NCBI RefSeq assembly: GCF_019090165.1
Contig: NZ_JAHRIB010000181.1
Location: forward strand, 1-64,000
DNA from: Streptomyces sp. BV286
GTDB lineage: Bacteria; Actinomycetota; Actinomycetes; Streptomycetales; Streptomycetaceae
DNA length: 64,000 nucleotides
Direction of reading: 5' to 3'
Shown: positions 1 through 64,000 of the stretch, in pieces
Numbering within the stretch: the first letter of the stretch is position 1
Layout of the letters: every line of letters starts with the position of its first letter
Notes under the pieces: generated by a model
Told to the model about the DNA's origin: nothing
Databases searched by the model: none
Seen by the model: the letters and a program-made list of their open reading frames with translations, nothing else
Made by a program: the position numbers and the translations under genes

Positions 1-25
1 ACTGATCGTTTCAGAATGAGATTCG
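1..25 (+). repeat. Left terminal inverted repeat of the IS5-family element
   Basis: ACTGATCGTTTCAGAATGAG begins the window. Compared with the reverse complement of 865-889, 22 of the first 25 bases agree. Confidence 0.85.
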
Positions 26-418
26 GAGTCGTCTCAAGCAGATGATGCTGCAGGCGAGTTGGAGGAGTCCGAGGTGGAGGTCGGCGCGTATCTCGTAGCG
101 GATCCGGAGTCGCTTGAACTGGTGGAGCCAGGCAAAGGTCCGCTCGACGACCCAGCGGGTCTTCCCCAGCCCGGAGCCGTGAGGGGTGCCTTTCCGGGCG
201 AACTTCGGGGTGATGCCGCGGGCCCGGACAAGACGACGGTACTTGTCGTAGTCGTAGCCGCGGTCGGCGAACAGCCGGCTTGGTCGGTGACGTGGCCGAC
301 CTCGAACACCGCGGATGCGGGGTATCGCATCCAGCAGGGGCATCAGCTGAGTGACATCGTGACGATTCCCGCTGGTCAGCGCGACGACCAGCGGGGTGCC
401 GTGCCGGTCGACGATCAA
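11..418 (-). CDS. IS5-family transposase, second frame (OrfB, DDE domain)
   Basis: C-terminal half of the transposase. It has the second catalytic Asp in LFADRGYDYD and the Glu in RWVVERTFAWLHQFKRLRIRYE. The in-frame ATG at 418 overlaps the OrfA stop, but the conserved PGSKHHLIVDRHGTPL block begins before that ATG, so the working protein is made by -1 frameshifting from OrfA near 475. No truncation is seen; the stop lies 10 bases inside the left inverted repeat, as expected for a compact element. Confidence 0.8.
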   Translation of the reverse strand: MIVDRHGTPLVVALTSGNRHDVTQLMPLLDAIPRIRGVRGRPRHRPSRLFADRGYDYDKYRRLVRARGITPKFARKGTPHGSGLGKTRWVVERTFAWLHQFKRLRIRYEIRADLHLGLLQLACSIICLRRLRISF

Positions 419-819
419 GTGGTGCTTGCTGCCGGGCCGGGCCCGGTCGACCGGCGAAGGTCCGGTGTGAGCCCCCCTTTGAGCGCCCGGACGTGCGAGC
501 CGTCAATCGCAGCGTCGTCCATGTCCAGCAGACCCGCGGCCCGCAGCTCCGCCAGCAGCACCTCATGCAGCTGCGGCCAGACGCCGGCCTCGGTCCAGTC
601 CCGCAGACGCCGCCAGGCCGTCACCCCGCTGCAGCCGACCTGTTCCGCCGGAACGTCCCGCCAGCTCACGCTCTTGCACAGCACGTAGACGATGCCCCGC
701 AGGGCAGCCCGGTCATCTGCAGGCAACCGCCCGGGATACCGGCGCCGCCTGGGCGGACGAGCAGGCAACAACGGGGCCACACGTTCCCACAGGTCATCAG
801 GCACAAGATCAGCAGACAC
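415..819 (-). CDS. IS5-family transposase, first frame (OrfA)
   Basis: N-terminal half of the transposase. The likely start is the GTG at 819, giving a protein that begins SADLVPDDLWERVAPLLP, the usual N-terminus of this family; the frame is open up to 864. It carries the helix-turn-helix region and, in AAIDGSHVRALKGG, the first catalytic Asp of the DDE triad. Near 472-480 the minus strand reads AAAGGGGGGC. A -1 slip there changes the reading from LKGGL into LKGGAHTGPSPVD and on into OrfB, as in IS427-type elements. Without the slip, translation ends about 20 codons later at 415. Confidence 0.8.
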   Translation of the reverse strand: MSADLVPDDLWERVAPLLPARPPRRRRYPGRLPADDRAALRGIVYVLCKSVSWRDVPAEQVGCSGVTAWRRLRDWTEAGVWPQLHEVLLAELRAAGLLDMDDAAIDGSHVRALKGGLTPDLRRSTGPGPAASTT

Positions 820-864
820 CCAACAAATCGTGCCGACACAACACCCAACTGCCAAGCCCCACAA

Positions 865-889
865 CGAACTTCATTCTGAAATGATCAGT
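865..889 (-). repeat. Right terminal inverted repeat of the IS5-family element
   Basis: Read on the minus strand it begins ACTGATCATTTCAGAATGAA and mirrors the left end. It lies about 45 bases upstream of the likely transposase start. Confidence 0.85.
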
Positions 890-946
890 TAGAGGCGCCC
901 AGGAGATCGCCCAGGTGCTGTTCTGACCACCTGTTAGCGTGCGCGG

Positions 947-1480
947 ATGGAAGATCTGGGACCTGTGGCCTGGCCGCCTCAGCCGATCAGGACCGAGAGG
1001 CTCGTGCTCCGGGAGCCCGAGACCCAGGACCGTGCGGCGTTCATCGAGCTGCTCGCCTCGCCAGAGGTGCACCTCTACCTCGGCGGCCCCCGGCCGCGTG
1101 ACGAGCTTGAGCGGGAGATGTCCGGGGCGCCCGAGCGGTGGCCCGGGAGTTTCGTCGTGGATCTCGACGGGGCGATGATCGGCCAGATCCTGCTCAGGAG
1201 AACACCGGGGCACCACCGCCCGGCCGCCGCGGGAAAAGCCGATCTCGGCTACCTGTTCCTGCCGCGGGTGTGGGGATTCGGGTACGCCGCCGAGGCGTGC
1301 GCCGCGGCACTCGGCTGGCTCGCCGACACGCTTCCCGGCGAACCGGTGGTGCTCACCACCCAGACCGCCAACGTCGGCTCGATGCGTCTCGCGGCGAAGC
1401 TGGGGTTCACTGAGGTGGAGCGGTTCGAGGCCTGGGGCGCCGAGCAGTGGCTCGGCATGTGGTCCTTCTCAGAGGGCTAG
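947..1480 (+). CDS. GNAT-family N-acetyltransferase (RimJ/RimL type)
   Basis: A 177-residue acetyltransferase of the GNAT fold. The opening IRTERLVLREPETQDRAAF is the first strand and helix of the RimJ/RimL type (Acetyltransf_3). LGYLFLPRVWGFGYAAEACAAAL holds the acetyl-CoA pyrophosphate loop (V/I-x-x-x-W-G-x-G-x-A), and TTQTANVGSMRLAAKLGF is the usual last segment. It should transfer an acetyl group from acetyl-CoA to an amine; the substrate (ribosomal protein, antibiotic or small amine) cannot be read from sequence. It stands alone between the IS and a truncated ABC gene, sharing its stop region with that gene's stop on the other strand. Confidence 0.8.
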   Translation: MEDLGPVAWPPQPIRTERLVLREPETQDRAAFIELLASPEVHLYLGGPRPRDELEREMSGAPERWPGSFVVDLDGAMIGQILLRRTPGHHRPAAAGKADLGYLFLPRVWGFGYAAEACAAALGWLADTLPGEPVVLTTQTANVGSMRLAAKLGFTEVERFEAWGAEQWLGMWSFSEG

Positions 1481-1743
1481 AGCCAGCCCTTTTTCCGCGC
1501 GATCCCCACTGCCTCCGCCGGACTGCCGCCGAACACCCGCACCCAGCCGCTGTCCACGTGCTTCAGGCCGAGCAGCAGGTCGAGCGTGGTCGACTTGCCG
1601 GCGCCGTTCGGCCCCAGCAGGGCCACGGTCTCCCCCGGGTGCAGGGCGAGTGTGAGTCCGTCCACGGCCCGTACGCTCCCGTAGGCCTTGGTCACCTGGT
1701 CGAACCCGACCACCGTGTCGGTGGCCGTCGCAGTGGTTGTCAT
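1477..1743 (-). pseudogene. Truncated ABC transporter ATP-binding protein (DrrA-like)
   Basis: Only 88 codons remain of an ABC ATPase that normally has about 300 residues. VVGFDQVTKAYGSVRAVDGLTLALHPGE and the Walker A loop GPNGAGKST at about residues 42-50 are intact, and the frame runs to FGGSPAEAV. It then diverges (GIARKKGWL) and stops. The Q-loop, LSGGQ signature, Walker B and the whole C-terminal half are missing, as is a permease partner. It cannot hydrolyse ATP and is read as a deletion remnant of a DrrAB-type exporter. The ATG at 1743 looks original. Confidence 0.8.
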
Positions 1744-1803
1744 GGGAATCAGGGTGGCCCGGGGCGGGTGCCGTCCGGCAGTGTCGGCAGTCGTGTCTCC
1801 TGG

Positions 1804-1817
1804 ATGACAGATGTCAT
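1804..1817. promoter_or_regulatory. Palindrome ATGACA-GA-TGTCAT, possible operator
   Basis: Six-base arms flank a two-base centre between the divergent ABC remnant (start 1743) and the hydrolase gene (start 1873). The form suits a dimeric regulator site, perhaps left from control of the lost exporter. No matching regulator gene is adjacent. Confidence 0.35.
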
Positions 1818-1872
1818 GTCGGGGGCGGCAACGGATCCCAGGGGCACGCTGGGCTGTCTGGAGGAGAACCAC

Positions 1873-2676
1873 GTGAGGGTCACCGTGCTCGGCGGCTGCG
1901 GTGCCTGGCCGACCGCCGACCAGGCCTGCAGCGGCTATCTCGTCGAGGACTCCGGCTACCGGCTCCTCCTCGATCCGGGATACGCCGCCTTCCCCCGGCT
2001 GCTCGACCACATCACCGCGGAGGAGGTCGACGCGGTCCTGGTGACCCATGGCCATCCCGACCACTGTGCCGACCTGAACCCCCTGCTCCGGGCCCGCGCG
2101 CTCATCGGCTCCCCGCCGCCCGCGCTTCCCGTGTACGCCCCGGAAGGCGCCCTCGACGCCGTCCTCGCGCTGGACCGGCCGGGCATGCTGGCGCCCGCGC
2201 TGGACCGTCGCGACTTCGTCCCGGGCGAGCGCCTCACGATCGGCCCGTTCGCCGTCGAGACGGTCGCCCTCCCCCACCATGTGCCCAACGCCGGTCTGCG
2301 AGTGACCGCGGGCAGAAGCGTCCTCGCGTACACCGGCGACACGGGCCCGAGCCACGAGATCGCCCGGCTGGCACTGCACGCGGACGTCTTCCTGTCGGAG
2401 GCGACGTATCCGTACGAGGTACCCGCCGAGGACGCGGCATCCCTGCTCACCGCGCGACTGGCGGGGCGGTACGCCACCGAGGCCGGAGTCGCGCGGCTGC
2501 TGCTCACCCACCTGTGGCCCGGGACGGACCCCGAGGGGGCCCTGCAGGCGGCCGCGGAGACGTACCGGGGCCCGATCGCCGTCGCCACGACCGGGCTCGT
2601 GGTGGAGACGAGTGAGCGGGAGACCGGTTCTGATCCGCCCGGTCCGAGTGGTTCGCCGCACGCTTCGGGGCGCTGA
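1873..2676 (+). CDS. Metallo-beta-lactamase-fold hydrolase (RNase Z-like MBL protein)
   Basis: A 267-residue protein starting at GTG 1873, eight bases after GGAGGAGAA; an earlier in-frame start gives a meaningless extension. The fold begins VRVTVLGGCGAWP. The zinc motif THGHPDHCADL supplies His59, His61, Asp63 and His64; PHHVPNAG near 134-140, the Asp in YTGDTG near 156 and THLWPG near 214 give further ligands. Order and spacing match cytoplasmic MBL hydrolases related to RNase Z/ElaC, many of unknown substrate. There is no signal peptide. It ends facing the GH43 gene across a shared hairpin. Family certain, substrate unknown. Confidence 0.85.
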   Translation: MRVTVLGGCGAWPTADQACSGYLVEDSGYRLLLDPGYAAFPRLLDHITAEEVDAVLVTHGHPDHCADLNPLLRARALIGSPPPALPVYAPEGALDAVLALDRPGMLAPALDRRDFVPGERLTIGPFAVETVALPHHVPNAGLRVTAGRSVLAYTGDTGPSHEIARLALHADVFLSEATYPYEVPAEDAASLLTARLAGRYATEAGVARLLLTHLWPGTDPEGALQAAAETYRGPIAVATTGLVVETSERETGSDPPGPSGSPHASGR

Positions 2677-2760
2677 CGAATCACCCACCAGATTCTGGTC
2701 GCGACTCCCCGGCTCCGTCGACGCCACCGCCCGAGGTGGCGCCGGCGTGGAACGGCGAAG

Positions 2761-2795
2761 ACCCGGGCGGCCAGGGGTGACTCGGCCGCCCGGGT
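2761..2795. terminator. Bidirectional terminator hairpin
   Basis: ACCCGGGCGGCC and GGCCGCCCGGGT form a perfect 12-bp stem with an 11-base loop between the convergent hydrolase and arabinanase genes. Confidence 0.75.
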
Positions 2796-2827
2796 TCCTC
2801 ACCTGCCCGGTGAGGACATGCGCTCCC

Positions 2828-4258
2828 TCAGACGAGCATCCACTGCTGGTTCGCTCCGGAGGTGCACGTCGACTGGTCCAGGGCCGCGCCGTTGGCGGTG
2901 GACCCTCCGGCGATCTGCAGGCACTTGCCGCTGTTGACGTTGGTGTACGTGAGGTAGGCGCCGATCACCGCTGTCCTCTTCCACAGCTGGTGCGAGGCCC
3001 CGGTGCACGTCGACTGGACTGCGGCCGCCCCGTTGGCCGTGGAGGCGCCGGAGATCTGGAGGCACTTGCCACTGTTGACGTTGACCAGCTGGTAGTTGGA
3101 GCCGACGGCGGTGGGCTTCCACTGCTGGTTGGTCCCGGAGTTGCAGTTGCCGGAGTTCACCGACGCTCCGTCAGCCGTACTGGCCGACCAGACGTCCGCG
3201 CACTTGTCGGCGTTCAGGTTCCACAGATGGTTGTTCGGTGCCCCGAGCGGACCGGAGAGTACGGGCCACCCGTTGGCGAAGGTCATCTGACGGATGTCGA
3301 GCGTTTCCCGGCCGGCGTTGTCGGCGTCGTAGTAGTGGTAGGCGAGGTACTTCGACGAGCCGTCGTCGTAGGCGTCGGCACCTCCGGCGGCCACCCTGGG
3401 GCGTGCGCCCTTGAGGACGGTGGTCCCGCCGTTCGAGAGCATGTTCGTGCCGTTCTGGTCGAGATACGGTCCCGTGATGCTCGTGGACCGTCCGACCACC
3501 GTGTAGTAGTTGCTGTCGGTTCCGGCACAGCACGTGCCCTTGGAGCCGAAGAGGTAGTAGAAACCGCCGTTGAGGACGATCGTCGGGTTCTCGATGCCGA
3601 CGGCGAGGTGCCAGAGGTTGTGGTCGGTGGTGGACAGCTTGCCGGTGGACTGGTCCAGGACGTGCATGTAGGTGCCGGGGCCGGTGAAGGAACCCCAGGA
3701 GAGGTACAGGCGGCCGTCCGGCCCCCAGTCGACGTTGGGGTCGATCGGGTAGTTGACGTCCGTGACCATGCCCTGGTCGGTCCAGGGGCCCTCGATGTTC
3801 GTGGCGGTGGCCAGGCCCATCACGGCGTACGAGGTACCCCAGCGGGAACCGGCGTAGTAGAGGTGGTACTTGCCGTTGAACTGCTTGATCTCCGGGGCCC
3901 AGATGTTCGGCGGGGTCGAGCCCAGCTTCTGGGTGATCCAGGACGGGGTCGAGCCCCAGACGTTGCCGACCTTCGTCCAGCCGGATGCCGCGGTGCCGCC
4001 GCACGTCTTGCGGATCGTGATGGATCCGCTGGGGTTGAGCGGGTCGTTCTCGAACCCGGTGGAGAAGCCGTAGTAGCAGCTCCCCACCTTGATGAGGCTC
4101 GGGTCATGCATACGCACGTCACCGCTCAGGGCCTGGGCGGGAGAGGCGGTGACCATGCCGAGGACGGTCAGGAAGGCCACGAGGACAGCCCCGAGGGCGG
4201 ACCGGCCGCGTCTCACGCGTATCCCGGGACGCGGCCCCGGGTGGTCTTCGACGCGCAT
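2828..4258 (-). CDS. Secreted GH43 arabinan endo-1,5-alpha-L-arabinosidase with ricin-type lectin (CBM13) domain
   Basis: A 476-residue secreted hydrolase. The ATG at 4258 follows AAGGAG. A signal peptide (arginine-rich start, hydrophobic stretch about 21-40, cleavage near SPAQA) is followed by a five-bladed GH43 domain to about residue 340. The expected carboxylates are visible: Asp52 in RMHDPS (base), Asp173 in PIDPN and Glu223 in GIENP (acid). WAPEIKQFNGKYHLYYAGS is the familiar GH43 segment. Residues 345-476 form a ricin-B trefoil with three repeats ending in Q-x-W. It should cut alpha-1,5-arabinan outside the cell, feeding the importer at 4486-7635. An exo-arabinofuranosidase activity cannot be excluded. 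Confidence 0.88.
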   Translation of the reverse strand: MRVEDHPGPRPGIRVRRGRSALGAVLVAFLTVLGMVTASPAQALSGDVRMHDPSLIKVGSCYYGFSTGFENDPLNPSGSITIRKTCGGTAASGWTKVGNVWGSTPSWITQKLGSTPPNIWAPEIKQFNGKYHLYYAGSRWGTSYAVMGLATATNIEGPWTDQGMVTDVNYPIDPNVDWGPDGRLYLSWGSFTGPGTYMHVLDQSTGKLSTTDHNLWHLAVGIENPTIVLNGGFYYLFGSKGTCCAGTDSNYYTVVGRSTSITGPYLDQNGTNMLSNGGTTVLKGARPRVAAGGADAYDDGSSKYLAYHYYDADNAGRETLDIRQMTFANGWPVLSGPLGAPNNHLWNLNADKCADVWSASTADGASVNSGNCNSGTNQQWKPTAVGSNYQLVNVNSGKCLQISGASTANGAAAVQSTCTGASHQLWKRTAVIGAYLTYTNVNSGKCLQIAGGSTANGAALDQSTCTSGANQQWMLV

Positions 4259-4342
4259 ACGAGACTCCTTTGTGTCGCTGTTGACGGGCGGGAATTGGTC
4301 CCCGACGCGGGCGTCGGCCGTTCCGGGCTGCGCGGCGTTTCC

Positions 4343-4382
4343 ATGTCCGCGCCCCACCGGGGAGGGGATGGGGCGCGGACAT
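4343..4382 (-). terminator. Hairpin between permease and arabinanase genes
   Basis: ATGTCCGCGCCCCA and TGGGGCGCGGACAT form a perfect 14-bp stem with a 12-base loop. It lies in the 227-base gap after the permease stop, so it probably ends or thins the importer transcript before the GH43 gene. Confidence 0.6.
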
Positions 4383-4485
4383 CCACCGGACCAGCGGTTC
4401 TGCTGGATCGCGGCGTCGGGGACGTGTGGGGCGGCTTTTCCGTCCGCCTCGCACGGCTGGGGATCGAAGCCTGGCGGTCGGGCTG

Positions 4486-5313
4486 CTAGCCCTTGACCGC
4501 GCCGGCGGTCATCCCGGCCACGATCTGCCGGTTGAAGAACAGGAACATGATCAGCGGCGGGATCGTGATGAGCAGGATGTCCATGAAGAGCAGGTTGTAG
4601 CTGGTGCTGTACTGGCTCTGGAAGTTGAACAGGGTCAGCTGGACGGTGGCGTTCTGCTCGCCGGGCAGGAAGTACAGCGGGTTGGTGAAGTCGTTGAATA
4701 CGGTTACCGACTGCACGACGATCACTGTCACGATCACCGACCGCAGCACCGGGAAGATGACCCGGAAGAACAGCCGCAGCGGTGACGCTCCGTCGATGAC
4801 GGCGGCCTCGTCGAGCTCGCGCGGGATGGTGGCGATGAACGCGCGGAACAGCAGGATGGAGAAGGACAGGCCGAAGGCGATCTCGACGAGGATCAGCCCG
4901 GGCAGAGTGCCGAACAGTCCGGCCTTCTGCAGGACCCAGATCGTCGGTACGACCGCCGGCGGGATGATCAGCCCGGCCAGGACGAGGAAGTTGATCAACC
5001 CCGTCCAGCGGGTGACCCGCCGCTGCAGGACGAAGGCGACCATCGCGCCGAGGACGACCATGACCGTCACGCTGGCGACGGTCAGGATCACGCTGTTGAT
5101 GAACGCGATGACGAGGATGTAGTCCCGCGCCTGGACGACCTCGACGAAGTTGTCGACCATGCGGAAGTGGCGCGGCCAGGAGAAGTCGAGCTGCGCGGCC
5201 TGCTGCGGATCCTTCACAGCGGTGAGCACGATGAACGCGAACGGAACGACGAACACGACGACGCTGACAGCGACCGACAGGACGCCGAGCCAGGTACGGG
5301 TGGGGTTCTTCAC
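4486..5313 (-). CDS. Carbohydrate ABC transporter permease (MalG/LacG type)
   Basis: A 275-residue inner-membrane permease, the second of the importer pair. It starts at GTG 5313, overlapping the stop of the first permease by four bases. About six membrane segments are visible (for example VLSVAVSVVVFVVPFAFIVL). The coupling (EAA) loop is IPRELDEAAVIDGASPLRLFFRVIFPVL, and the protein ends in GAVKG as MalG-type permeases often do. It forms the membrane channel with the product of 5310-6242. No ATPase is encoded here, so it probably uses a shared MsiK-type ATPase, as is usual for Streptomyces sugar importers. Substrate inferred as arabino- or rhamno-oligosaccharide from neighbours. Confidence 0.88.
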   Translation of the reverse strand: MKNPTRTWLGVLSVAVSVVVFVVPFAFIVLTAVKDPQQAAQLDFSWPRHFRMVDNFVEVVQARDYILVIAFINSVILTVASVTVMVVLGAMVAFVLQRRVTRWTGLINFLVLAGLIIPPAVVPTIWVLQKAGLFGTLPGLILVEIAFGLSFSILLFRAFIATIPRELDEAAVIDGASPLRLFFRVIFPVLRSVIVTVIVVQSVTVFNDFTNPLYFLPGEQNATVQLTLFNFQSQYSTSYNLLFMDILLITIPPLIMFLFFNRQIVAGMTAGAVKG

Positions 5314-6242
5314 CGCTCCACCTCCTTGCTCGCCAGGAAGCGGGACAACGGGACGATGATCGCCGTGACGACAAGGAAGAGGACGACGTTCCCGGCGGTC
5401 GACAGGCCGTAGAAGCCTGCCTGGTACTGCTTGTAGATCACGGAGGCGACCACGTCGGAGCTGAAGCCGGGGCCACCGCGCGTCATGGCCCAGATGAGGT
5501 CGAAGGACCGCAGGCCGCCGATGAGCGACAGGATGATGACCGTCGAGGTGGCCGGCCAGCTCAGCGGCAGAATGACGCTGCGGAACTGTTGCCAGGGACC
5601 CGCGCCGTCGATCCTCGCCGCCTCGTAGTAGTCCTGCGGGATGGACACGATGCCGGCGATGTAGATGACGGTCGCCAGACCGACACCCTTCCAGACGTCG
5701 ACGAACGCCACCGAGAACAGCGCCAGCGACGGGTCCGTCAGCCAGCCCGGACCGTCGATGCCGACCGCCGCCAGGGCCTTGTTGATCGCACCGGTCGAAG
5801 GGTCCATGAAGGCGGTGAAGGTGATGCCGACACCCACGGTGCTCACCAGCACCGGGAAGAACACCACCGAGCGCAGATAGCTGCGGGCGCGGATCTGGCT
5901 GGTCAGCAGGATGCCCAGGAGGAGGCCGAGGACCACTTTGAGGCCCGAGGTGACGACCGCGTAGAGGAACGTGTTGACGAAGCCCTTGACGAGGGCGGGC
6001 TCCTGGAAGAACTCGGTGAAGTTGTCCAGCCCGATGAAGGTCGACTTGAAGATCGTCCACCTGGTCAGGCTGAAATAGAACGACGCGAACGTCGGAACGA
6101 GGAACAGAACCCCGTAGATCACCGCCGCCGGCAGGTAGAACCAGGTGGGATAAGCGCTGTGCGTCTTGGCGGACCGACGCGTTCTGGCCGCCGCCTTCGG
6201 CTTTTCGGCCGTCGGTGGCCTGGTCGGTGCAACTGTGGTCAT
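5310..6242 (-). CDS. Carbohydrate ABC transporter permease (MalF/UgpA type)
   Basis: A 310-residue permease. A basic, threonine- and proline-rich cytoplasmic N-terminus is followed by WFYLPAAVIYGVLFLVPTFASFYFSLT, the usual first segment of MalF/UgpA permeases, and five more membrane spans. The EAA loop is IPQDYYEAARIDGAGPWQQFRSVILPL. It sits between the binding-protein gene (67 bases upstream, with a hairpin between) and the second permease (4-base overlap), so all three are one transcript. It forms half of the membrane pore of the importer. Confidence 0.88.
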   Translation of the reverse strand: MTTVAPTRPPTAEKPKAAARTRRSAKTHSAYPTWFYLPAAVIYGVLFLVPTFASFYFSLTRWTIFKSTFIGLDNFTEFFQEPALVKGFVNTFLYAVVTSGLKVVLGLLLGILLTSQIRARSYLRSVVFFPVLVSTVGVGITFTAFMDPSTGAINKALAAVGIDGPGWLTDPSLALFSVAFVDVWKGVGLATVIYIAGIVSIPQDYYEAARIDGAGPWQQFRSVILPLSWPATSTVIILSLIGGLRSFDLIWAMTRGGPGFSSDVVASVIYKQYQAGFYGLSTAGNVVLFLVVTAIIVPLSRFLASKEVER

Positions 6243-6259
6243 CGGTCGACCTCTCTCGG

Positions 6260-6297
6260 GCGTCTCCCCGCGCCCCTTCCCGGAGGCGGGGAGACGC
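6260..6297 (-). terminator. Intercistronic attenuator hairpin after the binding-protein gene
   Basis: GCGTCTCCCCGC and GCGGGGAGACGC give a perfect 12-bp stem with a 14-base loop between the binding-protein stop and the first permease. Such hairpins commonly reduce read-through or stabilise the upstream message, giving more binding protein than permease. Confidence 0.6.
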
Positions 6298-6309
6298 TGA
6301 CGTGCGTTC

Positions 6310-7635
6310 CTACCAGCCCGACAGGCCGAGCTGCTGAGCCTGCTTCTTGACGTCCTTGTCGTACAGGGCCGCTCCGGCCTCGGCCCCTGTGATGCCGGAT
6401 CCGACCTGGACGCAGATCTGTTCGAGGCTCGGGCCCTTCACCGGGGACAGGAACTCCAGCGCGGGGCTCTGGGCGTCGTCGGTGAAGTACGCCGCGACGT
6501 CCTTGGTGATCGTGGGAACGTCCGACGGCAGGGTGCAGCCCTCGACCAGGTACGGGCCGGTCGGCGTCGACGCCTTGGCCTGGGAGGTGCAGCCGGCCGG
6601 GCTCGCGGTGAACGCGAGGAACTTCTTGACCGCGGCGAGCTTGTCCCCGGTGGTGCTCTTCGGGACGTAGAAGGCGTTCGGGAACCACGCCGTCATGCCG
6701 TTCGCGGATTCCTCGTCCCCGGGCAGGGCGAAGAAGCCGATGTCGTTGAGCTCGTCCGGGTTGCTCGTTTTGATCGCGCCGATGACGGTGGAGAGCATCG
6801 GGTACTGGGCGCCCTTGCCGGTGGCCAGCATCTTCAGGCCCTTGACGAGCGTGGCCGACGCGTAGTCGGAGTTCTGCAGCTTCAGGTCGTGGATCTGCTG
6901 CAGGTGCTCGAAGCCCTTGCCGGCGTTCTCGTCGGTGGCGAACTTCGCCTTGTTGGCGGTGAAGTCCTGCGCGAAGCCCGGTTCCTCGGCGGACACGTTG
7001 TGGAAGTCGCCCAGGACGAGCAGCTGGGAGGTCCAGGTGTCCTGGTAGGTCTGGATGACCGGGGCGATGCCCTCGGCCTTGATCTTCTTGCTGTTGGCGA
7101 TGAAGTCCGCCCAGGTCTTCGGCACCTTCAGACCGAGCTCGGCGTAGACCTTCTTGTTGTAGAGGACACCGCCACCGAGGGCCGAACCGAAGGGCACGCC
7201 GTAGGTCTGGCCGCCGACCGTGGCCTGCGGGAGGAAGGACTTGTCGAGGCTCTTGACGAACGAGTCCTTGGTGATCGGCGTAAGGGTCTTCACCGGGTCG
7301 ATCTGCTGGAACAGCGAACCGGTGTTGTACGAGAAGACATCGGTCATGCTGTCCGTCTGCAGCCGCGTCTTGATGAGGTTGTCGCCCTCTGTGCCGCCGG
7401 GGCGTGTCTCCACGCTGACCTTGATCTTCGGGTTCTTGGCCTGGAAGTCCTTGGCCAGCTGCTTGGCGGCCGCGAGGTTGTCGGGCGCGTTGTCGACGAG
7501 CAGCTTGATCGTTGTCGCGCTGTCGTCCCCGCTGGACGAGCCGAGAGAGCCCGCGCTGCACGCGCTGAGCAGGAGCGGCACTACGGCGGCCGCGGCTAGA
7601 GCTGCTCTTCTCTTGGCGAGAGTGCTTGACCTCAT
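6310..7635 (-). CDS. Sugar ABC transporter substrate-binding lipoprotein
   Basis: A 441-residue extracellular solute-binding protein of family 1. The ATG at 7635 begins MRSSTLAKRRAAL, followed by a hydrophobic stretch and the lipobox LLSAC, giving a lipidated Cys near residue 26. The mature part has the usual two-lobe features: an early KLLVDNAP strand, LLVLGDFHN, and the late FLAFTASPAGC segment. It captures an oligosaccharide and delivers it to the two permeases downstream. A LacI-type palindrome sits 25 bases upstream of the start, so transcription is probably repressed by the divergent regulator at 7980. Ligand inferred from the surrounding arabinanase and rhamnosidases. Confidence 0.88.
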   Translation of the reverse strand: MRSSTLAKRRAALAAAAVVPLLLSACSAGSLGSSSGDDSATTIKLLVDNAPDNLAAAKQLAKDFQAKNPKIKVSVETRPGGTEGDNLIKTRLQTDSMTDVFSYNTGSLFQQIDPVKTLTPITKDSFVKSLDKSFLPQATVGGQTYGVPFGSALGGGVLYNKKVYAELGLKVPKTWADFIANSKKIKAEGIAPVIQTYQDTWTSQLLVLGDFHNVSAEEPGFAQDFTANKAKFATDENAGKGFEHLQQIHDLKLQNSDYASATLVKGLKMLATGKGAQYPMLSTVIGAIKTSNPDELNDIGFFALPGDEESANGMTAWFPNAFYVPKSTTGDKLAAVKKFLAFTASPAGCTSQAKASTPTGPYLVEGCTLPSDVPTITKDVAAYFTDDAQSPALEFLSPVKGPSLEQICVQVGSGITGAEAGAALYDKDVKKQAQQLGLSGW

Positions 7636-7659
7636 GGACGTTCCTTCGCTCGAGCGGGG

Positions 7660-7673
7660 TTGAATCGATTCAA
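7660..7673. promoter_or_regulatory. LacI-family operator in front of the sugar importer
   Basis: TTGAATCGATTCAA is a perfect 14-bp palindrome with the central CG typical of LacI/GalR sites. It lies 25 bases upstream of the binding-protein start, well placed to block transcription. Together with 9155-9168 it suggests a consensus TGRAWCGWTYCA. Confidence 0.7.
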
Positions 7674-7914
7674 TTTCGCGGTGACACCTCGGGCGGTGTC
7701 CGAGGCAGACAGGTTCCGAAACGCCGCCGCGACAGGCGGACTCACCGACCGGGCAGACAGCCGACCCCGACACGCAGGGACTTGAGCTTCCTGCTCGCGG
7801 TCGACTGCCTCCAGACCTCCGGGCGCCCGGGTCACGAGACGGCCGACTCGCTCCGTCTTCGTGTAACGTGCCACACAGATTGGAGTGCAGGGGTCGGAGC
7901 CGTCAAGTATCTGC

Positions 7915-7928
7915 GAGTAACGTTCCCG
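7915..7928. promoter_or_regulatory. Weak LacI-like site, possible autoregulation
   Basis: GAGTAACGTTCCCG shares the AACGTTCC core of the perfect site at 9155-9168 but is not a full palindrome. It lies 51 bases upstream of the lacI-type gene, suiting autoregulation. Confidence 0.35.
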
Positions 7929-7979
7929 AAACGCCGTATGGGGTAAAGCGGTGCATGACGATGGAGGCGGGGACCCTCA

Positions 7980-9017
7980 GTGCGACCAGCAGGCTCGAAG
8001 AGAATCACGATCGCCGATGTCGCGCGCAGCGCGGGCGTGTCCACCTCCGCGGTGTCGAAGGTCCTGACCCATGCCTACGGGGTGAGCCCCGCGATGCGCG
8101 AGCGGGTACAGGCGGCCATGACCGAGCTGGGCTACCGCCCGCACGCGGCCGCCCGTGGCATGCGGGGCCGCACCTACACGATCGGCGTTCTCCTCGCGGG
8201 TATCCGCAACGCCTTCTACGCCGACCTGCTGGACGGCGTGAACGCGGAACTGCGCAACACCGAGTACGCCCTGTTCATCGGGTCCAGCAGCTCCTCCGAG
8301 ATGGAGGACCAGACCAAGCTCATCCACGCCATGGTGGACCGGCAGATGGACGGCCTGATCCTGATCGCGCCCGCCGTGGCCCGTACGGAGGTGGTCCGTA
8401 TCGCGGCCGAGGTGCCGACGGTGGTGATCGGCCACCACGACGCCTCCCCCGCGTACGACATCGTGGTCAACCAGGACGGAGCCGGAGTCGACCTGGTCAT
8501 CGACCACCTGGTGGCCCTCGGACACCGGGACATCGCCCACCTGTCGCATCCGACGGTGCGCGGCAGCCAGTGGGCTCAGCGGCCCGAGCACCATGTCCGG
8601 GCCGCCTATCAGGAGGCGATGCTTCGGCACGGCCTGGCGGACCTGGCCCGGGTGGTGAACTCCGGTTACTCGGACGAGGGCGGTTACCTCGGCGCCACGG
8701 AACTGCTCACCTCCGCGCGCCCGCCCACCGCGATCTTCGCGGGCGCGGACATCGCCGCGACCGGCGTGTTCCGAGCGGCCGCCGACCTGGGCCTGCGCAT
8801 CCCCGGCGACCTGTCGCTCGTCGGATACAACAACACCTCGGTGGCCGCCCTCGCGCCGGTCAGCCTGACCAGCGTCGACCAGGCGGGCGCCATGATGGGC
8901 GAGACCGCCGCCCGGCTGCTGCTGGAACGGATCGAGAAGCGGCGCGACCGTGCGGTCGTCATGGCGTCGACACCGCACCTGGTGACGCGCTCCAGTACGG
9001 CGCCGGCACGCGCCTGA
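7980..9017 (+). CDS. LacI-family transcriptional regulator
   Basis: A 345-residue LacI/GalR repressor. The GTG start at 7980 gives MRPAGSKRITIADVARSAGVSTSAVSKVL, a complete helix-turn-helix and hinge region to about residue 60 (the hinge helix reads RPHAAARGMRG). A periplasmic-binding-protein-like sensor domain follows, with IGVLLAGIRNAFYADLLDGV, DGLILIAP and IPGDLSLVGYNNT. Flanked by the importer on one side and the rhamnosidase on the other, with CG-centred palindromes in front of both, it is the obvious local repressor. The inducer is probably a rhamnose- or arabinose-containing sugar taken up by the importer. Confidence 0.9.
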   Translation: MRPAGSKRITIADVARSAGVSTSAVSKVLTHAYGVSPAMRERVQAAMTELGYRPHAAARGMRGRTYTIGVLLAGIRNAFYADLLDGVNAELRNTEYALFIGSSSSSEMEDQTKLIHAMVDRQMDGLILIAPAVARTEVVRIAAEVPTVVIGHHDASPAYDIVVNQDGAGVDLVIDHLVALGHRDIAHLSHPTVRGSQWAQRPEHHVRAAYQEAMLRHGLADLARVVNSGYSDEGGYLGATELLTSARPPTAIFAGADIAATGVFRAAADLGLRIPGDLSLVGYNNTSVAALAPVSLTSVDQAGAMMGETAARLLLERIEKRRDRAVVMASTPHLVTRSSTAPARA

Positions 9018-9138
9018 AGCCGCCCGCGCTCCGGCGCCGGACGCGGCTGAAGCACCCTTGAGGCGAACGGCTCCCCGTGAGCCGGATGTGCCGGATTTCC
9101 CTCTTCCTCTTGACGCGGCAGGTGTCTTCGCTCCACGG

Positions 9139-9168
9139 TTGATTCGTTTTAAACGTGGAACGTTCCAC
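9139..9168. promoter_or_regulatory. Tandem LacI-type operators in front of the cytoplasmic rhamnosidase gene
   Basis: GTGGAACGTTCCAC at 9155-9168 is a perfect 14-bp palindrome centred on CG, ending 14 bases before the ATG at 9183. Just upstream, TTGATTCGTTTTAA (9139-9152) matches the importer operator at 11 of 14 positions. Their centres are 16 bp apart. Confidence 0.65.
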
Positions 9169-9182
9169 AGCAAGGAGCCGGC

Positions 9183-11987
9183 ATGAGTCTTGAGCGTCCC
9201 GAACCTGACACCGCGGTGGTGTCGCTCCGTTTCGAGCATCGCGAGGACGCACTCGGCGTCGGCACCCCGCAACCGCGCCTGTCCTGGCAGGTGCGCTCCG
9301 ACGACCCCGCCTGGCGGCAGACCGCGTACGAGGTCGAGCTGGAGTGCGGTGCGACGGCACGGGTCATGTCGGCCGAACAGGTGCTGGTGCCATGGCCGTT
9401 CCCACCCCTGACCTCGCGCAGCAGGGCGCGCGTCCGCGTCCGGGTGGCGTCCGGGACGCGCTGGAGCGACTGGAGCGCCCCCGCCACCGTGGAGACAGGA
9501 CTGCTGCGCCCCGCCGACTGGACCGCCCGCTTCATCAGCCCGCGCCGGCACGGCGCCCTCGACGCGCCCGCCCCGGAACTCGTACGAAAGGTCCGGCTGC
9601 GAGCGGACGTGCTCTCGGCCCGCCTGTACGCCACCGCTCACGGTGTCTACACCGCGTCCCTGAACGGCGCCCGGGTCGGCGACGAAATCCTCGCCCCCGG
9701 CTGGACCAGCTACCGCCACCGACTGCGCTACCAGACCCACGATGTCACCGCACTGCTGAGGAAGGGCGAGAACACCCTCTCGGTCGTACTCGGCAACGGT
9801 TGGTACCGCGGGCATCTCGGCTGGTGGGGCGCCCGTGCCCTGTACGGCGACCGGCTGGCCCTGCTCGCGCAGTTGGAGGTCCGCTATGCCGACGGCTCGG
9901 CAGAGGTGTTCGGCACCGACGGACAGTGGCGGGCCCGGGACACCGGAATCGTCACGGACGACCTCTACAAGGGGCAGCGCACCGATCTGCGGTTCGCCCC
10001 GGAAGAGGCCGACGGCCCTGTGGACGTGCTCTCGGACCAGGAGGCGGATTTGACGCGGCTCGTGACCCCGGAAGGGCCGCCCGTACGCGCCACCGAGATA
10101 CTGCCGGCCCTGAAGGTCTGGCAGTCACCGTCCGGCCGTACCCTCGTCGACTTCGGGCAGAACCTCGTCGGCTGGGTCCGGCTGCGGCTGCGCGACACCA
10201 CAGCGGGCACGGAGGTCACCGTCCGGCACGCGGAGGTGCTGGAGAACGACGAACTGTGTACCCGCCCCCTGCGCACGGCCGACGCCACGGACACCTACCT
10301 GCTGGCCGAAGCCGAGGAGGCCGTCCTCGAACCCTCACAGACGTTCCACGGGTTCCGGTACGCCGAGGTCACCGGAGTACCGGATCTCGCGGTCGAGGAC
10401 CTGCACGCCGTGGTCGTCGGCAGCGACCTGCGCCGCACGGGCTGGTTCTCCTGCTCGGACCCGGATCTCGAGCAGTTCCACGAGAACGTCGTACGGGGAA
10501 CGCGCGGCAACTTCCTGGATGTCCCCACGGACTGCCCGCAGCGGGACGAACGCCTCGGCTGGACCGGCGACATCCAGGTCTTCTCCCCCACAGCCGCCTT
10601 CCTCTTCGACACGGCCGGCTTCCTGTCCTCCTGGCTCGCCGACCTAGCCGCCGAACAGCACACCGACGGCGCGGTTCCCTGGGTCATCCCCGACGTCCTG
10701 GACGACGCGGCCCCCACCGCGGCGGCCTGGGGCGACGCGGCACCGGTGGTGCCCTGGGTGCTGTACGAGCGCTACGCCGACCGGGACGTCCTCCAGCGGC
10801 AGTTCGAGAGCGCCCGCGCATGGGTCGACAAGGCTGCTTCCCTGACCACCGACGGCGTATGGGCGGGCGGCTTCCAGTTCGGTGACTGGCTCGACCCGAG
10901 TGCCCCGCCGGACGACCCGTTCGCCGCCCGCACTCCCACGGACGTCGTCGCCACCGCCTGCCTGGCCCGGTGTGCCGACGTCGTCGCCCGCACCGCGGAA
11001 GTACTGGACCGCACCGAGGAATCCGTACGGTACGCCGCGCTCGCCGAGCGGACCCGCGAGGCGTTCGCCCGCACGTTCGTCACCCCGGCGGGCCGGATTC
11101 TGGGTGACTCGCCGACCGCGTACGCCATGGCCCTGCAATGGGATCTGCTGGCCTCTCCGCATCTTCGCGCGGTGGCCGGGGACAGACTCGCCGACCTCGT
11201 GCGGACGAGCGGTTTCAGGATCGCCACCGGATTCGTCGGCACCCCGCTGATGACCGACGCCCTCACCTCCGCCGGCCACCCCGACCTCGCCCATCGGCTC
11301 CTCCTGGAGAAGGGCTGCCCCTCGTGGCTGTATCCGGTGACCATGGGCGCCACCACGGTCTGGGAGCGCTGGGACAGCATGCTGCCCGACGGGACGGTCA
11401 ATCCCGGCCAGATGACCTCCTTCAACCACTACGCGCTCGGAGCGGTCGCCGACTGGATGCACCGGACCGTGGCGGGGCTGGCTCCCGCCGCACCCGGCTA
11501 CCGGGAGATCACCGTACGTCCGCTGCCGCACCGGTCCCTGACCCACGCCACGGCCGTGCACCTCACTCCCTACGGCGAGGCCTCGGTCAGCTGGCGGCGC
11601 GAGGACGGCCTCTTCCACCTGAGGGTGTGCGTCCCCACCGGGGCCCGGGCCACCGTCCACCTGCCCGGTCCCGGGCAGCCCTCCGTGACCGTGACTCACG
11701 GCACGCACACCTGGACCACCGACGATCCCTGCCCCGCCCCGGCCCCGTCCGAGGTGATGACCGTGCGGGACCTGATGGACGAGCCCGGCCTCTGGGGACG
11801 CACGGTCACTGCCCTCACCCGGAACGGTCCGGGTGACGACTCGGCACAACTGGCCCGACGGCTGGCCCCCTTCCTGGACCTGCCGGCCGGCCGACTGCCC
11901 GCGCTGCTGAACAGGGTCCTCTTCGAGGACGGCGGTGCCGACGCCGGCATCGAGCTCAGGACCTTGCTCAGCCGCACAGCGGACTGA
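9183..11987 (+). CDS. Cytoplasmic GH78 alpha-L-rhamnosidase
   Basis: A 934-residue glycoside hydrolase family 78 enzyme without a signal peptide. The ATG at 9183 follows AAGGAG. N-terminal beta-sandwich domains (SLRFEHREDALGVGTPQPRLSW; ILAPGWTSYRHRLRYQTHDVT; WYRGHLGWWG) lead into an (alpha/alpha)6 catalytic barrel. The proposed acid Glu456 lies in DCPQRDERLGWTGD and the base Glu728 in TTVWERWDSM, by analogy with SaRha78A. A C-terminal beta domain follows, then an extra helical tail of about 75 residues. It should release L-rhamnose from imported oligosaccharides. Its secreted paralogue follows 76 bases later, so the pair can work inside and outside the cell. Confidence 0.92.
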   Translation: MSLERPEPDTAVVSLRFEHREDALGVGTPQPRLSWQVRSDDPAWRQTAYEVELECGATARVMSAEQVLVPWPFPPLTSRSRARVRVRVASGTRWSDWSAPATVETGLLRPADWTARFISPRRHGALDAPAPELVRKVRLRADVLSARLYATAHGVYTASLNGARVGDEILAPGWTSYRHRLRYQTHDVTALLRKGENTLSVVLGNGWYRGHLGWWGARALYGDRLALLAQLEVRYADGSAEVFGTDGQWRARDTGIVTDDLYKGQRTDLRFAPEEADGPVDVLSDQEADLTRLVTPEGPPVRATEILPALKVWQSPSGRTLVDFGQNLVGWVRLRLRDTTAGTEVTVRHAEVLENDELCTRPLRTADATDTYLLAEAEEAVLEPSQTFHGFRYAEVTGVPDLAVEDLHAVVVGSDLRRTGWFSCSDPDLEQFHENVVRGTRGNFLDVPTDCPQRDERLGWTGDIQVFSPTAAFLFDTAGFLSSWLADLAAEQHTDGAVPWVIPDVLDDAAPTAAAWGDAAPVVPWVLYERYADRDVLQRQFESARAWVDKAASLTTDGVWAGGFQFGDWLDPSAPPDDPFAARTPTDVVATACLARCADVVARTAEVLDRTEESVRYAALAERTREAFARTFVTPAGRILGDSPTAYAMALQWDLLASPHLRAVAGDRLADLVRTSGFRIATGFVGTPLMTDALTSAGHPDLAHRLLLEKGCPSWLYPVTMGATTVWERWDSMLPDGTVNPGQMTSFNHYALGAVADWMHRTVAGLAPAAPGYREITVRPLPHRSLTHATAVHLTPYGEASVSWRREDGLFHLRVCVPTGARATVHLPGPGQPSVTVTHGTHTWTTDDPCPAPAPSEVMTVRDLMDEPGLWGRTVTALTRNGPGDDSAQLARRLAPFLDLPAGRLPALLNRVLFEDGGADAGIELRTLLSRTAD

Positions 11988-12063
11988 CATCCACCGCGTA
12001 CATCGTGCTTCGCGGCGACCCGGCCGCGAACACGTCGACCTGAACGATTCACCTGGAGATGAC

Positions 12064-15000
12064 GTGCTCCGCAAACCCTCGCTTCTCTTCGTGGTGCTGA
12101 GATGCCTGCTCGTGCTCGCCGTGGCAGGCAGCGCGACCGCCCTGCCCTCGTCCGCGTCCCCCGCCGCTTCGGCTTCCGATGCGGAGTTCTCCGTGCAGGC
12201 TCTGACCACCAACGGCCGGGCGAACCCTCTGGGCATCGGCGGTGAGGACCCGGTCTTCGGCTGGCAGTCGGCGTCGGACCGGCGGGCGACCTCGCAGAAG
12301 GCCTACGAGATCCAGGTCGGACGTACGCCGGGATCCGCCGATACGTGGTCGTCCGGCAAGGTGTCCTCCGACCGTCAGGTCGGCGTCCCGTACAAGGGCC
12401 CCGCTCTGAAGCCGGCCACCCGCTACTACTGGCGCGTTCGGGCCTGGGACGACAGACGGACCGCGAGCCCGTGGAGCGCGCCCGCCTCCTTCGAGACAGG
12501 CCTGCTGGACTCCGGCGACTGGGACGGCGCCCAGTGGATCACTCGTCCTGAGGCCACGAGTGAGCTGGACCGGTGGACCGACTACGTCGCCACGGTCGAC
12601 TTCAAAATCAACAGCAATGCCCTGGGCATGTTCCTGAGGGCCTCCGACGCCGGCAACGGATACATGTGGCAGTTCAACGTCACGGGCCCGACCCCGATGC
12701 TGAGACTGCACAAGCAGGTCAAGGGCAGCTACAGCGTGGTGCAGGAGGTGGATCTCGCACCCTACGGCTTCACCAACGCCAGCCTCCTCGCCGACCGGCA
12801 CACCGTCCGCTACGACGTGGTGGGCACCACCCTCAAGACGACCCTCGACGGCAAGCTGGTCAACACCTTCACCGACGCCACGTTCAGCAAGGGCTACATC
12901 GGTTTCCGGACCCACGGATGCTGCGGCGAACGGGGAACCGTCTACGACGCCGTCGTGACCGGCGCCGACGGCGGCACGCTCCTCGACACCGACTTCACCT
13001 CCGACCAGAACCCGTTCACCGGCGGTGAGATCGTCGACTCCGCTCTCGTGGTGTCCGGCACCACCGACGCTCTCAGCGGGCCCTCGGTCCGGCCGCTGCC
13101 ACTGCTGCGCAAGGGCTTCGCCACCAAGGCCGGCAAGAAGGTCGCCGCCGCGCGGGTCTACGCGTCGGCACTCGGCGTCTACGCGCTGGAGATCAACGGC
13201 AAGCCGGTCGGCGACCAGGTGCTCGCCCCGGGCTGGACGAACTACCACAAGCGCATCCATTCCCAGACCTACGACGTGACGAAGCTGCTCGACCGGGGCC
13301 ACAACGCGATCGGCGCATCCCTGGCGAACGGCTGGTGGGCCGGCAAGGTCGGGATCGGCTGGAGCCGCCAGTACGGGGACTCCCCCGCTCTCGTCGCGAA
13401 GATGCGCATCACCTACACCGACGGATCGGTCCAGTGGATCGCCACGGACAGTTCGTGGAAGGCCGCGGCCGGCCCCTATGTCAAGGCCGACCTGCAGGAC
13501 GGCGAGACCTACGACGCCGCTCTGAAGCCGTCGGGCTGGAGCCGGCCCGGATTCGATGACGCGAAGTGGGAGTCCGCCGCGAGCCTGGAGTCCAGGACCG
13601 CCCTTCTGGTCCCGCAGAGCGACGAGCCGGTACGCAGGACCCAGGTACTCAAAGCCCGCAAGATGACGGAGCCCACCACCGGGACGTACGTCTACGACCT
13701 CGGTCAGAACATGGTCGGAGTGCCCCGGCTGACACTGGCCGGCTCCGCAGACCAGACGGTCAGGATCCGCTATGCGGAGGTGCTCAACAAGAACGGCACC
13801 CTCTACACCGACAACTTCCGCACCGCCAAGGTCACCGACCGCTACACCTTCGCGAAGGCCGGAACAGCCACCTACGAACCCAAGTTCACCCAGCACGGGT
13901 TCCGCTACATCGAGATCACCGGGGTGAGCGAGCCGCCCACGCTCTCCGCCGTCCAGGGCATCGTGTGGGGGTCCGACCTCCCGTCCACCGGCACGCTGAA
14001 GACCTCGGACACCATGCTGAACCAGCTGGTGAGCAACATCTCCTGGAGCCAGCGCGGCAACTTCCTCTCCATTCCCACCGACACCCCCGCCCGCGACGAA
14101 CGTCTGGGATGGACGGGTGACATCAGCCTGTTCGCACCCACGGCCAACTACCTGGTCGACACCCGCGCGTTCCTGTCCCACTGGATGGCGGACGTCCGCA
14201 ACTCCCAGTACGCCAACGGTGACCTGCCCGCCGTCGTACCGACCCCGCAGGGGCAGTTCGGCGACAGTGGTGTCGGCTGGTCCGACGTGATGATCACCGT
14301 GCCGTACTCCGTGTGGCGTTCCTACGACGACACCAGCATCCTGCGGGAGAACTATCCCGCCATGCAGAAGTTCTTCCAGTTCGTGCGCGACAGCGCCGGA
14401 GCCGACCTTCTCGAACCCGGCCGCACCACGTTCTTCACCAACGACTGGCTGCACCTGAACGACCCGACGGAGCAGGGCATCCTGGGCACTGCCTACTACG
14501 CCGAGAACGCCCGCATGATGGCGGAGACGGCCGAAGCCCTCGGCGACGAAGCGGCGGCCTCCGACTACGGCAAGCTCTCCGCCGACATCCGCGACGCCTT
14601 CACCAAGGCCTACGTCGCCGCCGACGGCACCGTCAAGGGCAACTCGCAGACCGGGTACGCGATGGCCCTCGGCATGAACCTCATCCCTGATCCGGCCCTG
14701 GTCGAAAAGGTCGGGACGAAGTTCGTGGCCAAACTCGCCCTCACCGACCACCACCTGCGGACCGGCTTCATCGGCACACCGCTGCTGCTGCCCGCGTTGA
14801 GCAGGATCGGCCGGGACGACCTCGCGTACAAGATGCTCCTGCACAAGGACTACCCGTCCTGGGGCTACGAGGTCGCCAACGGCGCCACCACCATGTGGGA
14901 GCGCTGGAACTCGATCATGCCCAACGGTGACTTCGGCCCGGTCGACATGAACTCCTTCAACCACTACGCCTACGGTGCCGTCGGCGACTGGATGTTCCAG

Positions 15001-15348
15001 AACATCGGCGGCCTCTCCTCGATCGAGCCCGGTTACAAGCGCTCCCGGATCGCACCGGCGCTCGGCGGAAACCTCACCAAGGGCTCGGGAAGCCTCAAGA
15101 CCGTCTATGGCCCTCTCTCCTCGGACTGGAGCACCCGCAAGGGCTCCCTCGACCTGAAGGTGACTGTGCCGGTCAACACCCTTGCGGAGGTTCACGTGCC
15201 CTCGAAGACCCGTTGGGCGGTCACCGAGGGTGGCCGGTCTGCCGCCGACGCCAAGGGAGTCCGGTTCCTGCGGATGGACAACGGGGCTGCCGTGTTCGAG
15301 GTCGGGTCGGGCTCCTACCGCTTCGGCAGCCGCAGCGAGGCCGAGTAG
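12064..15348 (+). CDS. Secreted GH78 alpha-L-rhamnosidase with inserted lectin-like domain
   Basis: A 1094-residue secreted paralogue of the preceding enzyme, starting at GTG 12064 five bases after GGAG. The hydrophobic start LLFVVLRCLLVLAVAGSATA is a signal peptide. After the first beta-sandwich comes an insert at about 175-315, absent from the upstream enzyme and resembling a concanavalin/LamG fold: DYVATVDFKINSNALGMFLR through KGYIGFRTHG. Catalytic candidates are Glu679 in DTPARDERLGWTGD and Glu946 in TTMWERWNSIM. It probably removes rhamnose from pectin (rhamnogalacturonan) or plant glycosides outside the cell. A strong terminator follows the stop. Confidence 0.9.
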   Translation: MLRKPSLLFVVLRCLLVLAVAGSATALPSSASPAASASDAEFSVQALTTNGRANPLGIGGEDPVFGWQSASDRRATSQKAYEIQVGRTPGSADTWSSGKVSSDRQVGVPYKGPALKPATRYYWRVRAWDDRRTASPWSAPASFETGLLDSGDWDGAQWITRPEATSELDRWTDYVATVDFKINSNALGMFLRASDAGNGYMWQFNVTGPTPMLRLHKQVKGSYSVVQEVDLAPYGFTNASLLADRHTVRYDVVGTTLKTTLDGKLVNTFTDATFSKGYIGFRTHGCCGERGTVYDAVVTGADGGTLLDTDFTSDQNPFTGGEIVDSALVVSGTTDALSGPSVRPLPLLRKGFATKAGKKVAAARVYASALGVYALEINGKPVGDQVLAPGWTNYHKRIHSQTYDVTKLLDRGHNAIGASLANGWWAGKVGIGWSRQYGDSPALVAKMRITYTDGSVQWIATDSSWKAAAGPYVKADLQDGETYDAALKPSGWSRPGFDDAKWESAASLESRTALLVPQSDEPVRRTQVLKARKMTEPTTGTYVYDLGQNMVGVPRLTLAGSADQTVRIRYAEVLNKNGTLYTDNFRTAKVTDRYTFAKAGTATYEPKFTQHGFRYIEITGVSEPPTLSAVQGIVWGSDLPSTGTLKTSDTMLNQLVSNISWSQRGNFLSIPTDTPARDERLGWTGDISLFAPTANYLVDTRAFLSHWMADVRNSQYANGDLPAVVPTPQGQFGDSGVGWSDVMITVPYSVWRSYDDTSILRENYPAMQKFFQFVRDSAGADLLEPGRTTFFTNDWLHLNDPTEQGILGTAYYAENARMMAETAEALGDEAAASDYGKLSADIRDAFTKAYVAADGTVKGNSQTGYAMALGMNLIPDPALVEKVGTKFVAKLALTDHHLRTGFIGTPLLLPALSRIGRDDLAYKMLLHKDYPSWGYEVANGATTMWERWNSIMPNGDFGPVDMNSFNHYAYGAVGDWMFQNIGGLSSIEPGYKRSRIAPALGGNLTKGSGSLKTVYGPLSSDWSTRKGSLDLKVTVPVNTLAEVHVPSKTRWAVTEGGRSAADAKGVRFLRMDNGAAVFEVGSGSYRFGSRSEAE

Positions 15349-15379
15349 GCCACCGGACAGCCTGCGTGACCTGACGAGT

Positions 15380-15426
15380 CTGGATCTGCTGGGCGCTCGA
15401 CGACAGTCGGCGCCCAGCAGATCCAG
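15380..15426 (+). terminator. Strong hairpin terminator after the rhamnosidase operon
   Basis: CTGGATCTGCTGGGCGC and its exact complement form a 17-bp perfect stem around a 13-base loop whose inner CGAC/GTCG can pair further. It lies 31 bases after the GH78 stop. Confidence 0.85.
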
Positions 15427-15475
15427 ATCTCGATACGGATGACAGGACCCGAGCCCATGAGCGAGGCTCGTCGAC

Positions 15476-16054
15476 ATGGAGATCAGAGCGGGCGTGCGGG
15501 GCGATGTGGAGCAGATCGCGGCGCTTCACACGGAGAGCTGGCGTACCGCATACGCGGGGATCATGCCGAGCAGTTTCCTGGACGGCCCCCTGTTCGAGGA
15601 CCGGTTGGCGCTGTGGCACGGACGCATTCTCGATCCGCAGTCGGCGGCAGGACTGTTCGTCGCCGTGGACGGAGGCGAGCTGGCGGGTTTCGTGTACCTC
15701 GTGCCGCGCCCCGACGGCCGCGTCCTCCTGGACAATCTGCATGCCCGGCCGGGCCGTACTGGTTCCGGCATCGGAGGCCGACTGCTCCGACGGGCCCTCG
15801 CCTGGGCTGCCGCCGAACATTCCGGGCGGGATGTCTATCTGGAGGTACTGCGCGCCAACACACGCGCCGTCGCGTTCTACGAGCGACACGGCGCTCTCCG
15901 TACCGACGAACGCATGTGCCGGTTCGAGCAGGGCTTCGACCTCCCTGAGCTCGAGTACACCTGGGCCGCCGGGTCAGTGCCGCCGGCCTCGCACCGCGTG
16001 ACCGGGCAAGCCGTGTCAGATGCCACCACACCGTGCGGCAGCCCCTTGCCATGA
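15476..16054 (+). CDS. GNAT-family N-acetyltransferase
   Basis: A 192-residue GNAT enzyme beginning IRAGVRGDVEQIAALHTESWRTAYAGIMP, the start of many RimI-like and aminoglycoside-type acetyltransferases. The acetyl-CoA loop is in ARPGRTGSGIGGRLLRRAL (R-x-x-G-x-G/S), followed by YLEVLRANTRAVAFYERHGA, the last core strand and helix. The final 30 residues are not part of the domain. It is the only rightward gene between the rhamnosidase terminator and the leftward gluconate genes; substrate unknown. Confidence 0.8.
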   Translation: MEIRAGVRGDVEQIAALHTESWRTAYAGIMPSSFLDGPLFEDRLALWHGRILDPQSAAGLFVAVDGGELAGFVYLVPRPDGRVLLDNLHARPGRTGSGIGGRLLRRALAWAAAEHSGRDVYLEVLRANTRAVAFYERHGALRTDERMCRFEQGFDLPELEYTWAAGSVPPASHRVTGQAVSDATTPCGSPLP

Positions 16055-16082
16055 GGTCATCGACGGGTCCGTAGGTGACAAG

Positions 16083-16592
16083 TCAGGAGGAGGTCATGGC
16101 GGCATGGGCAAGGGCGGCGGTCTGCTCCGGCGTACCGTCGATGGAGATGGTCGCACCGGCTTCGTCGTCGCCCAGTGGTTCGAGGTCGGCGAGCTGTGAA
16201 CGAAGCAGGTCGGGCGGCATGAAGTGGCCTCGCCGCGCGGTGATCCGGGCGGCGATCAGCTCGGGCGAACCGTCGAGGTGAAGGAAGGCGACATGCGGCG
16301 CGGCGGAAGCCAGCCGGTCACGGTAGCGGCGCTTGAGCGCCGAACACGCCACCACTCCGCCGCCGTCCTCGTGGTCGGCCAGCCACTGCGCGATCCTCTC
16401 CAGCCAGGAGTGACGGTCGTCGTCCTGCAGCGGGTGCCCCGCTCGCATCTTCGCCACGTTGGATGCGGGATGGAAATCGTCTCCTTCGGCGTAGGGGACA
16501 CCGAGGTGCTGTGCGAGCAGCCGGCCGACCGTGGTCTTGCCCGAGCCCGACACACCCATGACCACGACGAGCGGAGCGGTGTTGTGAGACAT
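16083..16592 (-). CDS. gntK: Gluconokinase
   Basis: A 169-residue kinase, the normal length for the GntK/shikimate-kinase-like family. The P-loop GVSGSGKTT is at residues 13-21. AEGDDFHPASNVAKMRAGHPLQDDDRHSWL is the substrate-binding signature of gluconokinase; VVACSALKRRYRDRL and HFMPPDLLRSQLADLEPL complete the family pattern. It phosphorylates D-gluconate to 6-phosphogluconate with ATP in the cytoplasm, feeding the pentose phosphate pathway. The sugar dehydrogenase gene lies 27 bases upstream on the same strand, so the two are probably one operon. RBS GGAAGG precedes the ATG at 16592. Confidence 0.92.
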   Translation of the reverse strand: MSHNTAPLVVVMGVSGSGKTTVGRLLAQHLGVPYAEGDDFHPASNVAKMRAGHPLQDDDRHSWLERIAQWLADHEDGGGVVACSALKRRYRDRLASAAPHVAFLHLDGSPELIAARITARRGHFMPPDLLRSQLADLEPLGDDEAGATISIDGTPEQTAALAHAAMTSS

Positions 16593-16619
16593 ACGAAGCC
16601 TTCCTTCGGGTAGTGCCGC

Positions 16620-17672
16620 CTACAGCTCGATGATCACTTTGATGGCGTCCGGTTGGGGCGTGAACGCCTCCGTAGCGCGCTCCCGCGGCACTCGCCGGGT
16701 GATCATGCTCTCCAGCCATGACACGTCGGCCTTGGCCAGCGCGTCGGCAGCCTGGCCGTAGTGACGCAGGTTGGCGTTGACGGAGCCCACCACCGCGTCG
16801 TTCTGCAGCACGATCTCCCTGTTGACGGCGCCCGCGTCCACGGTCATCCTGCGGCCGACGGGCGACACTCCCGTCAGACACACCACTCCGTAGGGTGCGG
16901 TCCCCGTCAGTGAGGCCAGGACAAGCTCGTTCGCACCCGTGGCTTCGATGATGACGTCCGGGCACACATCGGAGATGACCTCCTCAGCGTCCTTCGCGTG
17001 GTAAGTGGCACCCAACTCCCTTACCAGAGAAGGTTTGGGCCCTTCGGTCACCCGGTCGAGCACGTGCACCTCCAGTCCTCGCTGAACGCCCAGGAGGGCG
17101 GCCAGCAGACCGATGGGCCCCGCACCGGTCACCAGGACGCGATGCGGCTCGAACCACGAGCGCGCACCGACACGCTCGACCTGCTCCCACGCTTTCGCCA
17201 CCACGCTGGTCGGCTCCACGAGCACACCGACGCGCTCCAGATGTGGCTCCAACTTGACCGCGTAGTCGGGCTCCACGCACCACATCTGCGCACCGTATCC
17301 GTCGACTTCCTTGATACCGCGCTCGGTGTAGCGGCCGTTGCGGCACATGTCGAACTCGCCGCGTGCGCAAGCCCCGCACGGCTCGGGGTCCGGCCGGCGC
17401 ACCACCCCGGCGACCAGGTCACCGGCCGAGAACCCGCTGCCCGGCGGCGCCTGCCGAACCCTCCCAAGGGACTCATGACCCAGTACCAGCCAATCGCGGC
17501 CCGGTGGGGCCCAGCCGTACTCGCCCCGGACGATCTCCCTGTCCGTTCCGCACACCCCTACCGCCAGTCCCTGCACCAGCAGTTCGCCGACAGCCGGGAC
17601 GGGGTCGGGCACATCCCGTACCTCTACGGGTCCCTTCCCGCCAGGCCGCACGGTCAATGCACGCATCGCCAA
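16620..17672 (-). CDS. Glucose 1-dehydrogenase-like zinc-dependent alcohol dehydrogenase
   Basis: A 350-residue medium-chain dehydrogenase. The N-terminal catalytic part has VGVCGTDREIVRGEYG and LVLGHESLG (zinc ligands Cys, His, Glu). CGACARGEFDMCRNGRYTERGIKEVDGYGAQ is typical of archaeal-type and actinobacterial glucose dehydrogenases. The nucleotide-binding GAGPIGLL starts near 184. GVSPVGRRMTVD and NDAVVGSVNANLRHY also recall the glucose dehydrogenase group. With the gluconokinase just downstream, the likely reaction is glucose (or another aldose) to its lactone with NAD(P)+, then gluconate to 6-phosphogluconate. The lactonase step has no gene beside it. Exact sugar not proven. Confidence 0.82.
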   Translation of the reverse strand: MAMRALTVRPGGKGPVEVRDVPDPVPAVGELLVQGLAVGVCGTDREIVRGEYGWAPPGRDWLVLGHESLGRVRQAPPGSGFSAGDLVAGVVRRPDPEPCGACARGEFDMCRNGRYTERGIKEVDGYGAQMWCVEPDYAVKLEPHLERVGVLVEPTSVVAKAWEQVERVGARSWFEPHRVLVTGAGPIGLLAALLGVQRGLEVHVLDRVTEGPKPSLVRELGATYHAKDAEEVISDVCPDVIIEATGANELVLASLTGTAPYGVVCLTGVSPVGRRMTVDAGAVNREIVLQNDAVVGSVNANLRHYGQAADALAKADVSWLESMITRRVPRERATEAFTPQPDAIKVIIEL

Positions 17673-17699
17673 CCACGTCCCTCTCGCTGCGCGGCGCCC

Positions 17700-17743
17700 C
17701 GTACAGGTGCATGCCGCTGCCCGACAGCTGTCTCGCCTGTACG
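17700..17743. promoter_or_regulatory. Spaced inverted repeat upstream of the dehydrogenase gene
   Basis: CGTACAGG (17700-17707) and CCTGTACG (17736-17743) are exact 8-bp arms 28 bases apart, 28 bases upstream of the dehydrogenase start. They could be paired half-sites or chance. Confidence 0.3.
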
Positions 17744-17864
17744 TGTGTCCCGCTCAGCGCCTTTCAGCACCCAGGCAGACGGAATTGGAGGGAGATCGGG
17801 CTACGGCGATGCCGGCCCGGGAAGGGTGGCACCTTCAGCCCGTACCTGTTACCTTCCCCTCCGC

Positions 17865-17891
17865 TCATACATTCAGCCATGACATGTATGA
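17865..17891. promoter_or_regulatory. Inverted repeat TCATACAT-N11-ATGTATGA, candidate TetR operator
   Basis: Perfect 8-bp arms 11 bases apart form a 27-bp site ending 11 bases before the proposed ATG at 17903. Its AT-rich sequence stands out from the region. The TetR gene at 20560, third in the operon, is the natural candidate protein, giving self-repression. Confidence 0.55.
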
Positions 17892-17902
17892 ATGGAGACC
17901 CT

Positions 17903-19411
17903 ATGCGGGGAAAGACAGCCGTGGTGCTCGGCGGAAGCGTGGCAGGGCTGTGCGCCGCGGGAGTGCTCGCGATCCATTTCGACCAGGTGATCGTCCTGGA
18001 GCGGGACCGGCTCCCGCCTGACGCGCAGCATCGGCGTGGTGTGCCGCAGAGCAAACACCCGCACTTCCTCCTCAACTCCGGGCGCCGCGCGATCGGTGAG
18101 ATCTTCCCCGGGTTCGAGGAGGCACTGATCGCCGCGGGCGGAATGTGCCTGATGCCGTCGATGGACGCGGGGTACTGCGAGAACGACGGCTGGGCCCCTC
18201 GCAAGGCCGGGTCCATGACGATGGTCTACAGCTCCCGCGTGCTCATCGAGCGGGTCCTGCGCGACAGGGTCCACGAGCTTCCGGCCATCGAGATCCGCGA
18301 GGGCGTGACCGTCACCGGACTTCGTGCCACCGGAGGCGGCACCGGACGCGGGCGCGTCGAGGGAGTCGAGTACCGCTCGGGCGACGACTCGGGCCATCTG
18401 TCCGCCGACCTGGTCGTCGACGCGCTGGGACGCGGCTCCTCCGTCGCCGACTGGCTGAGCACCGCGGGATGGCCGGCACCTCCGGAGAAGACCCTCGACG
18501 CCAAGGTCACCTACACGTCGCGATGGTACGACCTGCCGCCCGCAGAGCGGCGGCCACCGGCGTGGTGGTGGAAGCACCTGGTCGTCACTCCGACCCAGGA
18601 CACCGGCGACCATCCCGAGGAACACGAGTTCCTCAGCAACTTCTTCCCGATCGAGGGCAACCGCGCCATCGTGTGCATGGGGGCATGGGGCATCCGGATG
18701 CCGCGCGAGACCGACACCTTCGAGGCCGCGGTGGACCGAGTCCGGGCCAGGTCCTTCGGGCAGGCCACGCGCGCCTGCACTCCGACCTCCGGGGTGCACC
18801 TCACTCGATCGACCGGCAACAAGTGGCGACGCTTCGACCTGCTCGACCAGCCTCCGCTCGGGCTGGTCTGCGTCGGTGACTCGATCTGCGCGTTCAACCC
18901 GTTCTACGCGCAGGGGATGAGCTCGGCGGCCCGCTCCGCGCTCATCCTCGCCGAGATGCTGAACAGCCACGACGTCCTCGACCTCGCCTTCTTCCGCGAG
19001 TTCCTCGCCCGGCAGAAGAAGTCGCTCGACGTGCCCTGGATGCTCGCGATGGCCCGTGACCGCGCATACGACTTCGCGACCGGGACGGAGGTCGTCGCTC
19101 CCTGGCGCCGCAAGCTGGCCGCGCGCCTCAGCTGGCCGGTCTTCAACGCCATCAACGCCACGAGCCGCGAGGACGCCTACGTCGAGCGGACGTTCGCCCA
19201 GGTCTTCAACCTCGACATGTCACTCAGGGAGATGACGACCGACGTGCGGTTCTGGTTCGGCATCGCGCGCTACAAGGTGCGTCAGCGGCTCGGACGCACG
19301 GTCGTGCCCGGCGGGTTCGACGACCAGCAGGATCCGCCCGGCACCGACTACACGGGCCGGACCCGCGCCGGCCGTTCTCCGTCCGCCGAGACCGACCTCG
19401 TCAATGACTGA
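17903..19411 (+). CDS. FAD-dependent monooxygenase of the MonCI/Lsd18-like epoxidase type
   Basis: A 502-residue flavoprotein. ATG 17903 follows GGAG at five bases; in-frame ATGs at 17879 and 17888 lie in the operator and lack a site. The N-terminus KTAVVLGGSVAGLCAAGVLA is the Rossmann loop, then IVLERDRLP and HRRGVPQSKHPHFLL. DLVVDALGRGSSVADWL and CVGDSICAFNPFYAQGMSSAARSA (GD motif) bind FAD. Wording and order resemble monensin epoxidase MonCI and lasalocid Lsd18, as recalled from those sequences. It would then oxidise an alkene with O2 and reduced flavin. No polyketide synthase is in the window. It precedes a membrane protein and a TetR regulator, probably in one transcript. Confidence 0.78.
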   Translation: MRGKTAVVLGGSVAGLCAAGVLAIHFDQVIVLERDRLPPDAQHRRGVPQSKHPHFLLNSGRRAIGEIFPGFEEALIAAGGMCLMPSMDAGYCENDGWAPRKAGSMTMVYSSRVLIERVLRDRVHELPAIEIREGVTVTGLRATGGGTGRGRVEGVEYRSGDDSGHLSADLVVDALGRGSSVADWLSTAGWPAPPEKTLDAKVTYTSRWYDLPPAERRPPAWWWKHLVVTPTQDTGDHPEEHEFLSNFFPIEGNRAIVCMGAWGIRMPRETDTFEAAVDRVRARSFGQATRACTPTSGVHLTRSTGNKWRRFDLLDQPPLGLVCVGDSICAFNPFYAQGMSSAARSALILAEMLNSHDVLDLAFFREFLARQKKSLDVPWMLAMARDRAYDFATGTEVVAPWRRKLAARLSWPVFNAINATSREDAYVERTFAQVFNLDMSLREMTTDVRFWFGIARYKVRQRLGRTVVPGGFDDQQDPPGTDYTGRTRAGRSPSAETDLVND

Positions 19412-19426
19412 CCCGAGGAGCAAGGA

Positions 19427-20554
19427 ATGAGCTTTTCATGCGACTCAGCGGCCGAGCGTCTCGCTGGAAGGCTCGGCTTCTCCTGCCACGACGCCGATCC
19501 CATCGTGGAGTTCCGCAATCCGTTCGGCCTCGAGAACGGCACCATGCCGTTCCTCGAACTGCTCATCATCGGCGGTGCGGTGTTCGCCCTCGTCCATGCG
19601 TGGCGGCGGTGGCGGCGCGACGGTGACCCCGTCAACATCTCGCTGTGGTTCGCCTCGCTCGTCTACCTGGCGGTGATCGAGCCGCCGCTCTACTTCCCGA
19701 GCTGGTTCGGCCTGGAGGAGCATGTCGGGTTCATCTTCTCCCACAACGTGTTCACCGTGCAGTTCATGTACGACCGGCTGCCTCTCTACATCGTGGCTTT
19801 CTATCCGGCCCTGTCGCAGCTCGCCTACGAAGTGGTCCGCGTTCTCGGCGTCTTCGCGCGACGCGGGCTCCTTCTCGGTTCGCTGGCCGTCGCGTTCACC
19901 TGCCAGGCGTTCTACGAGATCTTCGATCAGCTCGGACCGCAGCTGAAGTGGTGGGCCTGGAACCCCGGCAACGAGATGATCAACGAACCGGCGCTCGCCT
20001 CGGTCCCGATGAACAGCATGTTCCTGTTCGCCTCGGTGTCCTTCGGCGCCATGACCTACCTCGTCGTCCGACTGGTCGGCGCGAAGGACGGCCGAGGCAC
20101 GCTCACCGGCCGGCAGACCAGCCTGCGCACCGTGGCCGCCGGCGTCCTGACACCGTTGGCGATGACGGTCGCCGGCCTACCCAGCAACCTCTTCCGCGGT
20201 GGGGACCAGCTCGGGATCCAACAGGCCATCCTCGGCGCCGAGCTCGCCCTGGTCTGGATCGTCGGCCTCTACCTTCTCGCGGACGCCTGGCGCGCGCGGC
20301 GGACGGATCCGGTTCCGGTGGCGTCGCCGTTGTTCGCACAGACCTATCCGGCGCTGTATCTCGGCGTCCACATCGTCCTCTGGCTGGTCGCGTTGCCGGC
20401 CTACTTCGCGGCGGCCAACGGCATCACCGAGCAGGGCACCCCGATCGGCAGCCTGTGGTACACCGTGCTGTGCACCATGGCCGCAACCGGGCTCGTCGTG
20501 ACCGTACTCCGCGCGACCATGTCCCGGCAGACCACACAGCCTGTGCGATCCTAG
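19427..20554 (+). CDS. Polytopic membrane protein of unknown function
   Basis: A 375-residue integral membrane protein with about nine hydrophobic spans, among them FLELLIIGGAVFALVHAW, LWFASLVYLAVIEPPLYF, LLLGSLAVAFTCQAFYEIF and LYLGVHIVLWLVALPAYF. A soluble N-terminal 35 residues contains SCHDADPIVEFRNPFGLENGTMPF. Charged and aromatic residues within spans (IEPPLYFPSW, YEIFDQLGPQLKWWAWNPG) suggest a ligand- or metal-binding pocket rather than a simple anchor. I do not recognise the family. It starts 15 bases after the flavoprotein stop and ends 5 bases before the TetR gene, so all three are almost certainly co-transcribed. Confidence 0.75.
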   Translation: MSFSCDSAAERLAGRLGFSCHDADPIVEFRNPFGLENGTMPFLELLIIGGAVFALVHAWRRWRRDGDPVNISLWFASLVYLAVIEPPLYFPSWFGLEEHVGFIFSHNVFTVQFMYDRLPLYIVAFYPALSQLAYEVVRVLGVFARRGLLLGSLAVAFTCQAFYEIFDQLGPQLKWWAWNPGNEMINEPALASVPMNSMFLFASVSFGAMTYLVVRLVGAKDGRGTLTGRQTSLRTVAAGVLTPLAMTVAGLPSNLFRGGDQLGIQQAILGAELALVWIVGLYLLADAWRARRTDPVPVASPLFAQTYPALYLGVHIVLWLVALPAYFAAANGITEQGTPIGSLWYTVLCTMAATGLVVTVLRATMSRQTTQPVRS

Positions 20555-20559
20555 GAACC

Positions 20560-21183
20560 ATGGGGCATCACGGCTGGGGAGGCCGGCCTCCCGCATCGGA
20601 CGCGGAGGCCCGGCAGCGCATCATCGACGCGACGGCCCGCTGCATCGACAGGCACGGCGTCACGAAGACGACCCTGTCCGACGTCGCCGGCGAGCTCGGC
20701 GTCACCCGCCAGACCGTCTACCGCCACTTCGGCCGTATCAGCGACATCGTCGGCGAGGTGGCGGCCCAGGGCGCCGAGTCGTTCGTCGACCGGATGATCG
20801 CGCACCTGCAAGGGACCACCGACCCGGCCGAGGCCGTGGTCGAAGGCATGGTCTTCTGCGTACGAACCATCCCCACCGAGCCACGCCTGAGCCTTCTGCT
20901 GCAACTCGGAGACACCGCCGCCTTCGGCCGTGGCACCACCACCAGGGAGACCATCGCCTACGGCGCCAAGATGCTGCGGCGCTTCCCCGTCGACTGGGCC
21001 GCCGCCGACATCGACGAGGACGACCTGAACGGCCTCGCCGAGATCATCATGCGACTCCTCACGTCGCTGCTGCAGCATCCCGGCGAGGCACCGCGGGACG
21101 AAACGCGGCTCCGCGCCTTCCTCAACCGCTGGCTGGCCCCGGCACTCTCCCGGACATCAGCATCCGCGCGCCCGCGTTCTTGA
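20560..21183 (+). CDS. TetR-family transcriptional regulator
   Basis: A 207-residue TetR-type regulator. ATG 20560 follows AGGAA and starts five bases after the membrane-protein stop. Residues 15-62 (ARQRIIDATARCIDRHGVTKTTLSDVAGELGVTRQTVYRHFG) are a textbook TetR DNA-binding domain. The C-terminal ligand domain has no recognisable specificity. As last gene of the operon it probably represses the operon through the inverted repeat at 17865-17891 and responds to the epoxidase substrate, its product or a related toxic compound. Confidence 0.88.
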   Translation: MGHHGWGGRPPASDAEARQRIIDATARCIDRHGVTKTTLSDVAGELGVTRQTVYRHFGRISDIVGEVAAQGAESFVDRMIAHLQGTTDPAEAVVEGMVFCVRTIPTEPRLSLLLQLGDTAAFGRGTTTRETIAYGAKMLRRFPVDWAAADIDEDDLNGLAEIIMRLLTSLLQHPGEAPRDETRLRAFLNRWLAPALSRTSASARPRS

Positions 21184-21216
21184 ACGCCCACCCGGTGAGT
21201 TCGATGGTCGTGGCGG

Positions 21217-22281
21217 TCAGTCGGTGCCCTGGCGGTCGGTGAACTGCCGGACGAAGCGGTGCTGTTCAGTGAGGAACCCGGTGGCGTACAGGCGCCGGGG
21301 AGCGAAGACCGCGGTGAGGGTCAGGCGCGGCTCGGAGTTCTCGACGGCGTTGCCGACCAACGAGTGGGTGGCGTCAGGATAGTGACGGACCGTCAGTGAG
21401 TCAGGCGGCAGGACGCGGCGGTATGCGGACTCGGTGTCGGCGACGTCGACGTTGATGTCATGCCCGGCCAGCACCAGGAGCGTGGGTGTGCCGCGCATGG
21501 CGCGCAGGTCCTCGGCGGCGTTGGAGCGGTAGTTGCGGGCGATGAACCGCCAGCGTTCCGCGGTCATGCCGTCGTTGCGGCCGACGGCGTTGCGGTAGTG
21601 CTCGAAGGTCGCGCCCTGCCTCAGCAGGTCCAGGGTCGTCTCGCGGCGCCGCAGTGCCGTCTGCGTCTCGTCCTGGGAGGCGCCGTTCTTCCGCAGTTCG
21701 GCGAGGAGGTTGTAGCGCCCCTGCTGCTGCCAGTCGACGGCCGGTGAGACCGCGATGACGAACCGGACGGCTCGGTCGCGGGCTGCGACTTTGGGCAGCA
21801 CCCACCCGGCCTGGCTGGCCCCCCACAGTCCGATGCGCCGGCCGTCGATGCCGGGACGTGTGCGGGCCCAGGCGATCGCGGCAAGAGTCTCGTCCGCACG
21901 GTCGTCCATGCTCTGGTCCAGCCAGTTGCCCTCGGAGGCGCCGACGCCCGGCTTGCTCAAGGAGAGCGAGGCGTAGCCGGCCTTCGCGAACGCCTCCCAC
22001 ACGGGCCGGTAGAAGGTCTCGTGCGTGGCGTCGACGGGTCCGTCCCCGTGCACGAAGACCACCAGGCCGAACGGACCGGCGCCGTTCGCGGGCCGGGCGA
22101 GGACGCCGTCCAGCAGGCGACCGTCATGCCGGACGGTGACGCGCTCCTCCCGTAGCGCGTAGGTGTTCTGCCAGACCGCGACACCGCCGAGTCCCGCGCC
22201 CACCAGCAGAACCACGACCGCGCCCCACACCAGGACGCGCCGACGACGCCGCGCTCGCGGGCCCCTTGTTCGGCGACTCAC
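21217..22281 (-). CDS. Membrane-anchored alpha/beta hydrolase
   Basis: A 354-residue serine hydrolase. GTG 22281 follows GGAGG by five bases and opens with a very basic segment and one membrane span (VLVWGAVVVLLVGAGLGGVAVW), so the enzyme is probably anchored with its domain outside. LVVFVHGDGP is the oxyanion region, GLWGASQAGW gives the nucleophile Ser156, GHDINVDVADT the Asp and YPDATHSL the His. Overall it resembles YitV/BAAT-like dienelactone-hydrolase-type esterases. It is divergent from the GNAT/PaaX pair and shares with it the inverted repeats at 22298-22348. Substrate unknown. Confidence 0.82.
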   Translation of the reverse strand: MSRRTRGPRARRRRRVLVWGAVVVLLVGAGLGGVAVWQNTYALREERVTVRHDGRLLDGVLARPANGAGPFGLVVFVHGDGPVDATHETFYRPVWEAFAKAGYASLSLSKPGVGASEGNWLDQSMDDRADETLAAIAWARTRPGIDGRRIGLWGASQAGWVLPKVAARDRAVRFVIAVSPAVDWQQQGRYNLLAELRKNGASQDETQTALRRRETTLDLLRQGATFEHYRNAVGRNDGMTAERWRFIARNYRSNAAEDLRAMRGTPTLLVLAGHDINVDVADTESAYRRVLPPDSLTVRHYPDATHSLVGNAVENSEPRLTLTAVFAPRRLYATGFLTEQHRFVRQFTDRQGTD

Positions 22282-22297
22282 ACCCACCTCCAGAAAG

Positions 22298-22348
22298 CTA
22301 TCGCTGTAAATACGTTCGCATCGAGAATGAACGTAGTAGAGTCGATAG
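22298..22348. promoter_or_regulatory. Concentric inverted repeats in a divergent promoter
   Basis: TACGTTC (22311-22317) and GAACGTA (22329-22335) are exact arms 11 bases apart. CTATCG (22298-22303) and CGATAG (22343-22348) are a second exact pair around the same centre, 22323. The site lies between the hydrolase start (22281) and the GNAT start (22389), so one bound regulator could control both. The PaaX-like protein at 23018 is a likely candidate. Confidence 0.55.
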
Positions 22349-22388
22349 TGCAAGCGGGCATCCGCATCGCAGCGGGGAAGGGACGCCG

Positions 22389-23021
22389 ATGGAGCCGACT
22401 GATCGGGGACACGGCCCGGAGGTGCGCAGGGGCGTACCTCCGGGCAGCGAGGCCCGGGTGGCCGCGCTGTACTGGGAGGCTTTCGGGCGCAAGCTCGGCA
22501 CCGCGCTGAACCCGCCGGACACGGCCCGCGCCTTCCTCGCCGCACATCTCCGCCACGACCGCGGCGTGGTCGCCGTGGTCGACGGAGAAGTGGCGGGCGT
22601 GGCCGGCTACCAACTCGGCGACCGCGGCCTGCTCGGCGGCGGCGCGCGCGACGTGCTGTCCACCTACGGGGCCTGGCGCGGGCTGGGCCGACTGGCGCTG
22701 CTCGCCCTGATGGAGCGACAGCCCGCCGACGGCGAGCTGGTGATGGACGGCATCGCCGTCACCCCGGAACACCGCGGCGAGGGCATCGGCAGCCTCCTGC
22801 TGCGCGAGGTCGCGGCCGTCGCCGCCGAGCACTCCTGCCGGCGCGTCCGGCTCGACGTCATCGACGTCAACCCGCGCGCCCGCGCCCTGTACGAGCGGCA
22901 CGGCTTCGTCGCGGTGCACACCGAGCAGACCCCGTATCTGCGCAGACTGATGGGCTTCGGCGCCGTCACCACCATGCACCGGGCCATCACCAAGCCCCTG
23001 AGTACCAAGGGATCCCGATGA
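22389..23021 (+). CDS. GNAT-family N-acetyltransferase
   Basis: A 210-residue GNAT enzyme. The core motif GELVMDGIAVTPEHRGEGIGSLLLREVAAVAAEHSCRRVRLDVIDVNPRARALYERHGF is close to consensus, with the acetyl-CoA loop HRGEGIG. The N-terminal 100 residues are alanine- and arginine-rich with VAALYWEAFGRKLG, as in many uncharacterised actinobacterial GNATs. Its stop overlaps the next gene's start (ATGA), so acetyltransferase and PaaX-like regulator are translationally coupled. Substrate unknown; coupling to a PaaX-type regulator suggests an aromatic acid or amine. Confidence 0.82.
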   Translation: MEPTDRGHGPEVRRGVPPGSEARVAALYWEAFGRKLGTALNPPDTARAFLAAHLRHDRGVVAVVDGEVAGVAGYQLGDRGLLGGGARDVLSTYGAWRGLGRLALLALMERQPADGELVMDGIAVTPEHRGEGIGSLLLREVAAVAAEHSCRRVRLDVIDVNPRARALYERHGFVAVHTEQTPYLRRLMGFGAVTTMHRAITKPLSTKGSR

Positions 23022-23941
23022 GCACGCTCCCGACCACCCCGACGGACGACGCGGACAGCGCCCCCGCCATGCACGTCCCCACCCGGCTGGTCGTCCATGC
23101 CCTGGTCCGCGAGGACGGCACCATCGATGCCGGTGAGCTCTACACGGTCGCGGGCCTGCTCGGCATGACGGACCAGCAGGTCCGCCTCTGCATCAAACGG
23201 CTCGTCGCCGAGGGCCGTTTCGTCCACGAGGGACGCGGACGCAAGGCACTCCTGAGGGCGGTCGCCGACGTCACCGGCTCGATCACCCCCAACGTCGCCT
23301 ACGTCCGCCACGCCTACCGGCAGGACCACGGGCTGGCCGCCTGGGACGGTGTCTGGCACCTGTTCGCCTTCGCCATCCCCGAGTCCAGCAGAAGCTCCCG
23401 CGACGCCCTGCGTGACAGCTTGCGCCACCTCGGCGCCGCCCCGGTCCAGAGCGGTCTCTACGTCAGCGCGAACCGGATCGAGCAGCTGGTCGAAGCGCAA
23501 GCCAGCCGACTCGACGTCGCCCACGCAGTCACCTGCCTCACCAGCACCGACCTGCGCGTCGGTGGCCTGGCCGACCCGCCCGCCCTGGCCGCCGCGCTCT
23601 GGCCCCTGGACGACATCGCCGCCCGCCACGACCGCCTCGCCCACCTCGCCCAGCACTGCCTCGACCGGCTCGCACAGCCGAACGACCTCACCGGCCCCGA
23701 GCAGCTCACCATGGCCGTCCAGCTCGCTGCGGCCTTCACCGACGCCATGGAACCCGACCCCCTGCTGCCCCCCGAACTCCTCCCCCAGCCCTGGCCCGGC
23801 GCCCACGCCCGCAGGCTCACGGCCGCCTGCTGGACCGCGCTCGCCAGAGCCGGCACCCACGCCGTCACCGGGGCCCCGGCCCCCCGCCTGTTCGTCCAGT
23901 ACGAGGAACTGCTCGCCTCGATCCCCCAGCACCACACGTGA
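23018..23941 (+). CDS. PaaX-like transcriptional regulator
   Basis: A 307-residue protein with the layout of PaaX, the phenylacetyl-CoA-responsive repressor. An N-terminal winged helix (LVVHALVREDGTIDAGELYTVAGLLGMTDQQVRLCIKRLVAEGRF) is followed by WDGVWHLFAFAIPESSRSSRDALRDSLRHLGAAPVQSGLYVS, the PaaX central domain, and a C-terminal domain ending LFVQYEELLAS. No phenylacetate genes lie nearby, so the ligand is uncertain. It overlaps the acetyltransferase gene by four bases and probably binds the repeats at 22298-22348. Confidence 0.78.
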   Translation: MSTLPTTPTDDADSAPAMHVPTRLVVHALVREDGTIDAGELYTVAGLLGMTDQQVRLCIKRLVAEGRFVHEGRGRKALLRAVADVTGSITPNVAYVRHAYRQDHGLAAWDGVWHLFAFAIPESSRSSRDALRDSLRHLGAAPVQSGLYVSANRIEQLVEAQASRLDVAHAVTCLTSTDLRVGGLADPPALAAALWPLDDIAARHDRLAHLAQHCLDRLAQPNDLTGPEQLTMAVQLAAAFTDAMEPDPLLPPELLPQPWPGAHARRLTAACWTALARAGTHAVTGAPAPRLFVQYEELLASIPQHHT

Positions 23942-24158
23942 ACCGGCCGTCATCCGGGCACAACCGACCACGCGGACAGTCAGGCCTACCGGTCACACGC
24001 ACCCCGACCGACCGCATCGCGCGAGGCAGTCGGGCAACAGGGACATCGCCGCCGCGTTGAGGGTGTCGGAGCGAGGCCAGAAAGGGCCACCTCGGTCGTC
24101 CCATCTCACCCACCTTGAGTGACCGGAACGCCGGATCCCGATCACGCCAAGCTGATGT

Positions 24159-24794
24159 TCACTGCTCCCGCCCTGGAGGCGTGAACGGACCTGTCGCGGG
24201 AGCTACACACTTGTCGATGACGGTGTGATCACCGGCCGCCGAGCCCTCCAAGCAGAGCCGTCCGCCCTTGTCACGCAGGTCGAGAAGGAACCGCGTGGTC
24301 TCACCGGACTGTTCGAGGTCGTGTACGCGCTCGTCGACGTAGCCGAGGTCGTTCAGAATCGTCCGGACCTTGGCCGGGGTGGGCTCCACGAGATCCCAGA
24401 GCGCATGGGCAATGCGCTCTTCATGAAGGGCGCTCGCACACCAGTCGCGAGCATTCAACTCCACCTCCGGACCTGCTGTGGGGGCGATGGGCTCCACGTC
24501 CGGCGGTATCTCCGCCGAGCCGGGCGGCAGGGTCTGCGCCGGACCGGTCGGCGGCGCCTCCGGCGGGGCACTCGGAGGACACGAATGAGCGACCTTGTCC
24601 AGCATCGCCGTGAAGGCCGCGCCGGGCCGGACCTCAGCAGCGTGAGCAGGCCGGCCCTGCGGTCCGTTGGCGCTCGTCTTCTCGGTGCCGCAGCCGGTCA
24701 GTGCCAGAGCGGCAAAAGCTGCTGTCGCGAGCGTCAGCTGCGAGCGGCGCGGGGAGCTGACAACTTTGCTGGTCAGGGCAGTGGTTCGTCTCAT
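24159..24794 (-). CDS. Putative lipoprotein of unknown function
   Basis: A 211-residue exported protein. After a basic N-terminus and hydrophobic stretch comes the lipobox ALTGC, with the lipidated Cys at residue 35. A proline-rich linker (about 70-105) leads to a domain with three cysteines (DWCASALHEERIAHALWDLVEPTP; RLCLEGSAAGDHTVIDKCV). The segment TPAKVRTILNDLGYVDERVHDLEQSGETTRFLLDLR suggests a small helical fold. I do not recognise the family. It faces the PaaX gene across 217 bases in which I see no gene or strong hairpin, and is preceded by the perfect palindrome at 24821-24852. Confidence 0.72.
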   Translation of the reverse strand: MRRTTALTSKVVSSPRRSQLTLATAAFAALALTGCGTEKTSANGPQGRPAHAAEVRPGAAFTAMLDKVAHSCPPSAPPEAPPTGPAQTLPPGSAEIPPDVEPIAPTAGPEVELNARDWCASALHEERIAHALWDLVEPTPAKVRTILNDLGYVDERVHDLEQSGETTRFLLDLRDKGGRLCLEGSAAGDHTVIDKCVAPATGPFTPPGREQ

Positions 24795-24820
24795 GCGCCA
24801 AGTCTCCGATCAAGCCGCCT

Positions 24821-24852
24821 CCTGCACGTGAGTACGCGTACTCACGTGCAGG
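24821..24852. repeat. Perfect 32-bp palindrome
   Basis: The left half CCTGCACGTGAGTACG is followed immediately by its exact complement, with no spacer. It includes the 14-mer GAGTACGCGTACTC. It ends 26 bases before the lipoprotein start and could be a regulator site, a cruciform-forming element, or a terminator-like hairpin with a CGCG turn. Confidence 0.85.
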
Positions 24853-25002
24853 AAGTAGAAGGCACTGATTCTCGGATCTGCCGACGCGGGCGGGGCGTTG
24901 AGGTCAGGCCCGTTGTCGAAGTGACCCGTCCGGGTGTCGCCGGCGTCGGTGCCACGAAACGCCCCGCCGCTGTCGCCGGCCGTAGATAGCGTGACTGCCG
25001 TG

Positions 25003-25536
25003 ATGGTGGGCAGTGAAGAAACCCGACTGGTCGTGCTGCGCGGCAACAGTGCCTCGGGGAAGTCGTCCGTCGCGGCCGGCCTGCGCGAGCGGTTCGGCCG
25101 CGGCCTGGCCGTGGTCGGTCAGGACAACCTCCGCCGCATCGTGCTGCGCGAGCGGGACCGGCCCGGCGCCGCGAACATCGGCCTGATCGGCCTGACCGCC
25201 CGCTACGCCCTGGACGCCGGATTCCACGTCGTCGTCGAAGGCATCCTCTACGCCGACCATTACGGCGACATGCTCACCGAGCTTCGTGCCGACCACCGCG
25301 GCCCAACTCACGCTTACTACCTGGACATCCCGTTCGGCGAAACCCTTGCCCGGCACGCCACCAAGCCGATCGCCGACGACGTCAGCGAGACGCAGCTGAG
25401 TGACTGGTACAGGGCACGCGATCTCCTGCCCGGCGGCACCGAGACCGTCATCGGCGCCCACAGTTCCCTGCACGAGACCGTCGACCGCATCATGGTCGAC
25501 ACCGGACTGGTTCTTCTGCCCGCGGTCGACCGCTGA
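25003..25536 (+). CDS. P-loop AAA-type kinase (zeta-toxin/Cpt-like)
   Basis: A 177-residue nucleotide-binding protein with Walker A GNSASGKSS at about residues 14-22, then VVGQDNLRRIVLRERD and VVVEGILYADHYGDML, whose acidic residue is a likely Walker B equivalent. The pattern suits small kinases related to chloramphenicol phosphotransferase and other P-loop antibiotic or nucleoside kinases; it might phosphorylate a small molecule. The start is uncertain: GTG 24991, GTG 25000 and ATG 25003 are in frame without a clear ribosome site, and TAGATA at 24983-24988 looks like a -10 element, so the message may be nearly leaderless. No antitoxin-like partner adjoins. Confidence 0.75.
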   Translation: MVGSEETRLVVLRGNSASGKSSVAAGLRERFGRGLAVVGQDNLRRIVLRERDRPGAANIGLIGLTARYALDAGFHVVVEGILYADHYGDMLTELRADHRGPTHAYYLDIPFGETLARHATKPIADDVSETQLSDWYRARDLLPGGTETVIGAHSSLHETVDRIMVDTGLVLLPAVDR

Positions 25537-25614
25537 CCGAAGCACGGGTGCGACGTGCCGACCACGGGGACGGCCATGTCGCCCCCGGCCTGATGGCAGC
25601 GAAACAGAGCATGC

Positions 25615-26166
25615 CTAGTGAGGCAGGCGGCTCAACACGGCACGGAACCTCTCCCGCCCCGCCGCGACGCTCGCGTCCCAAACGCCTGAGCCGTCATCGC
25701 TCAGCGAGAGGGACTGCAGTCGTTGTTCTTCGGCGAGAAAGCTGGCACCCGCCGTGTTCTGATCCACCATCCCCATCGCGGTGAGCGCCGCATGGCCGCA
25801 GGACACGGCCTCATCAGCGCTTCCTGACCCGTGGGCCAGCAGGGCATACCGCAAGCAGAGGACTGCGAAGAAGGCGTAAGTGTCGGCGGCATCAGTGATC
25901 CCCTCCTCGTCCAACTGCAGTTCCGGGAACCTCTCCAGCAGGCGAACGCGCTCGGCGGCGTCGGCGAGCGGACGGTCGACATACCAAAGATCCCGCACGG
26001 ACTCCGCATAGAAGTCCAGCTCCGCTTCCCGCCCGGGCGCGCCCGTACGCAGGCCCATGAAGAGAGGTGCCATGCGTTCGGTGCAGGCAGATACATACAG
26101 GCGAACCGCCTCACCGCCCCCCGCACGAAGCTCCTCCGCGACGGCCTCCTCCACCAACGTCTGCAC
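25615..26166 (-). CDS. Hypothetical protein, mostly helical
   Basis: A 183-residue soluble protein starting at GTG 26166 after GAGGG; the longer frame to 26319 is low-complexity and has no start signal. It looks largely alpha-helical: LVEEAVAEELRAGGGEAVRLYVSACTERM, LADAAERVRLLERFPELQ and YAFFAVLCLRYALLAHGSGSADEAVSCGHAAL. The composition is acidic, with no signal peptide, membrane span or catalytic motif. Such proteins sometimes serve as immunity or regulatory partners, but no toxin gene adjoins. Family not recognised. Confidence 0.6.
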   Translation of the reverse strand: MQTLVEEAVAEELRAGGGEAVRLYVSACTERMAPLFMGLRTGAPGREAELDFYAESVRDLWYVDRPLADAAERVRLLERFPELQLDEEGITDAADTYAFFAVLCLRYALLAHGSGSADEAVSCGHAALTAMGMVDQNTAGASFLAEEQRLQSLSLSDDGSGVWDASVAAGRERFRAVLSRLPH

Positions 26167-26443
26167 GGCCCACCCTCGTTGCGTTCGAACAGATCGACAG
26201 GCTACACACCCGCCGCCCCCAGCGACGGCTGCGCGAGACGACTTTTCGACCATGCCGGTCTGGTGGTCGAACCGGCAGGTGATCCGCAAGTCCCCGCAGC
26301 TCCCCTGGCTTGATCGCACCGCTCGCCCGCAATCAGCGGCCCGTCACTGTCAACCCCCAGGCACCCCTCCCTCGTCCTCAGTGACGTGAGAGACGCCTGG
26401 GACCGAAGGGACGTCTGCGCACAGGGTTTTGAGGAGAAGATCA

Positions 26444-29215
26444 TTGATCCATGCCCGGCGAATAGGTGTGACCGCCGTGGCGGTGCTGGCGGCCCTGGCG
26501 GGCTCGCCCGGACTGGCACAGGCGGAACAGCCGCACGAGGTAGGGCTGTTGAGCGCTAGGGACCAGACCCCGCTCCCGCCGGGTTGGCGGATCGACGGGG
26601 AGGCCGGGGCACGTGAGCTGGTCTGGCGTGCACCCAAGTCCGTGCCCATGGGGGACGCGCGGGTCGAATTCCGTGCAGGGGACCGGCTGCTCGGGGTGCC
26701 GAAGCCGGGGAAGGACCGGCGGACCTTCCGTCTTGACCTCGGGGAGACGCGGCCCAAGCAGCTGACGGGTCTTCAAGTGACGGCCGCCGGGCGCCGACTG
26801 GACGCGGTGGCCGATGAGACGCACGAGTCCGGCTCACGCGGGGTACGGGTGCCCGCGCAGGCTCCGGCGAACGGCGTTGATCCGGGCGAGACCGGCTCGT
26901 ACAGCACGGTCACCGGGGAGTACGACCTCGCCCCGGTGCGCCTGCCCGGGTTCGACACCCCCGTGGAGATGACCGCCGAAGTGGTGGCACCGAAGGGTGC
27001 CACCGGCAGCCGGCCTCTCGCGCTGTTCCTGCACGGCCGCCACTACCCCTGCTACAAGCCGGGCTCCGAGAACGACGTGACCGCCGACTGGCCCTGCGCG
27101 GACGGCTACAAGCCGATCCCGAGCCACAAGGGCTATGTGCGCGACCAGCAACTGCTGGCCTCCCAGGGCTATGTGACGGTGTCGATCTCGGCGAACGGCA
27201 TCAACGCCCAGGACCAGGAGGCCGAGGACGCCGGCGCACAGGCGCGTTCCTCGCTGGTACGGCAGCACCTCGCACGCTGGGCCGACTGGACCGCCCATCG
27301 TTCCTCCGCACCGGCCGTCGTACGCGAGGCGGCGAAGGCGGACCTCTCCCAGGTCCTGCTCGTCGGCCACTCGCGCGGTGGTGAGGGCGTCAACCGGGCC
27401 GCCATGGACAGCCTCTACGCACCGCCGGCCGCCGAGGACGGCTACCGGGGCCCGGTGCGCTGGAAGGTGCGCGGGACTGTGCTCATCGGACCGACGGCCT
27501 ACGGCCGGAATCCCGTCGCCGACGTACCGTCCGTGACGCTGCTGCCGGGCTGCGACGGCGACGTCTCCGACCTGCAGGGCGAGGACTTCGTCGACGGGAC
27601 GCGCGGGATCAGCCGGGGCACGGCACTGCACAGCGCGGTCTACATGGTCGGCGCCAACCACAACTACTTCAACAGCGAGTGGACACCGGGCGAGGCCGTC
27701 GCACCGGCCCAGGACGACTTCCGGACCGACCCGGAGGAGGGACCGGACCCGGTGTGCGCGCCTGGTGCCGCGACCCGGCTGACCGCCGCCCAGCAGCACA
27801 AGGCGGGCGCCACGTACATCGCCGCCGCGGCCCGGCTCTTCGTCGCCGGGGACGACCGGGTGCGTCCGCTGCTCGACGGTTCCGGCAAGCGGGCCCCGTC
27901 CGCGGACCCGGCGCGGGTGCTGACCCACGCGGTCGGCGGCCGGCGCAGCGGTGGTTTCCTGCCGGACGGCGGGGCGAAGGTGACCGGCGCCAAGCTGTGT
28001 TCGGCGATCGACCCCGACCCGGCCGTGGCCTGTCTGGATCCGGAGACCCTCGGATCGTCACCGCACTTCGCGGAGTGGGAGACGCAACAGGAGACCGGCC
28101 ACAGCGCGGTGGACCTGAAGTGGTCCGCGCCGGGTACGGCCGCACATATCATTCCGGCCAAACGGCTCTCCCTCCGCGACTCCCAGAAGCTCGCGCTCCG
28201 GGTCTTCGTACCGCCGAACACGACCGGCACGAAGCTCGACGTGGCCGTCACCGACTCCTCCGACCGTCGAGTGACGCTGGGCTCGGTCCAGGTGGACGGG
28301 CTCCCGGGCTCCGCGAACACCGCCTCCTACTGGGCCCAGGAGCTTCGCGTCCCACTGTCGGCCGCGACGCGGGCCGGACTCGATCTCCAGCACATCAAGT
28401 CCCTTGAACTGACACCCCGTTCGCAGTCCGGGCGGGCCTGGCTGATGGACGCGTGGGGCTGGGCGCCCGGCACTCCCGCGGTGGAGGCGGCCGCACTGCC
28501 GCGTGTCGACGTGGGCCGCACGATCGTCAAGGAGGGCGACTCGGGCACCCGCACCTACCGGATCCCGGTCGAGACCTCCGGGCACGGCAGCGGGCAGGTC
28601 CGCGTGTACGTCATCGACCCGAACAGCGGCCGGGCCGAGGACCGCCTCGTGACCGTACGACCCGGCAGCGACGCGATCGACGTGCCGGTCGAGGTGAAGG
28701 GCGACACGGTCTACGGCGACGACGCAGAGCACGACATCGCCGTCAAGGCCGTCCGGGGCGCCGTCGTCGGCAAGCACCGGGGCGGGCTCACCGTCCAGAA
28801 CGACGACCCCGAGCCGGTGGTCACCCTGTCGCCGGTCGCGGACCGGGTGACCGAGGGTGAGACGCTGACCTGGCGGCTGTCCCTGGACGCACCCACAACG
28901 GTGGACCTCTATGAACCGGTCCGGGTCCTTCCGGTCACCGAGGGCGCCGAGCTGTCCACCAAGGACGTGGATGCGCAGTGGCTGCAGGAGTCGTCCGGTG
29001 ACGTGCCCGACCCCGAGCGGCCGCTGTCCGACGCGCACCTGTGGGTGTGGGTGAACATCCCGCCCGGGAGCACCAGCGTGGACTTCGTCGTGCCGACCGT
29101 GCGGGATCAGGTGGCCGAGCCGACCGAGTCGATGCGCCTCGCACTGACCGACCGCAACGCCGTGCCGCTGCCCGACAGGCCGGTGCTCACGGGAACGGTG
29201 CTCGACACGCCGTAA
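26444..29215 (+). CDS. Secreted alpha/beta hydrolase (chlorophyllase/cutinase-like) with C-terminal Calx-beta-like repeats
   Basis: A 923-residue secreted protein. The best start is TTG 26444, eight bases after GAGGAGAA; the signal peptide then reads MIHARRIGVTAVAVLAALAG and ends near GLAQA. The N-terminal 120 residues are beta-rich. The hydrolase domain follows: LALFLHGRHYPCYKPG (oxyanion loop), VTVSISANGIN, VLLVGHSRGGEGVNRA with nucleophile Ser310, and VGANHNYFNSEW with a likely His. Residues about 520-690 resemble a carbohydrate- or surface-binding beta domain. About 690-923 hold two Calx-beta-like repeats (VKEGDSGTRTYRIPVET; VTEGETLTWRLSL). It probably hydrolyses esters at the cell surface. 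A strong terminator follows. Confidence 0.78.
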   Translation: MIHARRIGVTAVAVLAALAGSPGLAQAEQPHEVGLLSARDQTPLPPGWRIDGEAGARELVWRAPKSVPMGDARVEFRAGDRLLGVPKPGKDRRTFRLDLGETRPKQLTGLQVTAAGRRLDAVADETHESGSRGVRVPAQAPANGVDPGETGSYSTVTGEYDLAPVRLPGFDTPVEMTAEVVAPKGATGSRPLALFLHGRHYPCYKPGSENDVTADWPCADGYKPIPSHKGYVRDQQLLASQGYVTVSISANGINAQDQEAEDAGAQARSSLVRQHLARWADWTAHRSSAPAVVREAAKADLSQVLLVGHSRGGEGVNRAAMDSLYAPPAAEDGYRGPVRWKVRGTVLIGPTAYGRNPVADVPSVTLLPGCDGDVSDLQGEDFVDGTRGISRGTALHSAVYMVGANHNYFNSEWTPGEAVAPAQDDFRTDPEEGPDPVCAPGAATRLTAAQQHKAGATYIAAAARLFVAGDDRVRPLLDGSGKRAPSADPARVLTHAVGGRRSGGFLPDGGAKVTGAKLCSAIDPDPAVACLDPETLGSSPHFAEWETQQETGHSAVDLKWSAPGTAAHIIPAKRLSLRDSQKLALRVFVPPNTTGTKLDVAVTDSSDRRVTLGSVQVDGLPGSANTASYWAQELRVPLSAATRAGLDLQHIKSLELTPRSQSGRAWLMDAWGWAPGTPAVEAAALPRVDVGRTIVKEGDSGTRTYRIPVETSGHGSGQVRVYVIDPNSGRAEDRLVTVRPGSDAIDVPVEVKGDTVYGDDAEHDIAVKAVRGAVVGKHRGGLTVQNDDPEPVVTLSPVADRVTEGETLTWRLSLDAPTTVDLYEPVRVLPVTEGAELSTKDVDAQWLQESSGDVPDPERPLSDAHLWVWVNIPPGSTSVDFVVPTVRDQVAEPTESMRLALTDRNAVPLPDRPVLTGTVLDTP

Positions 29216-29254
29216 GCACGGCGCACGAGCAATGGCTGAGCACCCTCCAGGGCG

Positions 29255-29289
29255 CAGGGCGGGGTCCGGTCTGTCCGGACCCCGCCCTG
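29255..29289 (+). terminator. Strong hairpin terminator after the secreted hydrolase gene
   Basis: CAGGGCGGGGTCCGG and its exact complement form a 15-bp stem with the five-base loop TCTGT, 39 bases after the stop. Confidence 0.85.
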
Positions 29290-29447
29290 TCGCCGGCCGG
29301 GAGAGGAAGCATGGTGTAACGGTGATGCGGTGCGAACCAGATTCTTGGGAGTTCCTCGGTGCGGGGATGTCGAAACCGTGTCACCGGCTCCGTCCCAGGG
29401 GCGTCAGAGGCCACCACCGGCCGTACGAGGAAGAAGGAGAAGTCGTC

Positions 29448-29888
29448 ATGGCGATTCAGCGGATGGACAACGTCGGCATCGTCGTCGAGGACCTGGATGC
29501 CGCCATCGCGTTCTTCGTGGAACTCGGTATGGAGCTGGAGGGCAGGGCGCAGGTCGAGGGCCTCGTCGCCGACCAGTGCACCGGACTCGACGGAGTGCGC
29601 TGTGACATCGCGATGGTCCGGACCCCGGACGGTCTCAGCCGGCTCGAGCTGGCGAAGTACCGCAGCCCCGCGGCGACCAGCGCCGGACCACGCAACCCGC
29701 CGCACAACATTCTGGGCACGCACCGCGTCATGTTCGCCGTCGACGACATCGAGGACACCGTCTCCCGTCTGCGCCCTCACGGCGCCGAACTCGTCGGCGA
29801 GATGGCCCGGTTCCAGGACAGCTATCTGCTGTGCTACGTCCGCGGCCCGGAGGGCATCATCGTCGGTCTGGCCCAGCAACTGCACTGA
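29448..29888 (+). CDS. VOC-family (glyoxalase-like) protein
   Basis: A 146-residue protein of the vicinal-oxygen-chelate fold. ATG 29448 follows AAGGAGAA. The two beta-alpha-beta-beta-beta modules are clear: MDNVGIVVEDLDAAIAFFVELGMELEGR and HRVMFAVDDIEDTVSRLRPHGAELVGE. The last strand YLLCYVRGPEGIIVGLAQQ carries the Glu that usually binds metal. Members include glyoxalase I, extradiol dioxygenases and bleomycin-type resistance proteins; the wording is nearest to small uncharacterised glyoxalase-type proteins. It stands alone, so no pathway can be assigned. Confidence 0.8.
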   Translation: MAIQRMDNVGIVVEDLDAAIAFFVELGMELEGRAQVEGLVADQCTGLDGVRCDIAMVRTPDGLSRLELAKYRSPAATSAGPRNPPHNILGTHRVMFAVDDIEDTVSRLRPHGAELVGEMARFQDSYLLCYVRGPEGIIVGLAQQLH

Positions 29889-30170
29889 GAAGCGACCGAA
29901 CCATCCGGCCGAACGCATTCGTCCTGGAGAGGAAGCTGACCGCCGTGCCCCTTGCGGCCGTCGTCCTCGCCGGCACCGCCGCTACCGCCGTCCAACATCG
30001 CTGGTGGCCACCGCAGGACTCCCGGAACCAGGCGCGGCCTCCGGTTGGTGCGGTGGCCACGTCGACACGCGGCACGCCCGGCTGCCTCGCCGGGGCCTCG
30101 CCCGCCACCACCAAGTCAGGTCACCATCGTCTGCCTACGGCTCTGGCTTCCCTGAGACTGCGGCCAGGTC

Positions 30171-30671
30171 CTAGTACCAGGCTGTCTCGGCCAGCCGCTG
30201 GTTGTCGCAGAACAGCACGGCCTTGCTCAGGCGGCCGTTGAGGTTGTTGATCACCTTGGAGTAGGCGTAGTCGATCCCCGGGTCGACCGTCTCCAGCACC
30301 CACACGATCGGGGAACCAGATCGGTTGCTGTGCGCGGCACAGCCCTGGGGCGCGTTCTCTATCCGGGCGAAAGAGCCGCAGTTCGGGCTGTAGAAGTACT
30401 TCAGGGTGATGGTCCGCCCCCCGTAGACCGCCGTCTTCGTGGCTCCCCCGGGCACGTTGGGCTGGTAGTAACTTCCCGAGCAAGAGGTCTGCTCCGGGTA
30501 CAGGCCCTCGTTGGGCAACGTGCCGTATGTCGCGCTCTGTATAGGGGCCGCCTGGGCCTGGAGCGGCGTCAGCGCCGCCAGGCCGAACGCGAGGGTGACG
30601 CCGAGCAGCGCGCGCCGCCATCCGCGCCGACCTGCGCCCCGGGCGATCTCCCTGTTGCCTCTCAAGATCAC
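30171..30671 (-). CDS. Small secreted protein, DUF2690/YjfA-like
   Basis: A 166-residue exported protein. GTG 30671 follows AAGGAAG. The signal peptide has an arginine-rich N-region and a hydrophobic core ending LTPLQAQA. The mature protein has four cysteines (TSCSGSYY, SPNCGSFARIE, PQGCAAH, LFCDNQ) that may form two disulfides. TAVYGGRTITLKYFYSPNCGSFARIENAPQGC resembles the DUF2690 (YjfA) family of secreted actinobacterial and Bacillus proteins; this is recalled, not searched. Function unknown. The 282 bases after the VOC gene contain no supported gene. Confidence 0.65.
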   Translation of the reverse strand: MILRGNREIARGAGRRGWRRALLGVTLAFGLAALTPLQAQAAPIQSATYGTLPNEGLYPEQTSCSGSYYQPNVPGGATKTAVYGGRTITLKYFYSPNCGSFARIENAPQGCAAHSNRSGSPIVWVLETVDPGIDYAYSKVINNLNGRLSKAVLFCDNQRLAETAWY

Positions 30672-30972
30672 GTCAGTCTTCCTTTCGGAGGTCAAGGTCC
30701 TACAGGTGTCACCGGACCGCCTCCAAGGCTGCTCACCACCGTCGTGAGCCGCAATGCCTTTCGGCAATCACCGAAAGGCGCAGGTGGGGGCAGGGGAACC
30801 AATCCGGCCAATCTCCCGCATTGATGGTCATGACCACGTCATTGCGTCGCGGATTCTCCCTCGGCCTGCCACGATCCGGACCGGGTGAGCACGCCCCCAC
30901 CACCCGGCCGCGCCGTCAGTACCGGCGCAGGCCCTGAACTCTCCTGATGCGTGCCCCGGATCGGTGCGTGGC
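30672..30972. other. Intergenic region with two palindromes
   Basis: 301 bases without a supported gene. It contains the hairpin at 30756-30779 and a perfect 12-bp palindrome TGGTCATGACCA at 30825-30836. It carries the promoter of the small secreted protein and the 3' end region of the sugar-acid operon. Confidence 0.6.
30756..30779. promoter_or_regulatory. Hairpin GCCTTTCGG-N6-CCGAAAGGC
   Basis: Perfect 9-bp arms with a six-base centre, 85 bases upstream of the secreted-protein start. It may be an operator or a terminator for leftward transcripts coming from the sugar-acid operon. Confidence 0.4.
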
Positions 30973-31860
30973 TCAGAACCGTCCCTGCCAGGAGCAGGCT
31001 GCCGTTCCCCTGGTCGGTACGGGGATTCCCAGTACCGAGCCGGAGTTCGCGGTCGGATTCGTCACCCCGTGCCGGGCTGTGGTGACGAAAAGACGGTTGC
31101 CGTCGGGGTGCAGACACACCGACGTGGGGTGCGGGGCGGGGACGCTCAGGGTGTGGAGCAGGCGGCCGTCGGGATGATAGCGGCGGACCGCCCCGGCGCC
31201 CCACAGCGCGATCCACAGACAGCCCTCCTGATCGACGGTCATTCCGTCGGGGCTGCCTTCGCCGTCACGCAGTCGGGCGAAGGTTTCCGGGCCGCCGACG
31301 AGGTCGCCCGAGACGGGGTCGACCCGGCAGCGCAGGACGGTTCCGACAGCCGTGTCGGCGAGGTACATGGTGGTGCCGTCTGCGGTGAACGCCGGGCCGT
31401 TGGCGATGGTCAGGCCGTCGAGGACGCGGACCACCGTGCCGTCGGGGTCCGTGCGGTAGAGGGAGCCCGCGCCGGGGGTGACGTCGTAGGCCATGCTGCC
31501 GGCCCAGAAACGCCCTGCGGGGTCGGCGACGCCGTCGTTCATCCGGCTGGGGACCGGGGTGCGGTCCTCGGGCCGGTCAAGCCATTCCAGGGCGCCGTCG
31601 GGGGTGAGCAACGCGATGCCGGTGTCCACGGCGGCGATCCAGGTGCCTGGCCGGCCGTGGACCGGCGCGACGGCGCCCAGCGGTACGTCGAGACGGGCGA
31701 GGCAGGTCGGCCCGTTCCCATTACCTTCGTCGGGCAGTTCGAAGAGCCGTCCGCTGAGGATGTCCACGTACACGTAACGGCCGTCGACCCAGCGGCCGCC
31801 CTCCGCGAGTTCGTACCCTCCGTCCACGACGAGCGCCGCCGACGGTGCCGTTGATGTCAT
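30973..31860 (-). CDS. SMP-30/gluconolactonase-family lactonase
   Basis: A 295-residue six-bladed beta-propeller hydrolase. Metal-binding positions of the family are visible: Glu in ELAEGGRWVDGRYVYVDI, Asn in RMNDGVADPAGRFWAGSM, Asn in IANGPAFTADG and Asp in GSPDGMTVDQEGCLWIALWGAG. It opens sugar-acid lactones to free acids in the cytoplasm. As last gene of the operon (15 bases after the kinase) it suits the galactonolactone (or related) step between an SDR sugar dehydrogenase and galactonate dehydratase. Confidence 0.88.
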   Translation of the reverse strand: MTSTAPSAALVVDGGYELAEGGRWVDGRYVYVDILSGRLFELPDEGNGNGPTCLARLDVPLGAVAPVHGRPGTWIAAVDTGIALLTPDGALEWLDRPEDRTPVPSRMNDGVADPAGRFWAGSMAYDVTPGAGSLYRTDPDGTVVRVLDGLTIANGPAFTADGTTMYLADTAVGTVLRCRVDPVSGDLVGGPETFARLRDGEGSPDGMTVDQEGCLWIALWGAGAVRRYHPDGRLLHTLSVPAPHPTSVCLHPDGNRLFVTTARHGVTNPTANSGSVLGIPVPTRGTAACSWQGRF

Positions 31861-31875
31861 GTTCCGTCTCCTGGA

Positions 31876-32850
31876 TCAGCGGATGGTGGTGCCGTCGGGC
31901 TGGTCGAACAGGCCGAGTTCGTCCCGGGTCGGCAGGCCCTCCCAGTCGCCTCGGGTGGCGACGGCGAAGGCCGCGGTGGTGACGGCTCGGTGCAGCCGGG
32001 CCGGGACGTCCGCGCCGTCGAGGAGCCCGGACAGGTACCCGGCCACGAAGGCGTCGCCCGCGCCGACCAGATCGACGGCGTCGACCCGTCGCGCCGCGCG
32101 GTCGGTCGTCCCCTCGGCGGTGACGCTGGTCGCGCCGTGCGCGCCCCGTTTGACGACCACCTCGCTCACGCCTGCCGCCAGGATGCTGTGCACGGCCTCG
32201 GATTCGCCCACGCCGGGCCGTTCCAGCACCAGCGGCAGTTCGTCCTCGGAGGCGATGAGCAGATCGGTGCGGGCCAGCAGCGGCCGGAGCGCGGCGCGGG
32301 CGCGGTCGGCGGTCCACAGCCGGGAGCGGTGATTGACGTCCAGGCATACGGTGACGCCGGCGGCCTGCGCGGTCGCGGCGGCGGCCAGGGCGGCCTCCGC
32401 GGCCGAGGGGCTGAGTGCCGGCGTGATGCCGGTCAGATGCAGGATGCGGGGTTGCGGAGCCAGCGCGGGCAGCACGTCGGCCGGTGAGAGGGCCGAACCC
32501 GCCGACCCGGCGCGGTAGTAGCTGACACGAGTGAGCGTGCCCAGGCGGGGTTCGGTGAGCAGCAGTCCCGTGGGGCGGCCGGTGTCGTCGGTGACCGCGT
32601 GGTCGATGTCGACGCCCTCGGCGCGCAGTGTGCGCAGTACCAGCGCGCCGAGTTCGTCCGCACCGACCCGGCCGGCCCAGCGCACCCGGTGCCCGAGCCG
32701 GGCGAGGCCGATGGCCACGTTGGACTCGGCTCCCGCGACGGACAGGCCGAGGTCGCCGCCGAGCCTCAGTGCGCCGTGTGCCCGCAGCGCCGCCATCGTC
32801 TCGCCGAAGGTCACCACCTCGGGCGCGCCCTGGCCGGCCGGTGTGGTCAC
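31876..32850 (-). CDS. 2-keto-3-deoxy-gluconate/galactonate kinase (PfkB family)
   Basis: A 324-residue ribokinase-family sugar kinase. The N-terminal GETMAALRAHGALRLGGDLGLSVAGAESNVAIGLARLGHRV is the sugar-binding lid and first signature, and VDLVGAGDAFVAGYLSGLL is the C-terminal PfkB signature with the catalytic Asp. Its start overlaps the aldolase stop by four bases, so the two are coupled. Placed between dehydratase and aldolase, it should convert 2-keto-3-deoxygalactonate (or the gluco epimer) to the 6-phosphate with ATP. Specificity between the epimers cannot be read from sequence. Confidence 0.88.
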   Translation of the reverse strand: MTTPAGQGAPEVVTFGETMAALRAHGALRLGGDLGLSVAGAESNVAIGLARLGHRVRWAGRVGADELGALVLRTLRAEGVDIDHAVTDDTGRPTGLLLTEPRLGTLTRVSYYRAGSAGSALSPADVLPALAPQPRILHLTGITPALSPSAAEAALAAAATAQAAGVTVCLDVNHRSRLWTADRARAALRPLLARTDLLIASEDELPLVLERPGVGESEAVHSILAAGVSEVVVKRGAHGATSVTAEGTTDRAARRVDAVDLVGAGDAFVAGYLSGLLDGADVPARLHRAVTTAAFAVATRGDWEGLPTRDELGLFDQPDGTTIR

Positions 32851-33467
32851 GGCGTCTCCTCTGCGGCGGCCTTGCGGAACTCGGCCGCGCGGGCGCGGAG
32901 TTGGTCGAGGTCGCCACCATCGGCCGCGTCCCCGACAAGGGGTGAACCGACACCGACGGCGATGGCACCCCGGTCCAGGTAGTCGCGTGCTGTCTGCGCA
33001 TCCACTCCGCCGACGGGCACGAACGGCACCTCGGGGAAGGGGTCGCGCAGGGCCCGCAGATAGCCGGGGCCGCCGAGGGTGCCGGGGAAGAGTTTGATCG
33101 CGGCGGCACCTCGTGCGAGGGCGAGTTCGATCTCGGTCGGCGTCAGGGCGCCCATCAGTACGGGCACGTCGTAGGGTGCCAGCCCGTCGACCAGTGCCGG
33201 GGTGACGAGGTACGACGCGCCGGCCTCCACGGCGCGGGCCGCGTCCGCGGCCGAGCGCACGGTTCCGGCGCCGAGGAGTGCTTCGGGGCCGAGTTCGGCG
33301 CGGGCCTGCCTGATGACGGTCAGGGCGTCTGCGGTGGTCAGTGAGACCTCGACGGCCGCGATGCCCTCCTCGGCCAGGGTACGTACGGTGCGCAGTGCCG
33401 CGGCGGGGTCCTTGCCGCGGACGATCGCCAGCAGGCGGTGGGTCCGGAGCGATTCCACCAGGTTCAT
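32847..33467 (-). CDS. KDPG/KDPGal aldolase (class I)
   Basis: A 206-residue aldolase, the normal length for Eda/DgoA. The family residues are all present: Arg17 in LLAIVRG, Glu40 in AAVEVSLTT, LGAGTVRSAADA, and the Schiff-base Lys125 in AAAIKLFPGTLGG. VPFVPVGGVDAQTARDYLDRGAIAVGVGS closes the barrel and binds phosphate. It splits 2-keto-3-deoxy-6-phospho-galactonate or -gluconate into pyruvate and glyceraldehyde 3-phosphate. It lies 46 bases after the dehydratase and overlaps the kinase gene by four bases. Confidence 0.9.
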   Translation of the reverse strand: MNLVESLRTHRLLAIVRGKDPAAALRTVRTLAEEGIAAVEVSLTTADALTVIRQARAELGPEALLGAGTVRSAADAARAVEAGASYLVTPALVDGLAPYDVPVLMGALTPTEIELALARGAAAIKLFPGTLGGPGYLRALRDPFPEVPFVPVGGVDAQTARDYLDRGAIAVGVGSPLVGDAADGGDLDQLRARAAEFRKAAAEETP

Positions 33468-33513
33468 GGGAGCGGGCTCTCCTTGGGTTCGGGGTGTGGG
33501 GGCCTGATGGTGT

Positions 33514-34659
33514 TCACCACTCGGTGAACGCCCCGTCTGCTCCCCGCCATACGGGGTTGCGCCAGCGGTGTCCGGTCTCGGCGGCCCGGCGTACCGCCTT
33601 CTCGTCGATGTCGACGCCGAGCCCCGGGCGGGAGGCGGCGACGGCGTATCCGTCCTGGAAGCGGAAGGGTTCGGGGTCCATCACGTACTCCAGCAGATCG
33701 CACTGCTGGTTGTAGTGGATGCCCATGCTCTGTTCCTGGATGAGGAAGTTCGGCACGGAGAAGGCGATCTGCAGGCTCGCGGCGAGGGCGATCGGGCCGA
33801 GGGGGCAGTGCGGGGCCATGGCGACGTCGTACGTCTCGGCCATGGCGGCGATGCGACGGACCTCGGAGATGCCGCCGGCGTGCGACAGGTCGGGCTGGGC
33901 GACGGCGATGCCGCTGGTCATGACCTCGCGGAAGTCCCAGCGGGAGTAGAGGCGTTCGCCGGTGGCGAGGGGGATGTTCGTGGACTCCACCAGGCTGCGC
34001 AGGTGGTGCGAGTGTTCCGGTGCGACGGGTTCCTCGACGAACAGGGGGTGCAGGGGTTCGAGCAGGGGCAGCAGTCGGCGGGACATGGCGGTGGAGGCCC
34101 GACCGTGGAAGTCGACGGCGATGTCCCGTTCGTCGCCGAGGACTTCGCGGACGGCCGCGACGCGTTCGACGACCTCGGCGGTGCGTGCCGGGGTGTCGAT
34201 GGGGGCGAGTTCGGCCGAGGCGTTCATCTTGACGGCGGTGAAGCCCGCCTTCATCTGTTCCTCGGCCAGTTCGGCGACGTCAGCGGGCCGGTCGCCGCCG
34301 ATCCAGGCGTACATACGGACGCGGTCGCGTACGGGGCCGCCGAGGAGGCGGTGCACGGGGACGCCGTAGGTCTTGCCGGCGATGTCCCACAGGGCCTGGT
34401 CGATGCCGGCGACGGCGCTGGAGAGGATGGGGCCGCCGCGGTAGAAGCCGCCCTTGGTGAGCACCTGCCAATGGTCCTCTATGCGCAGCGGGTCCCTGCC
34501 GACGAGGTAGTCCGCCAGTTCGTGCACCGCGGCGCGTACGGTCTCGGCGCGGCCCTCGATCACGGGTTCGCCCCAGCCGGTGACGCCCTCGTCGGTGGCG
34601 ACGCGCAGGAACAGCCAGCGCGGGGCGACCAGGAACGTCTCAAGTCCGGTTATCTTCAA
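33514..34659 (-). CDS. dgoD: D-galactonate dehydratase
   Basis: A 381-residue enolase-superfamily dehydratase matching E. coli DgoD closely along its length, as I recall that sequence: MKITGLETFLVAPRWLFLRVATDEGVTGWGEPVIEGR, GGFYRGGPILSSAVAGIDQALWDI, GGDRPADV, DFHGRAS, LFVEEPVAPE, GERLYSRWDF and MAPHCPLGPIALAA. DFHG, VEEPV and GERLYSR carry the metal-binding Asp/Glu residues; HCPLGP holds the catalytic His. It removes water from D-galactonate to give 2-keto-3-deoxygalactonate. The start overlaps the regulator stop (ATGA). It is the most diagnostic gene for the pathway. Confidence 0.93.
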   Translation of the reverse strand: MKITGLETFLVAPRWLFLRVATDEGVTGWGEPVIEGRAETVRAAVHELADYLVGRDPLRIEDHWQVLTKGGFYRGGPILSSAVAGIDQALWDIAGKTYGVPVHRLLGGPVRDRVRMYAWIGGDRPADVAELAEEQMKAGFTAVKMNASAELAPIDTPARTAEVVERVAAVREVLGDERDIAVDFHGRASTAMSRRLLPLLEPLHPLFVEEPVAPEHSHHLRSLVESTNIPLATGERLYSRWDFREVMTSGIAVAQPDLSHAGGISEVRRIAAMAETYDVAMAPHCPLGPIALAASLQIAFSVPNFLIQEQSMGIHYNQQCDLLEYVMDPEPFRFQDGYAVAASRPGLGVDIDEKAVRRAAETGHRWRNPVWRGADGAFTEW

Positions 34660-35411
34660 GGGGCTTCCTCAGGGAGCGGATCGGTCGCGAGGTCGTCGTG
34701 GTGGTCGCGGTCGTCCTGGGCCTGTACGGCTGCCAGGTCGTGGGACGCCTGGGCGAGCAGTGAGTCGACGGCGGCCACCGCCGCGTCCGGATCTCCCGCC
34801 TCGACCGCGTCCAGCAGTTCCTGGTGCACGGGGATGGAGTCGGAGAAGTGCCGGGCGCCGTGCACGATCCGGTCGCGTACGCGCAGGCCGGCCTCGATGA
34901 CGACCTCCATCCGGCTGAGCAGTTCGTTGTGCGCGGCGTCCAGGAGTGCGCGGTGGAAGGCGAGGTCCGCCTCGACCATCGCCTCCGCGTCGGTGCCCGC
35001 CGCCGCCATCGCGTCCAGCGCCTGCCGCAGCGCGTCCAGGTCGGCAGGTGTGCGGCGGGACGCGGCGAGCCGGGCTCCGGCGGGCTCGACAATCGCGCGG
35101 ACCTCGGCGAGGTCCTCCAGGAAGCCGTCCGTGGGAGCGCTGCTGCCCTGCCAGCGCAGCAGGTCGCTGTCGAGCAGGTTCCAGTCGGCGCGGGGCCGGA
35201 TGGTCGTACCGCGTTTCTGCTTCGATTCGAGCAGGCCCTTGGAGGCCAGGACGCGCAGCGCCTCGCGCACCACGGTCTTGCTGACGCCGAGTTCGGTCTC
35301 GAACTTGACCGGGTCCACCACGGAGCCGGGAGGGTAGTCGCCGCGGATGATGCGTCGGCCCAGTTCCTCCACCGCCTGGCCGTGCAGCCCCCTGCCGGGA
35401 TGGGTCACCAC
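34656..35411 (-). CDS. FadR-type GntR regulator (DgoR-like)
   Basis: A 251-residue regulator with an N-terminal winged helix (GQAVEELGRRIIRGDYPPGSVVDPVKFETELGVSKTVVREALRVLASKGLL) and a C-terminal FCD ligand domain (FLEDLAEVRAIVEPAGARLAA; ADLAFHRALLDAAHNELL). The FCD domain typically binds an organic or sugar acid with a metal. Its gene sits inside the operon it probably controls and overlaps dgoD, as in other galactonate loci with DgoR. Likely operators are the AT-rich sites at 36280-36296 and 41854-41870. Confidence 0.88.
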   Translation of the reverse strand: MVTHPGRGLHGQAVEELGRRIIRGDYPPGSVVDPVKFETELGVSKTVVREALRVLASKGLLESKQKRGTTIRPRADWNLLDSDLLRWQGSSAPTDGFLEDLAEVRAIVEPAGARLAASRRTPADLDALRQALDAMAAAGTDAEAMVEADLAFHRALLDAAHNELLSRMEVVIEAGLRVRDRIVHGARHFSDSIPVHQELLDAVEAGDPDAAVAAVDSLLAQASHDLAAVQAQDDRDHHDDLATDPLPEEAP

Positions 35412-35475
35412 GTTCTCCGTTTCCGTACAGGTCCTGTTCGGGGCGGCCGAGCACCCGTCGTTGGGGACGTGCCGC

Positions 35476-36237
35476 TCACGAGGACTCCTTCATGACGCTC
35501 CATCCTCCATCAACCACGAGACTCGCTCCGGTCACGTAGGAGGCGTCCGGGGATGCCAGGAAGGCGACGGCGGCGGCCACCTCCTCCGGCTGCCCGAACC
35601 GCTTCGCGGCCGTGGCCGCCACACTGCGTGCCCGGTCGGCCTCCGGGATCCCGTCCCACGCGGCGGTGAGGATGGGTCCGGGCAAAACGGTGTTGACCCG
35701 GATGTCCGGTCCGTACTCGACGGCCAGCTGCCGGCCCAGCGAGCACAGCGCGCCCTTCGCGGCGGCGTAGGCGGCGTGGCCCGGCAGTCCGATGACCGCG
35801 TGGACCGAGGAGGTGAGGATCACGCACCCCGAGGACTCGCGCAGCGGGCCGGCGAAGGTCTTCATCCCGCGCCAGGCCGGCTTCAGCAGGACGGCCATCT
35901 GACCGTCCCACTCGGCCTCGCTCAACTCGTGTGCGGGCTTGTTGAGTTGCGCGAAGGCGTTGCTGTGCAGGACGTCCAGCCGGCCGTGGTGCTCGTCGAC
36001 GTGGCGGGCCAGGTTCTCCCAGTCGGCGGCCGAGGTCACGTCGCAGCGGACGTACTCCGCCCGTCCGCCGCCGTCCTCGACGCTCGCGGCCAGCGCCTTG
36101 CCCGCGGCGTCGTCCACGTCGGTGAGCACGACGGTCGCGCCCTCGTCGGCGAGTCTTCGGGCGGTGGCCGCGCCGATCCCGTGCGCGGCGCCGGTGATCA
36201 CCGCCACGCGTCCCGCCATCCTGCGGCACTCCGTCAT
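35476..36237 (-). CDS. SDR-family sugar dehydrogenase (probable galactose dehydrogenase)
   Basis: A 253-residue short-chain dehydrogenase. ATG 36237 follows AGGAG by eight bases; an in-frame ATG at 36273 lacks a site. The dinucleotide motif TGAAHGIG is at about 15-22, Asp40 follows the second strand (suggesting NAD+), and the catalytic Ser144, Tyr157 and Lys161 have correct spacing. The usual NNAG reads SNAF. Heading an operon with lactonase, galactonate dehydratase, kinase and aldolase, it is most simply a galactose or related aldose dehydrogenase; a galacturonate or deoxysugar role is possible. Confidence 0.82.
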   Translation of the reverse strand: MTECRRMAGRVAVITGAAHGIGAATARRLADEGATVVLTDVDDAAGKALAASVEDGGGRAEYVRCDVTSAADWENLARHVDEHHGRLDVLHSNAFAQLNKPAHELSEAEWDGQMAVLLKPAWRGMKTFAGPLRESSGCVILTSSVHAVIGLPGHAAYAAAKGALCSLGRQLAVEYGPDIRVNTVLPGPILTAAWDGIPEADRARSVAATAAKRFGQPEEVAAAVAFLASPDASYVTGASLVVDGGWSVMKESS

Positions 36238-36279
36238 CGTGTCTGTCTCCTGTCCCGGTGCTGCACCCACCATAGCTGT

Positions 36280-36296
36280 TTCAATTAATTATGAAT
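36280..36296. promoter_or_regulatory. AT-rich operator between sugar-acid operon and sugar importer
   Basis: On the minus strand this reads ATTCATAATTAATTGAA. It closely matches ATTCATAAATAATGAAT at 41854-41870 and is conspicuous in a very G+C-rich region. It sits 42 bases upstream of the SDR start and just before the proposed -35 of the importer. Probably the binding site of the GntR/FadR regulator. Confidence 0.65.
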
Positions 36297-36301
36297 ATAT
36301 C

Positions 36302-36331
36302 TTGACGGCGTGGCGATGGCGCTCCAACACT
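36302..36331 (+). promoter_or_regulatory. Candidate promoter of the sugar importer
   Basis: TTGACG at 36302-36307 and AACACT at 36326-36331 are 18 bases apart, 54 bases upstream of the binding-protein start. The -35 is good, the -10 weak. The AT-rich operator lies directly upstream. Confidence 0.4.
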
Positions 36332-36384
36332 GACCGGCAGGCAACAGGCGCCTCCCGCACGAAGCCAGGAAGGACCTCACCCCG

Positions 36385-37734
36385 ATGAGCCGCACCACAC
36401 ACCTCCGCAGAAAAAGCCGGGCCGCACTCGCAGTGACCCTTGCCGCCACCGCCCTGCTGATCTCCGCCTGCGGGGGTTCCGGCGGTTCGAAGGACCCCGC
36501 GCTCCAGGAACCCGCCAAGCCCGGTGAGAAGGTCGACCTGCGCTTCTGGTCGTGGGTTCCCGGTGTCGACAAGGCGGTCGACAAGTGGAACGCCACCCAC
36601 CCGGACATCCACGTCAAGCTGGAGAAGGTCCCAGCGGGCAGCAGCGGCACCTACGCCAAGATGCGCGCCGCGCTCAAGAGCGGCAACGCGCCCGACCTGG
36701 CGCAGGTGGAGTACCAGGAGATCCCGTCGTTCCTGCTGGACAAGGGCCTGGTGAACCTGTCCCCGTACGGCGCGGACAAGGCCCGGTCGAAGTTCGTGGA
36801 CTGGCAGTGGCAGCAGGGAGTCTTCGGCTCTGCCGTGTACGCGATCCCCCAGGCGTCCGGTCCGATGGGCCTGTTCTACCGCTCCGACCTGTTCAAGAAG
36901 TGGGGCATCGAGCCGCCCGCCACCTGGGACGAGTTCGCCCAGGCCGCGGAGAAGGTCCACGACGCCGACCCGAAGGCGTACATCAGCACCTTCCCCCCGG
37001 GCAACTCCGCCTGGTTCACCGCACTCGCCTGGCAGGCCGGCGCCAAATGGTTCGGCGTGAACGGCGACACCTGGTCGGTGAACATCGACTCCCCGCAGAC
37101 CCTCAAGGTCGCCGCCTTCTGGGACGACCTGCGCACCAAGAAAGTGATCAAGACCGAGCCCGACTTCGCCAACGGCTGGTACAAGGACCTGCAGTCCGGT
37201 GGCATCACCTCATGGGTCAGCGCCCAGTGGGGCGACGCCATCATCAGCGGAAACGCTCCCAAGACCGCCGGCAAGTGGGCGGTCGCCCCCATGCCGCAGT
37301 GGACGAAGGGCGAGAACGTCTCCGCGAACTGGGGAGGATCCTCCACCGCTGTCCTCAAGGGCGCCAAGCACATCCCCGAGGCCCTGAAGTTCGCCGAGTG
37401 GCTCAACACCGACCCCGCGAGCGTCGACCTGCTGCTCCAGGGCGGATACGGCTGGCCCGCTGCGGCCGACGGGTACAAGGGCTCCTCGCTGGACAAGCCG
37501 TCGCCGTTCTTCGGGGGCCAGAAGTACAACGAGGTCTTCGCGCAGGCGGACAAGAGCATCGACAACTCGTGGAAGTGGATACCGACGATCGACGCCACCT
37601 ACCAGCACCTCAACGACGGCTTCCAGGCCGCCCTGGCCGGCAAGGGCACGTTCGTGTCCGCGGTCAAGCAGGCGCAGCAGCAGACCGTCGAGGACCTGAA
37701 GAAGAAGGGCCTGAAGGTCTCCACCGGCAAGTGA
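36385..37734 (+). CDS. Sugar ABC transporter substrate-binding lipoprotein
   Basis: A 449-residue family-1 solute-binding protein. A basic start, hydrophobic stretch and lipobox LLISAC give a lipidated Cys near residue 30. Then come the linker GGSGGSKDPALQEPAKPGEKVDLRFWSWVPGVDKAV and typical binding-protein segments NAPDLAQVEYQEIPSFLLDKGLVNL and YRSDLFKKWGIEPPATWDEFAQAAEKV. It captures the oligosaccharide for the permeases downstream. Sharing a promoter region with the galactonate operon, it probably imports a galactose-containing sugar. It is a different type from the binding protein at 6310. Confidence 0.9.
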   Translation: MSRTTHLRRKSRAALAVTLAATALLISACGGSGGSKDPALQEPAKPGEKVDLRFWSWVPGVDKAVDKWNATHPDIHVKLEKVPAGSSGTYAKMRAALKSGNAPDLAQVEYQEIPSFLLDKGLVNLSPYGADKARSKFVDWQWQQGVFGSAVYAIPQASGPMGLFYRSDLFKKWGIEPPATWDEFAQAAEKVHDADPKAYISTFPPGNSAWFTALAWQAGAKWFGVNGDTWSVNIDSPQTLKVAAFWDDLRTKKVIKTEPDFANGWYKDLQSGGITSWVSAQWGDAIISGNAPKTAGKWAVAPMPQWTKGENVSANWGGSSTAVLKGAKHIPEALKFAEWLNTDPASVDLLLQGGYGWPAAADGYKGSSLDKPSPFFGGQKYNEVFAQADKSIDNSWKWIPTIDATYQHLNDGFQAALAGKGTFVSAVKQAQQQTVEDLKKKGLKVSTGK

Positions 37735-37798
37735 CCGTCTCCGGAGGGCGCGACACGGCCGCCGTCGTCGCCCCCTCCGGACTCCAGAAAGAACCCAG

Positions 37799-38704
37799 AT
37801 GACCACCCGAGCGCCCCGCCGCCGCAGAAACCTGGCGCCCTTCGCCTTCGTCGCGCCGTTCCTCCTGCTGTTCCTCCTGGCCTTCGCCCTCCCCATCGGC
37901 TACGCCGTCTACCAGAGCGTCATGGACGTCGAGTACACCGGAGCCCTGGGGCTCGGCGGCAGCCACAGCGTCTTCGTAGGGCTGGACAACTACTCCGACG
38001 CGTTGTCCGACAACACCTTTCTGCGCAGCATCGGCCGTGTCCTGCTGTTCGCGGCCGTTCAGGTGCCGGTGATGGTCGCGTTGTCGGCCGGGCTCGCGCT
38101 GCTGCTGGACAGCGCCTCGGCCCGAGGCGTGCGCTTCTTCCGCGCCGCCTACTTCCTGCCCTACGGTGTTCCGGGCGTCATCGCGTCCATCCTGTGGGGC
38201 TTCCTGTACGTACCGGGAGTCAGCCCGCTCGTGGACGGCATGCACCATCTGGGGCTGTCGGTCGACCTGCTGGGCGGAAACACGGTCCTGTGGTCCATCG
38301 CGAACATCGTCACCTGGGAGTTCGCCGGCTACAACGTCCTCGTTCTCGTCGCCCAGTTGCGCACCATCCCCACGGAGCTGTACGAGGCCGCCCGCATCGA
38401 CGGCGCCAGTGCGTGGGCCACGGTCCGGCACGTCAAACTGCCCCTGCTGCGCCCGGCGCTGATCCTCACCACGGTCTTCACCATCATCGGCACGCTGCAG
38501 CTGTTCGCCGAACCGCTGGTGCTCAAGCCCGTCTCGTCGAGCATCGACAGCGCCTACACCCCCAACCTGAGCGCCTACAACGAGGCGTTCACCAACGACA
38601 ACTACCACCTCGCCGCCGCCGAGGCGGTGCTGCTCGCCCTCGCCGCGTTCTTGCTCTCCTTCGGTTTCCTGCGGCTGATCAACAAGAGAGGTGGGGACGC
38701 GTGA
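37799..38704 (+). CDS. Carbohydrate ABC transporter permease (MalF/UgpA type)
   Basis: A 301-residue inner-membrane permease. RRRRNLAPFAFVAPFLLLFLLAFALPIGYAVYQSVMD is the usual basic N-terminus and first span. The coupling loop reads IPTELYEAARIDGASAWATVRHVKLPLLRPAL. Five further spans follow. It starts 64 bases after the binding-protein stop and overlaps the second permease by four bases (GTGA), so the three genes form one transcript. The ATPase is absent and is probably the shared MsiK protein. Confidence 0.88.
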   Translation: MTTRAPRRRRNLAPFAFVAPFLLLFLLAFALPIGYAVYQSVMDVEYTGALGLGGSHSVFVGLDNYSDALSDNTFLRSIGRVLLFAAVQVPVMVALSAGLALLLDSASARGVRFFRAAYFLPYGVPGVIASILWGFLYVPGVSPLVDGMHHLGLSVDLLGGNTVLWSIANIVTWEFAGYNVLVLVAQLRTIPTELYEAARIDGASAWATVRHVKLPLLRPALILTTVFTIIGTLQLFAEPLVLKPVSSSIDSAYTPNLSAYNEAFTNDNYHLAAAEAVLLALAAFLLSFGFLRLINKRGGDA

Positions 38705-39630
38705 GCCTCCAGACACCGGCCCGCACGGTCCCGCCGAGGGACGAGACACCGGCCTCCGACGACGCCCCGGCGCCGCGCGGCGGCATCACCGGAGTCACCA
38801 CACGCAGCCGTATCCTGGTCACCGGCCTGCTCGTGGCGGCCGCCGGATACTTCCTGCTCCCGGTGTACTGGCTGGTCGTGGCCTCCACCAAGTCCACCGG
38901 CGATCTGTTCGGCAGCTTCGGGTTGTGGTTCTCCCACCCCCAGTTCCTGAGCAACCTGTACCAGGTGGTCACCTACGACGACGCGATCTACCTGCGCTGG
39001 GCCGCCAACAGCGTGCTCTACGCGGGCGTCGGCGCCGGCGTGGCGACACTGCTGGCCGCGATGTGCGGCTACGCGCTGGCCAAGTTCTCCTTCACCGGCC
39101 GCGACACGCTCTTCAACATCGTGCTCGGTGGCGTCCTGATCCCGGCCACGGCGCTGGCGCTGCCCATGTACCTGCTGTTCAGCAAGGCAGGTCTGGCCAA
39201 CACCTACTGGGCCGTACTGCTGCCGAGCTTCGTCAGTCCCTTCGGTGTGTACCTGTGCCGGATCTACGCCGCGGCGTCCATACCGGACGAGCTGCTGGAG
39301 GCGGCCCGCATCGACGGCGCCGGAGAGGTCCGAATCTTCACCGTCGTGGGTCTGCGCATCATGACCCCCGCCCTGGTGACGATCTTCCTGTTCCAGTTCG
39401 TCGGCATCTGGAACAACTACTTCCTGCCGCTGGTCATGCTGTCCGACTCCAAGCTGTATCCCATCACCCTCGGTCTGACGTCGTGGCAGTCCTTCGCCGA
39501 CCGCCAACCGCAGCTCTATCAGCTGACCGTGGGAGGCGCGTTCGTCTCCGTCGTCCCGCTGATGATCGCCATGGTCGCGCTGCAGCGCTTCTGGCGCAGC
39601 GGTCTGACCGAGGGCAGCGTCAAGGGCTGA
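38701..39630 (+). CDS. Carbohydrate ABC transporter permease (MalG type)
   Basis: A 309-residue permease starting at GTG 38701 inside the previous stop. About 40 proline- and threonine-rich residues precede the first span (ILVTGLLVAAAGYFLLPVYWLVVAST). The EAA loop is IPDELLEAARIDGAGEVRIFTVVGLRIMTPAL, and the C-terminus SGLTEGSVKG is characteristic of MalG-type permeases. It completes the importer of the galactoside locus. A 17-bp terminator hairpin follows. Confidence 0.88.
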   Translation: MSLQTPARTVPPRDETPASDDAPAPRGGITGVTTRSRILVTGLLVAAAGYFLLPVYWLVVASTKSTGDLFGSFGLWFSHPQFLSNLYQVVTYDDAIYLRWAANSVLYAGVGAGVATLLAAMCGYALAKFSFTGRDTLFNIVLGGVLIPATALALPMYLLFSKAGLANTYWAVLLPSFVSPFGVYLCRIYAAASIPDELLEAARIDGAGEVRIFTVVGLRIMTPALVTIFLFQFVGIWNNYFLPLVMLSDSKLYPITLGLTSWQSFADRQPQLYQLTVGGAFVSVVPLMIAMVALQRFWRSGLTEGSVKG

Positions 39631-39663
39631 CGGGTCCGCGGACGGTTCCCTCACGGAACACGA

Positions 39664-39700
39664 TGAAGGGGGGAGGGGCGGTTCGCCCCTCCCCCCTTCA
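39664..39700. terminator. Bidirectional terminator hairpin
   Basis: TGAAGGGGGGAGGGGCG and its exact complement form a 17-bp stem with the loop GTT between the convergent permease and GH2 genes. The arms are almost pure purine and pure pyrimidine. Confidence 0.85.
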
Positions 39701-39727
39701 CCCCTTCATCCCTTCACCGTCCGACGC

Positions 39728-41776
39728 TCACCCGCCGCCCGGCAGCGCCGCCTTCCGGAAGACGTCGTGGACCAGCTTGGGACGCTCCTCCGCGAAGGTG
39801 AGCAGGCCCATGACGGAGATGCCGTTGTAGTCCTGGTTGTATCCGGCCCGCTGCTTGTAGTCCTTGAGCACCCAGTAGGTGAATCCGGCGACGAACTCAC
39901 TGCGCGCGGTCACCTGAGCCCAGTGGGCGGTGAAACTGGCCGCCTGCCACTCCTCCGTGCCCTGCGTGGTGGCGGGGCCGTGGGTGCCGGCCACGGACCA
40001 GGTGCCGTTCTCGGTGATCAGGATCGGCTTGTCGGGGTACTTCGCGTGCACCGCGTCCAGCGTGGGGCCGAGGTCGGCGTCCTTGCCGTAGAAGTAGCCG
40101 AAATACTCGTTGAACCCGATCACGTCGGCGAGGTCGAACGCCGGGTCGTTGCTCGTGTTGGAGGCCCATGTCACGGGGCGGGCGGTGAGGTCGACCGACT
40201 TCACGGCCGCCTTCAGGTCGGCGAGCCAGGCCCGGTAGACGGGAGCGCCGCCGGTGTCGATCTCCGACTCGTTCTGCAGACACCAGAGGATGACCGAGGG
40301 GTGGTTGTGCTGGTTCCACGCCATGGTCAGGGCCAGGGCGCGGGCGAGCCCGTAGCGCTCGGTCTGGAGCTTCTCCTGGGCGGTGTTGAGCCACATGGTG
40401 TCGATGTCGTCCATCACCAGCACGCCGTGCTCGTCCGCCCAGTCGTAGACGTACGGGTGGCGGTTGTAGACGCAGTTGCGGATGAAGTTGGCGCCCACTG
40501 CCGTGATGTGCCCCAGTTCCCGGTCGTACTCGGCGGGCGTCATCGCCCTGCCGTGCGCGGCCGTCTCCTCGTGCCAGTTGAGGCCCTTGAGGAACAGCGG
40601 CTCGGCGTTCAGCCGCAGCTGGGCGTCGGCGACGGTCAGTTCGCGTACGCCGTACACGGTGGACAGCGTGTCCACCCGTGGTCCCGAGGACCTCCCGGAG
40701 GTCAGGGTGGCGCGGGCGGTGAGCGTGCGCGGCGAGGCCGGGCTCCAGCGTGGCGCACCGGGTATGCGGACCACGACCCGTACGACGCCCGCCGACCGGG
40801 CGGCGATCCGGGCGGCGACCACGGTGGGCCGGCCGCCGCTCCCCCGGCCGGGGTCCAGGGTGAGCCGGCCCTCGAAGTCGGAGGCACCGTGGTTCTCGAC
40901 GACCGCGTGTGCCTCCAGGCGCCCGTCCGCGGCGGACACGAGCAGTTTGGTGACGGTGACCTGCGGGACCGCCTCGATCCAGGCCGACCGCGTCAGTCCC
41001 GCGTAGGGCCAGTAGTCGACGGGCTTGTACGGCAGCTCGTGGTCGTCGGTGACCGGCTGCGGCGTCGTGGCCGTGTAGTCGGTGTAGCTCGCGCGGCGGA
41101 AGACCCGCACGGCGAGCGTCTGGCGGGTCCCCGGCCTCAGTGCCCCCGCGGCCGGCAGCGCGAAGGGCGAGTTGGCGCCTTCGTGCTTGCCGAGGTGCTT
41201 GCCGTCGAGCCAGACCTCGGCGCTGTAACCGGCGGCCAGGAAGGCGATGCGTACGTGCCGGGCACGCCAGGACGCGGGCACATCGACCGTGGTGCGGTAC
41301 CAGGCGTACCCGTCGTTGAACGCGGTGCCCTTGCCGAAGGGAGCGGTCTGCGAACCGAATCCCGGGGTGTTCAGCAGGTCCCAGGCCGCCGGGACGTCGA
41401 TACGTCCCCACGCCCGGTCGTCGTGGCGCGGGGACTGCCAGGCCTCGTCGAGCCCCTGGTCGGCAGGGTCGAAACGGAAACGCCACCGCTTGTCCAGGGA
41501 CAGGTAGTCACGTGTGGGCTCGTGGGTGCGCCAGCCGTCGAAGGCGGGGAGCACCGTGCCGTACTGGAAGACGACGTTGGTGCCGCCGACGTCACGCACA
41601 TGGGTGCCGGAGGGCTCCGTGGCGGGGTGGGAGTCGAGAACCGGTTCGGAATCGGCGCCCGCGGCGGTGCCGTTCGCCGCTCGCGCCGTCTCCGGCCAGG
41701 CCGGCAGGGCGACGACGGCGGCCACCCCGAGTGCCGTGACGACGGTGCGCCGGGACAGATGGATGAATTCGGACAT
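39728..41776 (-). CDS. Exported GH2 beta-glycosidase (beta-galactosidase/glucuronidase type)
   Basis: A 682-residue GH2 enzyme. The ATG at 41776 follows GAGGAG; the N-terminus SRRTVVTALGVAAVVALPAWPETARA looks like a twin-arginine signal peptide. Domain order is standard: jelly-roll sugar-binding (LSLDKRWRFRFDPADQGLDEAWQ through YKPVDYWPYAGLTRSAWIE), an immunoglobulin-like domain, then the TIM barrel from about 400 (NAEPLFLKGLNWHEE). Acid/base Glu503 is in WCLQNES and nucleophile Glu589 in LITENGTW. VIGFNEYFGYFYGK resembles beta-glucuronidase-type members, so galactosidase versus glucuronidase activity is open. It shares a divergent promoter region and AT-rich operator with the cellulase-like gene. 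Confidence 0.88.
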   Translation of the reverse strand: MSEFIHLSRRTVVTALGVAAVVALPAWPETARAANGTAAGADSEPVLDSHPATEPSGTHVRDVGGTNVVFQYGTVLPAFDGWRTHEPTRDYLSLDKRWRFRFDPADQGLDEAWQSPRHDDRAWGRIDVPAAWDLLNTPGFGSQTAPFGKGTAFNDGYAWYRTTVDVPASWRARHVRIAFLAAGYSAEVWLDGKHLGKHEGANSPFALPAAGALRPGTRQTLAVRVFRRASYTDYTATTPQPVTDDHELPYKPVDYWPYAGLTRSAWIEAVPQVTVTKLLVSAADGRLEAHAVVENHGASDFEGRLTLDPGRGSGGRPTVVAARIAARSAGVVRVVVRIPGAPRWSPASPRTLTARATLTSGRSSGPRVDTLSTVYGVRELTVADAQLRLNAEPLFLKGLNWHEETAAHGRAMTPAEYDRELGHITAVGANFIRNCVYNRHPYVYDWADEHGVLVMDDIDTMWLNTAQEKLQTERYGLARALALTMAWNQHNHPSVILWCLQNESEIDTGGAPVYRAWLADLKAAVKSVDLTARPVTWASNTSNDPAFDLADVIGFNEYFGYFYGKDADLGPTLDAVHAKYPDKPILITENGTWSVAGTHGPATTQGTEEWQAASFTAHWAQVTARSEFVAGFTYWVLKDYKQRAGYNQDYNGISVMGLLTFAEERPKLVHDVFRKAALPGGG

Positions 41777-41853
41777 GACAGGCGGCTCCTCGATGCACAT
41801 ACGCGTTAGTCCGCCCCACAGCCTGGACAACCCCGTCACCCTCGTCAAGGATT

Positions 41854-41870
41854 ATTCATAAATAATGAAT
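41854..41870. promoter_or_regulatory. AT-rich operator between GH2 and cellulase-like genes
   Basis: ATTCATAAATAATGAAT has exact six-base arms around a five-base centre and matches the site at 36280-36296. It lies 78 bases upstream of the GH2 start and 68 bases upstream of the divergent hydrolase, joining both to the galactonate regulon. Confidence 0.65.
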
Positions 41871-41937
41871 TGAGTTAGCGTGTGGTGCCGCCGAGCCGCC
41901 GACGGCGTCCCACCGCACATGAACGACGGGTGACCAC

Positions 41938-43227
41938 ATGACCACCGCACAGCAGCAAGCCATCACGAGCGAGACCACAGGCCGACTCGCCATCACCCTG
42001 TGGGACTTCAGCTGGTACACACAGGCAGGACCCGGCGAGCCGTTCGCCGACCTCGACCACGCCTTCGCCGAAACGGTCGACCGGGGCTTCAACACCGTGC
42101 GTGTCTGCGCCATGCCCTTCCTGCTGTTCTCCGGACGGGTCCAGGAGCCGGAGTCGATCCAGGTCCGCGGCCTGGGCGAGGAGTTCGGGCAGCGCACCCG
42201 CTGGTACGACGTGCGGGGCGGCTATCCGCTGGACGGCCGCCGACGGCTCGTCGAGCTGTTCGAGGCGGCCGCCCGGCACGACTGCAAGGTGATCGTGTCC
42301 TCCTGGGAGTACCAGCAGTCCCCCAGCTTCGCCGACACCGACGCCTGGCACAGCGCCCTGGCCGACGTCCCCGGCCCGGACCGCGCGGAGGCGGTGGCCG
42401 AAGCGCTCGCCGGGCTCCTCGACTTCCTCACCGAGCGCGGGCTGGCCGACCACGTCGCCTACGTCGAAGTGCACAACGAGGTCGACAACTGCTCCCTGGT
42501 ACCGCGCGACGGCGCCACCCACTACGCCTACCTGCGCGACCCGCTGGACCGTGCCGTGAAGCTGCTGCGGGCCCGCCACCCCGGCATCCCCGTCACCTAC
42601 TCGCTGGGTGAGCCCTGGCCGAGCGAGATCGACGACCTGCCGGAGGGGGCGCAGATCGCGCACTTCCACTTCTACGTCTACGGCGTGCTCGGCGCGCTCT
42701 ACGAGGCGGTCGGGCTCGGGCACGGCACCGAATCGGCGCCCGAGACCGCCACCTGGCCCACCCCCGAGCTGGCCGCCATGCTGCGCCCCGACGCGCCCGC
42801 CTTCGCCGACTACCAGCCCGACGAGCCCTGGCGCCTGGCCGCCACCGGAATCCCGCGCGAACTGTTCTACGCGCACGACTGGGTCGACCCCGACCGCTGG
42901 GACCTGTGGCTCTACGAGAACTATCCGGCGCACCGGCAGGCCATGCGGGAGACACTGGCCCAGTGGGTCGACTCCGTCACCGACTTCGCCCGCCGCCGTG
43001 GCATCCCCGCCGTCCTCGGAGAAGGCGTCGTGGGCTACACCCCACTGCTGGCGCGCTTCGAGGAGGACGCCGTCGGCAAGGACATCGCCGAGTTCGTCGT
43101 CGACCGCTGCCTCGCCGCGGGCTTCCAGGGCGTCGTCCTGACCTCCAACGCGGCCCCGCACCACCCCATGTGGCACACCGACCGGGACTGGATGCGGCGG
43201 GTCAACGCACGTATCACCGCGGCCTGA
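41938..43227 (+). CDS. Cellulase-like glycoside hydrolase (clan GH-A barrel), cytoplasmic
   Basis: A 429-residue protein without a signal peptide. LAITLWDFSWYTQAGPGEPFADLDHAFAETVDRGFNTVRVCAMPFL begins a (beta/alpha)8 barrel with the strand order of clan GH-A. Candidate catalytic residues are the Glu in YVEVHNEVDN (acid/base, end of strand 4) and the Glu in VLGEGVVGYTP (nucleophile, strand 7). It resembles the poorly studied cellulase-like family in actinobacterial sugar loci; no CAZy family number can be given. Lacking a signal peptide, it probably acts on oligosaccharides brought in by the ABC importer next door. The shared operator at 41854 supports this. Confidence 0.75.
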   Translation: MTTAQQQAITSETTGRLAITLWDFSWYTQAGPGEPFADLDHAFAETVDRGFNTVRVCAMPFLLFSGRVQEPESIQVRGLGEEFGQRTRWYDVRGGYPLDGRRRLVELFEAAARHDCKVIVSSWEYQQSPSFADTDAWHSALADVPGPDRAEAVAEALAGLLDFLTERGLADHVAYVEVHNEVDNCSLVPRDGATHYAYLRDPLDRAVKLLRARHPGIPVTYSLGEPWPSEIDDLPEGAQIAHFHFYVYGVLGALYEAVGLGHGTESAPETATWPTPELAAMLRPDAPAFADYQPDEPWRLAATGIPRELFYAHDWVDPDRWDLWLYENYPAHRQAMRETLAQWVDSVTDFARRRGIPAVLGEGVVGYTPLLARFEEDAVGKDIAEFVVDRCLAAGFQGVVLTSNAAPHHPMWHTDRDWMRRVNARITAA

Positions 43228-43751
43228 ACGTGACCCTGTAACGACCCGATCTCAGACGCCGAGCCGTCCCGGCACAGTGACCAGGGCAGGATGCCTGTCG
43301 GGACGGCCACGGCGATCCCTCAAGGTGCGGGACGACCTCGCGATGCGAAAGAGGAGGAGGACCGAACCGAGAGTCGGTCATCGCGTGCTGCCTCCGCGGC
43401 TGCCCGGTCATGGCTCGCGGCGAGCACGTTGCCCACCGAGACCGTAAATCCTGAAGTACCAGAGTGGGTCGTTCCTGCTCTTGGTGTCCATGCCACCTTC
43501 GTGCTGTTCCCGGGCATGATGTGCCATGGTGATGCAGTCGCCCCCTCTGCCCTTGAGTCGTTGATTGGACGCGCCTATTTGCGCATCGAATGCGAAGAAG
43601 CTCTTCGGTTCGACTCCTCCGCAGGCGTACGGTGCTCCTAATGACCTGATCGGCTTTCGCATCCGCGCGGCGTTCACCGCGGAACGCGGGCAGCGCAATA
43701 CCCGAGCAGGCAAGCTCAGTTCGCTCTCTCGAATCGGCAACGAGGTGACAG
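43228..43751. other. Gene-poor stretch of lower G+C
   Basis: About 520 bases with no convincing gene apart from a doubtful 27-codon frame at 43408-43491. Base composition drops and codon periodicity is lost, suggesting decayed or acquired DNA at the edge of the galactoside locus. Confidence 0.5.
43408..43491 (-). CDS. Possible 27-residue peptide gene
   Basis: An ATG at 43491 follows GAAGGTGG by four or five bases and encodes MDTKSRNDPLWYFRIYGLGG plus a basic tail QRARREP. The aromatic core followed by GLGG recalls leader or toxin peptides, but codon evidence is weak over so few codons and no processing genes adjoin. It could be chance. Confidence 0.2.
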   Translation of the reverse strand: MDTKSRNDPLWYFRIYGLGGQRARREP

Positions 43752-43949
43752 GTGTCTCACAAACCGCCGCGCGCGGCAGCAGAGACGTTCCACGGCGAAG
43801 CCGAGGAAAGCCATACCCAGGCGTCCGCAAGCCGCAGGATCGTGCGAACCGTACCTGAGAGCGCCATGCTCGCCCGTCTGGAACATCTCCAGCGCACGGC
43901 GGGGAACGCTGCCGTCGTGCAGCTTCTGGCGCCGCCGACCACGGGTTAG
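43752..43949 (+). CDS. Small orphan protein with an LQRTAGNAAV motif
   Basis: A 65-residue frame starting at GTG 43752. Its C-terminal half, MLARLEHLQRTAGNAAVVQLLAPP, carries the LQR-x-AGN-x-AV-x-LL motif found near the N-terminus of many actinobacterial DUF4157-type and extracellular contractile-injection-associated proteins. Here it stops soon after the motif, so it may be a remnant of a larger cargo or toxin gene, or a small stand-alone protein. No injection-system genes are in the window. The start signal is weak (GAGGTGACAG). Confidence 0.4.
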   Translation: MSHKPPRAAAETFHGEAEESHTQASASRRIVRTVPESAMLARLEHLQRTAGNAAVVQLLAPPTTG

Positions 43950-44048
43950 CGCCGTAGAGGAGCACCTCCGTCCAGCCTGGGCATGAAGCTGCGCGCTGTG
44001 CCCTGGAACGCCCAGAAGGTGGCTGAACAGCGTTCCCCATACGCGAGA

Positions 44049-44483
44049 CTAACGCTCGGCGTACCGAGCCAGGGCGCCCACGACATCACGCATGCTTCGG
44101 TTGAGGTACCACTCCCACAGCCGGTTCAGAATGGAATGCTTGGGCGTGAACGTGGCCCGCCACCGGATGTCGGTTCCCTCATCCGGCAGGGGCGTGAGGG
44201 AGATTTCAGCCCGGTACTCGCGCATACCCATGAGTTGGAGCGCGGCGTAGCTCATACCCCCGTCAGGGACGACGTCCACGATCTCGATGTCGGTCCGGAT
44301 CCTCCCCTTCCACAGCGCCCAAGCGGTGCCGGTTCCTGCTGGCCCCTGTCCTTCGGACGACGGAGAGATCGCTTCGACCGATTCAAAAGGCTGCCATCGC
44401 GTCCAGGTCGGTACGTCAACTAACAGCCGCTGGATCGTTGAGGGCGCGGCGCTCGACTGCGCACTCACGTCATAACTCGGCAT
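44049..44483 (-). CDS. SRPBCC-family (polyketide cyclase/START-like) protein with a TTA codon
   Basis: A 144-residue helix-grip protein. ATG 44483 follows GAGGAAA. YDVSAQSSAAPSTIQRLLVDVPTWTRWQPFESVEAISP is the usual start, and TDIRWRATFTPKHSILNRLWEWYLNRSMRDVVGALARYAER the final strand and long helix. Such proteins bind lipids, polyketides or aromatics in a deep pocket; some are cyclases. Leu21 is encoded by TTA (complement of 44421-44423), the rare codon that makes translation depend on the bldA tRNA, so expression may be tied to development. It stands alone in a gene-poor stretch. Confidence 0.82.
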   Translation of the reverse strand: MPSYDVSAQSSAAPSTIQRLLVDVPTWTRWQPFESVEAISPSSEGQGPAGTGTAWALWKGRIRTDIEIVDVVPDGGMSYAALQLMGMREYRAEISLTPLPDEGTDIRWRATFTPKHSILNRLWEWYLNRSMRDVVGALARYAER

Positions 44484-44926
44484 GCAATTTCCTCAATTCA
44501 GCTCGGTGATATGCGGCTAGACAGGCTCGAGGGCCCGGGTCAGCGGCTCCCACCGCGTCGGCGATGATATCGCCAGCCCATACAAGGACTTGCGGGCCCG
44601 GCGGAGCCCGACCAATCCCGAGTCCGCCGGATTGCACCCTCGGACAACGCCTCGGCGTCTACACCGCCAAAACCGGCACCCGTCACCACGACGCCACGCT
44701 CCTCCTGGAGACGACAGCGACCCACACCGACGTCGAGGGGGACAAACGGTCGCGCCGGGAACAGCTTGTGGGGCCGGTGCGGTTGCATTGATCGTGGGAC
44801 CGGCCCCGCAGGGCGGAGAACACGGAGACCGCAAGGTCGTCCGCCCCGCCGGGCTCCGGTTCCCAGAGTTGCGGTATGCCCGCCGCGCATGTGGATGACG
44901 ATGTGTTTCTGCAGGAGGACTGTTTC
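44484..44926. other. Gene-poor stretch
   Basis: 443 bases upstream of the deacetylase gene. Short frames on both strands were inspected; none has a ribosome site, domain or convincing codon pattern. It presumably carries the promoters of the SRPBCC gene (leftward) and the deacetylase gene (rightward). Confidence 0.5.
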
Positions 44927-45760
44927 ATGACTGACCGGCCTTTGACGCTCATGGCGGTACACGCACACCCCGACGACGAGGCGACCGGAACCGGAGGGGT
45001 CCTCGCGCGGTACGCGGCGGAGGGCATCCGGACGGTTCTCGTGACCTGTACCGACGGCAGTTGCGGTGACGGGCCCGGGGGTGCCAAGCCGGGCGATCCC
45101 GGACACGATCCGGCGGCGGTCGCCTTGATGCGCCGTCAAGAACTCGAGGCGAGTTGTGATGCCCTGAAGATCAGCGATCTGGAGATGCTGGACTATGCCG
45201 ACTCCGGGATGATGGGCTGGCCGAGCAACGACGCCCCCGGATCCTTCTGGCGGACTCCTGTGGAGGAGGGCGCGGCCCGGCTTGCGGAACTCATGCGGCA
45301 CTACCAGCCTGACGTGGTCGTCACCTACGACGAGAACGGTTTTTACGGCCACCCCGACCACATCCAGGCCCACCGCATCACGATGGCGGCACTGGCGATG
45401 ACCGCGCTGACACCGAAGGTGTACTGGACGACGATGCCCCGCTCGATGATGCAGCGGTTCGGGGAGATCATGCGCGAGTTCCATGAGGACATGCCGGAGC
45501 CGGACCCTGCCGAGGCCGCCGCGATGGCCGAGATCGGCCTCCCTGACGATGAGATCACCACGTGGGTGGACACCACCGCGTTCAGCGGTCAGAAGTTCGA
45601 TGCGCTGGCCGCGCACGCCAGTCAGGGCGAGAACATCTTCTTCCTCAAGATGGGCAAGGAGAGGTTCGGCGAGTTGATGGGCGTGGAGACCTTCCTCCGT
45701 GTCAAGGACGCCACCGGCTCGGCCGTACCCGAGAAGGATCTCTTCGCCGGACTGCGCTGA
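44927..45760 (+). CDS. PIG-L (LmbE) family deacetylase, Mca/MshB-like
   Basis: A 277-residue zinc deacetylase. ATG 44927 follows AGGAGG by eight bases; an upstream in-frame ATG at 44876 has no site. VHAHPDDEATGTGGVLARYAAEGIRTVLVTCTDG carries His14 and Asp17, and VVTYDENGFYGHPDHIQAHRI the third ligand near His142. The TYDENG-x-Y-x-HPDH wording is close to mycothiol S-conjugate amidase Mca and deacetylase MshB. It may cleave mycothiol conjugates or another N-acetyl-glucosamine compound. As one of several PIG-L proteins usual in Streptomyces, its substrate is not certain. Hairpin terminator downstream. Confidence 0.85.
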   Translation: MTDRPLTLMAVHAHPDDEATGTGGVLARYAAEGIRTVLVTCTDGSCGDGPGGAKPGDPGHDPAAVALMRRQELEASCDALKISDLEMLDYADSGMMGWPSNDAPGSFWRTPVEEGAARLAELMRHYQPDVVVTYDENGFYGHPDHIQAHRITMAALAMTALTPKVYWTTMPRSMMQRFGEIMREFHEDMPEPDPAEAAAMAEIGLPDDEITTWVDTTAFSGQKFDALAAHASQGENIFFLKMGKERFGELMGVETFLRVKDATGSAVPEKDLFAGLR

Positions 45761-45865
45761 TTGGTCCGGCCGGCCGAGGGCGCCCCGGGGCGGCTCATCG
45801 ACTGCACGGCGCGGTCGAGCGGCACGTCCCCGGAGGCATGTCCACGCGAGTTCCGCTCCGGCCCC

Positions 45866-45899
45866 CGCGTCGATGCCGTCACCCGACGGCATCGACGCG
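45866..45899. terminator. Bidirectional terminator hairpin
   Basis: CGCGTCGATGCCGTC and its exact complement form a 15-bp stem with the loop ACCC between the convergent deacetylase and DUF1737 genes. Confidence 0.8.
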
Positions 45900-45958
45900 C
45901 GCCCGTACCTCCCACCGGATCACGCTCTCGTGACCGCGCCTTGCGGCGTGGCTGGTGG

Positions 45959-46144
45959 CTAGGGCTGTGCCGGCCAGATCACCGCTTGGGCGATGATGAC
46001 GTTCTCGCCGTCGTAGGTGAGGGCGGGGCCTTCGTGCAGTTGGTAGCCACGGCCGAGCATTTCGCTGACACGGTGACAGAAAGCGGCGTCGTCAGGGCCG
46101 GTCAGGACGCGATAGACGGGCAGCCCGTCTGGTGGTGTGCTCAT
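45959..46144 (-). CDS. DUF1737-family small protein
   Basis: A 61-residue protein whose YRVLTGPDDAAFCHRVSEMLGRGYQLHEGPALTYDGENVIIAQAVIW is a full DUF1737 domain. Proteins of this size with the same GPDD-x-x-FCHRVSE signature occur alone or fused in many bacteria; their role is unknown. The best start is ATG 46144, which leaves eight residues before the domain; upstream extension to 46543 has no family match. Its promoter region faces the SnoaL-like gene at 46304. Confidence 0.78.
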   Translation of the reverse strand: MSTPPDGLPVYRVLTGPDDAAFCHRVSEMLGRGYQLHEGPALTYDGENVIIAQAVIWPAQP

Positions 46145-46303
46145 GCGGAGAAGGATCTCAAATGCTCCTGCCGACCGGGACGGGATGCCGGCCAGATCTC
46201 TCGAACGCACTGAGTCTCCTCCGACTTCGGTTGGAGTTGGCCCGTCAGAGTCGTGCCCCCGAGAGCGTCGTCGGCTGTCGGTGGCGGCTGACAGGATGCA
46301 GGC

Positions 46304-46681
46304 ATGAACTCTTTGCAGACCGCTGAGGCGTTGTGGAACCGCATACAAGCTCGGGACTGGACCGGGGTCGGCGAGTTGTTGGCCGACGATGTGGTGGTGG
46401 AGTGGCCGATCAGCGGTGAGCGCATCGTGGGGCGTGCGAACTACGTGCGCGTCAATGCGGAGTACCCGGAGGGATGGACGATCAAGGTGCTGCGCATCCT
46501 GGTGGACGGGGACGAGGTGGTCTCTGAGGTGGAGGTGCCGCACGAAACGATGGGGGTCTTCCGGGTGGCAGCGTTCTGGACGGTCACCGAGGGAAGGGTC
46601 GTCCGAGGCCGGGAGTACTGGACGGAGCTCGGTTCGGAGCCTGCTCCGGAATGGCGGGCTGCCTACATAGAACGGATGTGA
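46304..46681 (+). CDS. SnoaL/NTF2-like protein
   Basis: A 125-residue protein of the NTF2-like cone fold. AEALWNRIQARDWTGVGELLADDVVVEWPISGERIVGRANYVRVNAEYPEGW matches small SnoaL-like proteins, with helix, first strands and a hydrophobic pocket. VEVPHETMGVFRVAAFWTVTEGRVVRGREYWTE forms the remaining sheet. Members may be cyclases, isomerases or binding proteins; no catalytic pair can be named with confidence. It stands alone and is divergent from the DUF1737 gene. Confidence 0.75.
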   Translation: MNSLQTAEALWNRIQARDWTGVGELLADDVVVEWPISGERIVGRANYVRVNAEYPEGWTIKVLRILVDGDEVVSEVEVPHETMGVFRVAAFWTVTEGRVVRGREYWTELGSEPAPEWRAAYIERM

Positions 46682-46862
46682 CCCGCCCGCAGGAGCGTCA
46701 CCGCGCAGCGGGCCGACAGTCGGAGGGTGGCCGACACGTCGTCACCGACCACACGCCCAGACGGCAGACGAAGGACGCCCGTGGCTCCGGGCCGGGTACG
46801 CCGGTGCAACAGATCCGGCCACGCACCCCGGTACCCGGCCCGCCATGGATCGCCGTCGCACG

Positions 46863-47360
46863 TCAATCGGCAGCCAGCGCCTCGAAGTAGGCCCGCTGCG
46901 CGGGGTAGTAATCGTCGAAACTCGGGGGCTTGGCACCGTCGCGAGCGGCGCCGAGCATGTCGAGGTAGTACTCCCAACCCGGCCCGACCTCTCCGACGCC
47001 TTCCGTGGTCATCAGGTGGTGAACCAGCCGCAGCTCGGTCGTCCCGGCCGATTCGGACAGCTGCAGCTCCATACGCCACTCCCCCGCCTCGTCGGACATG
47101 GAAACGGCAAGACGCGTCGGCGCCTCACACACGTCAATGCGCGCATCGCTCCACGGCGCGCCCTCCTCGAACGACATCCGGACCCGGATCGTGCGGCCCG
47201 GCCCCGCGTCGCCCTCCCACGGGCCGAACCAGCGGGCCGTACGCTCCGGTTCCGTGACACTCGCCCACACGTCATCGATGGGCGCCCGGAAGACCCGGGT
47301 GAGGATGAGGTCACTGCCCTGGGCAGTGGACACAAGCCGGGCACTCGACAGTGGATTCAC
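46863..47360 (-). CDS. SRPBCC/AHSA1-domain protein
   Basis: A 165-residue helix-grip protein of the AHSA1 (activator of Hsp90-like) group. LILTRVFRAPIDDVWASVTEPERTARWFGPWEGDAGPGRTIRVRMSFEEGAP is the diagnostic start, and HHLMTTEGVGEVGPGWEYYLDMLGAARDG the terminal helix region. Its start overlaps the ArsR regulator stop by four bases. ArsR-AHSA1 pairs like this are very common in actinobacteria and probably form a small ligand-responsive unit, though the ligand is generally unknown. Confidence 0.85.
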   Translation of the reverse strand: MNPLSSARLVSTAQGSDLILTRVFRAPIDDVWASVTEPERTARWFGPWEGDAGPGRTIRVRMSFEEGAPWSDARIDVCEAPTRLAVSMSDEAGEWRMELQLSESAGTTELRLVHHLMTTEGVGEVGPGWEYYLDMLGAARDGAKPPSFDDYYPAQRAYFEALAAD

Positions 47361-47725
47361 GCGGTGTCCTCTCTGGATTCGTTGTCCGATGCCGTACGGC
47401 GCACCGCACGCTCACGCCGGGTGCGGCGCACCTCCGTCTCCAGAGCGTCCAGCCGCTGATCCCAGCCGGCCGGCCCACGGATCATCGCGATCCACTCCGC
47501 GAGCCCCGTGAGAGGCTCCGGGCTCAGTTCGTACACCCGGTTCCTGCCCACCAGCTCGTCGTGGACCAGACCGCACTCCCGCAACACCCGCAAATGGCGG
47601 CTCACCGCCGGGCGGCTCACCGTGAACCGCCCCGCGATCTGCCCCACCGTGAGCGCACCACCGCGCAGCATGAGCAGGATGTCTCTGCGCACAGGATCCG
47701 TAATCGCATGCGCCACATCATCCAT
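47357..47725 (-). CDS. ArsR-family transcriptional regulator
   Basis: A 122-residue winged-helix regulator. ITDPVRRDILLMLRGGALTVGQIAGRFTVSRPAVSRHLRVLRECGLVHDELVGRNRVYELSPEPL is a complete ArsR-type DNA-binding domain. No cysteine cluster for metal sensing is seen, so it belongs to the non-metal branch usually paired with AHSA1 proteins, as here. It probably represses its own two-gene operon. Confidence 0.88.
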   Translation of the reverse strand: MDDVAHAITDPVRRDILLMLRGGALTVGQIAGRFTVSRPAVSRHLRVLRECGLVHDELVGRNRVYELSPEPLTGLAEWIAMIRGPAGWDQRLDALETEVRRTRRERAVRRTASDNESREDTA

Positions 47726-47899
47726 ACCCGAAAGCGTAACCTATTGGTTACGCGTTTCGATAGATGACGGACCCCTCATCCTTGAGATCGCCCGCCCTTC
47801 CGAGGGTGGGTGGCTGCACCGTCGCTCAGTATCATCTTTTGCGGTGCTATGCAACAAATGCGAAGATTGGGATAGTGAGTGAATCACTAGGAGAATCTA

Positions 47900-48208
47900 G
47901 TGACATCAGAGCAAGGTGGCTCGTCCGACAGGGAGTTCGTCGAGGCCTTGGTCGAGCTCGAAGCCGAGGCCTCGGTGCACGACCTGGTTCCGTGGTGCGC
48001 CCGTCATGACATCGACGTAGTGCCTATGTCCGCCGGGGCACTCATCACCGGATCGAGCGGGAAGTTCGCCGAAGCGTTCGGCGTCGCGCGACTCGAGAAC
48101 CGTTCACGTCCGCAGACGCTGCCGGTTCCAGCGACGCTCTCGAACACCGCAAGGTCCGTCACCGTGCTGCCGATTCCCACGCCCGGAGCCCGCGACCGGA
48201 ACTCGTGA
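47900..48208 (+). CDS. Small protein resembling a free-standing subtilase propeptide
   Basis: A 102-residue protein starting at GTG 47900 after AGGAGA, 47 bases before the S8 protease gene and probably on the same transcript. I recognise no named family. The segment ASVHDLVPWCARHDIDVVPMSAGALITGSSGKFAEAFGV follows the pattern of protease prodomains (helix, strand with V-x-x-x-x-G, helix ending in AFGV) seen in subtilases and kumamolisins. The adjacent protease carries a similar segment in its own N-terminus (AKEYARTAGLTVTAESRLGFTVAGTAAAYEQL). It may be a separate chaperone or inhibitor of that protease. A short palindrome AGTGA-A-TCACT lies at 47878-47888 near its start. Confidence 0.55.
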   Translation: MTSEQGGSSDREFVEALVELEAEASVHDLVPWCARHDIDVVPMSAGALITGSSGKFAEAFGVARLENRSRPQTLPVPATLSNTARSVTVLPIPTPGARDRNS

Positions 48209-48255
48209 CCGGCTGCCGTGCCGCGTGTGTCCGGGCCTCCACTTCTGGAGGACCG

Positions 48256-49746
48256 ATGACAAGCCCCACAACACCCCAGTACGGGCAGGACGTTCCGGGC
48301 ACCGTATACGGCTATGTCTCCGCCCGGTCGGAGGGCGGGGTGCCCATGACACAGGCGACCGCCTTCGACTCGGCCAGGCCGTTCCGCGCCGAGAGCGACA
48401 CCCAGGAGCGCGCCAAGGAATACGCACGAACAGCGGGGCTGACCGTGACCGCCGAGAGCCGGCTGGGCTTCACCGTCGCCGGTACGGCAGCCGCGTACGA
48501 ACAGCTCACCAGCGGGCGGATGGCCAGCTACGAGGTGGAACAGCTCGGGTCCATGAACCGGGAGCGTTCCGTCACCCACCTCGACATCATCGGCGCACGG
48601 CAGCCCGACGCCCTCGGAGTCGGCGCCGCACCCGGTACTGACGCCATCGAGGCGGTCGCCCTGGAACGTCCGCGTACGCCCATGCGTCTCCTCCCCGCCG
48701 CCCCCAGACCGCCGGAGGTCGCCGCGTTCCACCTCACGCTCCCGGACGACGTGGCCAAGCTGCTCAACGCGACCCCGGCACACGAGGCGGGGCACGAGGG
48801 CCGCGGTGTGCACGTCGCCATGGTGGACACGGGACAGGCCGAACACGCCTTCTTCGGCGCCCACGACTACGACGTCGTCCCGACCGTCGCGCTCGTCCCC
48901 GGCACCAGCGCGGAGGAGGACCCGATCGGGCACGGCACCGGTGAATCGGCGAACATCTTCGCCGTGGCTCCCGGGGCGCGACTGCTGCCCTACCGCGCCA
49001 GCGACCGACGGGGCGACCTCACGGCCGCCACCGCGGGATTCCTGCGCGCCAAGGCGGACCAGCCGCAAGTCCTCACCAACTCATGGGGTGGGGACGGGGA
49101 CTTCCCCCCGGTCGGGCCGCCCAGCCAGGCCGACGTGATCTTCGCGCTGGAAATCCTGGATGCGGTGGAGCAGGGCATCGTCGTCGTCTTCTCCGCGGGC
49201 AACGGCCAGTTCACCATCGAACCGCAGGTGCCCGGTGTGATCGCGGCGGGTGGAGTGTTCGCGGCACAGGACGGCCGACTTCGCGCGTCGAACTACGCGA
49301 GCGGGTACGTGAGCCCGTGGATCGACGGCGTCCGCGTGCCGACGGTTTGCGGCCTGGTCGGTCTGCTGCCCCGGGCCCAGTACCTGATGCTGCCCGTGCC
49401 ACCCGGTTGCGCGATCGACGTCGACGAGAGTCTGCCCGGCGCGGGCAACCCGACCGGCGACCCGGGCGACACCACCGGTCCGAGGGACGGCTGGGCCATG
49501 TTCTCAGGCACGTCGGCCGCGGCACCGCAGATCGCCGGAGCGGTCGCTGTGCTCCTCGAAGCCCGGCCGGGGCTGACTCCCGCCCAGGTGGCCGAGGCGC
49601 TCGCCAGGACCGCCACCGACGTCACCACCGGCACCAATCACCCACGGTTCGGCAACAAGGCCAAGGTCGGACCTGACACGGCCACCGGGCCCGGACTCGT
49701 CAACGTGAGCGCCGCGCTGGACTTCGTCCTCACGCAGAACCCCTGA
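48256..49746 (+). CDS. S8-family (subtilisin-like) serine protease without signal peptide
   Basis: A 496-residue subtilase. ATG 48256 follows GGAGG by four bases. The catalytic triad is complete: Asp191 in VHVAMVDTGQ, His226 in PIGHGTGES and Ser420 in FSGTSAAAPQIAGAVA, with oxyanion Asn316 in FSAGNGQ. The first 185 residues hold a propeptide-like part with no hydrophobic signal, so the protease is probably cytoplasmic or exported by an unusual route. Before Ser420 there is a Pro/Gly/Asp-rich insert (IDVDESLPGAGNPTGDPGDTTGPRDGW). The small upstream gene may encode its regulator. Target unknown. Confidence 0.85.
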   Translation: MTSPTTPQYGQDVPGTVYGYVSARSEGGVPMTQATAFDSARPFRAESDTQERAKEYARTAGLTVTAESRLGFTVAGTAAAYEQLTSGRMASYEVEQLGSMNRERSVTHLDIIGARQPDALGVGAAPGTDAIEAVALERPRTPMRLLPAAPRPPEVAAFHLTLPDDVAKLLNATPAHEAGHEGRGVHVAMVDTGQAEHAFFGAHDYDVVPTVALVPGTSAEEDPIGHGTGESANIFAVAPGARLLPYRASDRRGDLTAATAGFLRAKADQPQVLTNSWGGDGDFPPVGPPSQADVIFALEILDAVEQGIVVVFSAGNGQFTIEPQVPGVIAAGGVFAAQDGRLRASNYASGYVSPWIDGVRVPTVCGLVGLLPRAQYLMLPVPPGCAIDVDESLPGAGNPTGDPGDTTGPRDGWAMFSGTSAAAPQIAGAVAVLLEARPGLTPAQVAEALARTATDVTTGTNHPRFGNKAKVGPDTATGPGLVNVSAALDFVLTQNP

Positions 49747-49765
49747 CGTCGAGCCGGTCGTGTGG

Positions 49766-49797
49766 GACGCCGAAGGCTCGCGTTCGCCTTCGGCGTC
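49766..49797. terminator. Bidirectional terminator hairpin
   Basis: GACGCCGAAGGC and GCCTTCGGCGTC form a perfect 12-bp stem with an 8-base loop, 19 bases after the protease stop and facing the convergent hydrolase gene. Confidence 0.8.
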
Positions 49798-49858
49798 TTC
49801 GGTGCTGACGCGGGCCCCTGGAACCACCCCGTCCGTTCGCGGCCGAGGGCTCAGCCGT

Positions 49859-50986
49859 CTACGGAGCCGGGCTGATGTCGCCGTTGGTGTTCATGTCGAA
49901 GACGCCCTGCGTCTTGCCGTCGACCTTCAGTTGCTTGAGCCAGTGCTTCGAGAGGTTGTGCACGTTCTTGTGCTGCTTCTCCCACGGCACCGAATGGCCG
50001 GCACAGGCCAGCTTCACCATCAGCTTGTGGGAGCCCGTGACGGCGTTGTAGAGCGCGGGGACCGAGAAGTTGAGCTCCGGATTCGAGTTCGGCGGCGACG
50101 TGTTCACCTGCCTGTCGTGCTCCCCGTACACCATGAGGACCGGCACGCTGCCGCCGAGGACGCCGCCCTGCGCCGCAGTGGTCTCGTTCCAGCCCCACCG
50201 GGCGAAGTTCCTGATCCGGTTGGTCCCTTCCGGCGGACCCCAGGTCCTGCCCACCGGATCACTCTCCATCATCGCGGCCCATGCCACTTCCACCATGCCG
50301 GGTTCCCGCTGGTCCAGGCAGCCCAGCTCGGCGTTCCAGCCCGTCTCCAGACCCGGTCTCGTCCCCAGGAACATCGGGAGGCCGGGCATCGGCAGTGTGG
50401 TCGGCGCGTTCGAGGTCCCCTTGGGCGGGAAGATCGGCGCCAGCAGGAACAGGCTGGACACCTTGTCCGGGTTCTTGACCGCATACGGTCCCATCGTGAA
50501 CGCGGCCGCGGACCAGCCGATGAAGGCCACCTTCTTCACCTTGCACTCGTGGCGGATGTACTCCACGACGGTGTTCAGCTCGTCCCGGTCGCTGTGGGAG
50601 TTGTTCAGTTGGAACGCGTAGTTCGCGGTGCCCGGGATGTGGCCCGGCGGCCGCGGGATCAGCAGCTTCTGCTCGGCGAGGCTCGTGTTGCGAGGGTCGT
50701 CCATCTTGGGCCGCGGCGACAGCCCGTGCCCTTGGAGGTCCATCATGAAGACGTCGTACCCGGCCTTGGCCAGGGCCTCGGCCCAGCTGTAGCTCTTGTA
50801 CCGGAGGTCGAAGCCCGCCAGGACCGGGACGCTCCTGCCGTGCAGCATGAGGACGGCCCTGCGCTCTTCGAGGTGTCCCAGGGACGTGCCGTCGCGCTCC
50901 CGTACGAAGAGCTCGACGTGTTCGCCCGCGTTCGCCGGGACAGTGGAGACGTGGGGCACCGCGTGGTCGGTCAGGGTGACGGGCAT
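49859..50986 (-). CDS. Alpha/beta hydrolase with atypical GWSAA nucleophile motif
   Basis: A 375-residue protein of the alpha/beta hydrolase fold. The likely start is ATG 50986 (PVTLTDHAVPHVSTVPANAGEHVELFVRER); a longer frame to 51070 is possible. RRAVLMLHGRSVPVLAGFDL is the oxyanion region, YDVFMMDLQGHGLSPRP the next strand, and KVAFIGWSAAAFTMGPYA the nucleophile elbow, where the last Gly of G-x-S-x-G is Ala. VLMVYGEHDRQVN gives the Asp and LACAGHSVPWE the His, so the triad looks complete. There is no signal peptide. Substrate unknown. Confidence 0.78.
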   Translation of the reverse strand: MPVTLTDHAVPHVSTVPANAGEHVELFVRERDGTSLGHLEERRAVLMLHGRSVPVLAGFDLRYKSYSWAEALAKAGYDVFMMDLQGHGLSPRPKMDDPRNTSLAEQKLLIPRPPGHIPGTANYAFQLNNSHSDRDELNTVVEYIRHECKVKKVAFIGWSAAAFTMGPYAVKNPDKVSSLFLLAPIFPPKGTSNAPTTLPMPGLPMFLGTRPGLETGWNAELGCLDQREPGMVEVAWAAMMESDPVGRTWGPPEGTNRIRNFARWGWNETTAAQGGVLGGSVPVLMVYGEHDRQVNTSPPNSNPELNFSVPALYNAVTGSHKLMVKLACAGHSVPWEKQHKNVHNLSKHWLKQLKVDGKTQGVFDMNTNGDISPAP

Positions 50987-51376
50987 GAGGTTCCGCTCGG
51001 TCGGCTCGGTACGGGGAGGAAACCCCCGCCATGCCAGGCTGTGCGCGCGGGGCGGTCCCCGCCACAGCAAAGGGTCCGGCGGTGTGACGTTCGCCGGTAC
51101 GGGCAGAGGCCCCGGCGGGCCCGCTCAGCGTCACACGGGACGAGCCTCAGCCAAGTGACGCCGCTGCCACGGAGGCGCATCACCCACGCATTCCGTAGGG
51201 CCCGCTGTCCGGCCGACCCTATGGCGCCCCTGATACGTCCCTGACTCTCCCCGGAACGGCCCCTGACACCGGCACCGGGCAAGCGTCAGTGCACCTAGCG
51301 TGTTCAAGAGTCCCGGCCGGGTCTGCACGCTTCTTGAGCATGCCTCTCACACCCAGTCCTGTCAGGAGGACGCTTC
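50987..51376. other. Divergent promoter region without a supported gene
   Basis: 390 bases between two divergent hydrolase genes. Exact 8-bp arms GTGTGACG (51082-51089) and CGTCACAC (51129-51136) lie 39 bases apart, of uncertain meaning. The ribosome site AGGAGG precedes the gene at 51377. Confidence 0.5.
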
Positions 51377-52861
51377 ATGCCGTTCAGAGGATGGCCCGCG
51401 TTACGGCGCACCGCCCTGCGGAGCACGGCCATGGTCGCGGGAACCGCCATCGCCGCCGTCGCCGGTCTCGCCGCCGCACCCGTCGCGCACGCGGCGCCGG
51501 TGACCACCAGCGCTCTGCGGTGGACTCCGTGCGACGCCCCGGACCACCCGGGCGCCGAGTGCGCCACCCTCACGGTGCCGATCGACTGGGCCCGCCCGGA
51601 CGGGCCGACGTTCGGTCTGGCCGTGGCGCGCCGCCAGGCCACCGACCCGGGTGCACGCGTCGGCTCGATGGTGTTCGGCCCCGGAGGTCCCGGCGACTCC
51701 GGCGTGGAGCGGGTGGTCGGCGGCATCAGCCGGTTCAGCTCCGAGACCCGCCGCAGGTTCGACATCGTCAGCTTCGATCCTCGCGGCGTGGGCCGCAGCA
51801 ATCCGGTGACCTGCTCCGGCGATCTGCTCGCCCAGCGGCCGTCACCGGAGATGGGCAGCCAAGCGGACTTCGACGCCACCCTGGCCTACAACAAACGGCT
51901 CCGCGCCGACTGCCGGGCACGCACCGGCCCGGTGTTCGACCACCTTGACACCGCTCAGACGGTCCGGGACCTGGACGCCCTGCGGGCCGCCCTCGGTGAG
52001 AGGAAACTGACCTTTCACGGCAGCTCGTACGGCACACTGCTCGGGGCGCAGTACGCCGAGACCTATCCGCACCGGGTCCGGGCCATGGTGCTGGAGAGCG
52101 TGATGGACCACAGCGTTTCCCGTACCCGTGCGTTCCTGCGGTCCGCGGCGACCGCGGCACAGGACTCCTTCGACGAGTTCGTGCGGTGGTGCGCCGACGA
52201 ATCGACCTGCGCGATGCACGGCCGCGACGTCCGCACGGTCTGGCAGGGGCTGCTGAGCCGTGCACAGCGCGGCGAGTTGGAGAACCCCTCGAAGCCGGGT
52301 ACTCCTCTTTCGTCAGCGGATCTGGTCAACAGAGTCGCCTTCAGGAAGTTCTACGCCGTCGACTACGCGGGCCTGGCGCAGACCATCGCCGAGATGGCGT
52401 CGAGCAGCCCGCTCCCCGCCTCGCCCACCTCGGTGTCGCCGCTTCCACCGACAGCCCCCGTATTCTGCGCGGACTGGCGTCTGCCGGTGCACGACCACCA
52501 GGAATACGCCTCGCTCATCGGCACGATGAACAGGGCCGCACCCGACCTGCCGTTGCTGCTGCCGGTCCAGATGGCAGTGGCGTGCCTGGGTGCGCCGACC
52601 GCCAACCCGCAGCACCGCCTGGCGGTCCGCGGCGCCCCGCCGATCCTGGTGTCCAACGCACTCCACGATCCGGCCACCGGCTACCCCTGGGCGGTGTCGG
52701 TGGCCCGGCAACTCGGCCGCAGCGGGGCGCTCCTGACCTATGAGGGCCAGGGCCACGGCAGCGTCACCAGCGGTCCCTGCATGGAGCACACCGTCGACGC
52801 CTACCTGACCGACCTGACCGTGCCACCACGCGGCACCAGGTGCCCGGCCGTGCCGTCCTGA
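51377..52861 (+). CDS. Secreted S33 tripeptidyl aminopeptidase-type hydrolase with a TTA codon
   Basis: A 494-residue secreted alpha/beta hydrolase. ATG 51377 follows AGGAGG. Arginine-rich N-terminus and hydrophobic core end at PVAHAAP. TLTVPIDWARPDGPTFGLAVARRQA, VFGPGGPGDSG (oxyanion hole) and FDIVSFDPRGVGRS are typical of Streptomyces tripeptidyl aminopeptidases (Tap, SlpD/E). The nucleophile is Ser217 in FHGSSYGTLLGAQYAETYP, the Asp is in SNALHDPATGY and the His in EGQGHGSV; a cysteine-bearing C-terminal domain follows. It should release N-terminal tripeptides outside the cell. Leu9 is TTA (51401-51403), suggesting bldA-dependent, development-linked translation. Confidence 0.87.
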   Translation: MPFRGWPALRRTALRSTAMVAGTAIAAVAGLAAAPVAHAAPVTTSALRWTPCDAPDHPGAECATLTVPIDWARPDGPTFGLAVARRQATDPGARVGSMVFGPGGPGDSGVERVVGGISRFSSETRRRFDIVSFDPRGVGRSNPVTCSGDLLAQRPSPEMGSQADFDATLAYNKRLRADCRARTGPVFDHLDTAQTVRDLDALRAALGERKLTFHGSSYGTLLGAQYAETYPHRVRAMVLESVMDHSVSRTRAFLRSAATAAQDSFDEFVRWCADESTCAMHGRDVRTVWQGLLSRAQRGELENPSKPGTPLSSADLVNRVAFRKFYAVDYAGLAQTIAEMASSSPLPASPTSVSPLPPTAPVFCADWRLPVHDHQEYASLIGTMNRAAPDLPLLLPVQMAVACLGAPTANPQHRLAVRGAPPILVSNALHDPATGYPWAVSVARQLGRSGALLTYEGQGHGSVTSGPCMEHTVDAYLTDLTVPPRGTRCPAVPS

Positions 52862-52930
52862 GCGGTCGCCGAGGGCGCCCTGGTCAGGTCCACCCCGCGC
52901 CGCCGCCCAAGGTGGTGGAGTCCGCGACAG

Positions 52931-53779
52931 TCAGGTGAGTTTGCCGAGGATGTGTGGCCACGCGGCTTCTCCCAGGAGCGCGTCAGCTTGCGGAGTGCCT
53001 CCGTGCTGGAAGCGCGGGGAGTCCGGCGCCGGGCGTTCGCCGGGGAAGCGTTGCCGGTGGCCTGCATCGTGACGGGTGATCAGGTGCACGCTGGCCCCGG
53101 CGGAGCGCCTGCGTTCTGCCAGCTGTTCGGCGAATCGGAGAGAAGGCCACATCGCGTCGTCGCCACCGGCGACGAGCAGCAGATCGGCCCGGGCCTTGTC
53201 GACGGGGATGTCCGCCGGACGGAGCAGGTGAGCGAAGCTCCGTTCGCTGAGTTCGTACCATCCGCGGATGGCGACCGGACCACTGCCCTGGGCGACGGGA
53301 GTCCAGGAATCATCCAGCGGGACGAAGGGCAGGGGCCTCCCACGCCAGGTCCAGGAGGAGCGATACGGGTGCTGTTTCCCATCGGAGCCCGGGCCCACAT
53401 TGCACCAGACTCGCGACGTGGGTGACAGCGCGATGACAACGTCCACGCGCGGGTCGTGCACGGCCGTGAGCAGAGCTGCTTCAGCACCCTTGGAGGCACC
53501 CATGATGCCGATCCGTCGTGCTCCGCTCGCTTCGAGCAGGTCGATGGCGGCGGTGAAGGTCTCCAAGGGGATCTCACAGATTCCCGGGGGCTGCCCCGGC
53601 CCGCCGAACCAGCGGATCGACAGGGCTGTCATGCCGTGCCGGGCGAGGATACGTGCTCTGTCCCGCTCGACGCGTCCGCTGGAACCGGCCAGGACCAGGA
53701 CGCCGACGTCACTGCCGTGGGCGGGCGCGGCAAGGATGCCTTCCCAGGGGTGGGTCAGTTCGTGCTCGACTACGGCCAC
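52931..53779 (-). CDS. Acyl-CoA thioesterase/BAAT C-terminal-like hydrolase
   Basis: A 282-residue alpha/beta hydrolase. GVLVLAGSSGRVERDRARILARHGMTALSIRWFGGPGQPPGICEIPLETF matches the BAAT C-terminal group (bile acid-CoA:amino acid N-acyltransferase and acyl-CoA thioesterases), in which RWFG is typical. The nucleophile elbow IGIMGASKGAEAALL gives the Ser; LLVAGGDDAMWPS gives the Asp and RHDAGHR the His. There is no N-terminal BAAT domain and no signal peptide. It probably hydrolyses an ester or thioester in the cytoplasm. It converges on the S33 peptidase gene and stands alone. Confidence 0.8.
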   Translation of the reverse strand: MAVVEHELTHPWEGILAAPAHGSDVGVLVLAGSSGRVERDRARILARHGMTALSIRWFGGPGQPPGICEIPLETFTAAIDLLEASGARRIGIMGASKGAEAALLTAVHDPRVDVVIALSPTSRVWCNVGPGSDGKQHPYRSSWTWRGRPLPFVPLDDSWTPVAQGSGPVAIRGWYELSERSFAHLLRPADIPVDKARADLLLVAGGDDAMWPSLRFAEQLAERRRSAGASVHLITRHDAGHRQRFPGERPAPDSPRFQHGGTPQADALLGEAAWPHILGKLT

Positions 53780-53867
53780 GTGCTTCCCCGGTTCGTCGCG
53801 TCGTGATCAAGGAGCCGGCCCGTCGTGCCGGGCGGCGTGTTCCGTGCCCGGATGCCGCTCTCCGCGG

Positions 53868-54473
53868 TCACGTTCCCGGTACCGCAAAGGTGAGTCCGCA
53901 GGCGCCGGACTTCGATGTGCCGTCCTGTCCCGTCAGCTCCACGACGACCTGACCGTCGGCGTCCTGGCTGTAGGCGATCGTGCAGGTCAACTGGCGCAGA
54001 GCAGCGCTGTCCAGCGCCTTCAGGGCGAAGGGCAGTCGTGCCCTGACCCTGCCCGCCGAAGTGGCCTCGACCTTGACACTCGCGCCGGGGCTGACGGCCG
54101 GAAGCGACGTGCTCAGGCCGGCGGCGCGGTCCGTCTTCCCCGGGCCTGCGAGCAACGTCAGGACGACCTTCTCCGTCGGCACCGGACCCGCCGTCTCACC
54201 GGTGTTCTGGTTGCCGGCGCCCGCCTCGGTGTATCCGTCGCCGAAGCCGGCCGAGGGCTCGGTCGTCCGGATCACCGGGCTCAGCCCTCCGTCGGGGGAA
54301 CGGAAGAAGAGCAGCATGTCCTGTTCGCGGTCGAGGAAGGCCTGGAAGCTGGCGGGGCCGCCCGCCGCGATGACGTCGGTCTCCTGGATACCGCAGCCGC
54401 CGAGCAGCGGTACGGCGGCCGCGACGGCGGTGGCGAGGACGGTCGCGTGTCTGCGCGACCAGGCACGCCTCAT
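53868..54473 (-). CDS. GerMN-like lipoprotein partner of the two-component system (AfsQ3-like)
   Basis: A 201-residue lipoprotein. The signal VLATAVAAAVPLLGGC gives a lipidated Cys near residue 27. VPTEKVVLTLLAGPGKTDRAAGLSTSLPAVSPGASVKVEATSAGRVRARLPF resembles the GerMN domain of actinobacterial lipoproteins. Its start overlaps the histidine kinase stop by four bases (ATGA), giving the order regulator-kinase-lipoprotein seen with AfsQ1-AfsQ2-AfsQ3 and RapA1-A2-A3. It probably sits on the outer face of the membrane and adjusts kinase sensing. Confidence 0.75.
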   Translation of the reverse strand: MRRAWSRRHATVLATAVAAAVPLLGGCGIQETDVIAAGGPASFQAFLDREQDMLLFFRSPDGGLSPVIRTTEPSAGFGDGYTEAGAGNQNTGETAGPVPTEKVVLTLLAGPGKTDRAAGLSTSLPAVSPGASVKVEATSAGRVRARLPFALKALDSAALRQLTCTIAYSQDADGQVVVELTGQDGTSKSGACGLTFAVPGT

Positions 54474-56020
54474 CCGTCGGCCTCCTCCGTGTGAAGCGGT
54501 ATCTCGACGGTGAAGACGGCGCCGCCCTCGGGCCGGTTCCCCGCGCGGATCGTTCCTCCGTGCAGCTTCACGTTCTCCAGGGTGATCGCCAGGCCCAGGC
54601 CGCTGCCCGCCGAGCGGGTGCGGGCCGCATCGGCCTTGTAGAAGCGGTCGAAGATGTGTGGGAGCGATTCGGGACGGATGCCGGATCCGCAGTCCATGAC
54701 CTCGGTGATCAGCACGGGCGGGCCCGGGGAGAGTGACGCGGTGCGCAGGCGTACGGTGACGGGCGCGCCGCCGTGCCGCAGGGCGTTGCCGACGAGGTTG
54801 GCGATCACGACGTCGAAGCGGCGCGGGTCGAGCCGGGCCCGGATGCCGCCGTGCAGTTCGACGCAAACCCGGTCGTCGGTCCAGTGCCGGTTCTGCAGGG
54901 TCTTGCGGATGGCCTCGGCGACCTCGACCTCGTCGGCGTTCAGTTCGGCCGCGCGGGCGTCGAAGCGGGAGATCTCCATCAGGTCCTCGACGAGCACCGC
55001 CAGCTTCCCGGTTTCCGCGCTGACCAGGCGGACCGCCCGGGCGGTGTCGGTGTCCAGGCTGTCCGCGTCCTCGTCGAGGACCTCGGTGACGGCGAGCATT
55101 CCGGCGAGAGGGGTGCGCAGTTCGTGCGAGACGTCGGAGGCGAAACGGCGGGCGCGTTCCTCGGCCTCGCGCAGTTCCCTTACGGACCGCTCCAGTTGTT
55201 TCGCCGACTCGTTGAAGGTGCGTGCCAGGTCGGCCAGTTCGTCGCTGCCGCGTACCGGAATCCGGGTGTCGAGTCTGCCGTTGCCCATGCTCCGGGCCGC
55301 CTGGTGCAGTTTCCGTACCGGGCGCAGCACGCTGCGTGCGGCGATCAGGCCGGGGATCAGTGCGACGGCGATGCCGGGCAGGGCGCCGTCCCGGGCGGCA
55401 ATGAGGAGGGCGTCGACGTTGACCTGCTCGTCGGACATCCGCATCACGGCGTAGAGGACGAGTCCGCTGGGCAGCAGGCTGTTCGGGCTTGCCTTGAAGA
55501 CCATCGGCATGGCGATGGTCAGGTAGGGCACGCCGTCCTTGACGACCCGCTCGAAGCTGCCGTGGGGGTTGGCCCGGGCGGCGCGGCGCAGTTCGGGGGT
55601 GATGACGGTGGAGACGGGGTTCTCGCCCGAGGAGGCGCGCAGCGAACCGTACTCGGCGAACACCACCCAGGGGTGCGGCTTGCCCTTGCGGGCGATGTCG
55701 CGCAGGACGTCGTCCAGGTCGGCTCCTGCCTGCATGGGCAACCCGAAGGCCGTCTGCTGTACGTGGTCGCGGAACGACGTGACCGCTGTGTCCTGAGCGG
55801 TCTTCAGGACTGCGTTGCGGGCCTCACGGTAGGTCAGTGCGGCGGTCGTGCCGGCGCTGACGGCGGCGACCAGCAGGAAGGCGAGCAACAGCCGCGTACG
55901 CAGCCCGAACGCCCTGACGCGCGTCCGCTCACCGGTGGCTCTGCCGCTCTCTCCCGTGTCACCGCCCGGTCCTTCCTGCTTGCCCCGGCGGAGCCGACCG
56001 AAGCGCGGTCCGGTGGTCAC
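54470..56020 (-). CDS. Sensor histidine kinase, AfsQ2-like
   Basis: A 516-residue membrane kinase starting at GTG 56020 inside the regulator stop. A basic cytoplasmic start precedes TM1 at about 44-64 (LLLAFLLVAAVSAGTTAALTY). An extracytoplasmic sensor of about 150 residues follows, then TM2 (GIAVALIPGLIAARSVLRPV), a HAMP segment with RIPVRGSDELADLARTFNES, and the H-box ASDVSHELRTPLAG with phosphoacceptor His299. The ATPase domain has the N-box VIANLVGNALRHG, DCGSGI (G1), FDRFYKAD (F) and GSGLGLAI (G2). It autophosphorylates in response to an envelope signal and passes phosphate to the regulator upstream. Confidence 0.9.
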   Translation of the reverse strand: MTTGPRFGRLRRGKQEGPGGDTGESGRATGERTRVRAFGLRTRLLLAFLLVAAVSAGTTAALTYREARNAVLKTAQDTAVTSFRDHVQQTAFGLPMQAGADLDDVLRDIARKGKPHPWVVFAEYGSLRASSGENPVSTVITPELRRAARANPHGSFERVVKDGVPYLTIAMPMVFKASPNSLLPSGLVLYAVMRMSDEQVNVDALLIAARDGALPGIAVALIPGLIAARSVLRPVRKLHQAARSMGNGRLDTRIPVRGSDELADLARTFNESAKQLERSVRELREAEERARRFASDVSHELRTPLAGMLAVTEVLDEDADSLDTDTARAVRLVSAETGKLAVLVEDLMEISRFDARAAELNADEVEVAEAIRKTLQNRHWTDDRVCVELHGGIRARLDPRRFDVVIANLVGNALRHGGAPVTVRLRTASLSPGPPVLITEVMDCGSGIRPESLPHIFDRFYKADAARTRSAGSGLGLAITLENVKLHGGTIRAGNRPEGGAVFTVEIPLHTEEADG

Positions 56021-56700
56021 AGCGGCCCGAAGCGGTAGCCGAAGCCCCGCAGCGTCTGAACGTAGCGCGGGCTGCCGGCTTCGTCCTCGATCTTGCCGCG
56101 CAGGCGGCGGACACACGCGTCGACCAGGCGGGCGTCGGCGTGGTAGCTGTGCTCCCAGACGTGCTCCAGCAGTTGCTGCCTGCTGAACACCTGCTCGGGG
56201 GCGGCGGCGAGGTGCAGCAGGAGTTTCAGCTCGGAGGGGGCGAGGGCGAGCGGCCGACCGGCTTTGGTGATGGTCAGTCCGCCCCGGTCGATGGTGAGTT
56301 CACCGTAGACCTCGATGGCCGGGCGGCCCGGCCCGCTGTCGTCCAGGCGGCGCAGCACGGCACGGATGCGGGCCTCGATCACCTCGGGTCGGGCGGGCTT
56401 GACGATGTAGTCGTCGGCACCGGCTTCCAGGCCGATGACCACGTCGAAGTCGTCGCTGCGCGCGGTGAGCATGATGATCGGCAGCTGGCTGTGCTCGCGG
56501 ACCTGCCGGCACACCTGTACGCCGTTCATTCCGGGCAGCATCAGGTCAAGCAGGAGCAGATCGGGGTGGAACTCGGCCAGCGCGGCGAGGCCGGCCTCGC
56601 CGGTCGCGGCCGCCCGTACCTCGTGGCCGCGGCGGCGCAGACCGAGTTCGACCCCTTCGCGTACGGAAGGGTCGTCCTCGATGAGGAGCACGCGGGGCAT
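56017..56700 (-). CDS. OmpR-family response regulator, AfsQ1-like
   Basis: A 227-residue regulator. The receiver has the acidic pair Asp9/Asp10 (VLLIEDDPSVREG), phosphoacceptor Asp52 in LLLLDLMLPGMNG, LTAR and Lys101 in DDYIVKPARP. The C-terminal winged helix includes LAPSELKLLLHLAAAPEQVFSRQQLLEHVWEHSYHADARLVDACVRRLRGKI and FGYRFGPL. Wording follows AfsQ1 of S. coelicolor along most of its length as I recall it. ATG 56700 lies 23 bases after the MurJ stop. It probably controls envelope-stress or metabolic genes including its own operon. Confidence 0.88.
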   Translation of the reverse strand: MPRVLLIEDDPSVREGVELGLRRRGHEVRAAATGEAGLAALAEFHPDLLLLDLMLPGMNGVQVCRQVREHSQLPIIMLTARSDDFDVVIGLEAGADDYIVKPARPEVIEARIRAVLRRLDDSGPGRPAIEVYGELTIDRGGLTITKAGRPLALAPSELKLLLHLAAAPEQVFSRQQLLEHVWEHSYHADARLVDACVRRLRGKIEDEAGSPRYVQTLRGFGYRFGPL

Positions 56701-56723
56701 GGGCAGTTCTCCCTCTGTGGTGG

Positions 56724-58430
56724 TCAGGTCCGGGTCCGTCTCCGGCGGATGCCGGAGAGCAGCGCGTCGACTTCGGCGAGGCGCAGGGGACGGGCGAGCA
56801 GGGCGAAGGTGAGGACGACGGCGACCGCCCCGGCAGTTGCGCCGACCAGGGCTCCCGCCGGTGCCGCGCCCATGACCGCGAGATGGCCCAGCGCGGTGGC
56901 GGGGGCGGCGGCGAGCAGCAGCCGTGCGTGAGCGCCGACGGCCGACGCGCGCAGAGGGCGGGCGACAGCGAGCCGGCGGCTCAGCACCAGGCCGGTCATC
57001 ACCCAGCCCGCGCACAGCGCGAGTGAGTACGCCGCCGCCATGCCGGTCACGGCCCAGCGGGCCGGAAGCAGGTGTGCGGCGGCCAGGGACAGGCCCGCGT
57101 TCAGGGTGACGATCACGAGGTTGAGCAGGAAGGGCGTACGGGTGTCGGAGAGCGCGTAGAAGGCGCGGGACAGGACGTACTGGCCGGACAGGGCGATCAG
57201 GCCCGGAGCGAAGGCCATCAGGATCCCGGCCATGGCCACCGTGTCGTCGGCGCTGGTCCTGCCGTACCCGAAGACGAGGGCCATCACCGGTTGAGCGAGG
57301 GCGAACAGCGCGCAGGCGGCGGGTACGACGGCGGCGGCGCAGACGCGCAGGGTGCGGGAGACCTCTCGCCGTACGGCGTCGGTGTCCCCGTCGACGGCGG
57401 CCGCGCTCATCCGGGGCATCACCGCGGTCACCAGGGAGACCGTGATGATGCCGTGCGGTACGACCCACAGCGCATAGGCGTTGTTGTACGCGCCGTATCC
57501 GGGGCCGCCGTCGAGACCCGCGGCGGTGGCCAGCCGGGTGGTGACCCAGTAGGCGGCCTGGTTGGCCAGGACCAGCAGCACCAGCCAGCCGGCCGCTCGC
57601 AGGGGGCGGGTCAGTCCGCTGTGGCGCCAGTCGAAGCGGGGCCGCCAGCGGAAGCGGGCCGCGCGCAGCGCGGGGACGAGGGCGAGTGCCTGGACGGCGA
57701 TACCGGCGGTCGTGCCCCAGCCGAGCACGGCGGTCTCGGTCGCGGTGAGCGTGTCCCCGCCGCCCATGGCCAGGGCCAGGTACAGACCGAAGACGCTCAT
57801 CACGACGACGTTGTTCAGGACCGGCGCCCACATCATCGCGCCGAAACGGCCCCGTGCGTTGAGTACCTGTCCGAGCAGCGTGAACAGTCCGAGGAAGAAG
57901 ATCTGGGGCAGGCAGTAGCGGGCGAGGGCGGTGGTCATGGCCGCCTGCTGTCCGGTGTAGTCGGTGTACGCGTCGACGATCGCGGGGGCCGCCCACACCG
58001 CGGTCGCGGTGATCACCAACAGGGCGACGACACAGACGGTGACGAGCCGGTCGGTGTATGCGACGCCCCCGTCGTCGTGCTCTTTGGCGGCCTTGACCAG
58101 TTCCGGCACGAACACGGCGTTGAGCGCGCCGCCGAGGAGCAGCATGTAGACGATGGTGGGGAGGGCGTTGCCCACCGCGTAACCGTCGGCGGTCGGACCG
58201 ATGGTGCCGAGCGCTGCCGCGACGACGGCGGAGCGGACGAAGCCGGTGGCCCGGGAGACGACGGATCCGGCGGCCATGACGGCACTGGCGCGTGCCGTGG
58301 AGCCGGCCTTCGCCGCTTCCGCGCCGTCCCCGCTACGCATGCCATCCACGCTGTCCGTGACGTCGGTGATATCCGTGCTGCTCGACATCGTCGCCGCCGG
58401 CGGCGTCCGCTTCGTCGGCGGTCGCTTCAT
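56724..58430 (-). CDS. murJ: MurJ-family lipid II flippase (paralogue)
   Basis: A 568-residue membrane protein of the MurJ/MviN group with about 14 spans. After a soluble 50-residue N-terminus comes ASAVMAAGSVVSRATGFVRSAVVAAALGT, the diagnostic first helix with the conserved Arg. Then LGGALNAVFVPELVKAAKE, PQIFFLGLFTLLGQVLNARGRFGAMMWAPVLNN and GIITVSLVTAVMPRMSAAAV match the family. It moves lipid-linked peptidoglycan precursor across the membrane. Streptomyces also has an essential MurJ near the replication origin region, so this is probably an additional copy. Its start overlaps the FemX-like gene by four bases, and the regulator gene follows at 23 bases. Confidence 0.88.
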   Translation of the reverse strand: MKRPPTKRTPPAATMSSSTDITDVTDSVDGMRSGDGAEAAKAGSTARASAVMAAGSVVSRATGFVRSAVVAAALGTIGPTADGYAVGNALPTIVYMLLLGGALNAVFVPELVKAAKEHDDGGVAYTDRLVTVCVVALLVITATAVWAAPAIVDAYTDYTGQQAAMTTALARYCLPQIFFLGLFTLLGQVLNARGRFGAMMWAPVLNNVVVMSVFGLYLALAMGGGDTLTATETAVLGWGTTAGIAVQALALVPALRAARFRWRPRFDWRHSGLTRPLRAAGWLVLLVLANQAAYWVTTRLATAAGLDGGPGYGAYNNAYALWVVPHGIITVSLVTAVMPRMSAAAVDGDTDAVRREVSRTLRVCAAAVVPAACALFALAQPVMALVFGYGRTSADDTVAMAGILMAFAPGLIALSGQYVLSRAFYALSDTRTPFLLNLVIVTLNAGLSLAAAHLLPARWAVTGMAAAYSLALCAGWVMTGLVLSRRLAVARPLRASAVGAHARLLLAAAPATALGHLAVMGAAPAGALVGATAGAVAVVLTFALLARPLRLAEVDALLSGIRRRRTRT

Positions 58431-59623
58431 CGGCGGTTCAGGTAGGCCTGGAAGGCGCGGTGAAGCGCGTGGTTGGCGCTGCCGCCCAATGGCCTCTCCC
58501 ATTCCCCCAACGTCTCGACGACCTGTCCCCCGGTGCCGAGCTTCCACCGCAGCAATCCGTACGCACGTTCCTCAGGATCGAGAGTGGAGGGTACCCCGCG
58601 CATGTCGTAGACGTCGGCCCCATGGGCCTGGGCGTCCTGCATCATCCGCCACTGCAGGGCGTTGGAGGGCCGGACCTCGCGCCGGTGGTCGGCCGATGCC
58701 CCGGTCTGGTACCAGGCCCGGCGCCCCACCGTGATCATCGTGTGTGCGGCGAGGATCTCCCCACGGTGACGGGCGAGGTACAGCTTCATCCGCCCCGGCT
58801 CCTCGGCGTTGAGTGCCGCGTACTGACGCTCGTAGTAGGCAAGCGAGCGGCCGAGCCTGAATCCGTCGCGTCGCTCGGTGATGCCGAGCAGCCGGTAGAA
58901 CTCGGGAAGTTCGACCGCGCTGCCCACCACCACCTCCACGCCCTCTTTCTGCGCCCGGCGCACGTTGCGGCGCCACTCCTGGTTGAGCCCGGTCCACAGG
59001 TCCTCGGTGGTGCGTCCGGCGAGCGGTACGCGGAAGACGTGCCGGGGCTGGGCGTCCCCGTCCCCTCCGGTCCCCTCCCCACCGCAGCGGTGCCAGCCGC
59101 GGGCCCGCAGCCGCTCGGCGACGGCGGTGCCGAGCGGGTCGACCTCACTGGCGAGGACGTCGCCGAGGCGTCGGCCCGCACCGGTGGCCGACTTGAGCAG
59201 GGCGGCGTCCCAGCGCCGGTAGGCGGGCGACGGGCCGATGCGCACAGCGAACACGCCCGCGCGGCGCAGGTGTTCCAACAGCGGAACGAGCCAGCCGTCG
59301 ACGTCGGGATCGCTCCAGTCGGCGACGGGCCCCTCGGGAAGATAGGCGAAGTACTTGCGGGTGCCGGGGAACTGTCGCAGCAACACCAGGGCCACGCCTG
59401 TCAGTTCGCCCTCCTCTGGGGCCGGTCCCCAGCCGAGCAACTGGGCGCGCCAGCCCTCCTTGACGTCGGCCCAGGACGGGCACTGCAGGAAACCGGCACC
59501 AAGGGCCGTGCCGGCGGGGGAAGTCAGGAAGGCCCGGTAGGTCTCCCCGGTGATGGTTCGCAGGGCCACGCCCCGGTTCCGTGCCTGGGACACACGGCTG
59601 GGCGGCACGAGCAGCGCTGACAC
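58427..59623 (-). CDS. FemX/FemAB-like peptidyltransferase (GNAT fold), peptidoglycan bridge
   Basis: A 398-residue protein with two GNAT-like domains. GTG 59623 is preferred over the more distant start at 59665, which has no ribosome site. FLQCPSWADVKEGWRAQLLGWG is the usual FemX start. FRVPLAGRTTEDLWTGLNQEWRRNVRRAQKEGVEVVVG is the family signature, and AYYERQYAALNAEEPGRMKLYLARHRGEILAAHTMITVGRRAWYQTGASADHRREVRPSNALQWRMMQDA the C-terminal domain. Such enzymes add an amino acid from aminoacyl-tRNA to lipid II (glycine or similar bridge). It heads the envelope operon and overlaps murJ, which would flip the finished precursor. Confidence 0.88.
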   Translation of the reverse strand: MSALLVPPSRVSQARNRGVALRTITGETYRAFLTSPAGTALGAGFLQCPSWADVKEGWRAQLLGWGPAPEEGELTGVALVLLRQFPGTRKYFAYLPEGPVADWSDPDVDGWLVPLLEHLRRAGVFAVRIGPSPAYRRWDAALLKSATGAGRRLGDVLASEVDPLGTAVAERLRARGWHRCGGEGTGGDGDAQPRHVFRVPLAGRTTEDLWTGLNQEWRRNVRRAQKEGVEVVVGSAVELPEFYRLLGITERRDGFRLGRSLAYYERQYAALNAEEPGRMKLYLARHRGEILAAHTMITVGRRAWYQTGASADHRREVRPSNALQWRMMQDAQAHGADVYDMRGVPSTLDPEERAYGLLRWKLGTGGQVVETLGEWERPLGGSANHALHRAFQAYLNRR

Positions 59624-59761
59624 AGTCTGAGCCTCTCCTTCTCCCCGGACCTGTCGCGGGGACACAAACGATGCTCACAGCGGTCCGTGACCGCTCCGCG
59701 CGGCGAATGTGACCGGACGATGACCGTTCCTCACCAGTCGCCGTCACATTGCTCCACAGCG

Positions 59762-59790
59762 GCTGACCTGGTGTTTTCCGGCTCTAGAGT
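59762..59790 (+). promoter_or_regulatory. Candidate promoter of the L,D-transpeptidase gene
   Basis: GCTGAC (59762-59767) and TAGAGT (59785-59790) are 17 bases apart, 50 bases upstream of the start, resembling a housekeeping-sigma promoter. Confidence 0.5.
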
Positions 59791-59840
59791 CACGGCATCG
59801 CTCACTCGCCCCGTGCTCTCGTCCTTTGCCGGAGGTCCTG

Positions 59841-61043
59841 TTGTCCCGCACCCGCGTTGTCGCCCATGCCCGCCTCCGGACCGCCGTCGTGGCCGCCCTG
59901 CTGGCGCCGCTCGCCGCCTGCTCGTCGAACTCCTCCCCCGGCACCTCGGACGCCAAGGGGACGCCGGGTGCCGACGATCGCCCGGTCACAGTCACCGTCA
60001 CGCCCACCGGTGACCAGGTGTCGGCGGGCAAGCCCGTGCGGGTCACCGCCGCAGGCGGCAGGCTCACCGCGGTGACCGTCACCGACGGCAGGAACCGCCG
60101 GCTCGCCGGCAAGGTCGCGGCCGACGGCCGGTCATGGGTCTCCGACCGCAAAGCCGTCCCCGGCGCGACCTACGCGGTGACAGCCGCGACCCGGACCAGG
60201 GGCGGAACCGCCAGGACCACCCGGGCCGCCTTCACCACGGCTGCGGCGGACAAGGTCAACAAGGTCGACTGGCGACCGGGCACCGGCAGCACCGTCGGCG
60301 TCGCCCAGCCGATCTCCCTGGCCTTCGACCACCCGGTCAGGAACAGGGCCGAGGTCGAGAGGCAGCTCAAGGTCACCACCTCCAACGGCACCGAGGGCTC
60401 CTGGGCCTGGATACGCGACTGGTCGGGCAGGGACCGTGTGGACTGGCGGCCCCGGACCTACTGGAAGCCCGGGACCAAGGTCACGCTCAACGCCGAGCTG
60501 AACGGCACCGACTCGGGCGCGGCCGGCGGCTGGTTCGTACGCGACTACACGAGCACCTTCACCATCGGCTCCCGGCAGATCGTCAAGGTCGACCTCGACA
60601 GCCATCAGCTCACCCTCGAACGCGACGGCGAGACGGTCCGGCGCATACCTGTCTCCGGCGGGACACCCGGCGGTGACAAGCGCTCCTGGCGCGGAACCGC
60701 CGTGCTCATGGCCAAGGAGGGCACGATCAACATGAACTCCGAGACGGTGGGCCTCGCCGACGCGTACAACAAGATGGTCGACTACTCGATGCGACTGACC
60801 TGGTCCGGCATGTACGCGCACGCCGCCCCTTGGAACGCCCGCTACTTCGGCAACGCCAACCAGAGTTCCGGCTGCATAGGAATGAGCGACGCGAACGCGG
60901 CCTGGTTCTACGGGCAGGTGCGGCCGGGCGACCCCTTCGAGATGACCGGCAAGGACACCAAGGGCGTTGTCGAGCCCGGGAACGGCTTCGGAGCCTGGAA
61001 CCTCTCATGGGCCGAGTGGCGCCAGAAGAGCGCGCTGCGCTGA
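59841..61043 (+). CDS. L,D-transpeptidase lipoprotein
   Basis: A 400-residue lipoprotein. TTG 59841 lies five bases after GGAGG and gives MSRTRVVAHARLRTAVVAALL with lipobox LAAC. Two immunoglobulin-like domains fill about 45-250 (VTVTVTPTGDQVSAGKPVRVTAAGG; IGVAQPISLAFDHPV type). The YkuD catalytic domain starts near 250 (RQIVKVDLDSHQLTLERDGE) and holds His327 in SGMYAHAAPWN and nucleophile Cys345 in NQSSGCIGMSDANAAWFYG. It forms 3-3 cross-links between peptidoglycan stems and anchors at the outer membrane face. It is divergent from the femX-murJ operon. Confidence 0.92.
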   Translation: MSRTRVVAHARLRTAVVAALLAPLAACSSNSSPGTSDAKGTPGADDRPVTVTVTPTGDQVSAGKPVRVTAAGGRLTAVTVTDGRNRRLAGKVAADGRSWVSDRKAVPGATYAVTAATRTRGGTARTTRAAFTTAAADKVNKVDWRPGTGSTVGVAQPISLAFDHPVRNRAEVERQLKVTTSNGTEGSWAWIRDWSGRDRVDWRPRTYWKPGTKVTLNAELNGTDSGAAGGWFVRDYTSTFTIGSRQIVKVDLDSHQLTLERDGETVRRIPVSGGTPGGDKRSWRGTAVLMAKEGTINMNSETVGLADAYNKMVDYSMRLTWSGMYAHAAPWNARYFGNANQSSGCIGMSDANAAWFYGQVRPGDPFEMTGKDTKGVVEPGNGFGAWNLSWAEWRQKSALR

Positions 61044-61193
61044 AGGGTGGTGACGATGTCGAATCCGGCACGCTGCAGCATGCCCGCGTATCGCACAAGA
61101 GTGCAGTCGGCCACAGGTCTTGGGGCGACTTTTCCTGGATCCCCACACCCGCGAAAGGGCACGTTCTAAGCTTTCCCGGACTTTGGGGGACGT

Positions 61194-62627
61194 ATGACTG
61201 ACGTTGATGACCCTGCGCGCGGCCCGGATGCGGTGTCAGGAGCTCAGGGGGATCCGGACCAGGATGACACAGGGCCTGCCGGCACTGCTCGGCCCGGCTT
61301 GATGCGTCGCTGGTGGCGTGGCCTCGACCGGGCCCTGATGCGACTGCACCGGCGCATTCAGGCCAGCGCACGCATCATCGTGATCATCTACGGCGTCGCT
61401 CTCGGGTGCGTCGGCCTCATGGATCTGTACCGGGGCCTGGACCTCGGCGCCAAGGGAGACGGCTTCCTTCTGCTCGTCAGCTCTGTGGTGATCGCCGGAG
61501 GAGGCGGCACCGCCCGCCGGTCCTGGCTCATGCCTGTCTGGCGCCGACGGGCCAACATCGCGACGGATCTCGGCATGTTCGCGGTCAGCGCCTGGATCGT
61601 CTTCCGTATCCAGTCGAACTTCGTCGTCCAGCTCGTCCTGGTCATCATGGCCACGGTGATTCTGTCCGCGACGCTCTTGGCGCTGATCCTCGCTTACGGG
61701 GACGTTCGCGATCGTCGTCAGTTGTCGGCTGGGCGGGTGCCGTCCCAGACGGTTCCGGACGAGGCTCAGGCCAAGTCGACCGTGACGGCAGGACGTGTCG
61801 GGGCCGGGGGGACCCTGCTGGCGGCTGTGGTGGCCCTCCTTCCGTTCTGGTTCACGGCTCACTACACGCCGTCCCATGACTTTCCGGTGGTGCAGGTGGC
61901 CGGCAGCATCGAAAACGTGGAAAGACACGATGACCACGCCGAACTCACCGTGGACATCACGATCGAGAACAAGGGAAACACACCGGTCACGCTCTTGACG
62001 TCGCTGTACGAAATCACAGGCACCGATATCACGTATTCCCCAAAGGGAAAGCCTTTGGAAGATTTACCGTATGGCGACATCACGGGCCGCGTATACGGGT
62101 CGGCCGCGCGCGTGAACCCCTACAACCATTTCCCTGATCCGGTACAGATTCAGGTGGGGCCCGCAGCGGACGACTACGCCTGGTTCGGCCCCGACGAGGA
62201 GGTGAAGACGACCCTCATCGTAAAGGCACCCCTCTTCCCTTTGTACAGGATCACCGTTGATGCCGATGTCGCCCGGGCCGACCGGGTACAGGTCGAGGAC
62301 CGGCCGACCTCGACCCGCGGATTCACGGCTTGTGGCGACATGGAGATTACCGAGGACCGGCGCCCGCTGATCCATAAAGGACTCTTCGACCGGCTGACGG
62401 AAAGCGACCGTGAAGCCGTCACGTATTGGGTGGTCAAAGGCCCGAAGGAATACGGCGACATTTCACCTTGGTGGGCACCGTATCCCTGGAACGGAGCATC
62501 GATTCAGCACGCCGGGCATGGCTGCGACCACCCCTTCAGACCGAGTGACAAGGACGGACTGGAGGAGACCGCCATGGTCGGTCGCGCGAGTTCGGTGGGT
62601 GAGGCCGGGCTGCCCCCGAAGCCATGA
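61194..62627 (+). CDS. Membrane protein of unknown function with a TTA codon
   Basis: A 477-residue protein starting at ATG 61194 after GGGGGA. A charged 40-residue N-terminus precedes about five spans: ARIIVIIYGVALGCVGLMDL, GFLLLVSSVVIAGGGG, IATDLGMFAVSAWIVF, LVLVIMATVILSATLLALILAYG and GTLLAAVVALLPFWFTAHY. A soluble domain of about 250 residues follows, with an Ig-like strand pattern (VERHDDHAELTVDITIENKGNTPVTLLTSLYEITG). The family is not recognised. Base composition falls from about 61960 and codons are less biased, suggesting foreign origin. Leu291 is TTA (62064-62066), implying bldA-dependent translation. Confidence 0.75.
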   Translation: MTDVDDPARGPDAVSGAQGDPDQDDTGPAGTARPGLMRRWWRGLDRALMRLHRRIQASARIIVIIYGVALGCVGLMDLYRGLDLGAKGDGFLLLVSSVVIAGGGGTARRSWLMPVWRRRANIATDLGMFAVSAWIVFRIQSNFVVQLVLVIMATVILSATLLALILAYGDVRDRRQLSAGRVPSQTVPDEAQAKSTVTAGRVGAGGTLLAAVVALLPFWFTAHYTPSHDFPVVQVAGSIENVERHDDHAELTVDITIENKGNTPVTLLTSLYEITGTDITYSPKGKPLEDLPYGDITGRVYGSAARVNPYNHFPDPVQIQVGPAADDYAWFGPDEEVKTTLIVKAPLFPLYRITVDADVARADRVQVEDRPTSTRGFTACGDMEITEDRRPLIHKGLFDRLTESDREAVTYWVVKGPKEYGDISPWWAPYPWNGASIQHAGHGCDHPFRPSDKDGLEETAMVGRASSVGEAGLPPKP

Positions 62628-62708
62628 CCCTTACCCAGTCATGCCCCTGAGCGCCGAAATCGTCGACCGGGACCGCCATCCCGAAGTACCACGCCCGCAG
62701 ATACAGGC

Positions 62709-63203
62709 CTACGGCTGGAGGTCGCTCTGGTACCAGGTGCCTGACTTGCCACCGAGATCGGCCGGGGTCGCCGGGCCGACCGGGACGAACCCGGCCTTGA
62801 TCAGGACTCTCTGGGACGGGGCGTTGTCGTGGGAGGTGGCCGCTCGCAGTGTGCGCAATCCGTGCCGCGCCGTCGCCATCCGGCACAGCTCCCGAACGGT
62901 CGCGGTTGCCACGCCGCGGCCGGTGACGTGCTCCGCAACCCTGTACCCGAGCCTGGCAGTGCCGTCCTCCAGGTCGTACAGGTTGAACCTGCCGACCACC
63001 GAGCCGTCCTCGGCGACGAGCGCGTAGAACACGCAGGCGCCGTCCTCCTGCTCGGCCAGCATGGCGTTGTACCCGTCGGTGAACTGTTCGAAGAACTCGT
63101 CGCCGCGGTCGGGGATCGAGGCAGCGAAATAGGTGCGGTTCGCCAGCTCGAAGGCCAGGACCGCCAGGGCATGGCCGGCATTCAGCCGCGTCAGCTCGGG
63201 CAT
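62709..63203 (-). CDS. GNAT-family N-acetyltransferase
   Basis: A 164-residue acetyltransferase of the RimJ/RimL type. LTRLNAGHALAVLAFELANRTYFAASIPDRGDEFFEQFTDGYNAML is typical of ribosomal-protein-alanine-acetyltransferase-like members. The acetyl-CoA loop is in LGYRVAEHVTGRGVATATVRELC, followed by LRAATSHDNAPSQRVLIKAGF. Substrate unknown. It lies downstream of the methyltransferase gene on the same strand, but a hairpin at 63295-63327 separates them. Confidence 0.82.
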   Translation of the reverse strand: MPELTRLNAGHALAVLAFELANRTYFAASIPDRGDEFFEQFTDGYNAMLAEQEDGACVFYALVAEDGSVVGRFNLYDLEDGTARLGYRVAEHVTGRGVATATVRELCRMATARHGLRTLRAATSHDNAPSQRVLIKAGFVPVGPATPADLGGKSGTWYQSDLQP

Positions 63204-63294
63204 GGCCCGACTCTACCCAGAGCGTGCACTGAGGCCACCTGAGTTTCCGCCCACGGCAGACCGTCAGTGCATCGCGCTACGGACAACAACTGGA

Positions 63295-63327
63295 GGAGGG
63301 CCTGTTCCCTCAGGGGACGGGCCCTCC
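63295..63327 (-). terminator. Hairpin terminator after the methyltransferase gene
   Basis: GGAGGGCC and GGCCCTCC are exact arms, and the inner GTTCCC/GGGGAC also pairs with one wobble, giving a long, strong hairpin 14 bases beyond the stop of the leftward gene. Confidence 0.7.
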
Positions 63328-63341
63328 CTGGCAGCAGAACG

Positions 63342-64000
63342 TCAGACTCGGTCGGCCGCGATGAGCAGGTACTGGAAGGACCCGTCCTTGTAGGAGTTGA
63401 TGAACGCGTCCTCAATTCCCGTGACCAGTGAGGACGTTGCCCTCAGCTCCCAGTAGGGCAGAGTGGCAGCGGTGAGGTCGACTACGGCCTGCGGCACGAG
63501 GCGGTTGTCGGCCATGGCACGCAGGTACTCCCGGCGCGAGTGGATGTTGCACTCGAAGTGCGCGTTGATCTGGGAGACCCACTTCGAAGGCTGGCCGTAC
63601 CGCGGGTTCCAGCAGCCGGTGATGGTCACATAGCGACCGCCCACCTTGAGGATGCGGGAGTGTTCCGCGAAGAGATCCTCCAAATCGACGTACATGCTCG
63701 ACTCGTTGTTCCACGAGGCCGCGGCCTGCCCGGTCCTGAAGGGCATGGAGAGCATGTTGCACACGCGGGCACGCACATGGTCCTGGATGCGGAGTTCGTG
63801 CGCTCGCTGGTTCGCGAAGTCGGCCTGCTTGGCCGACAGCGTGACACCTTCGACCTTGCATCCGAAACGTTGGTGCGCCATCACCATCGACCCGCCGCGC
63901 CCACAGCCGGCGTCCACCAGGGTGTCGTCACTCCCGATGTCACCGAGGTGCCCCAGCAGGACGTCGGCCTGCGCCGACTCCAGTCGGTGGAGCTCGGCGA
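63342..64000 (-). CDS. gppmt: Geranyl diphosphate 2-C-methyltransferase (2-methylisoborneol pathway), partial
   Basis: The 3' part (about 219 codons) of a SAM-dependent methyltransferase; the 5' end lies beyond the right edge. The frame continues past ATG 63917 to the last base (LHRLESAQADVLLGHLGDIG then LVDAGCGRGGSMVMAHQRFGC), so that ATG is internal. DAGCGRGGS is SAM motif I. FECNIHSRREYLRAMADNRL, SWNNESSMYVDLEDLF and WELRATSSLVTGIE are close to the known Streptomyces GPP methyltransferase as recalled. It adds a methyl group at C2 of geranyl diphosphate, and 2-methylisoborneol synthase then cyclises the product to the earthy odorant. The cyclase and an EshA-type regulator are expected just outside the window. 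Confidence 0.92.
   Translation of the reverse strand, partial: AELHRLESAQADVLLGHLGDIGSDDTLVDAGCGRGGSMVMAHQRFGCKVEGVTLSAKQADFANQRAHELRIQDHVRARVCNMLSMPFRTGQAAASWNNESSMYVDLEDLFAEHSRILKVGGRYVTITGCWNPRYGQPSKWVSQINAHFECNIHSRREYLRAMADNRLVPQAVVDLTAATLPYWELRATSSLVTGIEDAFINSYKDGSFQYLLIAADRV

Follow-up and report, generated by a model that had tools for sequence, protein, structure and literature searches.

Does the small gene lying directly upstream of a subtilase gene in Streptomyces encode a free-standing counterpart of the protease's propeptide, and what would such a protein do to its neighbour? The locus sits in a 64,000-nucleotide stretch of Streptomyces sp. BV286 (contig NZ_JAHRIB010000181.1; hereafter the window), for which the original prediction had described an S8 protease without a signal peptide next to a propeptide-like partner. 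We consider it reasonably probable that the small protein is a free-standing relative of the neighbouring subtilase's own propeptide that docks on the protease and inhibits it in trans, as an accessory that tunes its activity.

A constrained small gene precedes a subtilase with its own propeptide

The protease gene (48256..49746, plus strand) encodes a 496-residue S8 subtilase (PF00082, E 5.9e-24), and direct reading places its ribosome-binding site, GGAGG, at 48247..48251. The residue numbering of the original prediction agrees with the ATG at 48256 and disagrees with the alternative in-frame start, a GTG at 48205 overlapping the stop of the small gene. The complete catalytic triad it had reported, Asp191, His226 and Ser420, proved invariant in all 19 aligned relatives, and the triad motifs were also found in three further loci (L016, L017 and L033). 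By Kyte-Doolittle hydropathy, none of 19 proteases has a hydrophobic N-terminus, in agreement with the claimed lack of a signal peptide: the highest 15-residue mean within the first 50 residues is 0.09 for the window protease and at most 1.01 across the 19. For comparison, among eight other S8 genes in this genome, five reach 1.8-2.0 within the first 120 residues of the open frame; in this comparison set L008 and L044 are one gene, and the remaining three loci, at -0.48 to 0.65, may be cut short.

The protease was also said to begin with a propeptide-like region, and structure modelling points the same way. The first 150 residues give no significant Pfam match, the whole protein matching PF00082 only. 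In the AlphaFold2 model (pLDDT 83.5, pTM 0.90; 15-row alignment), a predicted N-terminal propeptide of about residues 1-150 (48256..48711, plus strand) occupies the canonical place, with a strand at 17-23, a helix at 47-59, strands at 63-67 and 71-76, a helix at 78-85 and strands at 88-97, 103-112 and 131-136. Residues 11-494 of the model align with the unprocessed enzyme ProN-Tk-SP with a Z of 31.8. A profile of the protease propeptide, searched against PDB sequences, met no propeptide at E <= 1, its sole match being the non-propeptide 2m5y (E 0.0011).

The small gene occupies 47900..48208 on the plus strand, with a GTG start at 47900, a stop at 48208 and, by direct reading, a ribosome-binding site AGGAG at 47889..47893. 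Its dN/dS lies between 0.31 and 0.83 in 21 pairs from seven orthologues and is below 1 in every pair. The other two frames contain stops and give values of 0.70-1.37 and 0.96-2.08 (four gap-free orthologues, six pairs each). The 102-codon open reading frame is therefore a real, constrained gene, lying just upstream of the protease where the original prediction had placed its 102-residue protein. Its constraint is weaker than that of the protease, for which dN/dS is 0.16-0.37 over the same number of pairs, including one orthologue from a locus without the small gene (L014).

The small protein is predicted to adopt a propeptide-like fold

Family scans with Pfam, NCBIfam and PADLOC placed the window small protein in no family above cut-off. 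Its best Pfam match, NAD_binding_3 (E 0.0014), was set aside, its 19.7 bits falling short of the 24-bit cut-off. Among 17 small proteins collected from related loci, none matched the subtilisin-type inhibitor family PF05922 (Inhibitor_I9) at E <= 1, and two matched PF09286 (Pro-kuma_activ) below the curated cut-off (best E 0.075), the window protein itself having no match to the latter family.

We then turned to structure. The AlphaFold2 model of the small protein (pLDDT 84.0, pTM 0.74; 11-row alignment) has strands at residues 13-20, 39-43, 46-52, 72-74 and 84-89 and helices at 30-35 and 53-60. Its topology, strand-helix-strand-strand-helix-strand, is that of the S8/S53 propeptide fold, a domain of roughly 80-100 residues. 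The helix, short strand and helix ending near AFGV, on which the likeness to prodomains was first based, are present, but they cover only part of the modelled elements. Foldseek returned no PDB chain at E <= 0.001, and its own ranking was headed by unrelated ferredoxin-like proteins. After re-alignment of the Foldseek top 1000, pro-kumamolisin ranked first (rmsd 3.5, 87 residues, chain 35-173) with a Z of 7.8, a value below 8 and thus in the ambiguous range, where it may reflect only a common arrangement; the second row, an unrelated protein, reached 6.7. In the same re-aligned list, the tripeptidyl-peptidase 1 precursor and a lanthipeptide-protease chain of 61 residues each gave a Z of 5.5. 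Profile searches against PDB sequences pointed to the same family: the kumamolisin propeptide region was the best match of a 13-row small-protein profile at E 0.013, which is suggestive and not significant, and came up with a 17-row profile at E 0.029. The search for a known propeptide family thus had a divided outcome, with pro-kumamolisin first on re-alignment, but Foldseek alone null and PF05922 unmatched. We conclude that the small protein has a predicted propeptide-like fold of the kumamolisin type, which upholds its description as prodomain-like.

A compact predicted propeptide fold over most of the protein speaks against its being a substrate or precursor cut by the protease, as in peptide natural-product clusters. 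The C-terminal tail, which varies among relatives, would suit such a role, as would the protease relative at L022, whose gene immediately follows a radical SAM gene; about 8 kb to each side of L022 contain no small gene, and we regard a substrate role as very unlikely.

The small protein is related to the propeptide of its neighbour

Is the small protein also related in sequence to the propeptide of the protease beside it? In the local set, the Calothrix small protein matches its own neighbour's propeptide at E 4e-11, that of Nonomuraea at 9e-8 and that of G569 at 7e-6, E-values that refer to small databases. Profile-profile comparison by hhalign of the small proteins with the protease propeptides gave a probability of 96.7% (E 4.6e-10), rising to 97.5% with more members. 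A scripted repeat scored 58, whereas none of 200 column-permuted controls exceeded 10.6.

When compared by themselves, the seven small proteins from Streptomycetaceae are not significantly similar to the propeptides (hhalign probability 0.4-0.6%). They do match six small proteins from outside the family (91%, E 1.2e-7), and these six, as two groups of three, match the propeptides at 95.5% and 98.5%. The link is hence transitive, and by these profile comparisons the window small protein is a homologue, through intermediates, of the neighbouring protease's own propeptide. Two intermediates, L021 (1e-6) and L020 (1.1e-4), were first found with a Streptomyces-only profile, again with E-values referring to small databases. 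A match of that profile in L004 (4.8e-5 on the same footing), although similar in E-value to the intermediates, is probably a chance frame, and the weak small-protein matches in G155 and G096 (L004, L005) likewise look like chance frames.

We also applied the 13-row profile to 326 Actinomycetota genomes, and 13 of them, including the window's own genome, had a match at E <= 0.01. The profile contained no sequences from G1061, G1011 or G1221. In G1061 it found both a small gene (1.7e-19) and the propeptide of the adjacent S8 protease (2.9e-8); in G1011, a small gene after an S8 gene (6.8e-6); and in G1221, which shares its genus with G1011, an S8 protease's propeptide (5.8e-5) with a small gene just downstream. 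In G962 it found the orphan small gene described below. In G1085 and G1032 the matches fall in PF09286 domains (Pfam E 2.2e-15 and 5.4e-31) that belong to large proteins. Six genomes with matches at E 0.001-0.01 were dropped as chance or common fold, their frames reading as helicase-like, FAD-oxidase-like and glycosyltransferase-like. The 17-row profile has the small proteins of G1061, G1011, G1221 and G962 among its rows and contains no protease sequences. At E <= 1e-3 it gave exactly two matches in each of G1061, G1011 and G1221, namely the small gene itself and the propeptide of the protease beside it (5.4e-9, 1.4e-7 and 1.4e-7, respectively), with 150 of 172 candidates scored in G1011 and all of them in the other two. 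It also matched large frames, one in G222 and two in G778, of which one (L077) reads as a sedolisin.

The two genes are linked across distant bacteria

An intact small gene adjoins an S8 gene of the window-protease family at 16 loci in 15 genomes or records, spanning several Actinomycetota families and one cyanobacterium. The small gene lies upstream on the same strand at 11 of these loci (the window, L031, L032, G928, G063, G254, G703, G569, Nonomuraea, Calothrix and G1061), downstream on the same strand at three (G049 at L029, G1011 and G1221), and the pair is divergent at two (G242, and G049 at L021). L028, a copy scoring identically to L029, was left out of this count. Both loci carry an identically scoring protease followed by its small gene, and they sit near opposite ends of the 10.7 Mb chromosome of G049, about 73 kb in from each, as would be seen with terminal inverted repeats. 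Across two phyla, the full-length proteases of Calothrix and Nonomuraea share 63% identity, which points to horizontal transfer.

A single orphan small gene was seen, in G962 (L059 1812-2246, minus strand), with no S8 gene in the 14 kb read and partial S8 matches only elsewhere in the genome. More distant S8 relatives stand alone. Five at about 35% identity (L068-L072) lack a small gene in the roughly 6 kb to each side, and at three plasmid loci of similar identity (L040-L042) it is absent within 4 kb on either side. Thirteen plasmid records carry a protease relative, and the loci of five of these were examined; no plasmid matched the window small protein at E <= 0.1. Phages gave no match to the protease, and 58 pattern matches in viral contigs included no relative.

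The S8 relatives on rhizobial plasmids (L042 5005-8951 and L040 1861-7740) have neighbours of purine or deazapurine type, and no small gene was seen there; these neighbours include folE, adenylosuccinate synthetase and lyase, queE and IMP dehydrogenase, as well as purH, SAICAR synthase and a member of the beta-ribofuranosylaminobenzene 5'-phosphate synthase family.

The small gene is repeatedly lost while the protease is kept

Linkage is less steady at close range. Among 13 Streptomycetaceae species whose protease is at least 65% identical, seven of which come from a set of 295 genomes, an intact small gene is present in seven and absent from six. Four of the six retain remnants: about the last 16 codons in G222, about 25-28 codons in G104 and G252, and in L033 a decayed copy with its start codon gone and an internal deletion. 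No remnant was recognised at the locus in G207 or G778. The expectation that the genes stay adjacent therefore holds for 16 loci but fails in nearly half of the close set, and rare adjacency, named beforehand as an outcome that would count against the pairing, applies in part because of these six relatives.

The protease keeps its triad in all six, and in L014, the sole such case measured, it remains constrained (dN/dS 0.19-0.33, six pairs). On a 22-row protease tree, presence of the small gene changes seven times, six of them forced by well-supported branches, and clusters no more than shuffled labels do; within the close clade, absences fall in up to five places. Upstream, conserved columns mark a promoter-like element, CTTTTGC...GAAGATTG (47836..47869, plus strand), ahead of the pair. 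Twelve of its columns, including TTTTGC, are invariant in all 11 loci aligned of the 13, five of them without an intact small gene. Since a sigma-70 consensus scan of 47700-49950 gave no match, its promoter role is a putative one. Its retention at loci with and without the small gene fits internal deletion. As judged from this pattern across genomes, the small gene is dispensable.

These losses bear directly on function. Because the small gene is lost repeatedly and the protease kept, the small protein would tune the activity of the protease and be unneeded for folding or survival. One alternative holds that it is a folding helper, a kind of split propeptide that provides in trans the intramolecular-chaperone activity required by the protease. 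Subtilisin propeptides are described as folding chaperones (excerpts of PMC6993865), and the small gene adjoins the protease gene. Against this, the protease already carries a modelled propeptide in the canonical place and persists, triad intact, in the six relatives without the small gene, under constraint in L014. Possession of its own propeptide and survival of partner loss together favour an accessory inhibitor, and we judge a folding helper unlikely.

An antitoxin-like, essential role is also hard to reconcile with repeated loss. The same pattern weighs against an essential immunity-like role for the small protein, as a guard for a protease that would leave the cell despite lacking a signal peptide and would work on other cells or on the cell surface. 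The lack of a hydrophobic N-terminus, the C-terminal DUF346 repeats of the related enzyme at L021 and the divergent arrangement at two loci would each be in keeping with such a guard, which we nevertheless hold to be distinctly improbable. Finally, the small protein could be a vestigial duplicate of the propeptide, without present function and on its way out, as its weaker constraint and the scattered absences in the close clade might indicate. A dN/dS below 1 in 21 of 21 pairs and linkage maintained across deep divergence argue otherwise, and we give this reading very little credence.

An accessory inhibitor thus remains the favoured reading. The small protein would dock on the protease as a propeptide does, its sheet against two surface helices, and its C-terminal tail may enter the substrate cleft. 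So docked, it would silence the processed enzyme until the small protein is degraded or left behind. The pairing in distantly related bacteria probably holds the protease in check, through a binding and inhibition that we infer.

Relation to known inhibitor and protease pairs

Stand-alone propeptide-like inhibitors are known. Excerpts of PMC6993865 list POIA1 of a fungus, the yeast peptidase B inhibitor and the Arabidopsis subtilisin propeptide-like inhibitor 1 (MEROPS I9), add TgMIC5, and describe Plasmodium SUB1-ProM, encoded beside subtilase genes, as a potent inhibitor of its neighbour. All five resemble the window protein as small, separate proteins of propeptide fold (predicted in our case), and SUB1-ProM also in being encoded beside a subtilase gene. 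Whereas these five are all eukaryotic, the window protein comes from a bacterium, has the kumamolisin-type propeptide as its nearest counterpart with PF05922 unmatched, and is a putative inhibitor. Among the titles listed in searches of open-licence literature, none described a bacterial stand-alone propeptide partner, eukaryotic SUB1-ProM aside. Since the stand-alone inhibitors named in those excerpts are all eukaryotic, a bacterial family beside a subtilase that retains its own propeptide would offer a simple system for how a propeptide becomes a separate regulator.

In sedolisins (S53, kumamolisin; PF09286), which share the propeptide fold and are the family reached by the small-protein profile, the propeptide domain is fused to the protease, whereas in the window it is free and lies beside an S8 enzyme. 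Bacillus-type intracellular subtilisins carry a short inhibitory N-terminal extension and are not known to have a partner gene, whereas the window enzyme has a full modelled propeptide and a partner gene. What they share with it, going by the excerpts of PMC6220982, is an intracellular S8 enzyme.

The closest bacterial parallel in logic is PopC of Myxococcus xanthus. According to excerpts of PMC6434023, PopC is a subtilisin-like protease of 50.8 kDa in which sequence analysis recognises no signal peptide, its N-terminal part has no recognised domains, it is enriched in the periplasm, and PopD restrains it in a complex. Excerpts of PMC4320627 describe popCD as an operon and PopD as the PopC inhibitor, and those of PMC11821767 report bins with PopC but without PopD. 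The window protease, with 496 residues, no hydrophobic N-terminus and a match to PF00082 only, resembles PopC as PMC6434023 describes it, a comparison of descriptions and not of sequences. The likeness of the two pairs, drawn from description only, is one of architecture and logic. popD follows popC, as the small gene follows the protease gene in G049, G1011 and G1221 and opposite to the order in the window. PopC also differs in its periplasmic enrichment and its secretion. Unlike the window small protein, PopD is not called a propeptide in the excerpted descriptions (PMC6434023, PMC4320627, PMC11821767). It is conceivable, although we lean against it, that our pair is the general form of PopC/PopD, that is, a broad bacterial class of subtilases without classical signal peptides, each guarded by a duplicated, free-standing propeptide copy, with PopD an unrecognised propeptide. 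The pair also offers a direct, testable structural guess for how PopD restrains PopC. To call the locus an unusual two-gene control unit was fair, but related arrangements are known in SUB1-ProM and PopC/PopD, and the control itself is something we infer.

Other genes around the protease and its relatives

In the window, two genes at 46863-47725 on the minus strand are divergent from the pair and read as ArsR-type regulator-like and AHSA1-type-like. At L021 (8-3939), the C-terminal part of the S8 relative matches a DUF346 repeat, an AurF-like gene lies upstream, and the small gene is divergent. At L022 (131-2913), the radical SAM gene directly ahead of the S8 relative (PF04055, E 3.3e-16) suggests a peptide-modification cluster.
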